From Sulfolobaceae archaeon (GTDB lineage: Archaea > Thermoproteota > Thermoprotei_A > Sulfolobales > Sulfolobaceae), in contig JAPNVD010000031.1 in NCBI GenBank assembly GCA_026627305.1, positions 1 to 64,000 on the forward strand: a DNA stretch of 64,000 nucleotides, written 5' to 3'. Below the pieces are notes generated by a model. That model did not search any database. It saw nothing but the letters and a program-made list of their open reading frames with translations, and had not been told where the DNA came from. Positions 1 to 64,000 of the stretch are shown one piece after another (within the stretch, counting starts at the first letter, position 1; every line of letters begins with the position of its first letter). The position numbers and the translations under genes were made by a program.

Positions 1-361
1 TCAGAGAACCATAAAGGTTCATGACTGCAATAACATCCCTATCATTCTCATAACCGCACTTAAGACAAAGATAGTAGCTATACCCTTCTTCCTCTATTTC
101 ATTACCACACTTAGGGTAATGAGTAGAAGAGTAGGAGATCAACATATGTTACCTTTAGACCGTGTTTTTAGCCTGCCATTTAATCCAATACTGAACGCTA
201 TGTTACTGCATTAGATAATGCTTATCTCGAACTCCCCTGACTGTTCCTTCACTCTCTTGATCATGTCGTTGAGGTCTTCTAAGAAGATAGCAGAGACGTT
301 TAGTGAGTTAGCTACTTCCATAATCCACTTACCTACCTTTTTTGCTAAGTCCTCTAAGATG
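1..361 (-). pseudogene. TnpB (IS200/IS605 family) remnant, C-terminal part
   Basis: Reading the minus strand in pieces gives TnpB-like protein in shifting frames. Bases about 361-210 encode a RuvC-like stretch with the motif AIFLEDLND. About 195-160 encodes VQYWIKWQAKN. About 120-4 encodes the zinc ribbon (PKCGNE ... [12 protein letters not shown]) and the end AVMNLYGSL. At least two frame changes and a missing N-terminal half show that it is dead. TnpB is the RNA-guided nuclease carried by IS200/IS605/IS607 elements. Upstream of about 361 the match stops in AT-rich DNA, so the element is truncated there. Its right end would lie left of the window. Confidence 0.8.
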
Positions 362-856
362 TTCCTATTATTTTTATAAAAATTTTATTCTGATTAATGC
401 TTATGGATTTCGAGTAATATCGTGGATGAATACTTTCATGTATCTTGTTGAGTCTTATGTGAAATTCATGCTTGCTAGTTTTAAACTTTATAGCCCTACT
501 AATCTATTACCAAAAACCGAGACAGAATCCTTATCATGTATCCTTATTCACTGGCTTTTAAGTGTGGATAATAATTTGGTTATTTTGATATAAATTGAAT
601 TTTATTTATAACGGAAAGTATTTTTAGGGTTATTTATTGGGACGAGTGGATGAGTGGGTTCGATTTCTTAGCACTAAAACACAATGACTAGGTAGCTGAA
701 GGTATTCTTTTACAATTTATTTTCGGAATATACTAACTTAAGTGAGAATAAAATTTTTTATGAAATTATTATCCACACATGAAGAATTAGTTTTTAGCTT
801 AAAATTCCCTTTTTATTTCTTTCCTAAAACGTTCCTCGTCACAAAGGGAATAGGAA
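362..856. other. Gene-poor AT-rich stretch between transposon remnants
   Basis: About 500 bases with no convincing gene. An 83-codon open frame on the plus strand (342-593) overlaps the TnpB remnant, has no recognisable domain and no good promoter, and looks like chance. The stretch is probably decayed mobile-element DNA. Confidence 0.5.
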
Positions 857-887
857 GCCTCGCCCTTAGGGCGGGGAGGAAGTCAGT
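857..887 (+). repeat. Solo right end of a TnpB element (omega-RNA 3' hairpin scar)
   Basis: A perfect 8-base-pair hairpin (CCTCGCCC, loop TTA, GGGCGGGG, bases 858-876) is followed by AGGAAGTCAGT. The same hairpin plus GGTCAGT-type tail recurs at 11.7 and 59.2 kb. In IS200/IS605-type elements such a subterminal hairpin forms the right end and the 3' part of the guide RNA. No tnpB lies immediately left of it, so it is a solo end. It abuts the 3' end of the ATPase pseudogene (stop at 883-885). Confidence 0.65.
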
Positions 888-1952
888 ACAAACGAAAGTC
901 CATTTCTCTTAAAATAGGGTCTACCAATGCGTACTCTCCCTCCCCTACCTTCTCAATGAAATTGTAGTTTACCAAGGCTTCAAGTACTGAGCTCAACTCC
1001 TTATCATCAATCTCTCTCTTTAATCTCACGGTTACAGCGAATTTTATATCTTTCCATCTCTTAGCGATTCTTATAGAGGATAACGTCGCTAAGTATAGCT
1101 CCCTGTTCCTGCCTTTTAGGAAATGGTTCAATTCCTCTAGCATTAGTTTCTTGCCCTCATCTATAGTTATCTTCAACGAATCATCAAAACTAAGCTTTCT
1201 TACAGCATAATTATTGCCAAACAGCGTTAACCAACCTACTACTCCATCTAATCTGTTAACTACTTCCTCAGCTTCATCATCTTCGAAGTCCACGTTTAGC
1301 TCCTCCATACCCGCCTTTAAGAATTCCATTGAATCTTGTTTGTTAAAAGGCCTTAACTTGATTTCGATAGGTGGTCTTCCCAATAAGGATGAACCCTCCT
1401 TTGGATTTAGCAAAGCTTTTACTAAGCCAACGTAAGATCCAGAGAATAAGAACCTAACCTTTGGGTTGCTCATGAAGACGTTTCCTAGGACGTCCAACAG
1501 TGGCTTGGTAACTGAGGAGAGCTCTTGTACCTCATCTAATCCTATAACTAGGTCATGGTTTATTGACAGAAGAAGTTCTAGTAAACTCCTTTGAACGTTT
1601 AGCTTACCGCCCTTTAACTCTATACCCAAAGGACCTAGGTTGAAGTTTACACTAACGTCTAATAGTTTGAACAATTTATTTCTATTTATCTCTGAGATCA
1701 GTAAAGATAGCAATTCTCTCAACGTTTTAACTCCCCTTAAGTTCAAATAAATTCCGTGAATCCTATCGTTCTTTTTCAACTCATTAATAGCGACTTTCAT
1801 GACGCTAGTCTTTCCTATCCCTCTTTGTCCACGATTATTATCCAATTTTTGGAAATTATTTGCTCCCTTATGTATTGTACCTCCTTTTCTCTTCCGAACA
1901 ACTCCTTTAACTCTGTTTTCGGATGTAAATCGAATAGCAAATGTACCCCCAC
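883..1952 (-). pseudogene. Archaeal ATPase (P-loop, Arch_ATPase type), frameshifted at the Walker A motif
   Basis: Bases 1845-883 encode 320 residues: a P-loop (GQRGIGKTS), a Walker B-like LVIGLDEVQE, a sensor region LFSGSYVG and a C-terminal winged-helix-like part. Family members of this DEXX-box/STAND-type archaeal ATPase have about 35-50 residues before the P-loop. Those residues are present in the neighbouring frame: from a GTG at 1952 the minus strand reads VHLLFDLHPKTELKEL, then LFGREKEVQYIREQ, then KNWIIIV. The two frames join at about 1829-1832, where one G appears to be missing (GTGGAC instead of GTGGGAC). The gene is therefore broken by a single-base deletion, or the base is a sequencing error. 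A TATA-like TTTATAAG lies at about 1986-1995. The function of this family is poorly known. Confidence 0.75.
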
Positions 1953-1976
1953 CAGTTACTGGTGACCCACCAGTTA
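1948..1976 (-). promoter_or_regulatory. Direct-repeat operator candidate ahead of the ATPase gene
   Basis: The 11-base word CCCACCAGTTA occurs twice (1948-1958 and 1966-1976), 18 bases apart. The spacer holds ACTGGTGA, which pairs with parts of the repeats (ACCAGT/ACTGGT). The pair lies between the minus-strand TATA-like box (about 1986-1995) and the start of the ATPase reading frame. A bound protein there would block transcription start. The regulator is unknown. Confidence 0.35.
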
Positions 1977-2168
1977 ATATTATTTCTCGTTTATAAGTTT
2001 TACAAAGTGATGAAAAGCTAAAAGGGTTGAGATGTTAAAAAGTTTTTAAGCAAAAAAATTCTATACGTGAGAAGGAAAGGTTTTCTGAACATCTTGACTG
2101 TCCCTCAAATGAGAATAAGCGAGGAACCTCCCTAAGGGGAAGAATTGAAGCACTAGAATACTTATTCG

Positions 2169-2360
2169 TTGACTTCCTCCTTTCGGAGGTTACCCTTATA
2201 GATTTGTGGTTACATCTCTCATATGAGGGGTAGTCTAGAGCTCAGAAAACCATAAAGGTTTATAACAACTATGACGTCACGATCATTTCGTAATTACAAC
2301 TGTGCAACGATAGAACCTATGGTTGAACTTCTGTCTTAGAGTCCCATAAGTCCTTTTGTG
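2169..2360 (-). pseudogene. TnpB element remnant: C-terminus plus right-end hairpin
   Basis: On the minus strand, about 2305-2240 encodes LRNDRDVIVVINLYGFL, the typical TnpB C-terminal end, interrupted by stops and frame changes. Just downstream is a right-end hairpin CCTCC-GAAA-GGAGG (2176-2189, read on the minus strand) followed by AAGTCAA. Together they mark the end of a decayed IS200/IS605-type element. Almost all of the coding sequence is gone. Confidence 0.7.
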
Positions 2361-2808
2361 TGTTTCTTTTAACAAGTTCTTTGGCTTATTCTCTCTTAAC
2401 TATACTAAAAAGGATATTGGCAATAAGAATCTCATAAAATTTGCTTTTTTTATTTTTGTAATAATATTATAAATATATTATTAAAGATAATAACATGAAA
2501 ATTAAAAAGTCTTAAATGAGCTCTTATAGAAGTAGAACAGGAGTTGACGGAGATGATGAAAGGGTTACCACTCATCCACGACTAACACGTTTTAACTAAG
2601 AAGGCTTAGCAGCTTACCCTAATTTTCTTTTGAATTAACTCTCCGGTTAAACCAGCCCATTGGTACCAGTATGCCAGCTTACTCACACATAGCTCATTTA
2701 CCAAATGAGGAAAGCCTCACTCCTTTAGGGCGGAGATGTTCTTGCTAGCCTTGAGCAAATTGTAGACTTCATCGAGTTTCTCTGCAACAGTCCTCCTCAA
2801 AGGTCAGT
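2361..2808. other. Decayed mobile-element DNA with short coding remnants
   Basis: No intact gene. On the minus strand about 2690-2600 reads as a short open stretch containing KLAYWYQWAGLTGELIQKK, and about 2790-2705 reads as TVAEKLDEVYNLLKASKN. Both are framed by stops and look like debris of transposon or plasmid genes that I cannot name. Bases 2714-2736 (CCTCACTCC, TTTAG, GGCGGAG) resemble the TnpB right-end hairpin again, with a weaker stem. Confidence 0.45.
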
Positions 2809-4224
2809 TCACCCTATTACCTTGACGTTAAACTTGTAATTCCTAGCTAGGAGAGATATAACCCCTGAGAAAACCATTAGCATGATGGCTACATAAACCA
2901 TTAGTGTGAAGGCGTAACTCGAGGGATACGTGCCCAGAGGTAACATCTCACCCTTTATTGGTATTATTATTGGCTGTTGATAGCTGTCCATTATTGTTGT
3001 TGCAATAACTGGACCAACTGCATAGCCTAAGACCCTCATTAGAGTGTTCATCCCCATTCCCACAGCCCTGTATTCCTCAGGCATAGAGATTGCCACCATG
3101 TTAACTATGGGTAGCTCCACTGCTACTAACCCAACGCCTATTATGGCTGAGTCCTCTGTTAGCTGGAATGGGGAGTACTTGTTCACTAGGAGTAGAAGCA
3201 TGGAGAGGGCTGAGAAGAATGCTCCGAACAATAAAGTGTATTTTGCCCCAATCTTCAGCATCAAATAGCCCATTAGTGGCCCTATAACTAGCATGATAAT
3301 TGTTGCAGGCGCTAATGTTAGACCTGTGGACAAGACGTCCATTGCTAAACCCACTGGTACTGGGGTTTGTGCGTAATATATCACGAAGAAGAAGAAAACG
3401 AACATGCCAGCGCTGGCTATTAGACCTACTAGGTTAGCTATCATTACGTTCCTTATCCTCATCAACCTCAAGTCTATCATGGGATCTTTCTGTTTTAGCT
3501 CCTCCTTTATAAATATGGCGAAGAGGACAACTGAGGCAAAGAGCAGTACAAGGTTTGATGGAGAGAAAGCACCTATATAGGGGATCTCAGTGATGTAGAC
3601 CAGTAAAAGTACAGTAGACATCATCAGTAGCCCAGAGCCCAAGTAGTCCACAGACCTCCTTATCCTTATGTTACTCTCAGGAACCAAGAGGTAGGTGATT
3701 ATCAGTAGGGCTAGAGAGACAATAAAGGCGGTGTGGAAAGCGTACTGCCAGCCCAAGTACTGGTCAATGTATGCACCCACGACTAGCCCTAAAGCCATAC
3801 CAACTCCTACCACAGCACCGCTTAAAATCCCTTGGGCTAGGGCAACCCTCTCCTTCGGTAATAGGTCTGTGATCAGGGAGAGGGTTAAAGTATAAGCTCC
3901 TAGTCCTATACCCTGAAGCCCCCTTATTATTATCAAGAAGAGGATTGATGGCGAGAAACCAGCCAAAAGTATCATCAACGAGTAGACTATTAGGGAAACT
4001 AGGAGCATCTTCTTCTTTCCATGGATGTCCCCCAACTTCCCTATTATTGGCGATGTTGAGGCTCCCACAACGAGGTATGAGGAGGCTACCCATGCAGTCT
4101 CAGAGGCTGTGGAGGAGAAGTAACGCTGTATATCAGGCAGCGCGGGCACGACCATGGTCTCAACGTAGTATAAGAAAGTGGCTATGAGTGAGAGTAAAAC
4201 TATGTTTCTGAGCTCGCTATTCAT
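2809..4224 (-). CDS. MFS multidrug-type exporter (DHA2-like)
   Basis: This 471-residue protein is almost entirely hydrophobic helices, enough for 14 membrane segments as in the EmrB/QacA (DHA2) branch of the major facilitator superfamily. The loop after helix 2 carries the MFS signature as GKLGDIHGKKKM (residues about 62-73). Helix 5 has a G-rich motif (GAVVGVGMALGLVVGAY), typical of proton-coupled drug antiporters. It probably exports a small hydrophobic compound in exchange for protons; the substrate is unknown. It is divergent from the phosphorylase-like gene at 4293, with only about 70 bases between them. Confidence 0.85.
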   Translation of the reverse strand: MNSELRNIVLLSLIATFLYYVETMVVPALPDIQRYFSSTASETAWVASSYLVVGASTSPIIGKLGDIHGKKKMLLVSLIVYSLMILLAGFSPSILFLIIIRGLQGIGLGAYTLTLSLITDLLPKERVALAQGILSGAVVGVGMALGLVVGAYIDQYLGWQYAFHTAFIVSLALLIITYLLVPESNIRIRRSVDYLGSGLLMMSTVLLLVYITEIPYIGAFSPSNLVLLFASVVLFAIFIKEELKQKDPMIDLRLMRIRNVMIANLVGLIASAGMFVFFFFVIYYAQTPVPVGLAMDVLSTGLTLAPATIIMLVIGPLMGYLMLKIGAKYTLLFGAFFSALSMLLLLVNKYSPFQLTEDSAIIGVGLVAVELPIVNMVAISMPEEYRAVGMGMNTLMRVLGYAVGPVIATTIMDSYQQPIIIPIKGEMLPLGTYPSSYAFTLMVYVAIMLMVFSGVISLLARNYKFNVKVIG

Positions 4225-4292
4225 GAGTTTTAGATCTCAATTACAAATTTTAAGAGTTATTAATTTAATCTTGTCTTCATGTTCATATACCA

Positions 4293-4952
4293 ATGTGTGG
4301 TTTAGTTATAGAAGAGGGTAAGAGGTTGCCAGAAAAGGGTATCCTGGTTGAGGAGCCTGAGGTAGCTGAGATACTCTCATCAAAGGTTAAAGTAGTTGAA
4401 GAGGTTCACAAGAGGGGTTATCATGTTTACATAAGTGACGGACTGCTCATCTCAACTCATGGTGTCGGTGGTCCCTCTTTAGCCCTAATATTGGAGGAGT
4501 TGATAAAGGGCGGTGTAAGGGTAGTGATGAGGTATGGTACTGCAGGTTCCTTCAGCGAGGAGGCTGTGGGTAAATACTTTATAGCTATGGGCGTCTCCCA
4601 CCACCGTTCTAGCTCTCTGTACCAGAGGTATAGGGGTGACATAGTCCCCTCCCTTTTCCCCGACCTAGATCTTGCTTATAGCCTCTATAAGTACTTAAAG
4701 GACTCTAGTAAGGAAGTCCTCTACGGTGAAGTGTTCCAGAGTGACGACTTCTACCAGGAGTCACACTTAATGAACAGCGTAGTGGACATGGAGAGCGGTA
4801 CCCTATACCTGGTCTCTAGGCAGAGGGGTATTAGGGCTGTTTCCCTCCTAATATTGGCTAACTATAAGGGTAAGTGGATAGACTATGAAGAGGTTTATAA
4901 AAGGGATGGGGAGCTCGTGATCAACTTTCTAAGACAGTACAAGGGAAGTTAG
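4293..4952 (+). CDS. Nucleoside phosphorylase family protein (PNP/UDP type 1)
   Basis: The 219-residue protein has the PNP_UDP_1 fold signatures: a phosphate-contacting stretch VVMRYGTAGSF (R80, G82-G85) and the substrate motif DMESGTLYL (D165, M166, E167). Family members split purine nucleosides or uridine with phosphate to give free base and ribose-1-phosphate. MCGL at the N-terminus and the short length are usual for archaeal uridine/purine phosphorylase-like proteins. The ATG start has an AT-rich TATA candidate (TTAATTTAATC) about 28 bases upstream. Exact substrate unknown. It ends 4 bases into the convergent DUF2203 gene. Confidence 0.8.
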   Translation: MCGLVIEEGKRLPEKGILVEEPEVAEILSSKVKVVEEVHKRGYHVYISDGLLISTHGVGGPSLALILEELIKGGVRVVMRYGTAGSFSEEAVGKYFIAMGVSHHRSSSLYQRYRGDIVPSLFPDLDLAYSLYKYLKDSSKEVLYGEVFQSDDFYQESHLMNSVVDMESGTLYLVSRQRGIRAVSLLILANYKGKWIDYEEVYKRDGELVINFLRQYKGS

Positions 4953-5320
4953 GTGTAGCTTAAAATGTTTTCACCATTTCCAATTGGTTTCCTACCCCTG
5001 AACCCTTCCTCAGTATAGTGCCAGTAGTAGATGTCATCTTCATCGATCTTCCAGCACAGAAATGCAGGTCTATCGTTTATGATCGCGGGGAAATCAACTA
5101 AGCCCATTTCTATATCCCTTATTATAACCCCCTTATGTGTTATCTCCTCTATGATTTTCTTTATCTCTGCTGTATACTGCACTAACTGTTGTCTGTCACC
5201 ATAGTCCATGAGTTCATCTACTTCGGCTTTGAGGTCTTGTAATCTTTTTAGTTTATCCCTGAGCCATGGTAAAAGTTTTCTAGCAGACTCAAGGTCAAAG
5301 TAGATATATTCTGGCATCAC
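4949..5320 (-). CDS. DUF2203 family protein
   Basis: The 123-residue protein matches the DUF2203 pattern: an N-terminal helical hairpin (FDLESARKLLPWLRDKLKRL) followed by a small domain with KGVIIRDIEMGLVDFPA, CWKIDEDDIYYWH and EGFRGRKPI. The family is widespread in bacteria and archaea, soluble and without a known function. A second ATG immediately follows the first, so either could be the start. Confidence 0.75.
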   Translation of the reverse strand: MMPEYIYFDLESARKLLPWLRDKLKRLQDLKAEVDELMDYGDRQQLVQYTAEIKKIIEEITHKGVIIRDIEMGLVDFPAIINDRPAFLCWKIDEDDIYYWHYTEEGFRGRKPIGNGENILSYT

Positions 5321-5455
5321 TATTAATAGGGAGATGGTAGTTAAAATATTCTAGTTATATACTATTATAATGAGCAGATAGAAATCTGACAAATATGCAT
5401 AAAGTTCAGGTTAGCTTTTAATGGCTAGGTTTTCCTTCTTCTTGGTGTTAGGTAT

Positions 5456-5510
5456 AAGATGAGATTATCACGTAGTTTATGTCACGTTACGTGCGAAGCG
5501 GAAGCTCATC
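5456..5510. other. Imperfect long hairpin in an intergenic region (possible small RNA)
   Basis: GATGAG (5458-5463) pairs with CTCATC (5505-5510), and inside it CACGTA (5469-5474) pairs with TACGTG (5488-5493), leaving a 13-base apical loop. It lies in the 244-base gap between the DUF2203 and DUF3211-like genes. It could be a structured small RNA or a nested-palindrome protein site. No box C/D or tRNA features were found. Confidence 0.25.
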
Positions 5511-5564
5511 TCTTCTTCCTCCTCTTCTACTATAGGCTTTTATTATGAGCACTTTTTAACGGGT

Positions 5565-5969
5565 TTACATTTCGCCATTAATCCTCATCAGGGCGTGCAA
5601 TGTACCCTCTTTGAAGTGGTTTATTATCCAGCCTTTCATTAAAGAGCCTAAGGTAGTTAACTCCAACTCCCAGACGCTGACCAACTCCTTTTCCGTAACA
5701 AAGTTCTGTTGTACTCCCTTAAAGAACGTAGTCGATAGGTAATCTATTTTAATCCCGTTATCTAGCAAGGTAATAACAGCATCATAATAAGAGGATCCCG
5801 GAAAGGCTAGCTTTACCTTTACATAGTATGTTCCTCCATCCCTTTTAATGATCTTCAAATCCCTAGTCCCATGCCAGTACTTAGGTATCTCCTCCACGTT
5901 CTTTACTCTCCTTAATGCCTCTTCATAAGGGATTTTAAGTTCCCTTCTAACTTCGAACCTCTCGACCAT
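5565..5969 (-). CDS. SRPBCC-like protein (DUF3211 type)
   Basis: The 134-residue protein begins FEVRRELKIPYEEALRRVKNVEEIPKYWHG and continues with alternating beta strands and a C-terminal helix (LGSLMKGWIINHFKEGTLHALMRI). This is the helix-grip START/SRPBCC layout, used for binding a hydrophobic ligand in the cytoplasm. It resembles DUF3211, a family I know mainly from Sulfolobales. Ligand and role are unknown. The neighbouring acetyltransferase is divergent with 36 bases between the genes. Confidence 0.6.
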   Translation of the reverse strand: MVERFEVRRELKIPYEEALRRVKNVEEIPKYWHGTRDLKIIKRDGGTYYVKVKLAFPGSSYYDAVITLLDNGIKIDYLSTTFFKGVQQNFVTEKELVSVWELELTTLGSLMKGWIINHFKEGTLHALMRINGEM

Positions 5970-6005
5970 TACAACTAAAATTATCGTATAGCCCTATTTA
6001 AGTAT

Positions 6006-7088
6006 ATGCAGAGGGTTAGAATAGAGAGGGGGACACAAATAGACATTGATGAGCTCGCTAAGTTAGCTGATAGGGTGTTTAGACCGCTCTTGCTACCAGG
6101 AACGGGGATGAAGAGGGAATTCCCGTTGCTCTTCTCTCCAGAAAACGCCAGTAACTTGCACTACATAAGGGGTGATGATAATAGACCAGCTAGTTTAGTG
6201 GCAGTGAAGCCGTGGAGGGTCAGGATATATGAGTCTACAGTTCCAGTTATCGCAGTGGGTTCTGTAGCCACTTTGCCAGAGTATAGGAACAGGGGTTACG
6301 CAACAGAGATATTAAAGAAGGTTATAAGGATATACAGGAGGACCCACGCGTTGATGATAATCTCAGGTAACCTAGACCTCTACAAGAGGTTAGGGGCTGT
6401 GGAGTTCGGTACACTATATGAGATAAGAATAGAGAAGAGAGAACATTGGAAAGGGAAGATCTATCCAGCTGACAACTTCTATGAAGATTTTCATAACCTT
6501 TACAGTATGGAAGATGTCAGGTATGAGAGGTCTTTATCGGAGACCATAGCCCTAATAGATGCGATCAAGGCTCCATACTACAGGGGGAGTTCATTGAAGG
6601 GGGAAGTCTTTGTTGATGGTGAAAGGGAGGAGCTAAACGCTTACGCTGTTGTAGTGCCGTATTATACTAAGAGGTCTTTGAACTTAAGGATCATAGAGTA
6701 TGCCGGCAATAGGGAGGGGGTATTGAATATAGCTAGGTATGTCCTAGAATATTACGATGCCGATTCCGTTACTTTAAGGGTTCAACCAAATGATAGCCTT
6801 TTAAGCATGTTACATGGGGATGTGAAGATAAGGAAGGTTAACAATCAAGGGCTTATCTTAGTCCTGAACCCCAAGCTCCTCATTAACAGCTTAAGGCTCT
6901 TCCTTAGGCATAGGCTAAAGATGAATCACTTCGAGGCTGAGCCTGCAGAAACAAGTAACTCCTGGCACTTCAGGTTTGACGATATTTACATGAGGCTAGA
7001 TGGGTTAGATAGTATTTCGAGGTATTTCTTCACAGAAGAAGGGTTAAACATTCCTTTTCCAGATACTGAAGGGCTCAACTTTATCTAG
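6006..7088 (+). CDS. GNAT acetyltransferase (Eis-like, multidomain)
   Basis: Residues 80-110 carry the acetyl-CoA binding motif of GNAT enzymes: VIAVGSVATLPEYRNRGYAT, with the R/Q-x-x-R-G-x-A turn at R94-A99. At 360 residues it is twice the length of a single GNAT domain. Residues about 200-300 (alternating strands and YVLEYYD) may be a second degenerate GNAT domain, as in the Eis family, followed by an SCP2-like C-terminal part. Eis proteins acetylate amines on antibiotics or proteins; the target here is unknown. TATTTAAG lies only about 10 bases before the ATG, so the true start may be further in. Confidence 0.7.
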   Translation: MQRVRIERGTQIDIDELAKLADRVFRPLLLPGTGMKREFPLLFSPENASNLHYIRGDDNRPASLVAVKPWRVRIYESTVPVIAVGSVATLPEYRNRGYATEILKKVIRIYRRTHALMIISGNLDLYKRLGAVEFGTLYEIRIEKREHWKGKIYPADNFYEDFHNLYSMEDVRYERSLSETIALIDAIKAPYYRGSSLKGEVFVDGEREELNAYAVVVPYYTKRSLNLRIIEYAGNREGVLNIARYVLEYYDADSVTLRVQPNDSLLSMLHGDVKIRKVNNQGLILVLNPKLLINSLRLFLRHRLKMNHFEAEPAETSNSWHFRFDDIYMRLDGLDSISRYFFTEEGLNIPFPDTEGLNFI

Positions 7089-7113
7089 TAAGTTAAACAC
7101 ATTTCGACTATAT

Positions 7114-8016
7114 CTAAAAGAACATCATGTCCAGTAGGCTGTTAACTTCTAGCTGGTTCTCCTTTATAACAGTGCCCCTGTAGAAGAATTCGTAAAAAGG
7201 TCTGCTAGGGTCAGCGGTAGCATAACCTCTTAACTCCTTCTCTAACCATTGGGTATACTTAATGCTTAGGGGCCAGCTGGTGATGGCTGGATAGCTAGTG
7301 ATTTTTCCTCCACAGCTTACCCACTCTTCAGTTACTTCCTTACTTACGTTCCACTTCAACGGCTCATTGAGTCCTCCAATCCCTATAACGTTGGTCTGTT
7401 TTAGCTTGGCAGTAGACCTCAGCTTCACTATCCTAGTCTTTATATGCTTATAAAACTCATTGTAATATCTAAAGGGCATTTGAGTTATGGCTAAACCAGA
7501 TATCAACATTAGGGTTATTAAATGGGATATCGGCACTTGTTCTGAGTGTTGAGATCTGGAATAGGAAGGGAAGGCGTAAATATACCTACTATAATATGAG
7601 GCAATAGCCTCCAAGCCTATAGCTGTTGCCAAGTCATCTTTAGCGTTTAATGTACACTTAGCCAATTGGTAGTTATATACGAAGATGAATGTCAATAGTT
7701 TAGAGTACTCCTTCACGAAGGCTATGAAGTCGTAATCGTTTATGTCTATTAGCCTAGATAGGCTTAACAATGCGATATTAGAGGCATCCTCAGAGAGCTT
7801 CATTATCCTATCCCCAGCGAAGTGTATTGTGTTACCTACACAGTCTGAGGTCTGGTCTATGCATGTTAGTTCTGAAACCCTGGGAACCCTTATCTCGAAC
7901 TGGTTGTATTCTGTCTTAACAGTTATGCTCTCTCCCAACACCCTCCCTATCCAGCTCTTCTGCAAGTTTTCCATGAAAAGCGGGTCTATTTCACACCTTT
8001 TCTCACATAATGGCAT
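7114..8016 (-). CDS. Unknown protein divergent from the Csa3-like regulator
   Basis: I do not recognise this 300-residue protein. It is mostly helical in the middle (residues about 75-200). It has several cysteines that could bind metal or form disulfides (C4, C8, C52, C59, one near 122, and SCGG near 237), and a hydrophobic stretch LITLMLISGLAIT. Its only clue is position: its start faces that of the CARF-HTH gene at 8129, with a 112-base shared promoter region. It may be controlled by that regulator. I considered Cas4/Csa1 and Cas8a and saw no matching motifs. Confidence 0.7.
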   Translation of the reverse strand: MPLCEKRCEIDPLFMENLQKSWIGRVLGESITVKTEYNQFEIRVPRVSELTCIDQTSDCVGNTIHFAGDRIMKLSEDASNIALLSLSRLIDINDYDFIAFVKEYSKLLTFIFVYNYQLAKCTLNAKDDLATAIGLEAIASYYSRYIYAFPSYSRSQHSEQVPISHLITLMLISGLAITQMPFRYYNEFYKHIKTRIVKLRSTAKLKQTNVIGIGGLNEPLKWNVSKEVTEEWVSCGGKITSYPAITSWPLSIKYTQWLEKELRGYATADPSRPFYEFFYRGTVIKENQLEVNSLLDMMFF

Positions 8017-8128
8017 GGACTATCTCACATATAGTGTTTATAATTTTCAAAATTTAAGTTTTAATTATGTATATCAGACTTTGTAGAATTGCAGTAATAT
8101 CTTTAAATGTTAGAGCATAGTTTAATTT
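8017..8128. promoter_or_regulatory. Divergent promoter region between the unknown gene and csa3-like gene
   Basis: On the plus strand TCTTTAAATG (8100-8109) fits a TATA box for the start at 8129. On the minus strand a TTATAA/TAAATTTTG-rich stretch (about 8038-8060) can serve the gene starting at 8016. Both genes can be controlled from one site by the CARF regulator. No clear palindrome was found. Confidence 0.4.
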
Positions 8129-8809
8129 ATGTATTTAGTCACAACACTTGGCTTTGACGAGAAGTTCCAGATAAGGAGCTTGATGAGACACTCTGGCGAG
8201 GTTGAAGAAGTGATCATCGTTAAGCCTAAAGAAGCAGACGAGAATAAAGATACCGCTAAAAAGGCTAGGGCTGCGTTGAACAGTTTTCAAGAAATCTTGA
8301 ACAAGCTAGGGGTGAAGTATGAAGTTATAGATATAGAAATAAACAACCTTGAAGCAGCGTTGATTAAGCTAGTCCAGAGATTTAAGGAGTTAAAGGGAAA
8401 GAAAGTTGTAGTAAACGTAAGTGGTGGTATGAGGGCTCTAATACTAGAGGTCATATTTTCGTTTTTAATATTGGGCATGGATGTGGATTTCGAGATGGAG
8501 ACTGAGGACTTCTCTGCACTACTAACCTTTAGCTCAAACGACGTGAATTTTACAGAGCTCGATGAAGACGAAAAGGCTTTACTAATAGCGGTGAATAAGG
8601 GGGTTAATACAGTGAACAGACTTCATAAGAATCTAAATATTCCTTTGTCTACAGCCTGGAGGAGGGTTAGGAAGTTGGAGAGTAAAGGGTGCTTGAAGAG
8701 GACTGCAACTGAAAACGCTAACAGTAAACTAGAACTAACTCTAAAAGGTAGAATACTCGCTGAAGTTCTTTCCAGTGGAAATGAAAAAGGGGATTTTTCA
8801 AACCAGTGA
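8129..8809 (+). CDS. csa3: CARF-domain winged-helix regulator, Csa3-like
   Basis: Residues 1-135 form a CARF (CRISPR-associated Rossmann fold) domain. It begins YLVTTLGFDEKFQIRSLMRH and has the ligand-binding loop NVSGGMRAL (N96-L104), the signature that contacts cyclic oligoadenylate in this family. Residues 144-215 form a winged helix (AVNKGVNTVNRLHKNLNIPLSTAWRRVRKLE is in this region). Csa3 proteins in Sulfolobales switch CRISPR adaptation and interference genes on or off. No cas gene or CRISPR array lies in this window, so this is an orphan copy. A TATA-like TCTTTAAATG (8100-8109) sits about 25 bases before the ATG, implying a leaderless mRNA. Confidence 0.8.
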   Translation: MYLVTTLGFDEKFQIRSLMRHSGEVEEVIIVKPKEADENKDTAKKARAALNSFQEILNKLGVKYEVIDIEINNLEAALIKLVQRFKELKGKKVVVNVSGGMRALILEVIFSFLILGMDVDFEMETEDFSALLTFSSNDVNFTELDEDEKALLIAVNKGVNTVNRLHKNLNIPLSTAWRRVRKLESKGCLKRTATENANSKLELTLKGRILAEVLSSGNEKGDFSNQ

Positions 8810-8926
8810 AAGTTCATGAGTGCCTTCAAAGCAATGCTCTAGTTAGTAGCGTTTCAAAAAATCGGAAACATTTCCCTTCAATTTTTCTCATAAATAATTT
8901 AAACTGGAAAAATACATAAATTATTT

Positions 8927-9157
8927 GTGATTCACCACAAGCTCCATAAATTTATGTGCCCTTATTGTGATAAGATTTTTACATCTTCTAGGTCATTGAG
9001 GATTCACATAACTAAGCATCATGGGAGCATTTATTGTCCTGTATGTAATAAGGAGCTTCATAACGGTACTTGGAGGGAGTTGATAGCCCACTGCAGAAGG
9101 AACCCGGACATTAGACATAGAAGACTAGCTGAGAGGTTAGGAAAATCTATACTTTAG
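8927..9157 (+). CDS. Small C2H2 zinc-finger protein
   Basis: A GTG start gives 76 residues. The first finger is C-x2-C-x12-H-x4-H (CPYCDKIFTSSRSLRIHITKHH, residues 11-32 by this start). A second begins CPVC and ends in a looser AHCRR-x7-H. Single C2H2-finger proteins occur in Sulfolobales and their viruses and usually bind DNA. An AATAATTTAAAC box (about 8890-8901) lies about 28 bases before the GTG and supports that start over the ATG at 8954. It is convergent with, and overlaps by 11 bases, the YkgJ-type gene. Confidence 0.75.
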   Translation: MIHHKLHKFMCPYCDKIFTSSRSLRIHITKHHGSIYCPVCNKELHNGTWRELIAHCRRNPDIRHRRLAERLGKSIL

Positions 9158-9728
9158 CCGCTGCTTTAGACAACAGCTCATAAAGCTCTTTAGGCGTTGG
9201 AACCCTCCCATTTTTCTTCTCGAACTCAGTTACTACTTTTCCTAAAACATCCTTAACTCTTTTACCAGCTATACAGTACTCTGGAACGTGAAAGTCGGGA
9301 ACACTATCTCCTTTATAAGAATTTACCACTTGAATTTGTTCATCTTCAGTGGCGAATGGAAAGGATAAACAGGCGTAAGGTTTAACCTCATGGATACCGC
9401 ATGCCCAACCCTTGAGGAATGGGCATGGTCTAGGGAGTATGTAAATATCTCCCTTTTTCTCTAACCTAACCCTACCCTTTAGTTCTTCCATGTCAAAATC
9501 GTAGACTGGTACTGGCAAACCACTTTTACAGCACTTTCCCCCACAAGCCTCACAATCCTTTGCTGTTTCAGGGATTAGCTTATTCATTGCCAACTGGTAA
9601 ACTATTGAATATCCAGCGAACTTAGCTATGGGTGAATTATACTGGTCTAGGAAGCTGAAAAGTTGATATAATGCTTTCTCATCGCCCTTTAAAGCCCTCT
9701 TAGTAAGTCGATTAATTTCATCCATCAT
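9147..9728 (-). CDS. YkgJ-family cysteine-cluster protein (zinc/iron chelating)
   Basis: The hallmark CxxCxxxCC cluster is present as C59, C62, C66, C67 (CEACGGKCCKSG), followed by C102, C110 and C120 in a PCPFLKGWACGIHEVKPYAC stretch with the family's P-C-P-F and C-x-I-x-x-x-K-P-x-x-C pattern. Length 193 fits the family. Such proteins bind a metal or an Fe-S cluster; their role is largely unknown. The N-terminal 50 residues are helical. Confidence 0.85.
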   Translation of the reverse strand: MMDEINRLTKRALKGDEKALYQLFSFLDQYNSPIAKFAGYSIVYQLAMNKLIPETAKDCEACGGKCCKSGLPVPVYDFDMEELKGRVRLEKKGDIYILPRPCPFLKGWACGIHEVKPYACLSFPFATEDEQIQVVNSYKGDSVPDFHVPEYCIAGKRVKDVLGKVVTEFEKKNGRVPTPKELYELLSKAAAKV

Positions 9729-9821
9729 AAAAAAGCATTTTTGTACGTAACTTAAAAGCTCTTTCTTAATTTATGCTATAATTTCATGAAACCTTATTAT
9801 CCCTAAGTCTAAAGTTACTTT

Positions 9822-10778
9822 ATGCAATATACTATCCATGCAGTTACACACAACAAGTGGGATAACTCTATTTCTCCTGTCCTGACAATAAGTGACGGTG
9901 ATGTTATAACAGTAGAGACGAAAGAGGCATCTGACGGTCAGGTTACCCCCAATTCAACTCCACAGGACTTACTAAAGCTAGATTTCTCGAGAATCCATCC
10001 CCTTACTGGACCAATAGAGGTTAGAGGTGCAGAGCCAGGGGATGCACTAGAGATCGAGTTCTTGGAGTTCAAAAATAAGGGTTGGGGATGGACGGGTGTT
10101 TTACCAGGATTTGGATTCCTAGCTGATGAGCAATACACAGCACCAATAGATGTTTTAGGACCAGCATTAAAGATCTGGAGGGCTGATGAAAACTTTGCCT
10201 ATGCTAAGTTTGGAGATCTGGAGGTTAAAATACCGTTGAACCCATTCCCTGGTGTAATAGGTACAGCATTGCCATACAGAGGGAAGCTGAGCACTATACC
10301 ACCTAGGGAAAACGGGGGAAACATGGATATAAAGCACTTAACTGTCGGTACCAAGCTTTATTTGCCAGTGTTCGTAAAGGGTGCCCTTCTCTCAATAGGA
10401 GATACTCACTTAGCTCAAGGGGATGGCGAAGTTTGCGGTACAGCTATTGAAGCCCCAATGGAAGTGACCATGAGGGTTAGACTAATAAAGAACGTTGGTC
10501 TAACCCAACCAATGTTCATAGCTAAGAAGGTGAAGGAGATGGAGTATAACGAATATATAGCTTACCCTGGAATAGATAATAATCTATGGATAGCTGCTAA
10601 GAAAGCAATAAAGGGGATAATATCGATCCTGAGCAAGTATATGAGCCCTGTAGAGGCTTATATGTTAGCTAGCGTTGCAGTTAACCTGAGGGTTAGCGAG
10701 GTAGTTGATGTACCAAATTGGATCGTTACAGCATACTTACCAAAGGATATATTCAATAAAGAGGTAGAACTGTTATAA
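9822..10778 (+). CDS. Acetamidase/formamidase
   Basis: The 318-residue protein is a full-length FmdA/AmdA member: N-terminal HNKWDNSISPVLTISDGD, then PLTGPIEVRGAEPGDALEIE, GALLSIGDTHLAQGDGEVCGTAIEAPMEVTMRV and a C-terminal YMLASVAVNLRVSEVVD. This family hydrolyses formamide or acetamide to ammonia and formate or acetate in the cytoplasm, giving nitrogen and a one- or two-carbon acid. A CTTATTAT box lies about 28 bases before the ATG. It stands alone. The formate could feed the FdhF-like enzyme at 27.9 kb, which is inference. Confidence 0.9.
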   Translation: MQYTIHAVTHNKWDNSISPVLTISDGDVITVETKEASDGQVTPNSTPQDLLKLDFSRIHPLTGPIEVRGAEPGDALEIEFLEFKNKGWGWTGVLPGFGFLADEQYTAPIDVLGPALKIWRADENFAYAKFGDLEVKIPLNPFPGVIGTALPYRGKLSTIPPRENGGNMDIKHLTVGTKLYLPVFVKGALLSIGDTHLAQGDGEVCGTAIEAPMEVTMRVRLIKNVGLTQPMFIAKKVKEMEYNEYIAYPGIDNNLWIAAKKAIKGIISILSKYMSPVEAYMLASVAVNLRVSEVVDVPNWIVTAYLPKDIFNKEVELL

Positions 10779-10941
10779 TTTGAGAAGAGCAGTCATAGTT
10801 TAGCCATAAAATTCATTCTTGCCCAACCAATCTGCGAAAAGGCAAACCGCATATCTAAGGGAAGTTTTAGCTCATCCATGCCTGAGGTTTTTCTTTTTAG
10901 CCAACTGTTAAGCTTAAAATGTATCTAGTTTAATTTTACTT

Positions 10942-11580
10942 ATGGATGTTTCAGTCCTTTTAGCTTCCTTAGGGATAAGCGTTCTAGAGCTCTCAGAGGC
11001 TAGCGCAGTGACAGTTGTTTTCTTAGGCATCTACAAGAACTTGAAGCCAATCCTATATTCAATAGCTGGCATACTGCTTGTCCTCGTCCCAGTATTCACT
11101 GTTGGTAGATACATAGTATTTCTACCTATAGATTATGTATTCGCCGCAGCTACCATAATTTTAGCCTATTTTGGTTATAGACTGTTAAGGAGCGCTAGGA
11201 GGAACTTTAAGGGTTTGAGAAAGCAAGGAGGGAAGAATGAAGAGGAGGAAAAGGAAGGCATAGTTACAGTATTCGTTGTTTCAGCGACCGAAGCCTTAGA
11301 AGCTGGATTAGTGATTTTAGCGCTTATCCCTCAAAGCTATGTTTCTGCACTAAGCGGAACATTAATAGCTGTAGTAATAGTTGTTGCATTGACTGCAGTG
11401 TTAAAGGCGCAAATCATGAGGATAAGGGTTCCTCACTTGAAGTTCGTGTTATCAGCCCTCCTCTTTAGTTTAGCTACTCTCTTCGCTGGTGAAATATTTC
11501 TAGATATTGATGAGGTGTTCTTGCCTTTATTCTTCGTCATCTACCTGGGTATAAACTATGCAGTAATAAAGCTTACATGA
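10942..11580 (+). CDS. Membrane protein with two ExxE motifs (FTR1-like, half size)
   Basis: The 212-residue protein has about six or seven membrane helices arranged as two repeats separated by a charged loop (residues 93-112, [11 protein letters not shown]). Each repeat begins with a helix carrying an acidic pair: E16-L-S-E19-A and E117-A-L-E120-A-G. This matches the spacing of the REGLE (RExxE) iron-binding motifs of FTR1/EfeU iron permeases, but the Arg is missing in both. It may move a metal cation. It is a distant or unrelated family at this level of evidence. Confidence 0.6.
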
Positions 11581-11700
11581 AATAATTGTTGTTTAATACT
11601 ACAGTGTTGAGGAACTCCTGATCATCTCTTAGCCTAAGAGTAAGGGAGATTCAGTCTGCTAGTGGATTCGAATATTTTTCCATACAAAATAAAAGACTAG

Positions 11701-11730
11701 CCTCGCCCTTAAGGGCAGGAGGAGGTCAGT
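11701..11730 (+). repeat. Solo right end of a TnpB element (omega-RNA 3' hairpin scar)
   Basis: CCTCGCCCTTAAGGGCAGG forms a hairpin around the palindrome GCCCTTAAGGGC (11705-11716), followed by AGGAGGTCAGT. It shares the stem and the GGTCAGT tail with the copies at 857 and 59183. There is no tnpB nearby. The rest of the 243-base gap (11581-11823) shows nothing else. Confidence 0.6.
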
Positions 11731-11823
11731 AGATTAAGCTTGAAAAGATAATGAGTGGAATAACTCGCCTCACGTTGTGAGTATATTAGCTAATTATAAA
11801 ATTATGAAAGATTTCATACTACT

Positions 11824-12207
11824 ATGGATTTCTATACTGGGAACATAAACAACACAAAGATATCAGAAGTTAAGATAGGAAATTCAAGGGATGTATATAT
11901 TCAATGGTTGATAACTAAGGAGGGTCAAGGTACAGTCTATGCTGTAAGGAGGTTCGTCATTAAGCCTAAGGGATTCATTCAGATGCATTATCACGAATAC
12001 TACGAGTCGCTATATATCATAAAGGGGAAGTGTAAGGTCTGTGTAGGGGATGTAAAGCAAGTGGAATTAAGCGCTGGCGACTATATCTTCATCAACTCTA
12101 ACGTAAAGCACGCAATAGTTAATGTTGGGGACGAGGATCTAGAGTTCCTCTGCGTTATAAACTATCCTGAAAACATGAACATAACATCTCTAAATGAGAA
12201 CTGTTAA
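11824..12207 (+). CDS. Cupin-fold protein
   Basis: The 127-residue protein is a single cupin. Motif 1 is H55-x-H57-x3-E61 (MHYHEYYESLYIIKGK) and motif 2 ends in SNVKHAIVNVGDEDLEF with H at about 100. These residues normally hold one Fe, Mn or Zn ion. Small cupins range from dioxygenases to sugar isomerases, so the reaction cannot be named. Its end is immediately followed by the convergent K+-channel-like gene (stop codons adjacent). Confidence 0.85.
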   Translation: MDFYTGNINNTKISEVKIGNSRDVYIQWLITKEGQGTVYAVRRFVIKPKGFIQMHYHEYYESLYIIKGKCKVCVGDVKQVELSAGDYIFINSNVKHAIVNVGDEDLEFLCVINYPENMNITSLNENC

Positions 12208-13230
12208 CTAAGAGACAATCCTATTAACCTCTTTGAACTTAGAGGGATCTCCCAATACAAATAGTACCTCTCCTTCTTTTACCTCACTATCCCTCTGAAA
12301 GTAGGGGTCTAGCTTTCCATTCCTCATTATGGCAATAGGTATTACAGCATCAGGTAAATCCTTTAATTTAACCCTCTTCTTTACCTCAAATACTCCAATA
12401 GCGAACTCCCTGCTCTTTGTGGGAAATATCATACCTGCAAATTGACTGGCAATCGATGCTGAGGCAATCATTCTCCCAACTATATCCTCATAAGGTAGTA
12501 CCATATCAGCCCCAGCAGTCTTCATTACGTCAACCATTGAGGTGTCCTTAACTGCAACAACAGTAATTAACGGAGGGTTAAGCTTCTGAACCTTTAGGGT
12601 AACGAGAAGGGTATCGGAATCGTTCTCCATGAAGATTATTGCCGATTCAGCATCTTTTATGCCAGCCTCAATTAGGTTCTTCTCATCCTTAGGATCTCCA
12701 AATATCACCTTATCACTCCTCAGGCTATTGTATATCTCCTCATTGTCAGTTACAATAATGTAGTCCTTTCCTAGCTCGTCCAATTTCTTAGCTGTGGATA
12801 TTATACTTTTGGAATTCCCTAGGACAACTATATGTCCTTTCATGTGTTTACCTCTCCATCTAGCCCTAGCGTCAATCCAAGTATTTCTATTAACTATTGT
12901 TGAAATTAAAGTTTGTGCCATACTCGCGAAAAGTCCTACACTGAAGATTATGATAAAAGTTAAGAACAGCTTCTCCTGAGGGGGCATTGTGTGTATGTCC
13001 GGAGCGTAAAGCCCAACAGTTGTAACAACATTAACTGCGGCATATATTGCTGATATCCAATCCAAGTGCTGATAATATACGAAAACGAGAGAGAGAAAGT
13101 AGACCACTATACCTAACATGCCCAGCTGAGGATAAATCCTCCTGAGGACAGAATATGGCGAGGCAAAAAGCTCTAAGATGGACACTATCCTCCTATTCCA
13201 TATCTCCTTTCTGTCCACACTTATCTGCAA
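12208..13230 (-). CDS. Potassium-channel-like protein with RCK (TrkA-N/TrkA-C) domains
   Basis: Residues 35-55 and 88-113 are the two membrane helices of a 2TM K+ channel. The pore loop between them has TTVGLYAPD (T70-D78) where K+ channels have TTVGYGD. Residues about 131-250 form a TrkA-N Rossmann domain (GHIVVLGNSKSI) and about 265-340 a TrkA-C domain ending VLFVLGDPSKF. The layout is that of MthK/Kch channels gated by a cytoplasmic ligand. The altered filter makes K+ selectivity doubtful. The start at 13230 faces the gene at 13294. Confidence 0.8.
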   Translation of the reverse strand: MQISVDRKEIWNRRIVSILELFASPYSVLRRIYPQLGMLGIVVYFLSLVFVYYQHLDWISAIYAAVNVVTTVGLYAPDIHTMPPQEKLFLTFIIIFSVGLFASMAQTLISTIVNRNTWIDARARWRGKHMKGHIVVLGNSKSIISTAKKLDELGKDYIIVTDNEEIYNSLRSDKVIFGDPKDEKNLIEAGIKDAESAIIFMENDSDTLLVTLKVQKLNPPLITVVAVKDTSMVDVMKTAGADMVLPYEDIVGRMIASASIASQFAGMIFPTKSREFAIGVFEVKKRVKLKDLPDAVIPIAIMRNGKLDPYFQRDSEVKEGEVLFVLGDPSKFKEVNRIVS

Positions 13231-13293
13231 GGACTCCTAGCTTAAAAAATATACTACCTCAAAACTTTTAAGGTTGTCAAACTTTCTATCCAT

Positions 13294-14403
13294 ATGCAAA
13301 CTATAATACAGGGAAACCACACCTATAAAGCACTTTTTGACGCTTATGATGTCTCAAACGCCCTCTATAACCCTCTAGACGAGGAGGAAATAATAGCGGA
13401 TATTCACGCAAAAGAAACCCCAGCTAAGAAGGCTTTGGTAAAGCTCTATAAGGGGAAGATCATCGAGAAAGTCCTTTTGGACTATCCATGGAAGTCAGCC
13501 AACGATATGAACGTTTATCCAGAGGAGGACGAACTACTGATAGCTTACTACCAAGTGCCTGTAATAGAGGTCAGGAAGTTGAGCTCCCTCGAGCTCAAGA
13601 AGAAAATAAAAATAGAGAACGCTAATATAGTGCCCTCAGCCGCTTATGATAGTAATGGCAATATAATCTATGTAGCGGATAACGGAGTTTACGTGCTGAA
13701 GGAGAATGAAGGTGCTAAAGAACTCTTGAAGGTAAATCAGGGGTTGAGTATAGATTGTCAGAGGTCACCCTTTGGTCAGAACTGTGCTGTCGTCTCACAC
13801 AAAGATCACCAAATAATAACCTTTGCCGAGTGGGGGGAGTTCATGAGTAGGGTTTACTTTCCCTTTCCCGGGGGAGTTAGGTACACCCCAGATGAGAGGC
13901 TAATAATATCCAGCGGGAAGATAGATAAGCATGTTGAGCTAACCCTAGTTTTAGGTGCTACACACCTTAGACCAGATAACGGATGGTCAGGTTACCTTCA
14001 TGACTACTCAACTTTGCCCTCAAACAGGACAGACTCTGTTAGCCTAGGGAAGTATTTATTCCAGTGGTACTTAGGGGCTTTCGAAGTGGAATCCCCATTA
14101 CCTAAGTTTAGGCCTTATTCCGTGAAGCTAAGCGATAAGATAAAAGATGATTACTTCAAGGTAAGCGGTTACACCTCTTTTACTCCTCTCCCAGTCTTCA
14201 ACGAGTGTGATATCATAGTTCTTGGCAGAGCTAAGGTTACAGTTGAGGCAAAGAAGATGAACTACGTATTTTATGGTACAGTAGACGATTGGTACGTATT
14301 CGATGAGTTCGAGAGTGGAAAATATAAGATAACAACTCCTGGGGTTTACAGGTTTAAGGCTAACGGAGAGGTAGAGGAGGCTATAGGCATCTGTAAACCA
14401 TGA
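13294..14403 (+). CDS. Unknown beta-rich protein coupled to an MFS transporter
   Basis: I do not recognise a named family. The 369 residues show repeated short beta strands with turns such as YDSNGNIIYVADNG and YTPDERLIISSGK, suggesting a beta-propeller-like fold over residues about 50-220. A C-terminal part (residues 250-369) contains GTVDDWYVFDEFESGKYKITTPGVYRF. There is no signal peptide. The last codons overlap the next gene (ATGA, 14400-14403), so it is translationally coupled to the MFS transporter and may sense or modify its substrate. Confidence 0.75.
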   Translation: MQTIIQGNHTYKALFDAYDVSNALYNPLDEEEIIADIHAKETPAKKALVKLYKGKIIEKVLLDYPWKSANDMNVYPEEDELLIAYYQVPVIEVRKLSSLELKKKIKIENANIVPSAAYDSNGNIIYVADNGVYVLKENEGAKELLKVNQGLSIDCQRSPFGQNCAVVSHKDHQIITFAEWGEFMSRVYFPFPGGVRYTPDERLIISSGKIDKHVELTLVLGATHLRPDNGWSGYLHDYSTLPSNRTDSVSLGKYLFQWYLGAFEVESPLPKFRPYSVKLSDKIKDDYFKVSGYTSFTPLPVFNECDIIVLGRAKVTVEAKKMNYVFYGTVDDWYVFDEFESGKYKITTPGVYRFKANGEVEEAIGICKP

Positions 14404-15575
14404 AAGTTTTTTATGCCAAACTCTTTTTTCATATGATGGCCAGAGATACATTAGTGGGCTGGCTTGGGACGTTTTTCCAGTTACTCATTAGGCTAAGCTG
14501 GGGAGTAATAGCTGTTCCAATAGCCCTTTTACTTAAATTGAACTCTATACAAATAGGCTTTGTAGCAACATCGTTTTATATAGGCTATGTTGCCGCTTCA
14601 ATCCCGTGGGGGTTAGTAATAGATAGGATAGGGCCTAAGAGGACTATCGCCCTCTCCTCATCTTTTCTGTTCATAACGAACCTTCTTTTGTTCTTCTCTC
14701 CCATTAGAGACTACGCGTTTTTAGTTCTCCTTTACCTAATTGAGGGCTTAATAGCTTCTGCCATATTCCCCTCAGCCATGAAGATTGTTGCAATAACTCA
14801 TAGCTCAAGGCTTACCTTTTATGTAGCCCTTTTAGAAAGTGCAGCACCTGCAACTATAATTCTGTTAGGGCTGATATCCACATTGTTATTAAATGCATGG
14901 AAGTTGACGTTCCTCTCTTTGGCAATAGCCTTCGGTTTGATAGCGGTACTTTCAGCGCTGTGGATATCAGTGAGCTCAAAGCCTACAGAGATGAAGAGAT
15001 CCTTTAAGGTTATCCTTGATAAGAGGATAGCTTTAGCAACGCTATTGAGGTTTGGAGAACTGTGGGCTACTTGGGGAACATCTACTTGGATCTTCTCAAT
15101 GCTGGTATTATATAGACATATATCAACCTCACTATCAGCACTCTTCCTCTTCATCTATGGAATAGGGCAATTGATAGGTATACTAAGTGTAGAGAGGCTA
15201 TCCTGGAAAATAGGAGATGCCAAGACAATTCTAGCAAATATATTAGGGTTTATCGTTATGACCTCGCTAATAGTGATAACCCCTATTGTTTCCCTTTACC
15301 TATTAGAGGCCTTCTTCTTGGGCGTCTTCTCTTTCTCTTATAGACCTCCTACTGATTCATTAATAATGAAGATGGGAGGTAATGGGAGGGAGGCTACGTC
15401 TATAGCTTTCGCTAACTCCATATCCCAAATGGGCACTATGATAGCCCCAAGCTTTGTAGGGCTGATCCTTTACCTAACGAAAAGCTTTGTCTTTTCCATG
15501 TTGGGGTTGAACGTTGGGATGGTAATATCCCTAATATCTTTAATACTCTTGGTCAAGTGGAAAACAAATTATTAG
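14400..15575 (+). CDS. MFS transporter
   Basis: The 391 residues form about 12 membrane helices. The MFS signature between helices 2 and 3 reads [13 protein letters not shown] (residues about 79-91), and the matching loop of the second half has [14 protein letters not shown]. It is a single-substrate or drug-type porter of unknown specificity. The start overlaps the stop of the preceding beta-rich gene by four bases. The end is convergent with the isochorismatase-like gene. Confidence 0.85.
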
Positions 15576-16135
15576 CCATTTCTTCTCCAGGCATCTATTA
15601 TATCCTTATTGTCTAGCACAAGCATCAACTTCTGCATGTTCATTAAAGACCTTTCATGTGCTTCTCTATCTGCAGAAGATACTGCCTGCCTAGCTATCAC
15701 TGGTAGGAACCCTAGGGCTTGAGCATGTCTTGCTGAGGTCTCTACACCTATTTCAGTCGCTATACCTGTGAACACTATTGTAGTTATGTTTACGTTCCTG
15801 AGCATTAACTCGAAGTTAGTACCCACAAATATGCTAGGGGTGTTCTTTAACAAGACCACATCTCCTTCCTGTGGGTATACTTCCTTCACTATATCCCCTG
15901 GATTAAAGGACCTCCTAAATCGTGGCTGAAACCTCTCTGGGAAAGGAGTTATCTTCGTATAAACTATAGGTACTTTTAACGCCCTAGCTTCATCAATAAG
16001 CTCTTTAAGTGCACGTAAAAACTCTTCTTTATTAAATATGGAGTTGACTAGGGCTTCTTGAACATCCCAAACTACTAAAACAGAATTATCCTTTCTTATG
16101 AACTTTTTCAGCTCTTCGGGATTAAACCAAGACAT
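15572..16135 (-). CDS. Isochorismatase-fold hydrolase lacking the catalytic cysteine
   Basis: The 187-residue protein has the isochorismatase-like fold: [10 protein letters not shown] with catalytic Asp D24, [15 protein letters not shown] with Lys K97, and the loop [17 protein letters not shown]. In active cysteine hydrolases that loop contains a Cys where this protein has G130. Related bacterial proteins (the YecD branch) also have Gly there, so the chemistry or ligand differs from nicotinamidase and N-carbamoylsarcosine amidase. The natural substrate is unknown. It overlaps the MFS gene end by 4 bases. Confidence 0.8.
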
Positions 16136-16175
16136 AAGAAATAGTTCGGTTTCGAAATAATAAGGTTAATCGTGC

Positions 16176-16643
16176 TTATTCTTGTGTATATAATGCAATC
16201 TCCACAAAACCATTTCTTCCTCTCTCTGGATAAGGCATGAAGATCCTATAGTGTATCCCAACTTCATACCTCTTTCCGTCTTTAAGTGCATAGAAGTATG
16301 CCTTGGCTTCCTGGACTCTTTTAGCCTCATCAACACCTATTATCCTCTCAGTTGGATCGCTCGGTATCCTCCCACCCTCAGCCCTTATGAACCTCTTAAG
16401 CTTTAATAGCGCCTCTTCTTTAACGTCCTCGAAGACTGTGGTTATCATCTTCCAATCGTTTCCATTTATGTAAATGATGCCATCAGTTTCACTAACGTAT
16501 GTCTGGGGTGTATCTGGTGCCGTGATATCTATAATCTTACCGTCAATCTTGGCATTAACGGTCTTAGCCAGACCCTTTGTCCTTTCAAGGTTATCATACA
16601 TCTGATCTATATCTTGAATCTGTATATATTCCATCTGATTCAC
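16176..16643 (-). CDS. Unknown protein
   Basis: A 155-residue soluble protein that I do not recognise. It is mixed alpha/beta with a conserved-looking core, VFEDVKEEALLKLKRFIRAEGGRIP, and a C-terminal beta region (YRIFMPYPERGRNGFVEIALY). It lies 40 bases upstream of the isochorismatase-like gene on the same strand, so the two may share a transcript. Confidence 0.65.
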   Translation of the reverse strand: MNQMEYIQIQDIDQMYDNLERTKGLAKTVNAKIDGKIIDITAPDTPQTYVSETDGIIYINGNDWKMITTVFEDVKEEALLKLKRFIRAEGGRIPSDPTERIIGVDEAKRVQEAKAYFYALKDGKRYEVGIHYRIFMPYPERGRNGFVEIALYTQE

Positions 16644-16816
16644 CGTGTTTATACTTACCTTCGGCTAATTTAAACAAAACACCTAAAATATAAGTAATGT
16701 TGATTTATCTTTTTTACAAGTGTTGTTATAGAAATGAAAATAAGGTAAAACTCATATTTTAGGGGTTTATTTTTAAAAACTAAAAAAGGAATATATGACA
16801 TGACGTGGTGAATAAG

Positions 16817-17785
16817 ATGAAAGTAGTTGCAATCGGTGGAGGTTTCGCTGGATTAGCTGCTAGAAAAGAGGGTGTAATAGTAATAGATAATAAGGATTAT
16901 TTCCTCTTGGTTCATAAAATTGTAGATGTTGTGAGGACCGGGAATCCGAATATAGCTATGATCCCTTATCCTAGCGATGTTATTAGGGCTACGATAAAGA
17001 CTGTGGACTTTAAGAACAAGAAAGTTATAACGGATATAGGTGAAATCCCTTATGACAAATTGATAATAACTCTAGGTCATACACAAAAGGCGTTGCCAGG
17101 GGCTTTGAAGCTTGAGAATATAGATGATGCATTACTAGTTAGAAAGAGGATTATTGAAGCGAAAAGCGTTGCAATTCTAGGGGGAGGAGCTCAAGGAGTT
17201 GAGTTAGCTTCAGTAGCTAGGGAAATGGGAAAAGAGGTCTACCTGATAGAGGGTAAGGATAGGCTTTTGTCATATATGTCCAATGAGGCATCTAAGTATG
17301 CCCTTGACAAGCTAACGGAAATGGGGGTTAATGTCATGTTAAAGACGAGGGTCGAGAGCATGGATAAGGATAATGTCGTCACATCCGAAGGGGTGATAAG
17401 GGCTGAAGTAGCTATCTCCTCTATAGGACTTAAGGGCTCATCGCTAATAAGTGAGCTAGGGTTGAGTAACATTAATGATAGGATGATTGTAGACGAATAC
17501 TTGAGGTCAGTAGATTATGAAGACGTTTACGGGGCAGGGGATTGTGCTACAACTAAGGAGTTCATACCCATGTCAGCTCAAGTCGCTGTACAAGCAGGCA
17601 CTAGGGCTGCACTTAACGCTCTTGGCAAAGATGAGGAGAAGTTTAAGTATAAGCAGTTAGGGGTCTTCGTTAAAATTGGTGATGAATACTTCGGAGATCT
17701 TGCAGGTCATTTCGTCAAGGGTAGTATAGCGAGGATAGCCGAGGAAATAGGTATATTAAGGGCTAAGATGTTGCTAAAAAGTTAG
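16817..17785 (+). CDS. NDH-2-like FAD/NAD(P)H dehydrogenase
   Basis: This is a pyridine nucleotide-disulfide oxidoreductase fold of about 322 residues. It has an N-terminal FAD site VVAIGGGFAGLAA, a second Rossmann site for NAD(P)H, VAILGGGAQGVELASVA, and the FAD-contacting VYGAGDCA near residue 240. There is no redox CxxC pair. Single-subunit proteins of this kind pass electrons from NADH to quinone at the membrane face, or to sulfide- or metal-linked partners. I chose the ATG at 16817; GTG codons at 16805 and 16808 would add four residues. Two hemerythrin-like genes follow on the same strand. Confidence 0.8.
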   Translation: MKVVAIGGGFAGLAARKEGVIVIDNKDYFLLVHKIVDVVRTGNPNIAMIPYPSDVIRATIKTVDFKNKKVITDIGEIPYDKLIITLGHTQKALPGALKLENIDDALLVRKRIIEAKSVAILGGGAQGVELASVAREMGKEVYLIEGKDRLLSYMSNEASKYALDKLTEMGVNVMLKTRVESMDKDNVVTSEGVIRAEVAISSIGLKGSSLISELGLSNINDRMIVDEYLRSVDYEDVYGAGDCATTKEFIPMSAQVAVQAGTRAALNALGKDEEKFKYKQLGVFVKIGDEYFGDLAGHFVKGSIARIAEEIGILRAKMLLKS

Positions 17786-17823
17786 GTGTTCTATATAAAT
17801 TTTGGTAAAGCTGAAATTATCAT

Positions 17824-18195
17824 ATGGTAAAATGTAAGGAATTAGTTAAAGTCCTTTTAGAGGAGCATTCAGAAATCAGGGAGAGCGAGAAAGAGATACT
17901 TTCTTCTCCCTCACGTCTTCAGTCCTTTGTTGACCATTTGAAGGAGCATATATTTCTTGAGGAAGAGGCAATATATCCGCTAGTTAACGATAAGGATTTA
18001 ATTAATAAGGCATTAAACGAGCATGTAGAGCTTTGGAAGCTTCTAGATAACCCAGATGAAAGGCTCTTCGAAAAGTTAAAGGAGCATATGGAGTTGGAGG
18101 AGGAATGCATATTCCCTAAGCTTAAGGATTCTGAGGTTGAAGTGGATGTAAATAAAACAATTCCTGAAGGCTGGAAGCCCAAACTATTGAGGTGA
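17824..18195 (+). CDS. Hemerythrin-like HHE protein 1
   Basis: The 123-residue four-helix protein has the diiron ligands in hemerythrin order: H15, H38 and H42 with E46 (HLKEHIFLEEEAIYP), H67 (NEHVELW), and H88 with E92 (KEHMELEEECIFP). Such proteins bind O2 or NO at a diiron site or store iron. It is six bases upstream of a second HHE gene and 38 bases downstream of the NDH-2-like gene, which suggests one operon for oxygen or iron handling. The C-terminal GWKPKLL tail is shared with its neighbour (DWKPLFY). Confidence 0.85.
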   Translation: MVKCKELVKVLLEEHSEIRESEKEILSSPSRLQSFVDHLKEHIFLEEEAIYPLVNDKDLINKALNEHVELWKLLDNPDERLFEKLKEHMELEEECIFPKLKDSEVEVDVNKTIPEGWKPKLLR

Positions 18196-18200
18196 GCTGA

Positions 18201-18614
18201 ATGGAAGGTGTTGTACAGGTAGAGACTAAGAAGATTTCAGAGATTTTAAGGAAGGATCATCTAGAGGAGGATGAGCTAATTGCAGAGCTGTTGTCTAGCT
18301 GGGATGAGGAGAAGTTCTCTAGGTTTTTCGATAACCTCAAGAAGCATATCTATTTGGAAGAAGAATTCCTCTTTCCTCTCATACACGGTAATGAGTTGAT
18401 AATAGCTGATCTAATGAGGCAACACGCGATCATGTGGAGGCTTTTAGAGATGATAGAGAAGGATAGGGAACAGAAACTTCATCAAGTCTATTCAACATTA
18501 TTGGTCCACAATGCGATAGAAGAGAGTGATATATATCCCCAATTGGAGGAGTTGGACTTAGTGATAAAGGTTAAAGAGATGCCAAGCGATTGGAAACCTT
18601 TGTTTTATTCTTAG
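18201..18614 (+). CDS. Hemerythrin-like HHE protein 2
   Basis: This 137-residue paralogue of the upstream protein has KKHIYLEEEFLFPLI, RQHAIMWRL and VHNAIEESDIYPQL, plus an early H (KDHLEEDEL). It has the five His and two carboxylates expected for a diiron site. Both proteins end in a similar P-x-x-WKP tail. The pair probably arose by tandem duplication. The ATG at 18201 follows a GGTGAG-like ribosome site (18190-18195), consistent with an internal operon gene. Confidence 0.85.
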   Translation: MEGVVQVETKKISEILRKDHLEEDELIAELLSSWDEEKFSRFFDNLKKHIYLEEEFLFPLIHGNELIIADLMRQHAIMWRLLEMIEKDREQKLHQVYSTLLVHNAIEESDIYPQLEELDLVIKVKEMPSDWKPLFYS

Positions 18615-18676
18615 GTGGAGAGGAGAAGAAATATTTTCAGATAAACATATATATTTTTCTCATCAAGATATTCTTT

Positions 18677-19414
18677 ATGAAATTAATTGAAAAATTGATC
18701 TCCTTTGCTAAGGATTATGATTATGAAGTGAAGAACGTAACTGTAGGACTTCATTGGACTTGTGTTCTATCAAAATATTGTGGCATTGCGATGACATACT
18801 CTCAAGGTATGTCTGAGCTAGGGGTTAGGGGTGCTGGAGAACTGGAAAATAGGACTGTAGGGGAATTAGCAGAGCTGTTGAGGTCTTGGAACCTTATAGA
18901 GGCGAGCATTGGTTTAGCCTCTATCAACTCAGTAATAAGTGCTGAAGGCGAGGAGGGCAATGTGTTAGACTTAGCCTATAGCGTTAGTAAGGGGAAAAGG
19001 GTTGTGATGATAGGGAGATTTCCAGCGTTCGAGAAGCTCAAAGAAGTAGCAAAGGAAGTAATAGTGTTGGAACTGAACCCATTTCTTTTAGACCCACAAC
19101 AGAACATCATACTATCTACAGCATCTGAAGAGGTTTTACCAGAGGCTGATGTGGTAATTATAACATCGAGTACAATTATCAACAAATCAATAGACAGGAT
19201 TCTTGAGCTCTCAAAGAACGCTTATAACATCCTAATTGGACCAAGCACTCCAATGTTAGATGATCTCTTCGATGAGGGCATAGATGTATTAGCTGGCGTC
19301 AAGGTCATAAACCCTCATGGTGTAGAGAAGAAGATAAGACAGGCTGTAGGTATGATAACTCCTAAGAAGATGGGCGAAGACCTAAAGTTTATAATCAAAG
19401 AAAACAGGTCATGA
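18677..19414 (+). CDS. DUF364 putative metal-chelating protein
   Basis: From the ATG at 18677 the protein has 245 residues: an N-terminal DUF4213-like part with WTCVLSKYCGIAMTYSQG and a C-terminal Rossmann-like DUF364 part (VVMIGRFPAFEKLKEVAKEVIVLE, then VVIITSSTIINKSIDRIL, then IGPSTPMLDDLFDEGIDVLAG). The family is linked to heavy-metal or molybdenum handling. An upstream in-frame ATG at 18590 would overlap the hemerythrin gene and add 29 residues with no family match, so I reject it. Its place after two hemerythrins fits a metal role. Confidence 0.75.
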   Translation: MKLIEKLISFAKDYDYEVKNVTVGLHWTCVLSKYCGIAMTYSQGMSELGVRGAGELENRTVGELAELLRSWNLIEASIGLASINSVISAEGEEGNVLDLAYSVSKGKRVVMIGRFPAFEKLKEVAKEVIVLELNPFLLDPQQNIILSTASEEVLPEADVVIITSSTIINKSIDRILELSKNAYNILIGPSTPMLDDLFDEGIDVLAGVKVINPHGVEKKIRQAVGMITPKKMGEDLKFIIKENRS

Positions 19415-19933
19415 ATGAAATCGTTCTACAACAAATAAAGCTATACCTATTATGAGGGTTGAAATGCCTATGACCTCTATTAGACCAGGATCCCTCACTA
19501 AGTACATCCTATAGATGTTAACCTTTACTATAACTGGAGAAGTCAATTTATTAGTCACGTTCTCTACAGAAACTTTGATAACCTTCTGAACCGTAACGTT
19601 ACCACAGTTTGTCTTCTCAGTCACGTTCTCCACTTTGTTTACTATTTGATAATATGTCTCGTTATAAGGCATTAGAGTCCAGTTCCCTGGAGAAAGGTAA
19701 AGGGTTGCGGGCAGTTTAACAAACTCCCTTTCGCCGTTATGGATAACGAGTAAGTAGGTGGTTATGTTTGTAGCGTTCTGTGACAGCTGTAAAGTACCTA
19801 TTGCTGTTCCAGGGATGTATATGCTGTAAGAGTTTGTGAAGGTATTGGTTAAGGTCACTGTGGCGTTTATGGATGTTAAAGCTAAGGATAGTAGGGCTAT
19901 CCCTAAAGCTATTATCAACCCTGAGAGCTTCAT
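19409..19933 (-). CDS. Secreted/membrane protein of an ABC transporter operon
   Basis: The 174 residues start with a signal anchor (LIIALGIALLSLALTS), continue with a beta-rich outside domain rich in N-x-T/S glycosylation sites, and end with a second helix (LIEVIGISTLIIGIALFVV). No family recognised. It starts within the last codon of the ABC permease gene (4-base overlap, 19930-19933) and so is the third gene of that operon. It may be an accessory subunit outside the membrane. Confidence 0.7.
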   Translation of the reverse strand: MKLSGLIIALGIALLSLALTSINATVTLTNTFTNSYSIYIPGTAIGTLQLSQNATNITTYLLVIHNGEREFVKLPATLYLSPGNWTLMPYNETYYQIVNKVENVTEKTNCGNVTVQKVIKVSVENVTNKLTSPVIVKVNIYRMYLVRDPGLIEVIGISTLIIGIALFVVERFHS

Positions 19934-20670
19934 AGCTCTAACCTCCTGAAAATCATAAAGCTTGAAACAAATAATGCTATAGCGATCAAGGCATCAGCAG
20001 TAATTCCTGAAATTATTATAGGCATGAACTTCCCTCCCTCAGCTTGTCCAATCCAGAGCAGATAGGGGTTCATGAAGGATAAGAGGTATAGTTCTTCTAT
20101 TGATCTCTTTAGCAACAGGTAATATAGACCAATGCCACCGAAGATGAAGATCCCCCCAATTACGAAGAGGGATGCCAAAGTAATTATCCCAGGACTCCTC
20201 AAAGTTAGGGTTAGGGTAAATATTATGTTCTCAGAGAAGAAGTATCCAACTATGAAGGTCAATAGGACTAAGGGAGGTATTGAAATACCAGCCATAGTTG
20301 CGTAAGCCAAAGTTGTTAAAAGCCAGAAAATTAATGGGATTATGACGTCTGAGATGTAGATGTAGAGGAAGATCTTACTCCTACTTATAGGGGTTGTTAT
20401 GAACGATATTATCCCTCCCTTGTATATGTGATCCCCAGTTACATACACTATATTCCTGAAGCCTATAGCGAAGGCTAACGTCTCTGAGACGCTGATTATC
20501 GGGACAAAGGCTAATACTATCCCTAGAAGCTGAAAGCCTGACCTCTCGTAATATGCGTTGAGGAAGATATTAGCTACTAGCATCGTTGGAAGTACCAACT
20601 CTAGTGTAGGTTCTCTATATCTCTCCCTAAAGATCATCCTAAACACTTGAAAACTTCTTGAATACCTCAT
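19930..20670 (-). CDS. ABC-2 type transporter permease
   Basis: The 246-residue protein has about six membrane helices in the ABC-2 arrangement, with cytosolic patches such as [15 protein letters not shown] at the N-terminus and [15 protein letters not shown], the usual coupling stretch that contacts the ATPase. It would form the channel of an exporter with the ATPase encoded just upstream. The two genes overlap by 32 bases. The cargo is unknown. Confidence 0.8.
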
Positions 20671-21481
20671 CTAGGGATGACCTCCTGAGGTTTATTATAG
20701 TTACTCCAGCATCATCTAGCTTATCTACAACCTCCCTTACCTTTCCCCTAACCTTTATGTAACCCCCTTCCATTTCCCCTTTCCCCAAAACCTTAATTGC
20801 CTTCTCTGGGTTATCCACTAATAGGTAAATCACTTCCTCATCCTCATTTAAAGCCTCGTTTAGCCTCCCTTCAAAGGTTATCTTACCCTGATTTATGAAT
20901 ATCACGTGAGTTACAACCTTTTCTAACTCAGATAATATGTGAGATGAGATGAAAAACGTTACACCTTTAGCATGAAGCCTTTTGACAGTCTCGTAAAACT
21001 CCAGCCTAGCCTGAGGGTCTAAGTTAGCTGTAGGCTCATCTGCAACTATTAGTTCAGGCTCCTTTATTAATGCAGCAACAAGTTGAACCCTCTGGGCTAG
21101 CCCTGAGGAGAGCTGGCTCAGCTTTTTGTTTAAGTGTGGCCAAAGCTTATATTCCTCGATTAGGTCTCTAGGATCTTTCCCATATATCTTGCCCATATCC
21201 TTAAGGTATTCTATAACTCTAACTTCTTGGGGGTGATAGATTGTTGTAAAGATAACAGACATCCTCTCATAAATCCTGGGGTTGTTCCAGGGATCCATAC
21301 CCATAACTTCAACCTTCCCTCTTGTCTTCCTCAGAAGACCTGCAATTATCTTTATTGTTGTGGTCTTTCCCGCACCGTTTGGTCCAATAAATCCAGTTAT
21401 TGAACCCCTCTCCACACGAAAGGTCACGTTAATTACTTCCTTATCCCCAAAGCTCTTAGTTAAGCCCTCAGCGATAATCAT
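20639..21481 (-). CDS. ABC transporter ATP-binding protein (DrrA/CcmA-like)
   Basis: The 280-residue ATPase has Walker [12 protein letters not shown] (residues about 33-43), a Q-loop, the signature [11 protein letters not shown], Walker [15 protein letters not shown] and an H-loop [11 protein letters not shown]. The C-terminal 70 residues (from about 210) are the extension seen in drug and polysaccharide exporters. It is first gene of a three-gene operon (ATPase, permease, secreted partner). The start is ATG at 21481. Confidence 0.9.
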
Positions 21482-21534
21482 TAAGAGAATATTTTATGCT
21501 ATTAGTTATTAATTCTTTTCCAATGGATAGTTCA

Positions 21535-23094
21535 TCACTTGAATTTACTCCTTGCCCTAGCGTATATTAGCCCACTTGCGATTAGTCCGACTAAGGATGT
21601 GTAGAGGTAATCCTCGGTTATAAATTGGTATATGTTGTTTACCTCATAGATATAGCCAGAGATCACTAAGGTCAGGAAGAATAGGACTACAGAATAGGGC
21701 AATAGTCTCCTTATCTTAAATGATGCTATGAACACAACAAAGGAGATCAACAAAAGCGGCAATAAGAGGTTAAGCTCTGGCATTTTATAAACTTCAGCAT
21801 AACCCTTATACGCTGGCACAGTAGCTATATAGCCATAGTGTATGGGGTATTGTAATGGAATTGGATAAGTCCAATTAGAAGGTGTCAGAATTATAGGAGG
21901 CCTAGGCTTCATAGAGAAGTTGAAGCTCTCCAACAGCCCTTTTACTCCTTCAGAGGCTAATGGCGTTATATAGGGTAAGTTGAAATCGTAGTCTATGAAT
22001 CCTAGTAAAGTATAGCCTGACAGTGTATAGTTGTTAATATATCCTTCCTTAGCGTAGGGGGATATTATCAGCAGTGGGATCCTCTGCCCTAGACCGTAAT
22101 GGTTTATGGCTGGTGGCACCACTTGGTCATAAAAACCACCTCCTTCATCAAAGGTTATGAAGATTACACTAGAGTTCCAATATTGGCTTTCCATCACAGC
22201 GTTTATTACTTTAGTGAGCATTAACTCTCCTGAAGTGATGTTGTTTGGAGGGTGCATGTCGTAGTAATCGTTTGAACACCCTATGAACATGACCCATGAG
22301 ACTGAAGGAAGTTTGTCATCCCTTATATCGCTGAAGAAAGAGCTCAAGTTTGCGAAGTGGGATTTGTATTGAGAGATCCCGATAAAGGCGTTTAGAGGCC
22401 AAGGTATACCACCCTGATAGTCATAAACGTAATATTTCCAACTTATGTTATATTGGGTTAGTTGATAAAATATGCTCTCGTTGACAGGGATAGCATCGCT
22501 AGCCTCATCGCTGTAAAACGGTGGTGGAAATCCTGTCAGGTAAGCTATCCTGTTCGGTTCTGTAAGGCCTAAAACTGGGGCAAAGTAGTTATCTGCAAGT
22601 CCGTATTCCTCAGCGTAATCCCATAGTGGTGACAGTTGCTCATATGAAAAATAAGCCATTGATTGAGGACCTGAATAGTATACGAAACCAATGGGTTTGC
22701 CAAACCAATAATCTCCATGGTAGGGAACCCATCCCTCATTGGGGTCTTCCACTATAACTGAATTAACGTAATATGGATGGGAATAACCTAGAATAGGTAA
22801 CCAAGGAACGTTAGGTACTGATATATAGCTAAGAACACCATTCTTAGACCCTAAGAGTTGTGAATAATTGTCATAAAGCCCCTCTGGCTCCATTAACGAT
22901 AGTGTAATATTGTTTATAATTGGTGGATATCCGAAGGGGTAAGTCCCGAAGAGGTTATCGAATGAGTGGTTCTCTTGGATTATTATAATGATGTGCTTGA
23001 TAGGGGTTGCTGTTGTGGAAGCCTTAATCAAGGTACTTGAAACAATGAAAAATAGTAAAAGGCTGATAATAATCATGTAAGTTAATTTCCTCAT
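21535..23094 (-). CDS. Secreted phosphoesterase (acid phosphatase/phospholipase C family)
   Basis: The 519-residue protein has an N-terminal signal helix (ISLLLFFIVSSTLIKAS). The catalytic region begins HIIIIIQENHSFDNLFGTYPFG, the metal and nucleophile region of the phosphoesterase family PF04185 within the alkaline phosphatase superfamily. A second metal site lies in FITFDEGGGFYDQ, and HYGLGQRIPLLIISPYA follows. Two or three helices at the C-terminus (from about 437) anchor it to the membrane, so the enzyme works outside in acid. It would release phosphate from organic esters. Confidence 0.85.
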   Translation of the reverse strand: MRKLTYMIIISLLLFFIVSSTLIKASTTATPIKHIIIIIQENHSFDNLFGTYPFGYPPIINNITLSLMEPEGLYDNYSQLLGSKNGVLSYISVPNVPWLPILGYSHPYYVNSVIVEDPNEGWVPYHGDYWFGKPIGFVYYSGPQSMAYFSYEQLSPLWDYAEEYGLADNYFAPVLGLTEPNRIAYLTGFPPPFYSDEASDAIPVNESIFYQLTQYNISWKYYVYDYQGGIPWPLNAFIGISQYKSHFANLSSFFSDIRDDKLPSVSWVMFIGCSNDYYDMHPPNNITSGELMLTKVINAVMESQYWNSSVIFITFDEGGGFYDQVVPPAINHYGLGQRIPLLIISPYAKEGYINNYTLSGYTLLGFIDYDFNLPYITPLASEGVKGLLESFNFSMKPRPPIILTPSNWTYPIPLQYPIHYGYIATVPAYKGYAEVYKMPELNLLLPLLLISFVVFIASFKIRRLLPYSVVLFFLTLVISGYIYEVNNIYQFITEDYLYTSLVGLIASGLIYARARSKFK

Positions 23095-23501
23095 TTTATA
23101 CCTTATTAACAGTTTTTCATTTAAATGTTTTACGAATAGAAACTATATAGTCCTATATGTATTGCATAGTGTAATGTTGAAACAATCCTTCCTCCTTCTT
23201 TTCTTGAAAAGATTGTCCTAAAGCGTAAACCTTAGGAGAAAGAGAAAAGAGAGGTCCAGTAAGGTTCTCATATCGTTGAAAAAGGTTAATAGTATTATTT
23301 AATCAATGATCTTTATCCTGCGCTTTCTATCATATAGCTTAAATCCTTCAATGAGGGTTTTGGTTTTTATTATCACTATGTAGATGAAATTTTAATTCGG
23401 AATTTTTATTAAAAAAGGATTTTTGTAAAAATTTTATCTATTACAACATGATAAAGATATATGAAATAAAGTTTAAATTCGGAAACGAATAGTCTAAATC
23501 C
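23095..23501. other. Intergenic region without a gene
   Basis: About 400 AT-rich bases. A small imperfect hairpin TCCTAAAG/CCTTAGGA (about 23216-23236) follows a possible ACAATC/GATTGT pair (about 23192-23216). No promoter-like or coding sequence stands out, apart from AT-rich DNA just ahead of the gene at 23502. Confidence 0.4.
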
Positions 23502-25601
23502 ATGCGAAGAGTAGACGTTTACTATCCACTGATAGGAAAAGGAGGTTACGTAGACGATTACGAGTTTAAAGGTAAATACGCTTACTTCGTTAGAAGTCCC
23601 TACGCTCATGCTAGGATACTAAGGATAGACGCAACTGACGCTGTAAATAGAGGAGCCTTAATCTTCACAGGAAAAGACATGGCTTTCAGGGCAGTACAAT
23701 CAGGGGAGAGGGAAGGAGCAGGGCTTAATACATCACTTCTAGCCATAAACAAGGCGTTATACGTGGGACAACCAGTAGCGCTGGTCATAGCTGATGACCC
23801 TTACCAGGCTGCAGATTTGGCGGAGTTAGTTCAAGTGGATTACGAACCACTAGAGCCAGTTCCCAACATAGATGTTGCACTCCAGAATAAGGTCTTAGTG
23901 TTCGAGGAGTTAAAGAGCAATATAGTGAAGGAGCAGACGTTCGAATACGGTAAAGTTGAGAACAGGGGAGAAAGGAGTATAGAGCTAAACCTGTATTGGT
24001 CTAGGAGTTCAGGGAACCCAATTGAGCCTTATGGTGCTATAGTGATCCCACAGGAAGACTCATTGTTGATAATCTCAAACCAGCAGGCTGGGAATTTTGT
24101 ATCGAATGAGCTACAAAAGGCCCTTGGAGTGAAGGTTATACACAAAAACGCAAGACAAGGGGGTAGTTTTGGTGCTAAATTCTCCCTTGTCAGATACCTA
24201 TCTGTTCTAGGAGCTGCAGCACTCAAGTATAGGGTACCAATAAAGTGGATAGAGACAAGGAGCGAACATTTACAAGCCTCTAACTCTAGTGGTCCCGAGA
24301 GGAAGTTCAAGATAACTGCATATTACTCATCAAACGGTAAGGTAAACGCTATTGATGTACATGCATGGGAGGATGTTGGTGCAGCTATAGATTCAGGGCA
24401 ACCGTTCAAAGCTAATGCCGTTTTGACAGGTCCATATAAGATCCCTAACGCTAGGTATACGGCAACATTAGTTGCAACAAATAAAAACCCTCCGGGAGCA
24501 TTTAGGGGTGCTGGAACCCCACCACAGGAGTGGGCTCTGGAGAGGCTTATGGATGCCATATCTGATGACCTCGGCATGGATAGGGCTGAGGTTAGAAAGG
24601 TAAACCTGATCGATACTTTCCCTTATGATTCGGGCTTCGCCTATATAGATTCTGGGAACCCTAGGGGTCTCTTAGAGTTAGCGTTCTCCAGGAAGGACAT
24701 ATTCGCTATGAGGGATAAGAATACTGGAGTTGGTCTGGCGATATCTAATGATTCGGAGACACCCTCAGGAAGTGAAACTGTTAAATTGAGGATAAGGAAC
24801 GGTAAAGTGGTTGTTGGGTTGGGATTCGGTCCTGAAGGTCAAGGAAACGAGCACACAGCTGTTTACCTAACCTCTAGGCTCTTATCTATCCCAATAGAAG
24901 ATGTAACATATGAAATACTAGATAACACGGAGATATCCCTATCCTTCGGACCTGGAGGAAGTAGGATGTCAGCCTACACAATGGGTGCAGTATTAGGGGC
25001 TGTAGAGGAGTTAAAGGCTAAGTTGAGGAGGAAGGCCGAGACTATACTAAGGGAGAGTGTGACATATAAGGATGGCTACTTCGTGGGGGAGAAGAGCGGT
25101 CAAAAAATAAAGATAACCCAGTTTGAGGGAGAGGAGGTTCAGTTCACTTATACGCTCCAAGGCAAATATAGGTACAACACTTATCCCTTTGCCTGTGACC
25201 TAGCTGTGGTCAGAATCGAGGACGGTAAGATAAAGCCAATAAAGCATGTTGTCTATGTTGACCCAGGCACTCCAATTGATGAGGAGTTGGTGAAGGAGCA
25301 GGTAATGGGCGGAACTGCTATAGGTATATCAATAGCCCTCTATGAAAGGTATATCTATGACGATAACGGTAATCTTTTGACCACGAGCTTAGCCGATTAT
25401 GGGTTGCCAACAGCTGCAGATCTACCTGAGATCGAAGTACATATAGTTCCTTCTCCCTCTCAGGTAACGCCTAATGGTGTTAAAGGGGTTGGGGAGTTAC
25501 CAGTTGGAGTAGCTGCTGCAGCTGTAGTTAGTGCAATTGAGGATGTTATAAAGAGGAGGATAACTAAGGTTCCAGTGGAGCTTGAAGATATTCTTTCCTA
25601 A
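23502..25601 (+). CDS. Molybdopterin-binding large subunit of an aldehyde oxidase/xanthine dehydrogenase-type enzyme
   Basis: The 699 residues match the large subunit of molybdenum hydroxylases. An N-terminal a/b-hammerhead domain (GYVDDYEFKGKYAYFVRSPYAHARIL) is followed by cofactor-binding loops QGGSFGAKFS, PPGAFRGAGTPP, GFGPEGQGNEH and GPGGSRMSAYT. The catalytic Glu lies in GVGELP (about E665). In Sulfolobales the related CutA subunit belongs to glyceraldehyde dehydrogenase. The FAD and 2Fe-2S subunit genes are absent from the window, so partners must be encoded elsewhere. XdhC, a maturation factor for such enzymes, is at 55.6 kb. Confidence 0.85.
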   Translation: MRRVDVYYPLIGKGGYVDDYEFKGKYAYFVRSPYAHARILRIDATDAVNRGALIFTGKDMAFRAVQSGEREGAGLNTSLLAINKALYVGQPVALVIADDPYQAADLAELVQVDYEPLEPVPNIDVALQNKVLVFEELKSNIVKEQTFEYGKVENRGERSIELNLYWSRSSGNPIEPYGAIVIPQEDSLLIISNQQAGNFVSNELQKALGVKVIHKNARQGGSFGAKFSLVRYLSVLGAAALKYRVPIKWIETRSEHLQASNSSGPERKFKITAYYSSNGKVNAIDVHAWEDVGAAIDSGQPFKANAVLTGPYKIPNARYTATLVATNKNPPGAFRGAGTPPQEWALERLMDAISDDLGMDRAEVRKVNLIDTFPYDSGFAYIDSGNPRGLLELAFSRKDIFAMRDKNTGVGLAISNDSETPSGSETVKLRIRNGKVVVGLGFGPEGQGNEHTAVYLTSRLLSIPIEDVTYEILDNTEISLSFGPGGSRMSAYTMGAVLGAVEELKAKLRRKAETILRESVTYKDGYFVGEKSGQKIKITQFEGEEVQFTYTLQGKYRYNTYPFACDLAVVRIEDGKIKPIKHVVYVDPGTPIDEELVKEQVMGGTAIGISIALYERYIYDDNGNLLTTSLADYGLPTAADLPEIEVHIVPSPSQVTPNGVKGVGELPVGVAAAAVVSAIEDVIKRRITKVPVELEDILS

Positions 25602-26060
25602 AAAGAGAAAGCTTTTTGTTTATATTTGTTTCTTAACGTTTAATCTTATAGACTGAGTTATACTAGGTCAGCTAGAATATCCTCTTTGCGTGAGAGTTTT
25701 ATCATCTATTTTGAGTTATATGCAGGCTGAGGTGTAGCAGGGCATATACATTCTCGGTTAAGGTCTAACCTCTATACAACAAATGGGCGAAAGAAAAGTA
25801 AAATTAAACCTTCTTTTTCATATGTCTACGGAAAGAGCTAAAGTGCCTGATACAAAGAACGATAGATCTAGCCTTAGGGTATAAAGTAGGTCATAACGGC
25901 AGTATCTTTTATCATGAGAATGGGACAAATAAAAGAAAACAGAAAGAGAAAAATTCCTTATTAAAATTAAAGAATCATCCATTAACCCTATTTACTTGCT
26001 TTTTAAACAAAAATTTGTCTATTTTATTTCATAACATTTATAAGTTTTTTAAGCATTTGT
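25602..26060. other. Intergenic region with a decayed coding remnant
   Basis: No intact gene. A T-rich stretch right after the stop of the molybdenum gene (25612-25632) may end its transcript. A plus-strand frame from about 25818 reads RKELKCLIQRTIDLALGY, then KVGHNGSIFYHENG, and runs on to near 26070 without a good start. It resembles debris of a transposase or helix-turn-helix gene, without a named match. Confidence 0.4.
26045..26053 (+). promoter_or_regulatory. TATA box of the alcohol dehydrogenase gene
   Basis: TTTTTTAAG is centred about 26 bases upstream of the ATG at 26075, the distance expected for a leaderless Sulfolobales mRNA. Confidence 0.55.
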
Positions 26061-26074
26061 ATTATTGAGCCTTC

Positions 26075-27118
26075 ATGAGAGCTATGAGATTAGTTGAAAT
26101 AGGTAAACCTCTAGTGTTACAGGACGTAGAGGTACCAAAACCTAAAGGACCTCAAGTGTTGGTAAAAGTGGAAGCTGCGGGTGTTTGCCATACTGATGTT
26201 CATATGAGACAAGGGAGGTTCGGCAATGTCAGGATAATCGAGGACGCTAAGTATAAATTACCTGTGACTTTAGGGCATGAGATAGCTGGTAGAGTAGAAG
26301 AAGTAGGGGAGGAAGTGGTAGGGTTTTCGAAAGGTGATAGAGTTGCAGTAAACCCTTGGGAGGGTGAAGGTAGTTGTTACTATTGCAAAATCGGTGAGGA
26401 ACACCTGTGTGATAACCCAATAAGGTTAGGTCTGAACAGGGATGGAGGATATGCGGAGTTTGTTTTAGTTCCTCACTACAAGTATCTTTATAAGTTAAAG
26501 AGGATCTCTGCTATCGATTCAGCGCCTTTAACATGTTCAGGAATAACCACATATAGGGCTATAAGGAGGGCATCCCTAGATCCGTCAAAAACTTTAGTTA
26601 TTGTTGGAGCGGGAGGAGGTTTAGGGACTATCGCAGTACAGATAGCTAAGGCAATTAGTGGAGCAACGGTTATTGGGGTAGATATTAGAGATGAGGCAGT
26701 TGAGGTGGCTAAAAGGGCAGGAGCTGACCATGTTATCAACGCTATGACCACAGATCCTATAAAGGAAATTCTAGATATAACTGAGGGAAGGGGAGCTGAC
26801 GCTGTACTTGACCTGAACTCCTCAGACAAGACGCTCTCAGTCTATCCTAAGGCTTTAGCAAAACAAGGTAAATACATACTAGTTGGGCTATATGGTGGTG
26901 ATCTCCACTTCCATGCCCCAATTATCGCTAGATATGAGATACAGTTCATGGGCTCAGCAGTTGGCAATCAGGCAGATTTTATTGGTGTTATGAAGTTAGC
27001 TGAGGCTGGCAAAGTAAAGCCAATAATATCAAAAGTGATGAAGTTGGAAGAGGCTAATGAGGCTTTAGATAGCCTAGAGAATATGAGGGTAACGGGGAGG
27101 CAAATCCTAACACCTTAA
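26075..27118 (+). CDS. adh: NAD-dependent zinc alcohol dehydrogenase
   Basis: At 347 residues it has the same length as the S. solfataricus medium-chain alcohol dehydrogenase and keeps all its zinc ligands: catalytic C38, H68, E69 and C154, and structural E98, C101, C104 and C112. The NAD site is [17 protein letters not shown], with D in VIGVDIRDE selecting NAD over NADP. The enzyme interconverts primary or secondary alcohols and aldehydes or ketones. A leaderless promoter (TTTTTTAAG) precedes it. It stands alone, next to genes of aldehyde, formate and acetate metabolism. Confidence 0.95.
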
Positions 27119-27176
27119 GGTATTATTAATTGATCAAAATTGTAAAAAAGATTTATGGAAAGTAAAAAAGGATTTT

Positions 27177-27755
27177 TTAAAGCGGAAGATGATATCCTAA
27201 AGAGAAGTTCAGAGCTGCAGCGAAAGTTAAATACATTAACCACGTAGCGGTCACTAGATGCCATAAACCTTTAATTCTAGTCCATGTGTCTGATTGTAAT
27301 AGACTCGCTGGGATGTCTGAAATATATACTAGAGCTAGCAGTATAAACAGCACCATAACCGGAAAGTCTTTAGCTATGAAGAATACGGTAGCACCTATTA
27401 TCGAGATCCAGAGGAATGCGATAGCCATATATCCATCTACTCTAGTATCCCCTCCTACATATCTATTGAGACCTAGAGCGAACCAGTGAACGCCATATGC
27501 AGTGAAGGCGAGAGCTGCCATATATAACACAGGGCTTGATTGAAATGCTTTAAAGATAGTTAATCCTAACCATAAGATAATGCCAGTTAGGAATTGCAGG
27601 AATCCAGGCATCCATAATCCCCATTGCCCTAAGGCGTGGTTTAAGGCTTGGGACTTCTCACTAGGATATCTGAAGAACTCTACTCCTCCATAAACATAAT
27701 ATCCAACACCTAGACCGAAGAAACCAACAGCGATAGGCGGTAAGGGTGATACCAT
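27177..27755 (-). CDS. Acetate uptake transporter-like protein (AceTr/SatP family)
   Basis: The 192-residue protein has six membrane helices. It starts PLPPIAVGFFGLGVGYYVYGGVEFF and includes LTGIILWLGLTIFKAF and AFTAYGVHWFALGLNRY, the layout of the GPR1/FUN34/YaaH family, which takes up acetate and succinate. The usual NPAPLG entry motif is reduced here to SPLPPI. It faces the alcohol dehydrogenase gene (convergent) and could supply acetate to the synthetases at 53 and 61 kb, which is inference. Confidence 0.7.
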   Translation of the reverse strand: MVSPLPPIAVGFFGLGVGYYVYGGVEFFRYPSEKSQALNHALGQWGLWMPGFLQFLTGIILWLGLTIFKAFQSSPVLYMAALAFTAYGVHWFALGLNRYVGGDTRVDGYMAIAFLWISIIGATVFFIAKDFPVMVLFILLALVYISDIPASLLQSDTWTRIKGLWHLVTATWLMYLTFAAALNFSLGYHLPL

Positions 27756-27878
27756 ATAGTTTAGAAGAATATATAGGAAAAATAAAAAAGTAATCTATAA
27801 TAAACAATTTACGTTGCTTATTATAGTATATTAGTAATGCTTATTAATTACCTTTTTGAATTAAAACTTTGATTTGAA

Positions 27879-30800
27879 TTGGTCAGGATAATTATAGACG
27901 GTGCAGAAATAGAGGTTGAAGAGGGAAGACCCCTAATCAAAGTCCTCAGAGAGAAGGGGATTTACGTTCCCGCAGTCTGTTATAACGAGAGGTTGGGTCC
28001 AATAAAGACTTGTGACACATGCGTCGTTGAAGTCAACGGAAAGTTAGCTAGAGCCTGTTCAACCCTAACCAAGGACGGTATGGTGATTAGGATAAACGAA
28101 GAGAGAGTCTTGAAGGCAAGAGAGGAGGCTATGAATAAGCTATTAGAGAACCACTTGTTATATTGCACTATCTGCGATAATAACTACGACTGTGAGCTCC
28201 ACGAGGCTGTGGTGAAGACTGGGATAAGGGCTCAGAAGTTCAGACCAAAGGGTTATGAGGTAGATGACTCAAATCCATTTTACATTTATGACCCTGACCA
28301 GTGTATACTCTGTGGCAGGTGCGTTGAAGCATGTCAAGATGTCGTAGTAAACGAAGTGATAAGGATAGACTGGAACCTAAACCCACCAAGGGTTGTCTGG
28401 AGCAACGGGAAGAGGATTGATGAATCCTCATGTGTTTCATGCGGTACCTGTGTCACCGTATGTCCAGTTAACGCACTAATGGAGAAGACCCTTCTTGGAA
28501 AGGGAGGTCTATTTACAGGTATTCCGCTGGAGAAAAAGAAGAAGTTAGCTTACCAGCTCTTAGAGAAGGAGAAGGACTTCTCAGCCCTACTCAGACTAAG
28601 CGATATTGAGTCCTACCTTAGAAAAGCCCTAATAAAGAGGACTAAAACAGTTTGCCCATACTGTGGCGTTGGCTGTAGTTATGAGGTTTGGACTAGGGGT
28701 AGAGAAATACTGAAGATTGAGCCTAAGCCAGAGTCTCCAGCAAATGGGATAGCTACGTGTATTAAGGGAAAGTTTGGTTGGGGATTTGTGAACAGCCCTG
28801 ATAGGCTAAAGAAGCCTTCGATAAGGGATGAGAACGGGGAGTTCAGAGAAGTTAGTTGGGATGAGGCAATCTTGTTCATAGCTAAGAAGTTGAGAGAAAT
28901 AAGGGAGAAATATGGACCTGATTCTATTGGTGTAATAGCATCGTGCACTAGTACAAACGAAGAGGCTTACCTAGTGCAGAAGTTCGCTAGGCAAGTAATA
29001 GGCACAAACAATGTGGACAACTGTGCTAGATATTGCCAAGCGCCCGCTACAGTAGGCTTAATAAGGACTGTGGGTTATGGTGCTGACTCCGGTTCATTTA
29101 GGGACATCGAGTCCGCAGATCTAGTAATAATAATAGGTTCTAACACCTCAGAAGCCCACCCTGTCTTGGCGGGAAAGATAAAGAGGGAAAAGAAGTTAAG
29201 GGGTCAGAAGCTTATAGTCATAGACGCTAAGAAGACTGATATTGCCCAATGGGCTGACATCTTCGTATCTCCAAAAGTCGGTACTGATCTAGTTCTGTTG
29301 AAGGGGATTGAAAAATACATTCTAGATAACGGCTGGGAAGATAATGAGTTCATACAGAAGAGGACAAACAACTTTGAGGAGTTCAAGAAGAGCCTTGAAG
29401 GCTATGACTTAGAATACGTGGAGAAGGTCACAGGTGTTTCTAAAGAGGAAATAATCAAGATAGCCAAGATGATACACGAGTCTAAAAGGGTCGTTGCACT
29501 ATGGGGAATGGGGGTTACACAACACCAGAGCGGTAGTGAGACATCAACAGAGATATGTAACCTACTCTTACTCACAGGCAACTTTGGTAGACCAGGAACT
29601 GGAGGGTATCCTTTAAGAGGACATGCAAACGTTCAGGGTGTTAGTGACTTCGGTGCTCTACCCTCCTATTTGCCAGGATATTATCCTATGAGCAATAAGG
29701 AAGTGAGGAAGAAGTTCGAGAAAGCATGGAACTGTAAGATAAGCGATAAGCCAGGTTTAACCAGCACGGAGATGGTAGAGGAGGCGTTGAAGGGTAACTT
29801 AAAGGCTATGATAATATTTGGAGAAGATAAAGTCCACGCTGACGCTGATAGCGAAAAGGTTAAGGAGGCATTAAAGAAGCTAGAGCTATTGGTAGTAGTA
29901 GAACTCTTCATGACTGATACTGCGAAGTTAGCCCATGTTGTACTGCCCACTGCTGCCTCAATAGAGAAAGAGGGAACTTACGTTAACACCGAGAGGAGGA
30001 TCCAGAGGCTTTATAAGGCTTTTGACCCTCCTGGAGAGGCTAAGAGTGACTTCGAGATAATACAGATGCTAGCCAGGGCTATGGGCTATAACTGGTACTA
30101 CACCTCCCCTGAGGACGTGATTAAGGAGGTTAGGGAGTTAGTACCTGAGTTTGAGGGCTTAGACTATTCCCTACTTGAAGGGTTTAACAGCGTTCAATGG
30201 CCTGTCCTCAAGGGAGGAAAGGGTACAGAAACGCTTTACCTCGATAGGTTTAACAAACCCGATGGGAGAGCCGTCTTCTGGCCAACTAAGTTTATTCCCC
30301 CAGTGGATACGAACGAACAATATGACGTAATACTAATAAATGGTAGGATGCTAGAGCACTTCCACTGGACAAACATGACTGCAAAGACTCAGGGAATAGT
30401 CTATAAGTTACCTAAAGCCTACGTTGAGGTTTCAAAAGATGTTGCTGAGAAGTATGGCTTGAAGACAGGAGATAAAGTGATGGTCTACTCTAGAAACGGT
30501 GAGAGGATAAAGGCGGATGTGATGGTTTCAGAAAGGCTAAGCGGAATGAGGGCTTTCCTAGCTATACATGACAACAAGGAGACAACAGTTAACACCCTTA
30601 CTGTACAGCTCTTAGATCCTACTAGCAAAACCCCTGACTATAAGGAGCTCCCAGTTAGGTTTGAGAAGATAGAGTCTTGCGTGACATGCGAACCACCATT
30701 GCCTAGATGGAATCCTAGGAACGCTGAGAGGACTCCGCAGATAGGTGTAAAGGCTGAAGAGAGGTGGAGGAAGTTAGGGACGGTGGTAGAGGTTGATTAA
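27879..30800 (+). CDS. fdhF: FdhF-like molybdopterin oxidoreductase with NuoG-type N-terminus
   Basis: The 973-residue protein starts with a 2Fe-2S ferredoxin domain (C34, C45, C48, C60), then a His-Cys cluster (H92, C96, C99, C105), two 4Fe-4S sets (CILCGRCVEAC and CVSCGTCVTVC) and a third (CPYCGVGC, residue about 258) that opens the molybdopterin domain. The Mo ligand is C386 in CARYCQAPA. Formate dehydrogenases have CH at the last two positions; here the His is Q387. The bis-molybdopterin C-terminal domain begins near 810. It overlaps fdhD by 8 bases, which supports a formate dehydrogenase role. TTG is the likely start. Confidence 0.85.
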   Translation: MVRIIIDGAEIEVEEGRPLIKVLREKGIYVPAVCYNERLGPIKTCDTCVVEVNGKLARACSTLTKDGMVIRINEERVLKAREEAMNKLLENHLLYCTICDNNYDCELHEAVVKTGIRAQKFRPKGYEVDDSNPFYIYDPDQCILCGRCVEACQDVVVNEVIRIDWNLNPPRVVWSNGKRIDESSCVSCGTCVTVCPVNALMEKTLLGKGGLFTGIPLEKKKKLAYQLLEKEKDFSALLRLSDIESYLRKALIKRTKTVCPYCGVGCSYEVWTRGREILKIEPKPESPANGIATCIKGKFGWGFVNSPDRLKKPSIRDENGEFREVSWDEAILFIAKKLREIREKYGPDSIGVIASCTSTNEEAYLVQKFARQVIGTNNVDNCARYCQAPATVGLIRTVGYGADSGSFRDIESADLVIIIGSNTSEAHPVLAGKIKREKKLRGQKLIVIDAKKTDIAQWADIFVSPKVGTDLVLLKGIEKYILDNGWEDNEFIQKRTNNFEEFKKSLEGYDLEYVEKVTGVSKEEIIKIAKMIHESKRVVALWGMGVTQHQSGSETSTEICNLLLLTGNFGRPGTGGYPLRGHANVQGVSDFGALPSYLPGYYPMSNKEVRKKFEKAWNCKISDKPGLTSTEMVEEALKGNLKAMIIFGEDKVHADADSEKVKEALKKLELLVVVELFMTDTAKLAHVVLPTAASIEKEGTYVNTERRIQRLYKAFDPPGEAKSDFEIIQMLARAMGYNWYYTSPEDVIKEVRELVPEFEGLDYSLLEGFNSVQWPVLKGGKGTETLYLDRFNKPDGRAVFWPTKFIPPVDTNEQYDVILINGRMLEHFHWTNMTAKTQGIVYKLPKAYVEVSKDVAEKYGLKTGDKVMVYSRNGERIKADVMVSERLSGMRAFLAIHDNKETTVNTLTVQLLDPTSKTPDYKELPVRFEKIESCVTCEPPLPRWNPRNAERTPQIGVKAEERWRKLGTVVEVD

Positions 30801-31575
30801 AAGGGTTAAGGTTTACAGGTTTGCGGAGAACAAGATAAAAGAAGATGAGGACTTCGTTGCAGATGAGGATCCTTTAAACGTTGTAATATGTAGTTACGAA
30901 TGTAACGAAATAGTTATTATGAGGACTCCTGGGAACGATAGGGAGCTAATAGCTGGTTTTCTCTATACTGAGGGTTTGATTAAGGGTGTGGATGATATTC
31001 TAGAGATTAGGGAACTGGGGGAGTCCTCCTACTATGTTAGAGTTAATGGGAGGGAAAAGGAAGACGAGGGGTATAGTAGTAACTCCTCCTCTAGGTTAAT
31101 CAACTCGAGCTGTGGGTTTTGCGGTAAAAACTACTTAAGTAAAGACGTTTTTAAAGTAAACAATTGGGAGAAAGTTAAAGTAAATACAATCCTTGAGTTG
31201 CCTAAAAAGCTTTTTGAAAGTCAAAAAGTTTTTAAAATAACTGGAGGTGTTCATGGTGCTTCTCTCTTTGACATGTCTGGAGAGCACATATATTCAGCTG
31301 AAGATGTTGGAAGGCATAACGCTGTAGATAAGGTAATTGGTCACCTTGTCCTTAACAGGATGATCCCAACAAATGGTATTTTACAGGTTAGCGGTAGGCT
31401 AGGATTTGAAATAGTCTATAAGGCTTCAACAGTTGGAATACCTATCATAATAGGTATATCCGCGCCATCATCTTTAGCTATAGAATACGCTAAGGTCTCT
31501 GGGATAACCCTTATAGGTTTCGCTAGAGAGTCTAGGATAAACATCTATACTCATCCTGAAAGAATAGAGCTATAA
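30793..31575 (+). CDS. fdhD: FdhD sulfurtransferase for formate dehydrogenase
   Basis: The 260-residue protein has the FdhD hallmarks: SCGFCG (the sulfur-carrying C-x-x-C near residue 108), GGVHGASLF, and AEDVGRHNAVDKVIG. FdhD passes sulfur from a cysteine desulfurase to the molybdenum cofactor of formate dehydrogenase. It starts at a TTG inside the end of fdhF (8-base overlap) and so is translationally coupled. This tight pairing is the strongest evidence that the large protein upstream is a formate-dehydrogenase-type enzyme. Confidence 0.9.
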   Translation: MIKRVKVYRFAENKIKEDEDFVADEDPLNVVICSYECNEIVIMRTPGNDRELIAGFLYTEGLIKGVDDILEIRELGESSYYVRVNGREKEDEGYSSNSSSRLINSSCGFCGKNYLSKDVFKVNNWEKVKVNTILELPKKLFESQKVFKITGGVHGASLFDMSGEHIYSAEDVGRHNAVDKVIGHLVLNRMIPTNGILQVSGRLGFEIVYKASTVGIPIIIGISAPSSLAIEYAKVSGITLIGFARESRINIYTHPERIEL

Positions 31576-31672
31576 CCAATTTTTGAAAGCAGGCAAATGA
31601 AAAGAGAGGAAGGAAAAAATTAATTAACTTTACTTAGCTACTTTATTGGTTTATTGGCCTTATTCATGTACC

Positions 31673-32152
31673 TTAGCTGTTTTCTGCTGGATGTATCTCT
31701 AGCAGTGGTTGTTGTGAGACGCTTAGCTGTCCTTCAGGATTTGGCGATACTTGGAAAGTTATGTTTATAGTAACGTTGTATTTACCCTGTGATAGCACTA
31801 CATGAGCTGAGTCTTTTTCGGGTGTTAAGGTTACCGAATTATTACCTATATTTACTTTCACTATGAATACACTGAACGCGTTCTGTAATGAATCTGAGTG
31901 TTCTAGGTCTATAGTATAGGTTCCGTTAGTTGGTATTGATATAAATGCGTATGCTGTTACGCTACCGTTTTGTCCTGCAGTGAGGTTTCCTAGATTTATG
32001 TATGCTGGTATGATTTGAGCCTGTTGAGGGCTTTGCGGTGGTGTTATGTTATACGATATATACGCTAATGGTCCGTAGCCGCTGACACCAGCTGTCACCA
32101 GTCCTACCAGGAATGCTGCCGTCGCTATTAGGGCTACTAGTTGTGCCTTCAT
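31673..32152 (-). CDS. Secreted beta-sandwich protein of a membrane-regulator locus (paralogue A)
   Basis: The 159 residues begin with a signal peptide (VALIATAAFLVGLVTAGVSG). The mature part starts YGPLAYISYNITP, then beta strands NGTYTIDLEHSDS and VVLSQGKYNVTINITFQV. The protein at 34137 has the same layout (GVFGYLSYNISP, SGVYKIELEG, VYLHKGVYIVSIKI), so the two are paralogues. Several N-x-T/S sites suggest glycosylation. Function unknown. The promoter has a minus-strand TATA (CTTTTAAG, 32177-32184) and the GTTCCGGAAC palindrome just upstream. Confidence 0.75.
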   Translation of the reverse strand: MKAQLVALIATAAFLVGLVTAGVSGYGPLAYISYNITPPQSPQQAQIIPAYINLGNLTAGQNGSVTAYAFISIPTNGTYTIDLEHSDSLQNAFSVFIVKVNIGNNSVTLTPEKDSAHVVLSQGKYNVTINITFQVSPNPEGQLSVSQQPLLEIHPAENS

Positions 32153-32176
32153 TGATCAACACTACTCGTTTCTTCC

Positions 32177-32199
32177 TTAAAAGGGTCTCGTTCCGGAAC
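32177..32199 (-). promoter_or_regulatory. TATA box plus GTTCCGGAAC operator for the gene at 31673
   Basis: The perfect 10-base palindrome GTTCCGGAAC (32190-32199) lies six bases upstream of the minus-strand TATA box (32177-32184). The TATA box is about 28 bases before the ATG at 32152. The palindrome recurs at 32964-32973 at the same distance from another TATA box. Confidence 0.6.
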
Positions 32200-32238
32200 A
32201 GTGGTGGTAAGAGAGGAACTGAATAAAATTGACTTAAA

Positions 32239-32928
32239 TCAAATTAATTTAATAATATTTATAAAACTGACCTCACTAGTCAAAAATTTAATCACAAAGA
32301 GGAGGACAGGAACAATTAAATTATCATTACCTTGATCGCCTTCAGTAGAAGGTGAGATTAACTGGAAGTATAATCCTATATCATTCAGTATCTGTTCGTA
32401 TGTTAAGTTCTCATAGCTCTCCCCTGTAATAAACAGAGTTACTTTTACCTTCTTGTCGCTTATATTGATGTAAGAATAAGTATGGTTAAGGCTAAGAGAG
32501 ACGACCTTTCCATCTTCGAAATAGAGGATTACATATAATTGCGTGAAGTTAACTTTAGGATTTATTCCTACGATATATTCCCCTTTATATTTAAGGCTTA
32601 GATTAAGCTTAGCCATAAATGAGAACTTGTAGATCGTTTGGTTAGCTGTTGTAGTTGTTGCCGTACTGGTTTGAGAAGCTGTACTGGTTTGTGTTGTTTG
32701 TGAATAACTGGTTGTAGTCTGTTGATTTGTGGTCACAGTTGTGGTGACTGTAACAGTTTGGCTAGTACCACTGCTACTTGTTACTATTTGTACATTAGAT
32801 ACGTTTAAGGGAACTTGACTTGATGGTATAGAAGGTCTATGCAACGCATAATAAAGCTCTATCCCTAGCACTACGTTCACTATTAAGGTTACTACAAGTA
32901 AACCCGCAAGTAAACCCTGTCTTTCCAC
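32239..32928 (-). CDS. Thr/Ser-rich surface protein of the membrane-regulator locus
   Basis: From a GTG start the 229 residues comprise an N-terminal membrane anchor (LLAGLLVVTLIVNVVLGIELYYAL), a long Ser/Thr/Gln-rich linker (residues about 50-98) likely to be glycosylated, a beta-rich domain (100-200), and a hydrophobic C-terminus (LIVPVLLFVIKFLTS). It may be displayed on the cell surface. No family recognised. A TATA box (32952-32959) and the shared palindrome lie just upstream. Confidence 0.65.
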   Translation of the reverse strand: MERQGLLAGLLVVTLIVNVVLGIELYYALHRPSIPSSQVPLNVSNVQIVTSSSGTSQTVTVTTTVTTNQQTTTSYSQTTQTSTASQTSTATTTTANQTIYKFSFMAKLNLSLKYKGEYIVGINPKVNFTQLYVILYFEDGKVVSLSLNHTYSYINISDKKVKVTLFITGESYENLTYEQILNDIGLYFQLISPSTEGDQGNDNLIVPVLLFVIKFLTSEVSFINIIKLI

Positions 32929-32951
32929 AATATATCTGTTGTGCTGTATTC

Positions 32952-33000
32952 CTTATAAACATTGTTCCGGAACAGGTGCGGAACAGGAGAAAATTTAAGA
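32952..33000. promoter_or_regulatory. Divergent promoter with the GTTCCGGAAC operator and a repeated half-site
   Basis: On the minus strand TTTATAAG (32952-32959) is the TATA box for the gene at 32928. The palindrome GTTCCGGAAC (32964-32973) lies five bases upstream of it. A second half-site GGAACAGG (32980-32987) repeats GGAACAGG (32969-32976) at an 11-base step, one helical turn. On the plus strand AAATTTAAG (about 32991-32999) can serve the regulator gene at 33036. One site can thus serve both genes, including autoregulation. Confidence 0.6.
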
Positions 33001-33035
33001 TAAGTTAATAAGATAGTTAGAGGATTTAATTGTAG

Positions 33036-33866
33036 ATGAAACGTCTTTTCATTGTAATTCCTCTGTTAATGATTATCCCTTTTATCTCCACTGTAGCCTT
33101 CAGTAGTTCAGGATTCGTCAACGTTTATTATAATGGTACAGTAAACGCAGTGCTCTATAATAACGTTTCACAGTTCATATTAATAGGATATAATGTCACT
33201 GGTCTAAAAGTAATAGGTGCTGAATATTATTTGGCAAATAACACCTTGTATTTAAAAAACTACACGTCGAGTTATGCGGTAATACAATACGATGCAACGT
33301 TATCTAGGGGAGTCATTCAAGTAGATGAAAAGGAGAACTTCACTATAATGATTTACCTACCGACTACTGTAACCATTTCTTATATATATCCACAACCTTT
33401 AAGTATTGGAGTTACAAAAAACGGCCTTTATAATATATCCCTTTACTCAGACAGAGTAATACTGCTCTATACAACACAAAGTATACCCGTTCAGAGAGGA
33501 GGAGGGGGAGAATCAAATATAGAAATCTATCTACTCCTAGGATTAGTTGTAGTTGATGTTGTATTGGCTTACCTTATAGTTCAAACTCTTAGGAGAGGTA
33601 GAAGGGAAGAAAGGATTGCTGAGGTTCAAGAGGATAAAATCGATATGATCTCATCGGAGACACTAGATGAGAGGGATACACTAGTTCTAGAGGCAATTAA
33701 GATGGGTACAGATACGCTAGCTGAGATAATAAGGTTAACTGGACTGCCTAAGTCCACAGCCTATAGGAGGTTAAAGAGGTTAGTAAAACTAGGTTATATA
33801 GAGGAAGTGAGGGAAAAAGGAAAGGTTAGGTATGTCTTAAAGAAAAAAGATAGCGATAGCTCTTGA
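33036..33866 (+). CDS. Membrane-spanning one-component regulator (outside sensor, inside winged helix)
   Basis: The 276 residues read: signal peptide 1-22, a beta-rich outside domain 23-160 with many N-x-T/S sites, a membrane helix about 163-185, a basic linker RRGRREER, and a winged helix 212-268 (VLEAIKMGTDTLAEIIRLTG, then PKSTAYRRLKRLVKLGY). This layout puts the DNA-binding part inside and the sensor outside, so an external signal can reach DNA directly. The flanking genes share a palindromic site in their promoters and encode surface proteins, making them likely targets. The signal is unknown. Confidence 0.8.
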   Translation: MKRLFIVIPLLMIIPFISTVAFSSSGFVNVYYNGTVNAVLYNNVSQFILIGYNVTGLKVIGAEYYLANNTLYLKNYTSSYAVIQYDATLSRGVIQVDEKENFTIMIYLPTTVTISYIYPQPLSIGVTKNGLYNISLYSDRVILLYTTQSIPVQRGGGGESNIEIYLLLGLVVVDVVLAYLIVQTLRRGRREERIAEVQEDKIDMISSETLDERDTLVLEAIKMGTDTLAEIIRLTGLPKSTAYRRLKRLVKLGYIEEVREKGKVRYVLKKKDSDSS

Positions 33867-33868
33867 TA

Positions 33869-34015
33869 TCACCATATATTGAAGCCAGTTGTCGCTATTA
33901 TTGTTATGTCGATTAGGGCGTAGATGGCTATCAGCAGTATCATTGCTAGTGTTATCGTCTTAGTATCTATTGTTTCCTTTTCTTCGGTCTTTTCTTCTTC
34001 AGCCCACCAAGACAT
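33869..34015 (-). CDS. 48-residue single-helix membrane protein
   Basis: An ATG at 34015 opens 48 codons: a charged N-terminus (MSWWAEEEKTEEKE), then a membrane helix (TITLAMILLIAIYALIDITIIA) and a short tail ending NIW. A minus-strand TATA-like CTTAAAAAGG (34043-34052) lies 28 bases upstream, the usual leaderless distance. Small one-helix proteins of this kind often serve as accessory subunits of membrane complexes. It lies 1.3 kb from soxM, but any link to the oxidase is inference. Confidence 0.6.
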   Translation of the reverse strand: MSWWAEEEKTEEKETIDTKTITLAMILLIAIYALIDITIIATTGFNIW

Positions 34016-34042
34016 GGCTATAATTAATTATGCTGTTCTACA

Positions 34043-34101
34043 CCTTTTTAAGAACCCGTTTCATTCCGTTTCAGAACCATGTGAAACAAGTATCTTATAA
34101 G
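34043..34101. promoter_or_regulatory. Divergent promoter region with a variant operator GTTTCAGAAC
   Basis: GTTTCAGAAC (34068-34077) matches GTTCCGGAAC at 8 of 10 positions and is nearly palindromic. GTTTCA is repeated 10 bases earlier (34058-34063), and TGAAAC (34082-34087) forms the inverted partner. TATA boxes flank the sites: CTTAAAAAGG on the minus strand (34043-34052) for the 48-residue protein and CTTATAAG (34094-34101) on the plus strand for the gene at 34137. Confidence 0.5.
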
Positions 34102-34136
34102 GATGAAATAGGGAGTAGATAATTAGGGAGAGAAAA

Positions 34137-34547
34137 ATGAGGGGTAAAGCTTTAGGATTAATAACTGTTGTAACCATAGTTCTCTTAACCACTGGTATAG
34201 TGATAGGTGAGGAGATAAATAATGGTGTATTTGGGTATCTCAGCTACAACATTTCTCCTACTAACACTTCTTCTACTAATCAATATATAGTCACAATAGG
34301 TTCAAGCGGTGTATATAAGATTGAACTCGAGGGTATTGGTGATAACATCATTGCAGTAGTCCACATCGCTAACTACACATTAGTCTTCAATAAGGAGCAT
34401 GAAGAGTACAAGGTATACTTACATAAGGGAGTCTACATAGTGTCTATAAAGATTTTAAACGTGTTTAAAGGTCATCACCACGATGATGGCAATAACCTCA
34501 AGCTACATTTAAAAAAGGTAGGACAAGAGATGGAGGAAGATGATTAA
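34137..34547 (+). CDS. Secreted beta-sandwich protein of a membrane-regulator locus (paralogue B)
   Basis: The 136 residues have a signal peptide (ALGLITVVTIVLLTTGIVIG) followed by FGYLSYNISPTNTS and strands SGVYKIELEGIGD and YLHKGVYIVSIKI. It shares its order of motifs with the protein at 31673-32152 on the other side of the regulator. The C-terminus has a HHHDD patch (GHHHDDGNN) and an acidic tail EMEEDD that could bind metal. Function unknown. Confidence 0.7.
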   Translation: MRGKALGLITVVTIVLLTTGIVIGEEINNGVFGYLSYNISPTNTSSTNQYIVTIGSSGVYKIELEGIGDNIIAVVHIANYTLVFNKEHEEYKVYLHKGVYIVSIKILNVFKGHHHDDGNNLKLHLKKVGQEMEEDD

Positions 34548-34635
34548 TAATAATAATAAAAAAGAAGAAATCTCTCTAAAATAACGATAATATTGTTAAT
34601 AAGCCCAAATAGACCATTTATGTGCCCTATAAGGA

Positions 34636-35271
34636 TTAAACCGCCTTTTGACCGCTTTTTTGTTCGAATTCTTTTTCTTCTTTTACCATGTATCTATACA
34701 TGTATTCGAGGAGGATAAAGACAACAATAGTGTTCATCAAGAGAAACATTATTATTCCCGTAATGGAGGTCTGTGAGGGAGGATATACCCTAGTATAGGA
34801 TAGGGGAGATATCATAAATAGGGCAGACAGATAAGTATCTCCAACCATCCATAAAGCGAAGAGTAGGATCTTTACTGTATTGTTAACACAATGTAATGAA
34901 GTCCCTAAGAGGAGACCTCCTAGGAATAGGGTAAACTCTTCGACTATCCTAATATATAAATAGATAGCCCCAAGGTTGAAGAAAAACGGTAGATGCCATA
35001 GGACTCCCAATGCTACACCAGGGATAAGATGCCATGGAGACCTCTTTAGCACGGAGTAAAAATAGCCTATTAGAATTCCAGATATAAATAGGGAATAGTG
35101 GGCTAACATATATGGGATTATGTTTATATTCATAAGTTCCTCTACTAGGGGATTAACGGTAAAAACAATTAGAATAAGAGAAAAAATTAATGGTTTATAC
35201 TTCTTACTACTAATACTGCTATGCTTATTATCACCATTCTTTTCTGATCCTCCTTCTTTCATTAATCTCAC
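34636..35271 (-). CDS. Polytopic membrane protein (DUF1404-like) downstream of soxM
   Basis: The 211 residues have a charged N-terminal 25 residues and about six membrane helices, with conserved-looking [22 protein letters not shown] and WHLPFFFN. Its size and helix pattern resemble DUF1404, a family known mostly from Sulfolobales. It begins in the last codon of soxM (ATGA overlap at 35268-35271), so the two are co-translated. It may assist oxidase assembly or heme insertion, which is inference from position only. Confidence 0.7.
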
Positions 35272-37679
35272 ACGAACAGGTGGAGGTAGAACACGCTAAA
35301 CACAACTACCCATATCGCATCCACAAAGTGCCAGTAGTATGTTGCAGCTACTGAGCCACTAAATGGAAGAACCTTTCTAGACCTCAAGAGCACGAACGAC
35401 CACACTACAAGCCCCATTATTACGTGGAACCCGTGGAGGCTTACCGTAGTGAAGAAGAATGCAGTAAACGCGCTCTGCTGTGGAGCAAAGTGTATTATAT
35501 GGGTGAACTCGTAGAGCTGTCCCATCAGGAATGTGAAGCCCATCAGTGCTGTTAACACCCCTAGTAACCTGAACATCTTTATGTTACCTCTCTTAAACAT
35601 TTCGTAGGCGAAGTGTGCTGGGACAGAGCTAGACAACAGTATTATCGTCATAATTATGGGTAACGGATAGTAGTCTACCCTAAGGGGTGAGACTGCATCG
35701 TATGCTAAGGGATTTGTAACTGGGCTAGCAACAAACAGGTAGCCTCCTATAAATGAACCGAACAGGAATATCTCAGCCAATATGAACCATAACACAGCTG
35801 ACCTCGTGTCCCTCATTATCTTCCTAGCGTTGAGCAATAAGCTCTCATCAGGAGATGAGGTACTAGCCATTTGACCGTTAGGTGCTGGTAACGATAGGGG
35901 TCCCATAGCCATAATCCCTCTGAACGATGGGAAAACACCAACGTTGGGAAGCCCTTTGAACCACTGGTCATAAGCCCAATAAGCTAATAATCCTATGAAG
36001 GCTAATATCATGACTACACCTATAGCTGCATAACCTAAGAATATTAGCTGTGAGCCTAGAGGTACTAGGCACAAAAGTAGACCTGCAAGGCTGTAATATG
36101 GAATCCTTATCTCCTTTGGCTCTTCTTCATGTTCACCGTCTAGTGATCTACCAAAACCTAATGGTAGTTTCTTAGGGGTGATATAGAAGTCAGGTAAGCC
36201 AATGGCCATAGCCCCCCAAGGATCAACTCCCATCACCGATTTACCCTTAATCCAGGAGTAAAGGAGGTCTGCAAACAGAGCTATTAGTCCAATACCCATC
36301 AATACTCCACCAACATCTACCATGTTCTGGAAAGGTACATAGATCGGTGATGGCACTTCTGCATATCTTCTGGGCATCCCTAGGACACCACTTATCACCA
36401 TTCCTGTAGCTATCATAAAGGCTCCAGCTACGATCATTATAGCTGCGCTCTTTGCTATATCTTCGTTATACTGTTTTCCAGTATAATATGGGAAGTAATA
36501 AAGTAGTGCAGCCAAAATAGCAACTAATATAGCGAACACCATATAGTGGAAGTGGCCTACTACTAGGTAAGTTCCATTAAATGCGTAGTCTAGTGGAACC
36601 AATGGGAAGAACACTCCTGTTATACCGCCAACTAAGAATAGGGCAATAAATGATAACGTCAAAATAGTCGGTGCCCTACTCTTTACTTCCCCACCATAAA
36701 GTGTGGCTGTCCAATTATAGACCTTAACTCCAGAGGGGACAGCTATAGCCATTGTTGTCGCTGAGGCCACCATTTGGGCTATAGAGTTGTCTATTGCGGT
36801 AAACATGTGGTGCATCCAAACACCTAGCGCACTTAGAAAGGCTATTGCCATTGACGATAACGCCAAAGCCTTATAACCGTATATCTCTCTCCCTACCATC
36901 CTCGGTAGAACTTCACCTATTAAACCCATAGCGGGTAACATAAGTATGTAAACCTCTGGATGACCGAAGAACCAGAAGAGGTGTTGCCATAGTACTGGGC
37001 TTCCACCATAGGCGGGCAAAAATATAGGTAAGTTCCATGCCCTTTCAAGGTACGCTAACACTAGACCAGCTGTTAATGGAGGAATGGCGACAACTAACAG
37101 AATTGACGTTGCGAAGAAAGACCATGTAAATAGCGACATCTTGAAATAAGGAATCTTCTTCAACTTGGTAATAGTCATGAGGAAATTGACTCCTGTCAGT
37201 GTAGAGGAGATTCCCGCTAGTATTAGCCCAATCTCTATTAAGTTTACGCCTATTCCATAGTTCACTGAAGTGTCTACTGACAGTGGTGCATACATATACC
37301 AACCGGTGTTTACAGGTCCAAAAAGCGGTGATATACCAACTAATGCAACAGCAGGGACTAGTATCCAGAACGACAATGCGTTTATCCTAGGCCAGTACAA
37401 ATCATGTGCCCCTATCATTCTAGGGATTAGATAGTTTGCAAAACCCGTTGATATGGGCATTACCATGAAGAATATCATGAATATGCCGTGTAAGGTCACA
37501 GCGTTGTAGTATTCTGTAGCTCCTAAGTTTTGCAATGTGAGTTGTTCCCTAATTAAAGATGCGTTGATTGCACCCATTAATAGTGAAATTGTTCCTAGAA
37601 CTATGTACATCTGACCGATATCAGAAGCATTCGTCGTGGTTAGAGCTATTTTTAGTACTTTCCTAATTGACATTGGCAT
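35268..37679 (-). CDS. soxM: SoxM: fused subunit I and III of the heme-copper terminal oxidase
   Basis: The 803-residue protein joins two oxidase subunits. The subunit I part (residues 1 to about 500) has the low-spin heme ligand H64 (TLHGIF), the CuB site H-P-E-V-Y with the cross-linked Tyr, the HH pair in WMHHMFT, and the heme ligands in VGHFHYMVF. The subunit III part (about 610-803) has [16 protein letters not shown] and LHGFHVIMG. It reduces O2 to water at the cell membrane and pumps protons. A minus-strand TATA (TTTAAAAG, about 37704-37712) places a leaderless start at the ATG at 37679. Confidence 0.95.
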
Positions 37680-37842
37680 CTCTTGATTTTATTGTAATTG
37701 GTTACTTTTAAACTTTTCTTACGAAATACTCATTCATAAAGAGACTATGAATAATAATAATAATTTATATTTGATTAATATGAAACAAAAAATATAGATT
37801 AATTTATAATATTTGTATGTTGGATTAATTCATATTTTATCA

Positions 37843-38430
37843 TTATGTTACAACTGCATAGGGCGCAGTGACGTTTTGAGATACCACTAGAACTGCCCAC
37901 ATACCGCTTTCAGCGTGAGAGTAGATACCGCAGACCAGCATATATATCCCTGGGCTTAGTGGATCTGTTAAACCGCTAACGGACTGACCACTACTAATGC
38001 CAGTAGTCTCATAATTGCTTGAAGTAGCTCCAAAGGCATAGAGTATTTTACCGAACTGGGCTACGTCTGGACTGTTAGGGGTAGGTGTATCGTTTTGAAG
38101 TATTATAAGGTTATGAGGCAAAGATTGATAGTTAATGAAAGTGACGTAAAGTGACCATCCAGCTGGTACATATATCACTAGTTGCCCATTCGTAGTACCA
38201 TTAAAGTTAAGCGTGCTGACAGTAGAGAGCACTGCGATTGTTAGATAAACCGTTTTATTAGAACTATCATATCTCAATAGGGTTTTACCCGAAGTAGAAG
38301 TTGTATTAGTTATCGTTGAGGGGGCTGTGGTCAAATAGTGGTAATTGAGATAAACGTAAACCGCAGTTACTAGAGCTATTATGGCTACAACTATAGCTAT
38401 GACCGCAGGTAACACAGATTGTGCTTTCAT
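37843..38430 (-). CDS. soxE: SoxE: sulfocyanin, blue copper electron carrier
   Basis: From the ATG at 38430 the protein has 195 residues: a membrane anchor (VLPAVIAIVVAIIALVTAVYVYL), a Thr/Ser-rich linker, and a cupredoxin domain. The type I copper ligands are H106 (SLPHNL) and C167, H172 and M177 in CGIYSHAESGM. Sulfocyanin carries electrons between the Rieske/cytochrome b part and the oxidase in place of cytochrome c. A TTG nine bases upstream is in frame, but the minus-strand TATA (TTTAAACC, 38451-38458) fits the ATG. It lies upstream of soxM on the same strand. Confidence 0.9.
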   Translation of the reverse strand: MKAQSVLPAVIAIVVAIIALVTAVYVYLNYHYLTTAPSTITNTTSTSGKTLLRYDSSNKTVYLTIAVLSTVSTLNFNGTTNGQLVIYVPAGWSLYVTFINYQSLPHNLIILQNDTPTPNSPDVAQFGKILYAFGATSSNYETTGISSGQSVSGLTDPLSPGIYMLVCGIYSHAESGMWAVLVVSQNVTAPYAVVT

Positions 38431-38618
38431 AATCTTCAACTCATCGAAAGGGTTTAAAAATGTTTCTAGATCTTATCAAAAATAAAGATTGTTTATAGAA
38501 AATATTAAAAAATTTTTATATATATAAGTTTTATAATTAATTATAAAACATATAAGGGAAATTAATCTATTATTGTAATAAAACTTATATATCACAATTA
38601 AGCTTAAGAATCTCAAAA
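38431..38618. promoter_or_regulatory. Bidirectional promoter between soxE and soxF
   Basis: Minus strand: TTTAAACC (38451-38458) for soxE/soxM. Plus strand: ACTTATATAT (38582-38591) about 28-35 bases before the soxF ATG at 38619. The 188 bases between the two starts are almost pure A/T from 38490 to 38580. Both halves of the oxidase complex are transcribed outward from here. Confidence 0.6.
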
Positions 38619-39359
38619 ATGAATAGGAGAAATTTCTTAAGGTTGTACTTGCTGGCAGCTGCAGCGATAGCAATAGCACCTTTAGTAAAGCCTGCTATAG
38701 ACTATGTGGGATATTTTTACAATGAACTTGGTGCAATATCTAAACAGTATTTAGTGGCGAATAACACTGACGGTATTGGGGGATTTCCTAAGTATAAAAT
38801 AACTAATATTAAGGATTTCAAATCTAAGAATTGCCCCGTATTCTTCTTCGCATACCCATTAACTAACGAACCCTGCTTCTTGGTAGACCTAGAAGCGATA
38901 TTGGGTCAACCAGTGCCAGAAATACCCAATCCATATTATGGGCACTTCGCAGGACCATTAGGTCAAATAAAGACGATAAAAGGGGTAGGTCCTAACAATT
39001 CAATCTATGCCTTCTCAGACGTCTGCGTGCACTTGGGTTGCCAACTGCCAGCCCAAGTCCTGGTGACCTCAGATCAGGATCCTGGATTAGATATACAGAA
39101 CTCTGTACTCCACTGTCCCTGTCATGGTTCAATGTATTTATTAAAAGAGGGTGGGATAGTGGTAGGAGGGCCAGCACCCAGACCACTTCCTATGGTGTAT
39201 TTAGAATATGATGAGAGCACAGGAGATATTTATGCCGTAGGAACCAACGCTCCTTACTTCAGCGAGTCTGTACCTAGGACAACTCCACAAGATAACCTGC
39301 TTTACGACCCCAGGTATGACTATTCTGTGCCATCAAACCCTGCATGTACAAAGGGGTGA
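38619..39359 (+). CDS. soxF: SoxF: Rieske iron-sulfur protein with a Tat signal
   Basis: The N-terminus MNRRNFLRLYLLAAAA is a twin-arginine export signal and membrane anchor. The Rieske 2Fe-2S cluster is held by C136-V-H138-L-G-C141 and C166-P-C168-H169, with C141 and C168 forming the usual disulfide. The 246-residue protein takes electrons from caldariellaquinone outside the membrane and passes them to sulfocyanin. It overlaps soxG by 16 bases and is the first gene of the soxFGHI run. Confidence 0.93.
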   Translation: MNRRNFLRLYLLAAAAIAIAPLVKPAIDYVGYFYNELGAISKQYLVANNTDGIGGFPKYKITNIKDFKSKNCPVFFFAYPLTNEPCFLVDLEAILGQPVPEIPNPYYGHFAGPLGQIKTIKGVGPNNSIYAFSDVCVHLGCQLPAQVLVTSDQDPGLDIQNSVLHCPCHGSMYLLKEGGIVVGGPAPRPLPMVYLEYDESTGDIYAVGTNAPYFSESVPRTTPQDNLLYDPRYDYSVPSNPACTKG

Positions 39360-40921
39360 GACATTTGGATGGCTATTTTGATAGGTTCATGAAATGGCTA
39401 GACGAGAGGTTAGGAATTTATGGTCACGTGGTTAGACCTGCTCCAAAATACGCCTATAGGTTTGACTATTGGCTAGGAGGGTTAGTGCTATCGTCCTTTA
39501 TATTTGAAGTTATTACTGGAGCACTAATAGCGCTTTACTACACCCCCAGCGATCCCTATACTGCTACAGTCTACCTTATCAGTAAAGTTCCTTACGGTGC
39601 CTTACTGTTTAGCTTACACAGTTGGGGGGCTTATGTGATGATATTCCTAATGTTAGTACACATGACTAGGAACTTTATAGTTGGGGCTTATAGGCCTCCT
39701 AGAGAAATCATGTGGATTGTAGGTGTACTGTTAGCTGGTTTAACGCTAACTGAGGCATATTTAGGCTACTCACTACCCTATAACCTGATATCATGGGTTG
39801 CAACGACAACTGGGCTAAACTTGTTCACCTATATGCCTTTTAAGCTGGGTTACCTTATCTCGCTGTTCACTGTGGTCAACCCTAATCAGCCAGGCATTGC
39901 GTCAGGGATTTCACCTCTAGTCCAGAGGATTTTCGTGTTTCACTGGATAGTTGGTGGGCTGATACTGATGCTTGTTATGCTTCATCTCTACATATTCGAA
40001 ATACATGGGATTACCCCGCCGATAAGTAAGGTTAAGCCTGGAGCTCCAGAGGTGATAGACGCATATCGGTATCAGATAGAGAACGATCCTGAGTGGAAGT
40101 TGCAACCACTAATAAGGTCTATAGGGATGACCTTCATGATATTCTTGCTGACAGTTGGTATAATATTCTTCATAGCCTCTGTCTTCCCGTTCGATATAGT
40201 TATCAGTGGTGGTGTACCAAAGTATATAATGCCAGAATTTAATCCAGTAGAAGCTGCCCAGACACCGCCAGTTCCCGATTGGTACTTTCTGTTCATTTAT
40301 TATTTCTATAAGTCCGTCACCCCTGCTAACGCATCGCTGATATTCTTAGGTTGGATAACTGTAACCGTGCTCTTCCCGTTTATTGAGGAATATATCTTCA
40401 GGCATAAGGCACCTCACCCTGCGATGAGACCAGCAGCTATAGCCCTAGGTACTGGATTTATAATATCCTTTATAGTTAATAGTGTGTGGGCAGGGCTGAC
40501 ACCAGGGAGGGATATAGGGCCTATCGGAGTTTACGTTGATGCGGGTATTTTCGTGGCCTGCTTCGCCATAATATGGCCTTTATTGAGATTTGTTGCACAA
40601 CCTAGAGTCCTGAGGAGGTTGGAGCAAGAGGGTATAAGTAGTAGTGGTGTCTACACCAACGGTGGTTCAAAGGTGATACAGGCATTGGATACAACCGTTC
40701 CCATGCCAGTGATACCAAAGAAGATATTGGGTGGCTTAGAAGTCTTAGCGTTAGACATTTTCTTAGCATCAACAGGTATTTATACAGCCTATGAGGCTTT
40801 CGCACTATCATCTCTTCCAATATTGAATCAATTTTTAGTTGGGGAACTAGCTGGTGTTTCGTGTATTATGTTCTCACTATTAATATTCCTCATGGTGGTG
40901 GTAAGACATGGAAAAAGCTAG
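39344..40921 (+). CDS. soxG: SoxG: cytochrome b
   Basis: The 525-residue protein is a cytochrome b of the bc-type complex. Four heme-binding His lie in helices B and D (LFSLHSWGAYVMIFLMLVHMTRN and VFHWIVGGLILMLVMLHLYIFEIHG). The quinone-oxidising PEWY loop is represented by PDWYFLF near residue 310. It has about 12 membrane helices, more than the usual 8. It oxidises caldariellaquinol together with SoxF. GTG-free start: the codon at 39344 reads ATG inside the soxF end, giving coupled translation. Confidence 0.93.
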   Translation: MYKGVRHLDGYFDRFMKWLDERLGIYGHVVRPAPKYAYRFDYWLGGLVLSSFIFEVITGALIALYYTPSDPYTATVYLISKVPYGALLFSLHSWGAYVMIFLMLVHMTRNFIVGAYRPPREIMWIVGVLLAGLTLTEAYLGYSLPYNLISWVATTTGLNLFTYMPFKLGYLISLFTVVNPNQPGIASGISPLVQRIFVFHWIVGGLILMLVMLHLYIFEIHGITPPISKVKPGAPEVIDAYRYQIENDPEWKLQPLIRSIGMTFMIFLLTVGIIFFIASVFPFDIVISGGVPKYIMPEFNPVEAAQTPPVPDWYFLFIYYFYKSVTPANASLIFLGWITVTVLFPFIEEYIFRHKAPHPAMRPAAIALGTGFIISFIVNSVWAGLTPGRDIGPIGVYVDAGIFVACFAIIWPLLRFVAQPRVLRRLEQEGISSSGVYTNGGSKVIQALDTTVPMPVIPKKILGGLEVLALDIFLASTGIYTAYEAFALSSLPILNQFLVGELAGVSCIMFSLLIFLMVVVRHGKS

Positions 40922-41348
40922 GATATTCGAACTTGCAACAATAATTTTTGCTATAACTATCCTAACTGTTCTAGGGGTACTATCAGACACATACTTGATA
41001 GCTATAAACAGCGGTTCATATTTATCTGCACATGCAAAGCAGGACGCTATTCCCATAAAGGTTATTGCTATGCAGTACGCATGGGAGTTCGTTTACCCCA
41101 ACGGTACTGTATCCATAAATAAGCTAGTGATAAAGGCTAACCAAACTTATCTATTGGAGATAACATCTAAGGACGTGATACATGCGTTTTATGTCCCTCA
41201 ACTGGGGTTTAAGTTTGAGGCAATCCCAGGATATGTCTATGACTTTTACATAGTGGTCAATAAGCCTGGAGTTTACGATATATGGTGTGCTGAGTTCTGC
41301 GGTCCTGGACATTACTTAATGAGGGGAGAGCTTATAGTGGTGAGCTGA
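40908..41348 (+). CDS. soxH: SoxH: oxidase subunit II with a CuA centre
   Basis: The 146 residues have one N-terminal helix (LATIIFAITILTVLGVLSDTYLI) and a cupredoxin domain with all CuA ligands: H92, C127, E129, C131, H135 and M138 (WCAEFCGPGHYLM). It passes electrons from sulfocyanin to the heme of SoxM. Only one membrane helix is present, where most subunit II proteins have two. It overlaps soxG by 14 bases. Confidence 0.93.
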   Translation: MEKARIFELATIIFAITILTVLGVLSDTYLIAINSGSYLSAHAKQDAIPIKVIAMQYAWEFVYPNGTVSINKLVIKANQTYLLEITSKDVIHAFYVPQLGFKFEAIPGYVYDFYIVVNKPGVYDIWCAEFCGPGHYLMRGELIVVS

Positions 41349-41349
41349 C

Positions 41350-41796
41350 ATGGCATCGAGGAAACAGTTAAGGGGAATAGATTACCTCTACTGGGTTCTA
41401 ACGATCTTAGCCTTTTTTGTACTCTTCTTATGGGTGGGAGATTTCGGTAACTTGGCTTACCTAACACAAAGCCCTATAACATCATATGTCGAGACTTTGT
41501 GGAGGATAACCTATTTCGCAGGAGGTGCCGTTTTCGGAGTATTCATGGGTAGCCTAGTATTTTTAGCAGTCAAGTTTAGGGAGTCCTCAGGTGTGACGAC
41601 GACTGCACCAGCCGTGAACAGGGAAACGTTATATTACATTGCCATGGGTATGGATATAGTGGTGCTAGTAGGCATAGTATATATGATGTTCACCTTACCC
41701 CTGCAGGCTTTCGAACTAGGGATTTTAGGCTCAGTACTGCTACTACTATTCGCCAGCATAACGTACTTGGTCTATAAGTTATATTTCCCAAGTTAA
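41350..41796 (+). CDS. soxI: SoxI: small membrane subunit of the SoxM complex
   Basis: The 148-residue protein has four predicted membrane helices (LYWVLTILAFFVLFLWV, AGGAVFGVFMGSLVFLAV, YYIAMGMDIVVLVGIVYMMFTL and LGILGSVLLLLFASITYLVYKLYF). It starts two bases after soxH and carries no cofactor ligands. Position and helix count match SoxI, a subunit IV-like part of the SoxM complex. A T-rich terminator follows at once. Confidence 0.85.
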   Translation: MASRKQLRGIDYLYWVLTILAFFVLFLWVGDFGNLAYLTQSPITSYVETLWRITYFAGGAVFGVFMGSLVFLAVKFRESSGVTTTAPAVNRETLYYIAMGMDIVVLVGIVYMMFTLPLQAFELGILGSVLLLLFASITYLVYKLYFPS

Positions 41797-41797
41797 T

Positions 41798-41852
41798 CCC
41801 TTTTTTCTTTCTCTTCTCTTCTCCTTTTCTATTCCATTCCTCTTTCCTTTTT
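41798..41852 (+). terminator. Pyrimidine-rich terminator after soxFGHI
   Basis: Directly after the soxI stop lie about 55 bases made almost only of T and C with several T runs (six T at 41801-41806). T-rich tracts without hairpins are the normal archaeal terminator. The next gene has its own start region 40 bases later. Confidence 0.65.
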
Positions 41853-41893
41853 ACATAAAGTTTTTATAAGTAAACAAACATAAGCAAGATTTG

Positions 41894-42631
41894 ATGAAAA
41901 GTAAAGAAGTAAACATAGCCATATACGTTGTAGTGTTGCTAGCAAGTGCTTATTTGGTCTATTCCTTTCCAAGGATTGCCTTGGATCAGATCCTTGCCCC
42001 CGTGGTCTTTTGGTTATTCTTAGTCCTAGCCCTTTTGAAGCTTTTAGACGTTCAAGTTAGGGAGACCATTAATTACCCTTCTAGGAAGAAGTGGTATATT
42101 CTTTTCCCTTACATGGCGCTTCATTATTTTGCTTATGGAGCCATACTCGAGGTAATACTAGTTTCGCTAAGTAGTATATTCTTTCCTTATTTAGCTGTAA
42201 GTGGCGTTTCATACATACCCTTTGGCAACTCATCCTTGCTTCAAACCCTTTTATCACTCCTCTTCAACCCTACAATCTCTATAATAATACCTCCAGGTAT
42301 AACGTTAAATCTCTCTCCTTACAGCCTTTCCTTAGGCTTCCTAATCTCCATACTAGTAACCTACTCTATACTGACCATAAGCGATATGAGCAAAGGTTTA
42401 AGGGCTAAGGCAGAGATGTTAGCCATAGCTCTAGTGGGTATAGTAGTGGGTGCAGGGTGCTGTGTATCGATTCCAATAATAGTTGCTGAGGAGATAGGGG
42501 CTATAGCCGCTTATGGATTAGCCTTAGGAAGCAGGTATTGGGAAATAGCCTTTGCCGTTTACACTTTACTCCCCATTATAACTGTGGGTGGGCTAATACA
42601 CTTCACTAAGAGGTTGAGTTTGATAAAGTGA
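41894..42631 (+). CDS. Seven-helix membrane protein with a Cys-Cys motif (paralogue 1)
   Basis: The 245-residue protein has about seven membrane helices. In helix 6 it carries GAGCCVSIPIIV, a Cys-Cys pair near residue 197. The protein at 43658 has GTSCCISFPSLV at the matching place and the same helix order, so the two are paralogues. I do not recognise the family. Paired Cys within a membrane helix suggest copper, heme or redox work, and the gene lies right after soxI. I chose the ATG at 41894 over the TTG three bases earlier. Confidence 0.7.
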   Translation: MKSKEVNIAIYVVVLLASAYLVYSFPRIALDQILAPVVFWLFLVLALLKLLDVQVRETINYPSRKKWYILFPYMALHYFAYGAILEVILVSLSSIFFPYLAVSGVSYIPFGNSSLLQTLLSLLFNPTISIIIPPGITLNLSPYSLSLGFLISILVTYSILTISDMSKGLRAKAEMLAIALVGIVVGAGCCVSIPIIVAEEIGAIAAYGLALGSRYWEIAFAVYTLLPIITVGGLIHFTKRLSLIK

Positions 42632-42662
42632 AAAAGGGAAGTAGGAATAAGCTCATCGCTGA

Positions 42663-42698
42663 TTTTTTATTTTTCTTTACTTTCTTTTTTCTTCCTAC
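42663..42698 (+). terminator. T-rich terminator between convergent genes
   Basis: Three T-runs (six T at 42664-42669, and runs around 42671-42690) follow the paralogue 1 gene and precede the convergent gene at 42702, so it could end either transcript. No hairpin is seen. Confidence 0.5.
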
Positions 42699-42701
42699 CT
42701 T

Positions 42702-43211
42702 CTACACATTCGCTATTATTGAACTAGCTAAGTTCAATAGGTGTTCATAACCTGGATAAGGGGTTGCGGGATCACTACTACCTATGAACGATAAGTAGAT
42801 CACCATGTTACCCTTTAACACGTATAGGGATTGAACAAACCCTAAAGTATAAAAGTAGACAGTCATGCCTCTATATGTGGAAACATTTGAGGAAGGTATA
42901 AAACATTGATAGTATTGCAAAGCAGATTGTGAGTTGTTGAAGTAATATATGTATACTATGAAGGTGTCGCTGCTGTTTTCATCTACTAGCTTTTCTTCAG
43001 CTACCCACAGAGCTCCTTCTATACCCAAATTTCTTGTCTTATTTAAGGACTTAACGATTTTCCAGTTACCTTTAAGATACTCACTGATAAGAGAAGTTCG
43101 TATGATAGTTACAGGATTTGTGATCATATTATATAGGAAGTAGATAGACGAAATTAATGATAGAACAAATAAAATAATCAATATAATGACGATTTTTCTC
43201 ATATATATCAT
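42702..43211 (-). CDS. Membrane-anchored protein of unknown function
   Basis: The 169 residues start with a membrane helix (IVIILIILFVLSLISSIYFLY) and continue outside as a compact domain with repeated aromatic strands (TFIVYIYYFNNSQSALQYY, GMTVYFYTLGFVQSLYV) and a C-terminal helix. No family recognised. The layout resembles small surface domains of archaeal respiratory clusters. It lies between two paralogous membrane proteins on the other strand. Confidence 0.65.
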   Translation of the reverse strand: MIYMRKIVIILIILFVLSLISSIYFLYNMITNPVTIIRTSLISEYLKGNWKIVKSLNKTRNLGIEGALWVAEEKLVDENSSDTFIVYIYYFNNSQSALQYYQCFIPSSNVSTYRGMTVYFYTLGFVQSLYVLKGNMVIYLSFIGSSDPATPYPGYEHLLNLASSIIANV

Positions 43212-43396
43212 TAATTAACATCTAAACCAAGGTTTATATCTTTTTATTAAAAAATTATTCTGGTTAGTAAAGAAAATAGGGTTGATAAATTAATTTTATT
43301 TACATTTGCCATTAACAATTCTCTTATTATGTTAAGATAATTAATTAGTAAAATTTAAAAATTCAGTTAATTATATGTTATTCATGGTAATAGTCC

Positions 43397-43582
43397 TTGA
43401 GGTTTGAGGAAACCCTTTACGTAGTCTCAGGGGTTATACTCCTAGCCCTAGTTGGTATTGGGCTTATTATACTGGGGGATTACACTATAGGTGATATCGT
43501 GTTGTTGCTTTCAATAATTTGGGGAGTATTCATTTATTACTTTCTAGACTACGTTTCAAAAGATAAAGGTGAGGAGGAATGA
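43397..43582 (+). CDS. Small two-helix membrane protein
   Basis: From a TTG start the 61 residues form two helices (YVVSGVILLALVGIGLIIL and DIVLLLSIIWGVFIYYFLDYV) with a charged tail KDKGEEE. No family recognised. It lies 75 bases before the second Cys-Cys membrane protein and may be part of the same unit. Its short length and good hydrophobic pattern support a real gene, but the start is not fixed. Confidence 0.55.
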   Translation: MRFEETLYVVSGVILLALVGIGLIILGDYTIGDIVLLLSIIWGVFIYYFLDYVSKDKGEEE

Positions 43583-43657
43583 AAACAGGCACTTCATTAC
43601 GTTTTATAACTGCATTTGATGCTAAAGTTTAATTTGAAGTGTAGCAATAATTAAAAT

Positions 43658-44431
43658 GTGAAAGTAAAGGTCATCGTTATTTTATCCTCACTCAGCATCT
43701 CTGTAGTTACATACTTCTTAGCCTTCAATAGGGCTATCCTTTTACTCTCCTCTTTCATATCTGCCCTCTCCTTTTGGGGAGCTATCTCATTACTTTTGCC
43801 CAAGAGTTTCTATAGGGCTATCTTTTGGGATATAAAGAAGACGAAGGCATATTGGGCACCTATGGTGGTATACTTCATATTTCACCTCCTGATTTATGGG
43901 TTCTTCTATTTCTTCATTTTAGGCTACGTTAACTTCTTGCCCGTATTTAAGACATATATAGGAGCATCAGTACCCACTCCGCTATATTTATTACCAATAT
44001 GGGAGAGCTATAGCCCAGGGGTTGCCATATTTATTGCTGGTTATGAAGCAGATATAGTCCCCTTTTCAGCCTTCATAGGACTTATCTTGTCCATGCTTTT
44101 AGGAGCTAACGTGCAGAAAGTCGTAGAAGTGAAGAATTCAATAAAGCAGTCAAACCTAGTCCCTTATGGTCTTATAGGTGTAACAGTCTTAGCTATAGTT
44201 TCTGGAACCTCCTGCTGTATATCATTTCCTTCATTGGTAATATATATGATAGCCCTTTCCATAGGTGCAGTTAGTGTTGTCTTGAAGATCTTGGCTTCTC
44301 CCATATATTTCGCCTTAGTATGGTACGGTTTACCAATAATCTCTGCTTTACTACTCTACATTAACCTTAGGAACTTAAACAACGTTCTGAAAAGGATTCA
44401 ACTAGCTAGATGTGAGGTATGTAAGAAATAA
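43658..44431 (+). CDS. Seven-helix membrane protein with a Cys-Cys motif (paralogue 2)
   Basis: From a GTG start the 257 residues repeat the layout of the protein at 41894: several helices, then SGTSCCISFPSLVIYMIALSIGA in helix 6 and a final helix before LARCEVCKK. The extra CxxC at the tail (CEVC) is absent from paralogue 1. Paired cysteines in and near the membrane suggest metal or thiol chemistry. Function unknown; the location near soxFGHI suggests respiratory assembly, which is inference. Confidence 0.7.
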   Translation: MKVKVIVILSSLSISVVTYFLAFNRAILLLSSFISALSFWGAISLLLPKSFYRAIFWDIKKTKAYWAPMVVYFIFHLLIYGFFYFFILGYVNFLPVFKTYIGASVPTPLYLLPIWESYSPGVAIFIAGYEADIVPFSAFIGLILSMLLGANVQKVVEVKNSIKQSNLVPYGLIGVTVLAIVSGTSCCISFPSLVIYMIALSIGAVSVVLKILASPIYFALVWYGLPIISALLLYINLRNLNNVLKRIQLARCEVCKK

Positions 44432-44534
44432 CCCTCAACGGGGTAAACGTAAGAGTTATTAGCTGTCAAATAGATGTATCATCAACATAATCACGTACTA
44501 AAATTTTTTATGTAATAATAGTCTAATTTAGCAC

Positions 44535-44951
44535 ATGAGTAGAGAATTGATGGATAACCTCTACAAGTTCCTTTCTGATCTCTCTAAAAGGGAGGAGGAG
44601 TTGGACTTCACTATAATCAACTATTTTGCTAGGGAGATAGAGAACAGGGGCATAAAACCCTCTGAGATAAAGAGGGAGTCGTTAAGAGACGATGTAAAAG
44701 CACTATCTGACGGCGATTACATGTTGACTGTGATCTACTACGAAGATAAGGATGAGGTAGATATTATACTTCCAAAGAACTATGCTGATGCCTCAGCTAT
44801 TGAACAGCTCCTTATACGAATGAAATATTTTAAATTAAAATCTGAAAAAAAGGTTAAGGGGTATTTATTGGCGTTAGCAATCCCTGAAAAATACGTGAGG
44901 ATTGCTAGGAATGAGGGGATAGAAGTTATCGTAGATCAAATCCTTAAATGA
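44535..44951 (+). CDS. Unknown soluble protein
   Basis: A 138-residue protein that I do not recognise. The N-terminal 50 residues are charged helices (LYKFLSDLSKREEELDFTIIN), and the rest is alpha/beta with YMLTVIYYEDKDEVDIILP and a C-terminal helix pair. It is followed after 158 bases by the lipoate ligase genes on the same strand. A TATA-like AATTTTTTATG (about 44502-44512) precedes it. Confidence 0.6.
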   Translation: MSRELMDNLYKFLSDLSKREEELDFTIINYFAREIENRGIKPSEIKRESLRDDVKALSDGDYMLTVIYYEDKDEVDIILPKNYADASAIEQLLIRMKYFKLKSEKKVKGYLLALAIPEKYVRIARNEGIEVIVDQILK

Positions 44952-45109
44952 TTAAAAATTTTCAACTTAAATGGCGTTAAATAGATTAAATGTTGAACAA
45001 AAGAAAGTTGTAAAAATCCTTGTATTAAGAATAATTGAAATATAAAAATAGGATACTCACACGAGCTCATGCACAACTTTATAACGTTTCGATTATATTC
45101 CTTAATGTA

Positions 45110-45394
45110 ATGAGGATTGGGATTTACGAACACAAGGCTAAAAAGGGTCTAATAAGGGCTACGGTAAAGGTCTATGACGATACAATTGAAGTGAAGATAA
45201 CTGGTGATTTTATGATTTTCCCAGAGGATATGATTTTCCAATTAGAGAATAATTTAAAGGGTTTGAAAGTTAGCGACAGAGAAGCGATATCTAGGGTTGT
45301 AGAAGATACGCTATCAAAGGCATCGCTTTTCGGTTGTGAAGTCGGAGATTTTAAAACTGCAATATTTAAGGCTTTAGATGAGGTGAGTAGATGA
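45110..45394 (+). CDS. lplB: Lipoate-protein ligase accessory subunit (C-terminal domain protein, LplB-like)
   Basis: I place the start at the ATG at 45110, giving 94 residues (MRIGIYEHKAKKGLIRATVKV). The product matches the C-terminal domain that is fused to LplA in bacteria but separate in Thermoplasma, where both chains are needed for lipoyl-AMP formation. The sequence VEDTLSKASLFGCEVGDFKTAIFKALDEV fits its helical end. An ATG 75 bases upstream (45035) would add residues with no match. The stop overlaps the lplA start by 4 bases. Confidence 0.75.
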   Translation: MRIGIYEHKAKKGLIRATVKVYDDTIEVKITGDFMIFPEDMIFQLENNLKGLKVSDREAISRVVEDTLSKASLFGCEVGDFKTAIFKALDEVSR

Positions 45395-46155
45395 GAGTTC
45401 TCTTCTACGAAATCGATAACAACCCTTATTATAGTTTAGCTTTTGAAGAGAGCATGTGGAGGAACTTAACAGAAGGTAAGGTCGATAACACCTTAAGGAT
45501 ATGGAGGCATAAGAGCGTTGTAATATTGGGGTATTTCCAGGTGGCAGAGGAGGAGGTGAACTTCGATGTTGCAAGGGATTACAAGGTTGATATTGTGAGG
45601 AGGTTTACTGGAGGCGGGGCTGTGTATCAAGATCTTGGTTGTTTAGTGTGGAGTATAGCGGTCAAGGGAAAGAAGGATGGTGGCGTGGAATACCTCTATG
45701 ATTTCCTTCTTAAGGGCTTCGTTAATGCCTTGAAGAGGTTCGCAGATGTAAAGGTAGAGAATATCAATGATGTTGTAGTAAACAACAGGAAGGTCTCTGG
45801 AACATCAGCAACATTTAAGGGTGAGTACTACCTACTCCACGGTACCTTGCTTCTAGACACTGACTTAGAGCTAATGAGCAGAGTACTGAAGGTGTCTAGT
45901 GTCAAATTGAAGGATAAGGGGGTCTCAGAGGTTAAATATAGGGTGACAAACCTTTACGAAGCTCTAGGCAGAAAGGTATCCACTAGCGAGATCATAGACG
46001 CTATAATCCAAGAGTATTCTAAACTTTTGGGAGAGAGAGCTTACTACGATGTACCCACAAAGGAGGAGATAGAACTTGCTGAGAGGCTCTACGAGAAAAA
46101 GTATTCTAAACCAGAATGGAACTTGCTTAGATTACCTTCTAGTTACTTTGTATGA
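45391..46155 (+). CDS. lplA: Lipoate-protein ligase A, catalytic chain
   Basis: The 254-residue protein has the biotin/lipoate ligase fold: a lipoate/ATP-binding motif RRFTGGGAVYQDLG (residues about 70-83), the lysine region NRKVSGTSATFKGEYYLLHGTLLL, and a C-terminal helical part. It activates lipoate with ATP and attaches it to a lysine of 2-oxoacid dehydrogenase E2 or glycine cleavage H protein. It overlaps its partner gene by four bases (ATGA), an operon of two cooperating chains. Confidence 0.88.
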   Translation: MRVLFYEIDNNPYYSLAFEESMWRNLTEGKVDNTLRIWRHKSVVILGYFQVAEEEVNFDVARDYKVDIVRRFTGGGAVYQDLGCLVWSIAVKGKKDGGVEYLYDFLLKGFVNALKRFADVKVENINDVVVNNRKVSGTSATFKGEYYLLHGTLLLDTDLELMSRVLKVSSVKLKDKGVSEVKYRVTNLYEALGRKVSTSEIIDAIIQEYSKLLGERAYYDVPTKEEIELAERLYEKKYSKPEWNLLRLPSSYFV

Positions 46156-46250
46156 GACTGGCGACTCTGTCATATTGACTAGAAAACAATACTATATAAT
46201 AATAATAAAAACTTGTTTGAATGACTTCTTTATATCAGGAGTATGAGAGC

Positions 46251-47063
46251 TTATAGCAAAGTGGAGATTATTTGGTTCTCGTCTATCATTAAACGATAAG
46301 CCTTTAGTTCACCCTTCCCCTGTAGGAATAGCAGTTTTGATAGAGCTTCCGGTCCAGTGTAATCTCTACCCTTGTACTTTAGTTTAGCGTTAGTTAGTTC
46401 TGAATTCTTAGTAGACGCCACAAACTTAAAATCATCACCCTTCAATACTACATAAACGTTGTCCATTGAAGCCAATTCACTGATTTTCTTAATCAATTCG
46501 CTAACATCACCCTCTATCCTTGATATCTCCGTTAAATTATAGTTAATCTTGGGTCCTAGCCTCTTAAGGTAGAATTCGAAGTGTTTAGTCACAAAGTGTT
46601 CCGCGAAATTACCATACCATTTTGCCTTTTTAGAAAAGGCATCTCCTCTAAACCTATCCCAAAAGCTCGACTCATAACTTATTACAGCTAGGATTCCCAC
46701 TACGACTCCATTCTCAGATTCGTTTTTAATAGTAAAAGTGAATGACACTTTTAACATGTTATCATCGCTTGTTCCCTCGTAAATTATCTGATTAGGTGCT
46801 AATTTAGGTCCTTCAAAGATTCCATCTATAACTCTTAATGTACCTGATTCGTCTTGGTAAATGAAAGCAGCTTTATACTTATTATCTGGAATCAAGGCAT
46901 CTGCTTGAGGCACAAATTCGTTCCTTGATTTATCGAATATCTTATATAGCATTATATGACCTGATACTCCAGCTAATACATGTGCATCCGTTAGAACTGA
47001 TAATACTGCTTCCTTCGACGTGTTCAGTTTTAATTCTGTACTATATTTCTCTTCTCTTGACAT
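46251..47063 (-). CDS. SRPBCC-like protein with a second small domain
   Basis: Residues 1 to about 150 have the helix-grip pattern: N-terminal strand YSTELKLNTSKEAVLSVLTDAHVLAGVSGH, a middle beta sheet, and a long helix near 148-165 (WYGNFAEHFVTKHFEFYLK). Residues 180-270 form a second alpha/beta domain (ISELASMDNVYVVLKGDDFKFVAST). The first domain would bind a hydrophobic ligand. I know no function for this combination, which looks like Sulfolobales-specific biology. It resembles the protein at 5565 only in fold. Confidence 0.65.
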   Translation of the reverse strand: MSREEKYSTELKLNTSKEAVLSVLTDAHVLAGVSGHIMLYKIFDKSRNEFVPQADALIPDNKYKAAFIYQDESGTLRVIDGIFEGPKLAPNQIIYEGTSDDNMLKVSFTFTIKNESENGVVVGILAVISYESSFWDRFRGDAFSKKAKWYGNFAEHFVTKHFEFYLKRLGPKINYNLTEISRIEGDVSELIKKISELASMDNVYVVLKGDDFKFVASTKNSELTNAKLKYKGRDYTGPEALSKLLFLQGKGELKAYRLMIDENQIISTLL

Positions 47064-47290
47064 TTTACGAATATTCTCTAATATTATAATTTAAGCTTAC
47101 CCCTTACATCATCATATTAAAAAGCTTTAAAAATAATTGTTTATCAAAGAACGACTTCGGAAATTAAAATATTTTCTATGCTATCATATCTAGATTAAAA
47201 TATTTTATAATTAAAATGATACCATATGTTGAATTTAATTATTATATTTAAAAGTTTTTTTACTATTTATACAAGAAAATACTTAGAAAA

Positions 47291-47300
47291 GCTTTTATAT
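47291..47300 (+). promoter_or_regulatory. TATA box that fixes the start of the coiled-coil protein
   Basis: GCTTTTATAT lies about 27 bases before the ATG at 47323, the leaderless distance. The longer reading frame starting at an ATG at 47299 would place the start codon inside or right at the TATA box, so the shorter protein is preferred. Confidence 0.6.
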
Positions 47301-47322
47301 GTTAAAGCCAAAGAGGTTGAGC

Positions 47323-47904
47323 ATGAGCTCCAAATCCTATTTAGTTATCGGTGTTGTAATAGGTTTAATAATAGGTGGTCTATTAGGAGGGCTTTTGGTC
47401 CCTTATTTAGGAATTGCCAATAATACCAGTGAGGCAAATAAGATATCTCAGCTTCAGAGCCAGATATCTCAGTTAGAAAGTCAAACATCAAACCTACAAG
47501 CTCAGAACTCTCAATTGCAGGGTGAAATAAATTCGCTGAAATCAGAGAACTCTCAGTTACAAGCTCAGGTCTCTCAGTTACAGAGTATTATATCTCTTAG
47601 TGATAGCGAGACTTTAGTCTCTGAGCAGACTGTTAGCGAACCTGCAGGTCAAACCTACGAATGGGGCTTTTCATTGTCCTATCCAGGCTATTTAATAGTG
47701 ACCGTCCAAAGCTCTACAACTACTAAAACTTACGTGGAGGTTGTATGGAATTATAATGGTGTAAGTTACTCTAATACTATAAATGTTGGTAGCGGGGGTA
47801 CTGCTGAGTTTCCAGTCTTGCCAACAACGGTTTACGTGTATGTTGGTAATAACAACTTTTTCAATGGAGCTACTGAAACTGTGAGCATAACCTACGTATA
47901 TTAG
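47323..47904 (+). CDS. Coiled-coil surface protein
   Basis: From the ATG at 47323 the 193 residues have a glycine-rich membrane anchor (VIGVVIGLIIGGLLGGLLVP), then a Gln/Ser/Leu coiled coil (residues about 42-92, heptads such as ISQLQSQ and LQAQVSQ) and a beta-sheet head (YEWGFSLSYPGYLIVTVQSS onward). It projects from the outer face of the membrane. The coiled-coil stalk plus beta head resembles a small S-layer-associated protein; no exact family is known to me. Confidence 0.7.
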   Translation: MSSKSYLVIGVVIGLIIGGLLGGLLVPYLGIANNTSEANKISQLQSQISQLESQTSNLQAQNSQLQGEINSLKSENSQLQAQVSQLQSIISLSDSETLVSEQTVSEPAGQTYEWGFSLSYPGYLIVTVQSSTTTKTYVEVVWNYNGVSYSNTINVGSGGTAEFPVLPTTVYVYVGNNNFFNGATETVSITYVY

Positions 47905-48490
47905 CCAATTCAATTATTTGCACTGCTCTACATCAAGTAACTCTACCTTCGTGACTAAAGTCAGCAAGTTAACCTTTTTGAAGCTCTGTGAGTAATTTAT
48001 GCAGAATGAAGGTTAGGAGTTTGAGAACTTTTAAACCGCGTGAGGTGATGATATTTTAAACGCTACAAGCCAGTAGGAGAAGATATCGACATATATGAAT
48101 GCCGAAAAGATTGAGGACTGCTTAGCCTGGAGAGAGGGAGGTAGATAGGATATTCGGTATACTTACTTGAGATGGGATTGGAGAAACATAAAGTGAGATC
48201 AGGCAAGAGTTAAGAATAAACTTCAATATGGACTGTTAATGGAGATTTAAAATTCATTCATTATTAGAGGAGGTTATAGAGTGTGAAAAGCAATCTCGTT
48301 AATGGATGTTTTCATAAATTTCGCCTTGTTGAGTTCTGTGTTAAGTCTACACCTACTAGCTTATCAAAGGTCTCCTAACTTTGTTAAACAGGGCTTAGAA
48401 GAGGAATTAATTTAACGATAAAAAAGTTGTTAGGGAATACTAGAATATATTCCACCAACTTTATTATAACTTCCAGGAATATACTCATAT
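47905..48490. other. Intergenic region with decayed coding sequence
   Basis: About 590 bases with no intact gene. A plus-strand frame from about 48050 reads KRYKPVGEDIDIYECRKD, then continues in another frame as EVDRIFGILT, both broken by stops. This looks like a pseudogene without a named match. The TATA-like ACTTTATTATAAC (about 48457-48469) ahead of the ATPase pseudogene lies at its end. Confidence 0.4.
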
Positions 48491-49731
48491 ATGTCCTCTG
48501 AAGAACTGAAAAGGGTGTTGACAGACCAAAAGGAAATCTTAGGGGATAGGCTATCGAGAAGTTACGTCCCTAGGGATGTTCCAAATATCTCGATTATCTG
48601 AGGATACCTAACATATTAGCAATATTAGGCGTTAGGAGGAGTGGAAAATCAACACTAGCAATAATGCTTTTGAAAGGAATGAATTTCTCCTTTGTAAACT
48701 TTGATGACGAGAGCCTATACGGCATTAAGGCTGAGGAATTGAGGGAGCTGGAGGAGGCAATCTACAGGGTTTATGGTAATGTAGAGTACATGGTATTTGA
48801 TGAAATTCATAACGTTGAGAGATGGGAATTGTTCATTTCGAGGTTAAGGGAGAGCGGAAAGAAAATAATAATAACAGGCAGTAACTCAAAAATGCTCTCT
48901 GGCGAGTTAGCCACTTATCTTACAGGTAGACATTTAGACTACACACTTTTTCCTTTCTCATTTAAGGAATATTTGAAGTTTAAAGGTGTTGAATTAGGGG
49001 AGTTACTCTCGACCAGGGAAAGGGCTGAGTTGAAGAACGAGCTCGAAAACTATATAAACGTGGGCGGATTCCCTGAATCATTAATCCTAGGTAGGGAGCA
49101 GACAGACGTTATATATAACGACATACTTTTCAAGGATATAGTATCTAGGCTTAAGATAAAGCAGATAGGCAGGTTCAAGGATTTCGCTAACACGTTAATA
49201 TCTTATTACTCCTCAGAGGTCTCCTTAAGTAGGCTTGCTAAAACTATGGGAATTGATGAAAAGACGGTGTTTTATTGGTCCTTTGGAATGGAGAACTCTT
49301 ACTTAGTATACTTTTTACCTAGATATGGTCAGAGGTTAAGGGAGCGGTTAACGTATAGCAAAAAGGTATATGTAATCGATACAGGCTTGATCTCTAGGGT
49401 CGCAGCGAGAAAGAAGGATAAAGGTAGGCTCATAGAGAACTTGGTAGCCCTAAAACTGCTAAGGGATAACCAGCTAAAAGGGTTATACTATATAAGTGAA
49501 AAGAATTACGAGGTCGACTTTTACGACGAGGTGAACAATAGGTTAATCCAGGTCACTTACGCTACGGATAAGGTAGAAGAGAGGGAGATAAGAGGGTTGA
49601 TAAGGGCATATGAAAAGGTAAGGGCGAGGGAACTAATAGTAGTGACATATGACGTCGAGGGTGAGGAAAAGGTGGCTGAGGGAAAGTCTATTAAGCTTGT
49701 CCCCTTATACAAGTTCTTGTTAGAGTACTGA
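48491..49731 (+). pseudogene. AAA ATPase with DUF4143 domain, frameshifted near the P-loop
   Basis: Bases 48664-49731 encode 355 residues with DEIHNVERWELF (Walker B), ITGSNSKML (sensor), FPFSFKEYL and a C-terminal DUF4143 domain with NLVALKLLRDN and the nuclease-like YYISEKNYEVDFY. The P-loop GVRRSGKST is in the same frame just upstream (about 48630-48656), but the start is in another frame: an ATG at 48491 reads MSSEELKRVLTDQKEI and stops at codon 37. The frames join at about 48591-48594 if one G is missing. The family is ill-defined; some members are suspected toxin-like or mobile genes. Confidence 0.75.
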
Positions 49732-50112
49732 GACTGACCTCCCTCTCCAAAGTAAGATAGATAGGACGAACTCTGCATGGGCACAATGCATAAAGCCCTA
49801 ACACTAGAAAAAGGGTAAACCCTTTAAATTATAGGGTTAACAACCCTGGATAGCAATTAGCTTCTAGGAAACCATTTCCACTATCATTATAAGCTTAACT
49901 GAGGTTCTAAAACGCTGATAAGGCGAGAGAAATTGGAAGCCGCTAATTTCTTAATTCAGAGTAGATACTAAAGGAAGTAGTTGGGGTTAAAAGATATAAC
50001 ATCAGCAAGTAGTTCTTGTGATGTATTAATTTCCTCCCTGTAAATCTAATCTGGGAACAGTAGAGAGGCTACAGGGACCTTTCATAATTGTGAGTACATT
50101 ACGAAAAACTAT
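49732..50112. other. Intergenic region with two tandem hairpins
   Basis: AAAGGG-TAAA-CCCTTT (49810-49825) is followed by AGGGTT-AAC-AACCCT (49833-49847), two small stem-loops in a row. They may stabilise or end the ATPase transcript or form a small RNA. GACTGACCTCCC (49732-49745, minus strand) resembles the GGTCAGT tail of TnpB right ends but lacks the hairpin. The rest has no gene. Confidence 0.4.
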
Positions 50113-50904
50113 TCAACCTCTTAATCCTCTTAAGTTCACTTCTATTTGCTTCCTCAATATCTCCCCTGCAATCCCTCCGATATCTACATCAACGTTGAAG
50201 TCCTTCTTAATCATCTGCTCCAAATGTCTACTCATCACTTCAGGGTTTACTAGACCTCCATGGGCTAATCCTACTATCCTAGGCTTCAAATCTATTTGAA
50301 GCTTTAAGCTCTTAATGTATTCATCATAGTTAAAGGGGGATGGACTAGTAGGTATTATAACATCGCCGAAGTAAGCACCAGCACTATCACCGGTGAACAG
50401 TATGTCATTTAGCAATACCGATATATGGTGCTTAGCATGACCTGGGGTGTTTATGATTTCGAGGTACTTTCCCTCCCCTATATCAATCTTATCTCCCCCA
50501 TTGACTTCAATGACTTTACTCTCATCTATTTTCCTAACTGCCCCATAAATATCATACAGATCACCTAAAACCCTTGAAGCGGTTTCGTTTAACCTTTTAA
50601 CACCCTCATCGGTGGTCAAGTATTTCTTAAAACCGCTCTTCACAGCTATTTTAACGTTCTTGTAGGTCTCAATTATTTCAGGCAAGAGCCCTATATGGTC
50701 TATGTGTAAATGCGTTATAATTACTAGGTCTAGCCTGTCGAGAAATGAAGTGTCTAAGACCGAGTTGGCAACGCCTGCATCTATCATAACGTTCATCTTA
50801 TCCCCACGGACAATATAGACTGTGATGAGGTCTGAGAACTCAGGCGGACCTGCTGGAAGGGCGTGAATACCTCTATATGGCATGAGTATATCCTCCATGG
50901 ACAT
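50113..50904 (-). CDS. Metallo-beta-lactamase-fold hydrolase
   Basis: The 263-residue protein has the two-metal site HLHIDHIGL (H-x-H-x-D-H), TPGHAKHH, LFTGDSAGAYFG and a last GLAHGG. It belongs to the MBL family that includes glyoxalase II and lactonases; the small helical C-terminal part (from about 195) helps define substrate. It cannot be named more precisely. Start at the first ATG of a MSMEDILM sequence, with a second ATG 2 codons later. Confidence 0.85.
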   Translation of the reverse strand: MSMEDILMPYRGIHALPAGPPEFSDLITVYIVRGDKMNVMIDAGVANSVLDTSFLDRLDLVIITHLHIDHIGLLPEIIETYKNVKIAVKSGFKKYLTTDEGVKRLNETASRVLGDLYDIYGAVRKIDESKVIEVNGGDKIDIGEGKYLEIINTPGHAKHHISVLLNDILFTGDSAGAYFGDVIIPTSPSPFNYDEYIKSLKLQIDLKPRIVGLAHGGLVNPEVMSRHLEQMIKKDFNVDVDIGGIAGEILRKQIEVNLRGLRG

Positions 50905-51070
50905 AATTATTAAAGTTGTTTAATTAAACTCTTATAAAATGACGTAAGACAGACTAGCGAGGAAAAAGACTAGACTACGTGAACTAGAGCTACTCAATTG
51001 CTTAAAATATTTATTAATAGTAGGTTATTGAAAAACTGTTTATTTTCTCAGAACGCAATATAATATATGT

Positions 51071-52648
51071 ATGTACGATGTGGTTTTAACAGCAGATAGA
51101 GGTTCATTTACAGATTACAACGGATCTAGTGTCTTGGGTTATGTAGCCTGTATGCCCTACAGGCTTGTCCCCAGGTTCTTTATGGATAAATTCTTTACAC
51201 CACCTATGAAGACAGACAGGGAGGGTAAGGCATTATTCGCACCTTATGCTCTGAGGAAGATCGAGGCAGTATTGGAGAGTTCAGGCTTCAGTGTTGCGGT
51301 AGTCCCTCCTGAAAAGCTCGATAAGTTCGCTAAGAACACCAGGATTATAGGTTTCACGGTTCACGACCCCTTTGGGTTGGATCCTGTAAGCGCTAAGCTT
51401 TCCTTCCTATTCGGTGGAGGTCCTACATGGACAGCTAAATTCTTCAGCGAGTTCAGCGAAAAGGTGAAGTCCCTCAAGAACAAGTACGGGCTAAAGGTAA
51501 TTGCAGGAGGACCAGGAGCATGGGAGTTGAGCATGAAAGATCACGACTGGATAGATGTGTTGTTCATTAATGAGGCAGAAGTGGAGCTACCAAGGGTTGT
51601 AAAGGGGCTGATAGATGGGGAGCAGATGCCGAAGATAGTCTATGGAAAGAGCCCAAAGGTTGATCAAATACCCCCAATCATAAACCCCGCAAGATTAGGG
51701 GAAGTTCAGGTTACGAGGGGTTGTCCTAGAGGATGCAAGTTCTGTTCAATAACACCAGAGACGTTTAGATCTATACCTCTAGAGGTGATAAAGAAGGAAG
51801 TTGAGGTAAACATGAAGGGTGGTATAAATAAAGTTGAGTTCATAACTGACGATATCCTACTTTACGGTTCTCAGAAGTTAAGGGTAAACCACGAGGCAAT
51901 AGTTAAGCTTTTCAGCGAGGTTATGAAGATGGGGGTTATAGGGATATGGTTTCCTCATATTTCAGCCCCTGCGGTGAGGGAAAGCCCTAGGACTGTTAAG
52001 GCTATGTCTGAAATCGCTAGATATGATAAAGATAGGGCTGCAGCTCCAGTGGTAGGACTTGAGACAGGGAGCATTAAGATCCTTGAAAAGTACATGTCAG
52101 CTAAGGCATTCCCATGGTCAGTTAGGGAATGGAGGGATATAATAATTGATGCCACTGCAATAATGAACGATAACTACATATATCCTTGTTATACTATGAC
52201 CATAGGCTACCCTGAGGAGACTGATGAAGATGTACAACAGAGCATAGAATTAGTTCAATCTATAATAGACCACAAGTTCACAGCATGGATCTTCCCGCTT
52301 CCTGTTATACCCATATCAACCTCTTACATTGCCAAGAATCCCTATCCCAAGCCAGAAACTCTACCCTCAGCTTACTGGGATCTGCTCTACATTTCATGGA
52401 AGCATAACTTCAAGGTCACCAGAGACCTCATCCCTATACTGACAGGAGGGATTAAGAACAACTTCGTTAAGAACCTTGTAAAGACTATGATAGATAAGAC
52501 CTTTTCAAATATAGAAGAGATATTCCTTAAGCTGAAGGAGACTAAGGGAGATTACGCAAAGACCTTCTCTAACATCAACTTGAACAGCACCATAGGGGTA
52601 TTAAAGGCGATCTATTGGCTAATAAGGGTGAGTGCAAAGAGTGACTGA
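51071..52648 (+). CDS. B12-binding domain radical SAM protein
   Basis: The 525-residue protein has a Rossmann-like N-terminal part that resembles cobalamin-binding domains (GFTVHDPFGLDPVSAKLSFLFGG, then VIAGGPGAWEL). The radical SAM cluster is C218-x3-C222-x2-C225 (RGCPRGCKFCSI), with the SAM-contacting GLETGSIKILEKYM and YTMTIGYPEETDED. It may carry out methyl transfer or a rearrangement, possibly in lipid or hopanoid-like chemistry, but the substrate is unknown. An ATG at 51071 is used. Confidence 0.8.
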   Translation: MYDVVLTADRGSFTDYNGSSVLGYVACMPYRLVPRFFMDKFFTPPMKTDREGKALFAPYALRKIEAVLESSGFSVAVVPPEKLDKFAKNTRIIGFTVHDPFGLDPVSAKLSFLFGGGPTWTAKFFSEFSEKVKSLKNKYGLKVIAGGPGAWELSMKDHDWIDVLFINEAEVELPRVVKGLIDGEQMPKIVYGKSPKVDQIPPIINPARLGEVQVTRGCPRGCKFCSITPETFRSIPLEVIKKEVEVNMKGGINKVEFITDDILLYGSQKLRVNHEAIVKLFSEVMKMGVIGIWFPHISAPAVRESPRTVKAMSEIARYDKDRAAAPVVGLETGSIKILEKYMSAKAFPWSVREWRDIIIDATAIMNDNYIYPCYTMTIGYPEETDEDVQQSIELVQSIIDHKFTAWIFPLPVIPISTSYIAKNPYPKPETLPSAYWDLLYISWKHNFKVTRDLIPILTGGIKNNFVKNLVKTMIDKTFSNIEEIFLKLKETKGDYAKTFSNINLNSTIGVLKAIYWLIRVSAKSD

Positions 52649-52714
52649 GTAGTTCATGTAAACGATTAAAAGGTAAGTTTTTCCCTTTAAGAGTGAGAAA
52701 GTCTGACCTCTGCC

Positions 52715-53122
52715 TCACTTAGTAACTCTTTTATTTTTATGCAAAATCCATGTACCTAAACCTATAGCCCCTAGTTTACCCTCTGAGTCCGTGAACGTGG
52801 TTTTTACAACTACTGTACTCCCACCTCTCCTGATCACATTCCCCTCCACGATAAATGGTCCCTTAAACATGGGCTCTAGGAAGCTGACTTTCAATTCTTG
52901 AGTCACCTGGTCTTCGCCATCGTTTACTGTCATAGTAGCTATTGCCCCTGCGAAGTCCATGGCTGAAAATATTATCCCTCCCTGGATAACCTTCCCCCTT
53001 CTAGTGAACTCCTCTCTATAGGGCAATTCAAGCTTAGAATAGCCTCTCCTCAACTCCAATAGCCTTAATCCTAAAAGTTTGAAGAAGGGTTCCTCCTCTT
53101 CTAGGATTCTTATAATATCCAT
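52715..53122 (-). CDS. Hotdog-fold thioesterase (PaaI type)
   Basis: The 135-residue protein shows the hotdog pattern: N-terminal FFKLLGLRLLELRRGYSKLELPY, then GKVIQGGIIFSAMDFAGAIA (the central helix with the catalytic D/G region), and strands VTQELKVSFLEPMFKGPFIVEGNVIRRG. PaaI-type enzymes split acyl-CoA to acid and CoA. Next to the acyl-CoA synthetase at 53227 (divergent), it may work against or alongside that enzyme, which is inference. Confidence 0.85.
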   Translation of the reverse strand: MDIIRILEEEEPFFKLLGLRLLELRRGYSKLELPYREEFTRRGKVIQGGIIFSAMDFAGAIATMTVNDGEDQVTQELKVSFLEPMFKGPFIVEGNVIRRGGSTVVVKTTFTDSEGKLGAIGLGTWILHKNKRVTK

Positions 53123-53226
53123 ATTTTATAAATTGATATGTTTATATTAAAAATTTATCAAAAGAAATCTGATTTAGCTATGAATGAATATCTATAAAAG
53201 GTGAGAGAAAACATCTCATTTGTTTT

Positions 53227-54891
53227 ATGAAAAACTATATTAATGAACTTTATAGTATATTTTCTATAATGACTAATGAAAGGTTGTTTGAAATAGATTT
53301 AAGACAATATGGTACTGACGACTATGACGTATTATACTCAAAGTTCAAGTGGAACATCCCTGAGTATCTCAACATGGGTGAGGCGATATCGAGAAATAAA
53401 GAGGGTATAGCGATAATATATAGGGATGATCAGGGAGGAAAAGGTGAGCTAACATATGAGGGGTTGAATACGCTCTCTAACCAAGTGGCAAACTTCCTCA
53501 GCGAGCTGGGTGTGAAGAAGGGAGAACCAGTAGGTGTAATGATAGGTCCTAGACCGGAGACTGCTTCAATCATAGTTGGAATATATAAGATGGGTGCAGT
53601 AGCCCTTTCAATGACGCCATTGTTCGGGATAGACTCAGCAAACTATAGGATTCAACACAGCGGAGCTAAGGTAGTGTTTACAGATAGGGAGGATATAATC
53701 AACGAGTTGAAGGCACAAGTGAAGGTTGGGCTCTCCAAGGGTGACTATACCGTTCAAGACGTAAAGAGGAGTTCAGCACAGTTCACTCCGGTGAAGACGA
53801 AGTCAACTGATCCAGCTCATATGCTCTACACTTCGGGTACAACTGGACTACCAAAGGGTGTTCTTCTCTCCCATGGTGCAGTTCTAGCCCATATGCCTTG
53901 GTATCAGTTCGTTTTCGAGATGGCGCCCAGAGATGACGATATATTCTCGCAGATCGCTGATTGGGGGTGGATAGCTGGTATCTTGGACGTGGTGATCCCA
54001 TCATTATATTATGGCAAGCCGATGGTGGCATATAACAGGGGTAGTAGGTTAGACCCAGAGAGGGTAGTCCAGGTACTTGAGGAGACTAGAGCCACTTGCC
54101 TCTTTTCAGCCCCTACAGCGTTGAACCTAATAATGAAGTCCGTTGACGTCCGTAAATACGATTTAAGGTTAAGGGTAATAGTCGGTGGAGGGTCTCCAGT
54201 GACCTATGACCTTATAAAGTGGGGAAGTGAGGTGTTAAAGGTTCCCTTAAACGTGGGCTATGGGCAGACAGAGGCTAACGTGATTACTGGGACTAACTCT
54301 AAGATAATGCCCTATAAGCTGTTAGAAGAGAAGGGAGGGGGAAATCTCCTAGGGAAGCCAATACCGGGTCATGTTATTGAAATAGTGGATGAAAACCTGA
54401 ACGTAATGCCGCCGAATAAGGAAGGAGAGATAGCAGTTAAGCTTCCAGACCCAATAGTTATGTTGGAGTATTACAAGAACCCTGAGGCTACAGCTAAAAA
54501 GATAAGGGGAGGTTATCTACTCACTGGGGATATCGGATGGAAGGACGAGTACGGTTATATATGGTTCAAGGGAAGGGGTGACTTCATCATAAAGGCTTCA
54601 GGATATAGGATAGGACCAGAGGAGGTTGAGTTCATAATAAACCAGCATCCTGCAGTTCTAGAGTCTGCTGTAATAGGTAAAGAGGATCCAGTTAGAGGGG
54701 AGATAATAAAGGCTTTTATAGTGCTGAAGAAGGGATATGAGCCTAGCGAAAAGCTGAAACAGGAGATTATAGAGCTAGTGAAGACAAGATTAGCAATGTA
54801 TGCCTACCCTAGAGAGATAGAGTTCGTAAACGAGATCCCCAAGACTGAGTCAGGGAAGATAAAGAGGGCTGAGCTAAAGAAGATGGCTTAG
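53227..54891 (+). CDS. AMP-forming acyl-CoA synthetase
   Basis: The 554-residue protein has the adenylate-forming motifs: MLYTSGTTGLPKGVL (P-loop, residues about 198-212), GYGQTEANV, GDIGWKDEYGYIWFKGRGDFI, and the C-terminal lysine in KTESGKIKRAELKK. It activates an acid to acyl-AMP and then acyl-CoA in the cytoplasm. Chain length cannot be read from the sequence; medium-chain or hydroxy acids of the 3-hydroxypropionate/4-hydroxybutyrate route are possible. A T-rich stretch (54903-54926) follows and could end its transcript. Confidence 0.87.
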   Translation: MKNYINELYSIFSIMTNERLFEIDLRQYGTDDYDVLYSKFKWNIPEYLNMGEAISRNKEGIAIIYRDDQGGKGELTYEGLNTLSNQVANFLSELGVKKGEPVGVMIGPRPETASIIVGIYKMGAVALSMTPLFGIDSANYRIQHSGAKVVFTDREDIINELKAQVKVGLSKGDYTVQDVKRSSAQFTPVKTKSTDPAHMLYTSGTTGLPKGVLLSHGAVLAHMPWYQFVFEMAPRDDDIFSQIADWGWIAGILDVVIPSLYYGKPMVAYNRGSRLDPERVVQVLEETRATCLFSAPTALNLIMKSVDVRKYDLRLRVIVGGGSPVTYDLIKWGSEVLKVPLNVGYGQTEANVITGTNSKIMPYKLLEEKGGGNLLGKPIPGHVIEIVDENLNVMPPNKEGEIAVKLPDPIVMLEYYKNPEATAKKIRGGYLLTGDIGWKDEYGYIWFKGRGDFIIKASGYRIGPEEVEFIINQHPAVLESAVIGKEDPVRGEIIKAFIVLKKGYEPSEKLKQEIIELVKTRLAMYAYPREIEFVNEIPKTESGKIKRAELKKMA

Positions 54892-54902
54892 ATAGACGCT
54901 TA

Positions 54903-54926
54903 TGTTTGTTTGCTTTGTTGTTTTTT
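54903..54926 (+). terminator. T-rich terminator after the acyl-CoA synthetase
   Basis: GTTTG repeats and a six-T run follow the stop codon by about 12 bases. They are the usual archaeal terminator form. No hairpin. Confidence 0.5.
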
Positions 54927-54970
54927 ATATGATAAATTTTTAATCTTTGCACTATAATCACTTAAACACG

Positions 54971-55567
54971 ATGTCGTGCCCTAAAATTCTAGTCCTCTTT
55001 TACGGTTACGGTTCAATAGTGGAGTTAGCCAAAAGATGTGCTGAGGGTGCTAAGGAAGTCACAGATGAGGTTAAGATAGTTAGGGTGCCTGAGTACTTCC
55101 CTGAGGAACTGATCAAGAAGTTTAACATAAACCTAGAGGTAGTGAAGGATATACCAGAGGCTACGCTCTCAGACCTGGAGTGGGCAGATGGTATAATCAT
55201 GGGCTCTCCTGGAAGGTTTGGGAATATGGCTGGGCAACTGAAGATGTTTTTAGACCAAACAGGTGCCTTATGGAGGAAGGGTGCTCTCTACGGAAAACCA
55301 GTGGGTTTCTTCACAGAGGCTTCAACGATACATGGAGGTCATGAAAGCACTATATTGGCTATGGCAAACTACGCTTACCATCATGGGATGATCATAGTAC
55401 CGCCTGGCTATGGTATAAAAGAGGTAAGTGCTACAAATACTGGAGGAGGTCCTTATGGTGCTACACATCTAGGCAGTAAAAAGGAGTTAGATGACAACGA
55501 GACAGCCATAGCTAGATTTTTAGGTAGAAGAGTGGCAGAAGTGGCTAAAAAGCTGAGATGCGATTAA
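54971..55567 (+). CDS. wrbA: WrbA-type NAD(P)H:quinone oxidoreductase (flavodoxin-like)
   Basis: From the ATG at 54971 the protein has 198 residues with the FMN-binding loops of the WrbA family: YGYGSIVELAKRCAEGAKE, GSPGRFGNMAGQLKMFLDQTGALW, and KPVGFFTEASTIHGGHES with GGGPYGATHL. The enzyme reduces quinones with two electrons and protects against redox stress. A TTG at 54947 gives eight more residues but no family match, so I use the ATG. It is convergent with the XdhC-like gene. Confidence 0.88.
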   Translation: MSCPKILVLFYGYGSIVELAKRCAEGAKEVTDEVKIVRVPEYFPEELIKKFNINLEVVKDIPEATLSDLEWADGIIMGSPGRFGNMAGQLKMFLDQTGALWRKGALYGKPVGFFTEASTIHGGHESTILAMANYAYHHGMIIVPPGYGIKEVSATNTGGGPYGATHLGSKKELDDNETAIARFLGRRVAEVAKKLRCD

Positions 55568-55598
55568 ACGTGTCGAGAAAGTAAGAAAAGAAGATCTT

Positions 55599-56402
55599 TT
55601 ACTGTTGACTGAGGCTCTTGGGCACAAACATACATTTATCCTCAATTTTTCCAGCTAATGCATCATCTAGCAGTAAGTAGGGGTTCTTGATTTCCATCAA
55701 ATGTTTACCTGTCCCTCCTCTAATGAACTGTACCACCTCAGCCAAGATACTCAACGCTATCTCCTCTGCTGTCTTCGATCCTATATCTAAGCCCAAAGGT
55801 GAGTGGAACCTCTGCTTTATCTCCTCCAATGGAATACCCCTCTGCATGAGTAAAGCCATCATTAATGCAGCCCTCTTCTGGCTCGCTAGAAGTCCAACGA
55901 ATCTAGCCTTCTTCTTCATAGCTATATATAACGCATCGATGTCATAAGGTTTTCCACCCTCGTTTGCCACTATCACAATGGAGTCCTCTTGTACTATTTG
56001 ATCTAACACACTTAAATCGTTAGAAATGGCTAGAACCTGAGGGAAATCCTCTTCCTTGATATCACCACTTCCTACAACGGCAACATAATAGCCTAAATCA
56101 ACTCCAATCTTAGCTAAAAACTTCGCTATTATCCCTGAGCCTACAACGATTATCGAAGGTCTGGGTTCCACTGGCTCTATAATTATTTTTATCCCATTAA
56201 TCTCCTTTTGGATCACCTGTCCGCTCTCTAGAGCATTGTTGGCAAGCTCTATGATCTCCTTATCTAAACTCCCCAACAGGACTTTGCCGTCAACAACTAA
56301 GGTTCTCTCTAGTCTGTTTTCTCTTAGGATCGAGACTATAGCAAAGCGTTTCCCTTCAGCGCTTAGTTTAGAAATTAGTGGAAATATTTCACAAGAGCTC
56401 AT
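55599..56402 (-). CDS. XdhC/CoxI-family molybdenum enzyme maturation protein
   Basis: The 267 residues have an N-terminal XdhC_CoxI part ([38 protein letters not shown]) and a C-terminal Rossmann part ([31 protein letters not shown] ... [22 protein letters not shown] ... [25 protein letters not shown]). XdhC proteins bind the molybdenum cofactor, help it gain a sulfur ligand, and insert it into hydroxylases. A likely client is the orphan large subunit at 23.5 kb, although the two genes are 30 kb apart. Confidence 0.85.
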
Positions 56403-56511
56403 ACAAATAGATAATTAAGATAGTCGAATAAATATCTTTTTGTTGAAGAAGAGATGGAACAATCCTCAAAATTGTAATAACTACGTAAAGTCGCCATCAT
56501 CACCGTTACAG

Positions 56512-56829
56512 CTAGTTTTCCTTTACGCTCTCGCTTATCCACTTTAGATAATCCTCTAAACCCTCGTTGAAATTAAATATTATGATCTCAGGGATTTGGT
56601 AGGTGTGAAGTTCCTTTATACGTTTAATTAACTTATCCTTAACCTTATCCTCGCTTTTTATTAAGAGCAATATTTCATCATCTGTTGTAGTCTTTCCTTC
56701 CCAAACATAGTAGGATTTTACATATGGTATTATATTTACGCAAGCGGCTAACCTCTCATCAACTAACGTCTTTGCAATCTTATTGGCGTTTTCAAAACTG
56801 TTTGTAGTTGTAATAGCTAGGATGTACAT
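56512..56829 (-). CDS. cutA: CutA divalent-cation tolerance protein
   Basis: The 105-residue protein has the CutA1 order: a start ILAITTTNSFENANKIAKTLVDERLAACVNIIP, then SYYVWEGKTTTDDEILLLIKS and ELHTYQIPEIIIFNFNEG. CutA1 forms very stable trimers and is linked to copper tolerance and, in some organisms, to signalling. It is a single gene here, after the molybdenum maturation gene. Confidence 0.93.
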   Translation of the reverse strand: MYILAITTTNSFENANKIAKTLVDERLAACVNIIPYVKSYYVWEGKTTTDDEILLLIKSEDKVKDKLIKRIKELHTYQIPEIIIFNFNEGLEDYLKWISESVKEN

Positions 56830-56939
56830 ATGTTAAAAGAGACTTAAATTATATTTAAGGTTAACATGTTGAGAGGAGGAACAGGTCTAAAAACGCTGTC
56901 TGAAAAACTTATTATTGAAGCAACTTATGAGTACAGGTA

Positions 56940-57632
56940 ATGGATAGGTGGGAGCTGATCGCATTTATTATCCTAACAGTAGGCATCTTAATTGATATAG
57001 ATTTGACGTTTTTCTCTATAATGGCGATAGTCTCTCTGATCATAATATGGCGTAAGGTAAGGCGTGATGTAATCTACCTCTTCCTTTTGGCAGCACTGAT
57101 TGGATTCCTGTTCGAAAAGCTAGGTATAACGACGGGAATACCTTTCGGTCGTTACCAGTATAACTTCCCGCCCTACTTTTTAGGTGTTCCGATCTTCGTT
57201 ATAATGGGTTGGGCTATTTTCTCTTTCATCTCTTACTTACCGATCATGTACTTTCCAAGGACTATAAAGATAGCCCTATTTCCAATAATGATGGTAACCA
57301 TAGACCTCTCTGTAGACCCAATAATGGTTACAGCAGGTTTTTGGAAATGGGAGTATTCTTTTATGGATTGGCACGGGATTCCCTTAACTAACTTTATAGG
57401 ATGGTATATAGTTTCACTGGTCATAATAGTGGCATTTTTAACGTTATTCCATGAGGACATAAAGGCTAAGAAGGCTAAGGCTAACCTTTTTACTATAGAC
57501 TACTTTCTCTTCTCGTTAAATTTCCTCATCTATGCGAAGCCACAGCTCCTCATACCGCTTTTGGTAGGAACCCTAGTTTCCCTATCCCTGACATTGCTCA
57601 TTTTTCTTCTCTCAACGCGTGTTAAGACTTAA
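56940..57632 (+). CDS. Carotenoid biosynthesis membrane protein (CruF/DUF422-like)
   Basis: The 230-residue protein has about seven helices and the family motifs GIPFGRYQYNFPPYFLGVPIFVIMGWA, DLSVDPIMVTAGFWKWEYS and GIPLTNFIGWYIV. CruF-like enzymes hydrate carotenoids in the membrane, and in haloarchaea the related enzyme belongs to bacterioruberin synthesis. No other carotenoid gene is in the window. An upstream run of ATG-poor DNA makes the ATG at 56940 the likely start. Confidence 0.75.
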   Translation: MDRWELIAFIILTVGILIDIDLTFFSIMAIVSLIIIWRKVRRDVIYLFLLAALIGFLFEKLGITTGIPFGRYQYNFPPYFLGVPIFVIMGWAIFSFISYLPIMYFPRTIKIALFPIMMVTIDLSVDPIMVTAGFWKWEYSFMDWHGIPLTNFIGWYIVSLVIIVAFLTLFHEDIKAKKAKANLFTIDYFLFSLNFLIYAKPQLLIPLLVGTLVSLSLTLLIFLLSTRVKT

Positions 57633-57654
57633 ATAGGTTAAACTTTTTTACTCA

Positions 57655-59049
57655 ATGCATAATGCTCTATGTGTGAATAGTGGAAGAAGGCTGGGTATTA
57701 CAGTAATTTTCCTAATATTTCTATTGTTGATACTTATTCTCTCATCTCAACCCATCTCAGACGTTCTTTACTTCTATAAAGGAAAAATTAATGTGAGTAA
57801 TACCATAGTGCTTAGTGCCTCAAACTTCAACAGCCCCTACTGTTTGGGTAGTATGAACGTGGACTACGGGTTCTATAGGACTCTATATGCCTACACTATT
57901 GAGGAGCATGGTTACTACGTGCTTAACCAAACCTTCACCACGTTAAAGCTTAACGCTAAGGGAAATCTCAGCTTTTCGTTAAGGGGTAATACTTTAGCCA
58001 ATGCCTTTCTTTACATATATAATTCGAATAACTCGTTCCTATTACCTGAAGATAAAGAGCTCTTACTCTACCCAGGTGTTTACAACGTCAGTGAGGTTCT
58101 CTACTTTAACTCTACTAAATTTCCACAAACTCTTAACGGTCAGTTAAACTTCAGCATAAATAATGCAGTTTACTATGTATATAGTATTGAGGAAAATGTG
58201 ATTCCACCTCCTACAGGTAATTACATACTTAATCTATTTGATGGTCAAAGCGTATTCGGATATATACTCTACCAAGGATATCTTCTTGGCGAACCTACAA
58301 ACTCATACCCTGCACTCAAAAGTCTGCAGTTTTTGATACCTCAGCCTTACTTAATGTTTCAGACAGCCCAATTCTTTGTCTCTGGACTTGTAATAACTAA
58401 TGAACCTCGATATAATGGTAACAGTATAACAGTTCAGGTAATTGGAACTTTCTCAGAAGGTTATTATCCCTATGCAGATGGCTTTACTATAGGGCTCTTT
58501 CTAACGCCTGGCAAAGGAAAGTATAGTTACTCCAACTTCTCTATCCCATACTATTATGGTCATGGTAGCGTTAACAGGAGTTTCCCACAACTTGGAGGCT
58601 TCGGTCCTGTATCTCCAATTCAAGGAGCTCTAATATTCCCCTATTCCACTACACCCTATCTAATAGTCCAGTGGGATCCATATTGGCAAACTGGATATAA
58701 GGGTTATGGAGGAGGTCAATTCAACGTATTTATAGTTAGTTATTCATCGCCAAATAAACCTCCTGAAGTCATTAATTATACGGCAACTACAGGTTATACA
58801 ATTGGAATTGGTAATGGTGTTTTCCAACCTTCACCCTATGATCTGATCTGCTTTAGGGTAACCTATTTCTCAAACGGTACAATAATAGCTAAGGTCATAG
58901 ACTTAAATACAGGACAAAGCGATTCATTGGTAATAAACATTCCCACATCTCTCTTTCAACCTTCACCAGGATCTTATTGGACGTTCGTTGAAGGATCAAC
59001 GGGAGTATATTATGCCAACTGGGGAATAATATCCTGGAGTATTAGTTAG
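57655..59049 (+). CDS. Large secreted or surface protein, beta-rich
   Basis: The 464 residues start with a membrane anchor (ITVIFLIFLLLILILSS), then a long outside region rich in Tyr, Asn and N-x-T/S sites. Residues about 215-460 resemble a lectin-like or concanavalin-like beta sandwich (FTIGLFLTPGKGKYSYSNFS ... YWTFVEGSTGVYYANWGIISW). There is no known catalytic motif. It starts 23 bases after the carotenoid gene and may share its transcript. Possible roles are attachment or coat formation. Confidence 0.65.
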   Translation: MHNALCVNSGRRLGITVIFLIFLLLILILSSQPISDVLYFYKGKINVSNTIVLSASNFNSPYCLGSMNVDYGFYRTLYAYTIEEHGYYVLNQTFTTLKLNAKGNLSFSLRGNTLANAFLYIYNSNNSFLLPEDKELLLYPGVYNVSEVLYFNSTKFPQTLNGQLNFSINNAVYYVYSIEENVIPPPTGNYILNLFDGQSVFGYILYQGYLLGEPTNSYPALKSLQFLIPQPYLMFQTAQFFVSGLVITNEPRYNGNSITVQVIGTFSEGYYPYADGFTIGLFLTPGKGKYSYSNFSIPYYYGHGSVNRSFPQLGGFGPVSPIQGALIFPYSTTPYLIVQWDPYWQTGYKGYGGGQFNVFIVSYSSPNKPPEVINYTATTGYTIGIGNGVFQPSPYDLICFRVTYFSNGTIIAKVIDLNTGQSDSLVINIPTSLFQPSPGSYWTFVEGSTGVYYANWGIISWSIS

Positions 59050-59458
59050 CTATTCTTGTTGAGAGATGAAAAACTTATTACAGAGTAACTAAGGGTAGAA
59101 AATTGTCCTCTACAATTTTAAGCTCTAGTAAGTTATATGCGTGATTAGATTGGAAGCTAACGTGTGACAAAACGAATAGAAAGCCTTGCCTTTTAGGGCA
59201 GGAATGAGGTCAGTAAACTAGTTCTGAAGTTTAGTTATTTCAACTTATAAATAAGAAATATCTTCCTTGAGGTGGTCATAAGCTATGTAACAGCATCAAG
59301 GCTTATATCATGTCTAAAAGGGCAAAGAGATAGTGTTTATATCTTTAGTCTATCAATCCGCACTAACGGGAACAGGATAATAATTAACTAAGCTAGCCAG
59401 GTGGTCAGGTAGAACCTTAACCTATACATGTAGGGAAAAATTATAGAGGAAAAGCGAA
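59050..59458. other. Intergenic region holding a TnpB right-end scar
   Basis: No gene found in about 400 bases, apart from the transposon end described separately at 59183-59214. A few broken plus-strand frames give only short pieces. The TATA-like CAACTTATAAATAAG (about 59241-59255) has no downstream gene. Confidence 0.5.
59183..59214 (+). repeat. Solo right end of a TnpB element (omega-RNA 3' hairpin scar)
   Basis: GCCTTGCC (59183-59190), loop TTTTAG, and GGCAGG (59197-59202) form a hairpin followed by AATGAGGTCAGT. Stem and GGTCAGT tail match the copies at 857 and 11701. No tnpB is near, so it is a solo end. Confidence 0.6.
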
Positions 59459-59863
59459 TTATTGACTTTTTGCCTTTATTGTCTGTAGTCTATTACCTAT
59501 CTCTTTGAGGATCTCCTGGTGCTCTGGAAACCTCTTAGCTATATACCTAGAGAATATCAGCTCATCATTTATGTAAACGTCAAATATTCCCCTATCTCCC
59601 TGTACTAGCTCAACGTTTGCCTCCTCAAAATAGTTTAAAATGTCCCTAGCTAAGTCTAGTGCCCTATCCATATACTTACATGGTCTGCAGTAAACTATCT
59701 TCACGTCAATCTTCTTCAGACTGTCAGGGCTCACATACTTTAGCGGATCTTTCTTGAACTCCTGAAGGCAGTGGTCAGAACAGAAGTAATAGGTAAATCC
59801 TTTGTAGTTTATCTTATATGTAGTGGTATTTTCAACTTCCATACCACATACTGGATCTTTCAT
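59459..59863 (-). CDS. YHS-domain protein fused to a Rdx (SelW/SelT-like) domain
   Basis: Residues 1 to about 45 form a YHS metal-binding domain (KDPVCGMEV with C6, then [12 protein letters not shown] with C28 and C32). Residues about 52-130 form a thioredoxin-like Rdx domain with C59-x2-C62 ([11 protein letters not shown]) and the conserved [18 protein letters not shown] domains bind copper or other metals; Rdx proteins have redox-active CxxC, Cys-containing relatives of selenoprotein W. The fusion of the two in one 134-residue chain suggests a small metal-linked redox protein. The N-terminus starts at MKDPVCG. Confidence 0.85.
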
Positions 59864-59996
59864 AGGTTAAAGTGGTAAAAAGCAACTTAAAAGCTTTATT
59901 AAATAATGTTTTTAAACAAAGAGGAGAAACAATGTAGCACCATATTGAGGATTAAGGAACCCTCTTAATTTTTACTCACTATTGTTCTTCTTAAAC

Positions 59997-60824
59997 CTAT
60001 ACTTTTACGTTCAAGACCTTAGCGAATTCTGAACTCAAGAGGAAGTAGTCTCTAAACCATATGGTCAACGATTGGGCTTTTGGCACACTAACAAAGCCAT
60101 AAGGGTGCACTACTCTAGATAAGTTACTGTAAATCCTTTCTAACCTTCTAGGCTTATAGTTCATTATATGACACGAGAGACCTATCAAAGCGTTAACTTT
60201 GGGCATCACTAGCGTTAAATACTCGGCATTAGAACCGCAGTGACATTTCAGCTTCTCCTTTACCTTGAATGCCCTTAACGGCATCGAATATCTCGGGAAC
60301 TCTAAATGCTTTCTACACACCGGTTTACCTATTAAAAATATCCTATCCCCTTCTATGTCATCATCCTTACTTATCTTCCTTACCCTGCTTAATGCCTCAC
60401 CTGCGTTTCTCACAATATATCCTCTATCAACCATTTTATGCCAAATCCTCTTATCTAGAATTTCCAGGTAAAGAGGTGTGGTATGTTGAACATAAATTGA
60501 GAGGCAAACCCTCTCTATCAAAAACCTGTTGCTCTCTTCGGCAGAATGTAGGTTACCCTTTAACGCATTATAATATCCATTATATACAGTCTTCACTATA
60601 TCTTCTTTGAAGATCAGATCATCGTAAATCTTTAATGATTTCTTCAAATAATTCCTTATCATCTTCTGGAATCCAGTCCACGTCTCCCTTGGATACCTGT
60701 CTATAACCGCTAAGGTATCTCTCTCTTCCCTACACAAGTTATCAGTTACGAACTCCACAACCTTTTTACAGTTCTCGCTTTTGCACTTCTCATATAACTC
60801 TCTTGCCAACTCCGGATCGCACAT
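59997..60824 (-). CDS. Unknown Cys-rich protein overlapping a racemase-fold gene
   Basis: I do not recognise this 275-residue protein. Residues 1-150 are mostly helical with four cysteines at the start (C2, C14, C19, C31). The later part has C170-x2-H173, C194-H195-C196 and C218-H219, a set that could hold zinc or an Fe-S cluster. It overlaps the upstream gene by 35 bases (60790-60824), a long overlap that suggests coupled translation. Its function is probably linked to that racemase-fold protein. Confidence 0.65.
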   Translation of the reverse strand: MCDPELARELYEKCKSENCKKVVEFVTDNLCREERDTLAVIDRYPRETWTGFQKMIRNYLKKSLKIYDDLIFKEDIVKTVYNGYYNALKGNLHSAEESNRFLIERVCLSIYVQHTTPLYLEILDKRIWHKMVDRGYIVRNAGEALSRVRKISKDDDIEGDRIFLIGKPVCRKHLEFPRYSMPLRAFKVKEKLKCHCGSNAEYLTLVMPKVNALIGLSCHIMNYKPRRLERIYSNLSRVVHPYGFVSVPKAQSLTIWFRDYFLLSSEFAKVLNVKV

Positions 60825-61428
60825 CCTCTACACCCTCTACAAGAACTGAAGATGCTGTAATCACTGGCTTCTCACCCTTTAACCTATCCAGGATTGGTAG
60901 AGTTGAAAGTATTGTACAAGCTACGTAAATTATTTCAGCCTCAGGATTTCTATGACCTATCTTTACAGCCTCTTCTACGAGCTCATGGGGAGTAGTAGAG
61001 ATCAGATATCCTCCTGTCCTCCCCAGGGCTACGGAACCCACAACCTTAATTCCGAAACCCCTTAACCATTTGACCTCGTAATCATGTCTATATTGGTTAT
61101 AAGGAGAAACCAGGAAGACCTTCTTGTCCTTTAAACGCTTAATTATCTCCTCTGTGGCTATGACTACTGGCTTTGAAAAGAAGTTATGCATCTCTTTCCA
61201 ATCCCTCTTCCTGAAGACCCCATAGGATCTGGCATAAATTATTACATCACCTTCCTCTATCTTGCTCCTAACTCTAGACAACTCCGCATACATCCTCTTC
61301 TTCTCTTCAGGGGACTCACCATGTCCTGGGTAATACTTCATGTAGAAAGCGTTAACGTCATTGTAGAACAGCTTAAGGTCTCTCTCCAAATTTTTGTTTT
61401 CCTCGGAAAGAATTAGAGAAATCTTCAT
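60790..61428 (-). CDS. Asp/Glu-racemase/maleate isomerase-fold protein
   Basis: The 212-residue protein has a racemase-like C-terminal half: EIIYVACTILSTLPILDRLKGEKPVITASS, which contains the second catalytic Cys of the Asp/Glu/hydantoin racemase and arylmalonate decarboxylase family. The matching Cys of the first half is absent; that place has YARSYGVFRKRDW. With only one Cys it resembles maleate cis-trans isomerase or decarboxylase types rather than a true racemase. Substrate unknown. It starts at 61428, with the stop inside the next gene. Confidence 0.7.
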   Translation of the reverse strand: MKISLILSEENKNLERDLKLFYNDVNAFYMKYYPGHGESPEEKKRMYAELSRVRSKIEEGDVIIYARSYGVFRKRDWKEMHNFFSKPVVIATEEIIKRLKDKKVFLVSPYNQYRHDYEVKWLRGFGIKVVGSVALGRTGGYLISTTPHELVEEAVKIGHRNPEAEIIYVACTILSTLPILDRLKGEKPVITASSVLVEGVEDVRSGVGKRVI

Positions 61429-61474
61429 TTAAAATAAAAATGTTTTCTTTTCACTAAAGAGTTTATCTCTTTAC

Positions 61475-63337
61475 TCACTGCGTAGAGCTTAGTGCCTCCT
61501 TTATCTCATCCATTATCCTCACGTCGTCAAGGGTTGATATATCTCCAGGGTTTTCGTTAGCGATTAATGCCTTTAATAACCTCCTCATTATCTTTCCGCT
61601 CTTAGTCTTGGGTAACCTCTTCACGAATACTACCTTATCAACTATATATCCTGAGTTCCTACAGTAGTTCTTTATATCGTTCCTCAACAGGTCATTGGGT
61701 TCAACACCTTGCTTAGGAACTACGAAGGCATAAATCGAGTTCCCCGCACCTATAACTGCAGCCTCAGCAACGTTAGGATGAGACACTATTATGCTTTCAA
61801 CCTCTAGAGTCCCAATCCTTTCACCCTCAGCCCTTATCACATCATCAGCCCTCCCCAAGACATAGAGGTAGCCATCCTCGTCGTAGTAGCCGTAATCACC
61901 AGTGTAGAAGTACCCTGGGAACCTGGACCAGTACTGCTTTATTATCCTCTCGTAGTTGGGGTCATTCCACATCTTGGCTAAGGCTGGAGATAATGGCTTC
62001 AGTACTATGTAACCCTTCTGCTTAGGAGGTAAGGGTTTTCCATCATCGTCTACAACTAGGAAGTATGATCCTGGGAACTGTATCCCTGCAGATCCAGGCT
62101 TGTAGGGGATCTCACCTAGTCCAAAAGGAGTGGCAGCTACTGGCATTAAGTGCTCGGTCATCCAATAGGCATCAGCTATCTTAACGTTAGGCATGTTCTG
62201 AGTTAGCCAAGTCCATGCTCCGACGTTTAGTGGCTCACCTGTGTTGAGGATTAGCCTAAGAGATGATATGTCACCTGACTTTATCGACTCCTCTCCTAGG
62301 CTCTTAAGGGTGTAAAGTGTAGTGGTGGAGCTCCAGACTATGTTTACGTTGAACCTCTCTACTATCCTCGAGAACAGGTCTTTCTTATATCCAATAAAGC
62401 CTTCAAATAGTACTCCGGTAATCCCCATTACTGGGATAGTATATAGGTTCGCCATAGGCCAAACAGGCCATCCCAACTCAGAGATTGTCCACCACACCTC
62501 GTTCTCCCCTGGATTGAAGAGGGCCTTAAATGACCAGTTCAAGGCTACTACATATCCACCGTTGGTATGATATAGTCCCTTTGGTCTCCCAGTCGTCCCT
62601 GAAGTGTAATAAATTGTTGCAGGCTCATTAGCCTCTACCTCTTCAGGTCTTACATAGACCCTACCCCTAGGCTTTATCTCTTCATAGATTAAATCCCTGT
62701 TCTCCTTTACGTTAAAGTCGTGATAACCCCTAGAGACAATGATAACGTTCTCTATTGGCGTCTTATGGCTATCTAAAAGTTTATCGACGAAGTCCTTAAC
62801 CCTTATTTCACTGCCGTTTCTGAAGGTCTTAGATACAGTTATTAAAACCTTTGAACCGCAATCGTTTAACCTATAGCTAAGCGTCTCCTCGCTTAAGCCT
62901 AAATAATGGATAGCTAAGACGCCTCCTAACCTATGAACTGCGAGAGAGAAGTAAACTGCCTCAGGGATACTGGGCATGAGCATTGAGACCACATCACCCT
63001 TCTTAACCCCTAATTGGCTCAGTAAAAACGCTGCCCTGTTTACCTCGTGATAGAGGTCTTGATAAGATATTGCCTTACTCTCGAGCCTTTCATTGATCCA
63101 GTAGAAAGCTACCTTGTCTTTTTTATAAGGTAAATGTCTATCGACAGCGTTATAGGCTATGTTAGTTGTACCGCCCACAAACCACCTCTCTTTTGGCGGT
63201 TCCCCTTCGAGTACTTTCTCTGGTCTCTTGAACCATGATATGAAGTTAGCCTTATCTGACCAAAAGGTTTCAGGGTTCTCTATTGCTGCTTTTGAAAGAC
63301 CTCTGATCTGATCGAGAGAATAGATCTTCCAACTCAT
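61475..63337 (-). CDS. Acetyl-CoA synthetase-like AMP-forming ligase
   Basis: The 620-residue protein follows the acetyl/propionyl-CoA synthetase layout: WFVGGTTNIAYNAVDRHL near the start, the P-loop TIYYTSGTTGRPKGLYHT, NTGEPLN, GDYGYYDEDGYLYVLGRADDVI, and the C-terminal lysine in LPKTKSGKIMRR. The acyl-pocket motif reads DAYWMTEHLM where acetyl-CoA synthetases have W-W-x-T-E-T-G; the Trp that restricts pocket size is kept (Y-W). It may activate acetate, propionate or 3-hydroxypropionate. It faces the partial gene at 63854 across a 516-base gap. Confidence 0.87.
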   Translation of the reverse strand: MSWKIYSLDQIRGLSKAAIENPETFWSDKANFISWFKRPEKVLEGEPPKERWFVGGTTNIAYNAVDRHLPYKKDKVAFYWINERLESKAISYQDLYHEVNRAAFLLSQLGVKKGDVVSMLMPSIPEAVYFSLAVHRLGGVLAIHYLGLSEETLSYRLNDCGSKVLITVSKTFRNGSEIRVKDFVDKLLDSHKTPIENVIIVSRGYHDFNVKENRDLIYEEIKPRGRVYVRPEEVEANEPATIYYTSGTTGRPKGLYHTNGGYVVALNWSFKALFNPGENEVWWTISELGWPVWPMANLYTIPVMGITGVLFEGFIGYKKDLFSRIVERFNVNIVWSSTTTLYTLKSLGEESIKSGDISSLRLILNTGEPLNVGAWTWLTQNMPNVKIADAYWMTEHLMPVAATPFGLGEIPYKPGSAGIQFPGSYFLVVDDDGKPLPPKQKGYIVLKPLSPALAKMWNDPNYERIIKQYWSRFPGYFYTGDYGYYDEDGYLYVLGRADDVIRAEGERIGTLEVESIIVSHPNVAEAAVIGAGNSIYAFVVPKQGVEPNDLLRNDIKNYCRNSGYIVDKVVFVKRLPKTKSGKIMRRLLKALIANENPGDISTLDDVRIMDEIKEALSSTQ

Positions 63338-63853
63338 GTTATACTTTTTTATAAAAGTAGCGACTTATATACTTTTATGAGTACATTAAATACTACTTAG
63401 GATGTAAATACAATAGTAGTTTTATCTTTGAAAATTAAACTATAAGATATAGGAGGGATAATATAACTATAAATACTTTTTATCCTAGTCACGAAATTAA
63501 TAACGAGCTTTATTTTGCTAACGCATATGATTTTACTTAAACAGATAAAATCTCTTATCACCTCATACTAGAGCTAATCCGTGTATATATTTATTTAGTT
63601 AAGTAATTAAATACTTAGAAAACTGTACACAGGCAGTATGACGTGTTAGGGAGTATTTTCTTTTTATGTCCATTAAGATTTGAAAAGTGACGTATTACTT
63701 ATCTCTGCAATTATGAAAATTTTTAGCGTAAAAACAAAAATAAACGTACTATCTCATTAAACTACCAAATTCCATATATTTTATATACTTACTATATATT
63801 TTCTTTATGTCAATTTTGGCAAAGTTTTTTAAGGATTATGATAAAAATTACAT
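63338..63853. other. Long AT-rich intergenic region
   Basis: 516 bases between divergent genes with no open frame of note and no repeat. Near the right end GTTTTTTAAGG (63825-63835) is a TATA candidate for the gene starting at 63854. The acetyl-CoA synthetase promoter lies at the left end. The size suggests regulatory DNA for the synthetase. Confidence 0.5.
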
Positions 63854-64000
63854 ATGTCCTTTAATGGAATTAAAGGTGCGGTGAATGTTCCAGGAGAAAT
63901 CCCTTGGGAAATAGTCCTCTTATACTTCATTCTAGCCCTAGCCTTCGTCTTCTATATAGGCAAGAAACAAGGGGGTCTTAAAAAGTTTACTACTCTAGAT
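63854..64000 (+). CDS. Partial membrane protein at the window end
   Basis: The ATG at 63854 starts 49 codons in frame to the last base: MSFNGIKGAVNVPGEI, then a membrane helix WEIVLLYFILALAFVFYIGKK and a basic turn. The gene continues past the window. The TATA candidate about 26 bases upstream supports a leaderless start. The family cannot be read from this part. Confidence 0.6.
   Translation, partial: MSFNGIKGAVNVPGEIPWEIVLLYFILALAFVFYIGKKQGGLKKFTTLD

Follow-up and report, generated by a model that had tools for sequence, protein, structure and literature searches.

The five genes lying between positions 31,673 and 34,547 of the window (the whole stretch of 64,000 nucleotides analysed here, from a Sulfolobaceae archaeon whose assembly comprises 1.9 Mb and is 79.5% complete) probably form a self-contained regulon, in which a one-component transmembrane regulator would act on arrays of short half-sites. 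This reading is drawn from the gene content, the topology signatures of the regulator, the conservation and near-exclusiveness of the operator, and its placement beside TATA boxes, all of them features of the sequence. Given that a membrane-spanning, probable DNA-binding protein is found here beside its likely targets and together with a near-private operator, a signal from outside the cell may reach these genes in a single step.

The locus and its genes

All five of the gene assignments made in a first-pass annotation of this region correspond to open frames, and the accompanying proposal that the four products other than the regulator are secreted or membrane proteins is borne out by hydropathy analysis, which finds a signal or transmembrane (TM) segment in each of the four. 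On the minus strand, sec1 (31673–32152) encodes a secreted protein of 159 aa with a signal segment at residues 5–23 and a predicted beta-sandwich fold, while thr2 (32239–32928) encodes a protein with an N-terminal TM anchor, a Thr/Ser-rich linker, an ectodomain and a second hydrophobic segment near the C-terminus. Beyond these lie the gene for the transmembrane regulator (33036–33866, plus strand; 276 aa), that for a small TM protein (33869–34015, minus strand; 48 aa counted from ATG), relatives of which are found in the same position in several genera, and finally sec3 (34137–34547, plus strand), a shortened relative of sec1 with which it shares 25% identity. The gene order in the window is such that the full-length sec1 lies on the far side of thr2, and it is sec3 that occupies the slot downstream of the regulator, which in other genomes is used for sec1.

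The locus is bordered at 34636–41796 by a SoxM-type terminal oxidase cluster (DUF1404, fused oxidase subunits and sulfocyanin), which by sequence also holds a Rieske protein, a cytochrome b and a subunit II; this neighbourhood is absent from the modules examined in other genomes.

The transmembrane regulator

Hydropathy analysis of the regulator reveals an N-terminal hydrophobic segment (residues 4–22) and a TM segment (164–182), and the structural model, for which the mean pLDDT is a modest 66.6, comprises an all-beta domain at approximately 26–146, a long membrane helix at 161–199 and a winged helix at 212–268. In all 19 of the orthologues scanned the winged helix is of an IclR/TrmB/MarR-like type, and it is probably through this domain that the protein grips DNA. 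N-glycosylation sequons number about 7 per orthologue on the outside as against 0.6 on the inside, and positive charges follow directly after the TM helix; since the sequons cluster ahead of the TM segment and the positive charge comes after it, the N-terminal domain can be placed outside the cell, in agreement with the originally suggested topology of an outside domain, one helix and an inside winged helix. The ectodomain is probably glycosylated. A Foldseek search with the regulator returned only winged helices and weak beta matches, and the idea that the sensor domain might itself be a relative of sec1 was rejected (hhalign probability 19).

Operator sites in the window and the host genome

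The palindrome GTTCCGGAAC that had been reported at 32190 and 32964 is indeed present at both positions, as is the related form GTTTCAGAAC at 34068. Operator O1 (32190–32199) consists of GTTCCGGAAC and lies 6 bp from the TATA box of sec1 (CTTTTAAG, 32176–32183, minus strand). Operator O2 (32964–32984), situated between the divergent promoters of thr2 and the regulator, combines a second copy of GTTCCGGAAC (32964–32973) with a third half-site, GGAAC (32980–32984). Here the palindrome lies 4 bp from the TATA box of thr2 (TTTATAAG, 32952–32959, minus strand), so that the distance of five or six bases given previously is very nearly right; the candidate TATA box of the regulator (ATTTAAGA, 32993–33000, plus strand) is a weak match. 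Operator O3 (34058–34087), which separates the small TM protein's promoter from that of sec3, is made up of GTTTC (34058–34062), GTTTCAGAAC (34068–34077) and GAAAC (34083–34087), with the TATA box of sec3 (CTTATAAG, plus strand) at 34094–34101. The GGAAC half-site of O2 and the two outer half-sites of O3 had previously been overlooked.

The genome-wide tests of the operator took the form of pattern searches. A high frequency across the genome had been named as something that would count against the palindrome, and the 1.9 Mb assembly contains just two copies of GTTCCGGAAC, both of them at the locus. Other exact matches to GTTYCRGAAC number 8 in the host genome and all 8 fall in coding frames, long ones in every case, seven of them outside the window and one at 7869, within the ORF 7114–8016; a genome-wide search for intergenic GTTYCRGAAC found nothing beyond the three sites already noted, and on that pattern a wider regulon in the host genome was rejected. 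The pattern GRAACNNNGRAAC has ten matches in the host genome, all of them outside the locus. Statistics confined to the 64 kb window are unconvincing, in that GTTYCRGAAC with one mismatch allowed gives 14 matches against 9.7 expected, which is not a clear enrichment, and half-site chains number 7 as against 5.5 in shuffles. The case for the operator rests on genome-wide rarity together with comparison between genomes.

Distribution of the module in Sulfolobaceae

A regulator homologue is present in all 31 of the family genomes, and around it there recurs a module in which the transmembrane winged-helix regulator is accompanied by three proteins, one TM-anchored (thr2), one small with a TM segment, and one secreted with a beta-sandwich fold. 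In most genera the regulator lies beside thr2, usually divergently, with a gene of the sec1 family downstream and the small TM protein often sitting between the two. The sec1 family itself was found in 30 of the 31 family genomes (the exception being G026), and also in three genomes from outside the Sulfolobaceae. In Acidianus-like and some Metallosphaera-like genomes sec1 is located elsewhere, not adjoining the regulator homologue; most of the relocated genes in Metallosphaera-like genomes have only single half-sites, while those in Acidianus-like genomes have GAAAC repeats even though the regulator homologue lies elsewhere.

A scan of named genomes located five module or regulator loci in Sulfolobaceae, four of them with informative organism names (HS-7, Acd1, Metallosphaera yellowstonensis and Ca. 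Aramenus sulfurataquae). In the S. acidocaldarius-like genome (G022) the sec1 gene lies at 2.08 Mb. Genes adjoining this locus (thiolase and acyl-CoA genes) match Saci_2232–2235 as listed in PMC11486757, and on that basis the regulator is probably Saci_2236; nothing was found in the literature under the correspondingly inferred tags Saci_2236–2239. In one genome (G030, L056:5663-6451) the regulator frame is split by internal stops into two ORFs of 114 and 111 aa, and the operator arrays beside the broken frame persist.

Operator arrays across the family

Comparison of orthologous promoters reveals that the conserved unit is a half-site, GTTYC/GRAAC, occurring in arrays, of which GTTCCGGAAC is one form. 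Half-sites in direct orientation are mostly spaced by 8, 10 or 11 bp and inverted ones by 5–7 bp; examples are GTTTCactGTTCCGGAAC (L052), GTTCCatGAAACagtGAAAC (L058) and GGAACagtGAAAC (L060). For counting purposes a chain was defined as two or more half-sites, with other promoters in the same loci serving as controls; the half-site was derived from the first-pass motif, and the chain rule (steps of 5–12 bp) was set after the promoters had been inspected. Chains so defined occur in 47/67 module promoters as against 1/210 controls (Fisher p 7e-36, a value that overstates the case because related and orthologous promoters are not independent). Among target-gene promoters the figure is 35 of 43, none being detected in the remaining 8, and among promoters of regulator homologues that lack sec1 or thr2 neighbours it is 0 of 8. 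In all nine genera that have the module, at least one target promoter per genus carries an array. An unbiased ranking of all 5-mers was headed by GAAAC/GTTTC (38 against 4.0 expected), with GGAAC/GTTCC (37 against 5.5) next.

Across the 31 genomes there are 31 exact copies of the palindrome; 7 belong to the module, and those elsewhere that were inspected are all coding. GRAACNGTGRAAC has 40 matches in the same genomes, of which 16 are at module genes, rising to 12 of 14 when the spacer is AGT. One genome (G007) has nine exact copies of GTTCCGGAAC; the single copy that was read (L036) sits in a recombinase-like (transposon) gene, which is probably the reason for the high number. Among the GRAACNGTGRAAC matches, one belongs to thr2 of G014, which lies 11 kb away from the regulator and retains its site (L108). 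An off-locus match is intergenic (GAAACAGTGGAAC at L109:1501-1513, G015); it stands immediately upstream of a TATA-like box that precedes a methyltransferase-like gene, and could be either chance or an additional target.

In many target promoters the array ends 4–8 bp upstream of TATA, the gap extending up to about 30 bp in others, and in divergent thr2/regulator pairs a single array faces both promoters. Adjacency of the sites to orthologues of the regulator, which the first-pass annotation had put forward as a check, is kept across genera. Its interpretation as an autoregulated local regulon needs to be divided in two: the local regulon is well supported, the site being rare and kept beside the orthologues, whereas autoregulation fails as a universal feature, because in several genera the regulator's own promoter has no array. 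Such arrays are absent at the regulator promoters of L052–L054, L057, L060–L063, L065, L071 and L075, and the promoter is array-free in S. acidocaldarius, Metallosphaera and several g6 loci. The shared targets would appear to be the surface-protein genes, joined by the regulator's own promoter in some genera only; the regulator may thus control itself in the window and wherever a genus has the same arrangement.

Related loci

A second kind of locus (L162:2467-3332, host C22, and L164–L167) has a secreted sec1-like gene and, directly after it, a short winged-helix protein that lacks an ectodomain and has one TM segment; annotation is on the forward strand in four of these five, while at L166 the regulator match overlaps a reverse-strand ORF. 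Some of the promoters concerned have GAAAC repeats. At L168:2864-4596 and L170:2575-4991 (and, in part, L169:2902-3883) related short TM winged-helix proteins adjoin archaeal type IV pilin genes (Pilin_N), the promoters of which have spaced GTTTC repeats. Possibly these proteins are part of a larger family of membrane regulators that act on surface fibres. A further sec1 paralogue lies away from the regulator at L163:3081-3596 (host C35), with GTTTC/GAAAC half-sites upstream and a weak profile match to thr2 also.

The surface proteins

The model of sec1 is a beta-sandwich with a pLDDT of 71 (80–92 in the core). In Foldseek the top matches to this model are structures of CanA, namely 9h8b (E 4.9e-5, TM 0.58/0.62) and 7uii, with an rmsd of about 6 Å; FimA follows, and another tube appears further down. 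At the sequence level no CanA chain was seen in PDB-sequence profile searches up to E 10, these searches gave no convincing solved structure of any kind, and no consistent Pfam family was found. The profile of thr2 matches that of sec1 (hhalign probability 95.5, E 1.5e-8), but this relationship is regarded as tentative, since the score is raised in part by hydrophobic N-termini. It is plausible that sec1-type and thr2 products are parts of one surface assembly. More specifically, and rather doubtfully, sec1 might be the subunit of an undescribed Sulfolobaceae surface fibre or tube, with thr2 as its anchor and the regulator ectodomain reading the state of assembly so as to adjust supply through the membrane in one step.

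The proposed circuit and its alternatives

In the circuit proposed here the all-beta ectodomain would lie outside the cell and sense an outside signal, a single helix would cross the membrane, and the inside winged helix would bind the GTTYC/GRAAC arrays, these abutting the TFB-recognition element of the sec1/sec3 and thr2 promoters and, in some genera, facing the regulator's promoter also. Binding from the membrane would help TBP/TFB and so activate the target genes, which encode a secreted protein of beta-sandwich fold and another that is anchored in the membrane. An activator of this kind fits the position of the arrays just upstream of TATA, and a site ending just before BRE/TATA is more typical of archaeal activators; activation is on the whole mildly favoured over repression by blocking of TFB. 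Nonetheless, there is a real if lesser possibility that in the same circuit the regulator is a membrane-tethered repressor, its BRE-side arrays blocking TFB until an outside signal releases it. A protein bound to an array only a few bases from TATA could cover the BRE, and where genes diverge a single array looks onto both promoters, as might suit a repressor, but the array usually stops before BRE/TATA rather than lying over TATA or the start site.

That it is instead some other, soluble protein which regulates surface genes through these arrays, with the transmembrane protein as a neighbour in another role, seems unlikely. The array-free promoters of several regulators are in its favour, as are the GAAAC repeats at relocated Acidianus-like sec1 genes, but the sites are almost exclusive to the module, as one would expect of a local regulator, and no arrays occur at regulator homologues without target genes. 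As for the repeats being due to chance, or to simple inherited similarity without function, the near-equality of half-site chains in the window and in shuffles could be quoted in support, but this is highly improbable in the face of their genome-wide rarity, their restriction to module promoters, their differing spacing and orientation between genera, the contrast with control promoters and the outcome of the assumption-free ranking of 5-mers.

Significance and comparison with known systems

How membrane-fixed transcription factors act on their genes is poorly understood (PMC10269533). The proposed transmembrane circuit is seemingly pared down to a single protein with a private operator and a few targets, is conserved across a family, and the inferred orthologous locus in S. 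acidocaldarius places it in a genetically modifiable species. It also brings to light a conserved pair of surface proteins, the secreted one without a Pfam family and with a possible link to cannula-type assemblies; were the fibre interpretation true, the presence of related proteins beside both sec1-like and type IV pilin genes would point to a general mode of surface-fibre control in these archaea. No description of the regulator family, the operator or the gene set was found in a literature search that fell short of most subscription papers, nor, among the papers listed, any of relevance to the operator sequence.

Amongst known surface proteins, CanA of Pyrodictium abyssi (PMC12326000) resembles sec1 in being small and secreted and is the structure closest to the sec1 model, but there is no match in sequence, so that homology was not accepted on that basis, and sec1 differs further in adjoining a regulator. 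The thread protein Saci_0406 is a secreted, beta-rich Sulfolobaceae surface protein with N-glycosylation sequons, all of which applies equally to sec1, and it carries a YYY motif directly after the signal peptide (PMC9715654). None of the aligned sec1 family members has this motif in its N-terminal region, so that sec1 was not assigned to the thread family, and the only sec1-family match of the S. acidocaldarius-like genome is that at 2.08 Mb.

Turning to the regulator, ArnR and ArnR1 of S. acidocaldarius are membrane-bound one-component regulators of surface structures, and ArnR has an N-terminal HTH, HAMP-like and sensing domains and two C-terminal TM segments (PMC6396743). In the present protein this order is reversed, with the HTH at 212–268 of 276, an extracellular domain, and a single TM segment after the signal segment; the C-terminal HTH and lone TM segment exclude it from the ArnR family. 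In CadC and ToxR the DNA-binding domain is N-terminal and OmpR-like. The regulator is similar to these (PMC5430869) in having its sensor outside, one TM segment and a winged helix inside, but its C-terminal matches are to HTH_IclR/TrmB/MarR, with no OmpR-type match listed, and it was not placed with them. Regulators of arCOG00381 are bound to the membrane and encoded near pilin genes, and it has been proposed that they govern the surface-structure genes beside them (PMC4858521); they differ from the present regulator in being halobacterial and in having pilin targets. Transmembrane transcription regulators (TTRs) combine a DNA-binding domain and a TM segment in one protein, and most are single-pass (PMC10269533). 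With its TM segment at 164–182 and its winged helix the regulator fits this broad class, within which its N-terminal ectodomain, C-terminal winged helix and private local operator array set it apart.
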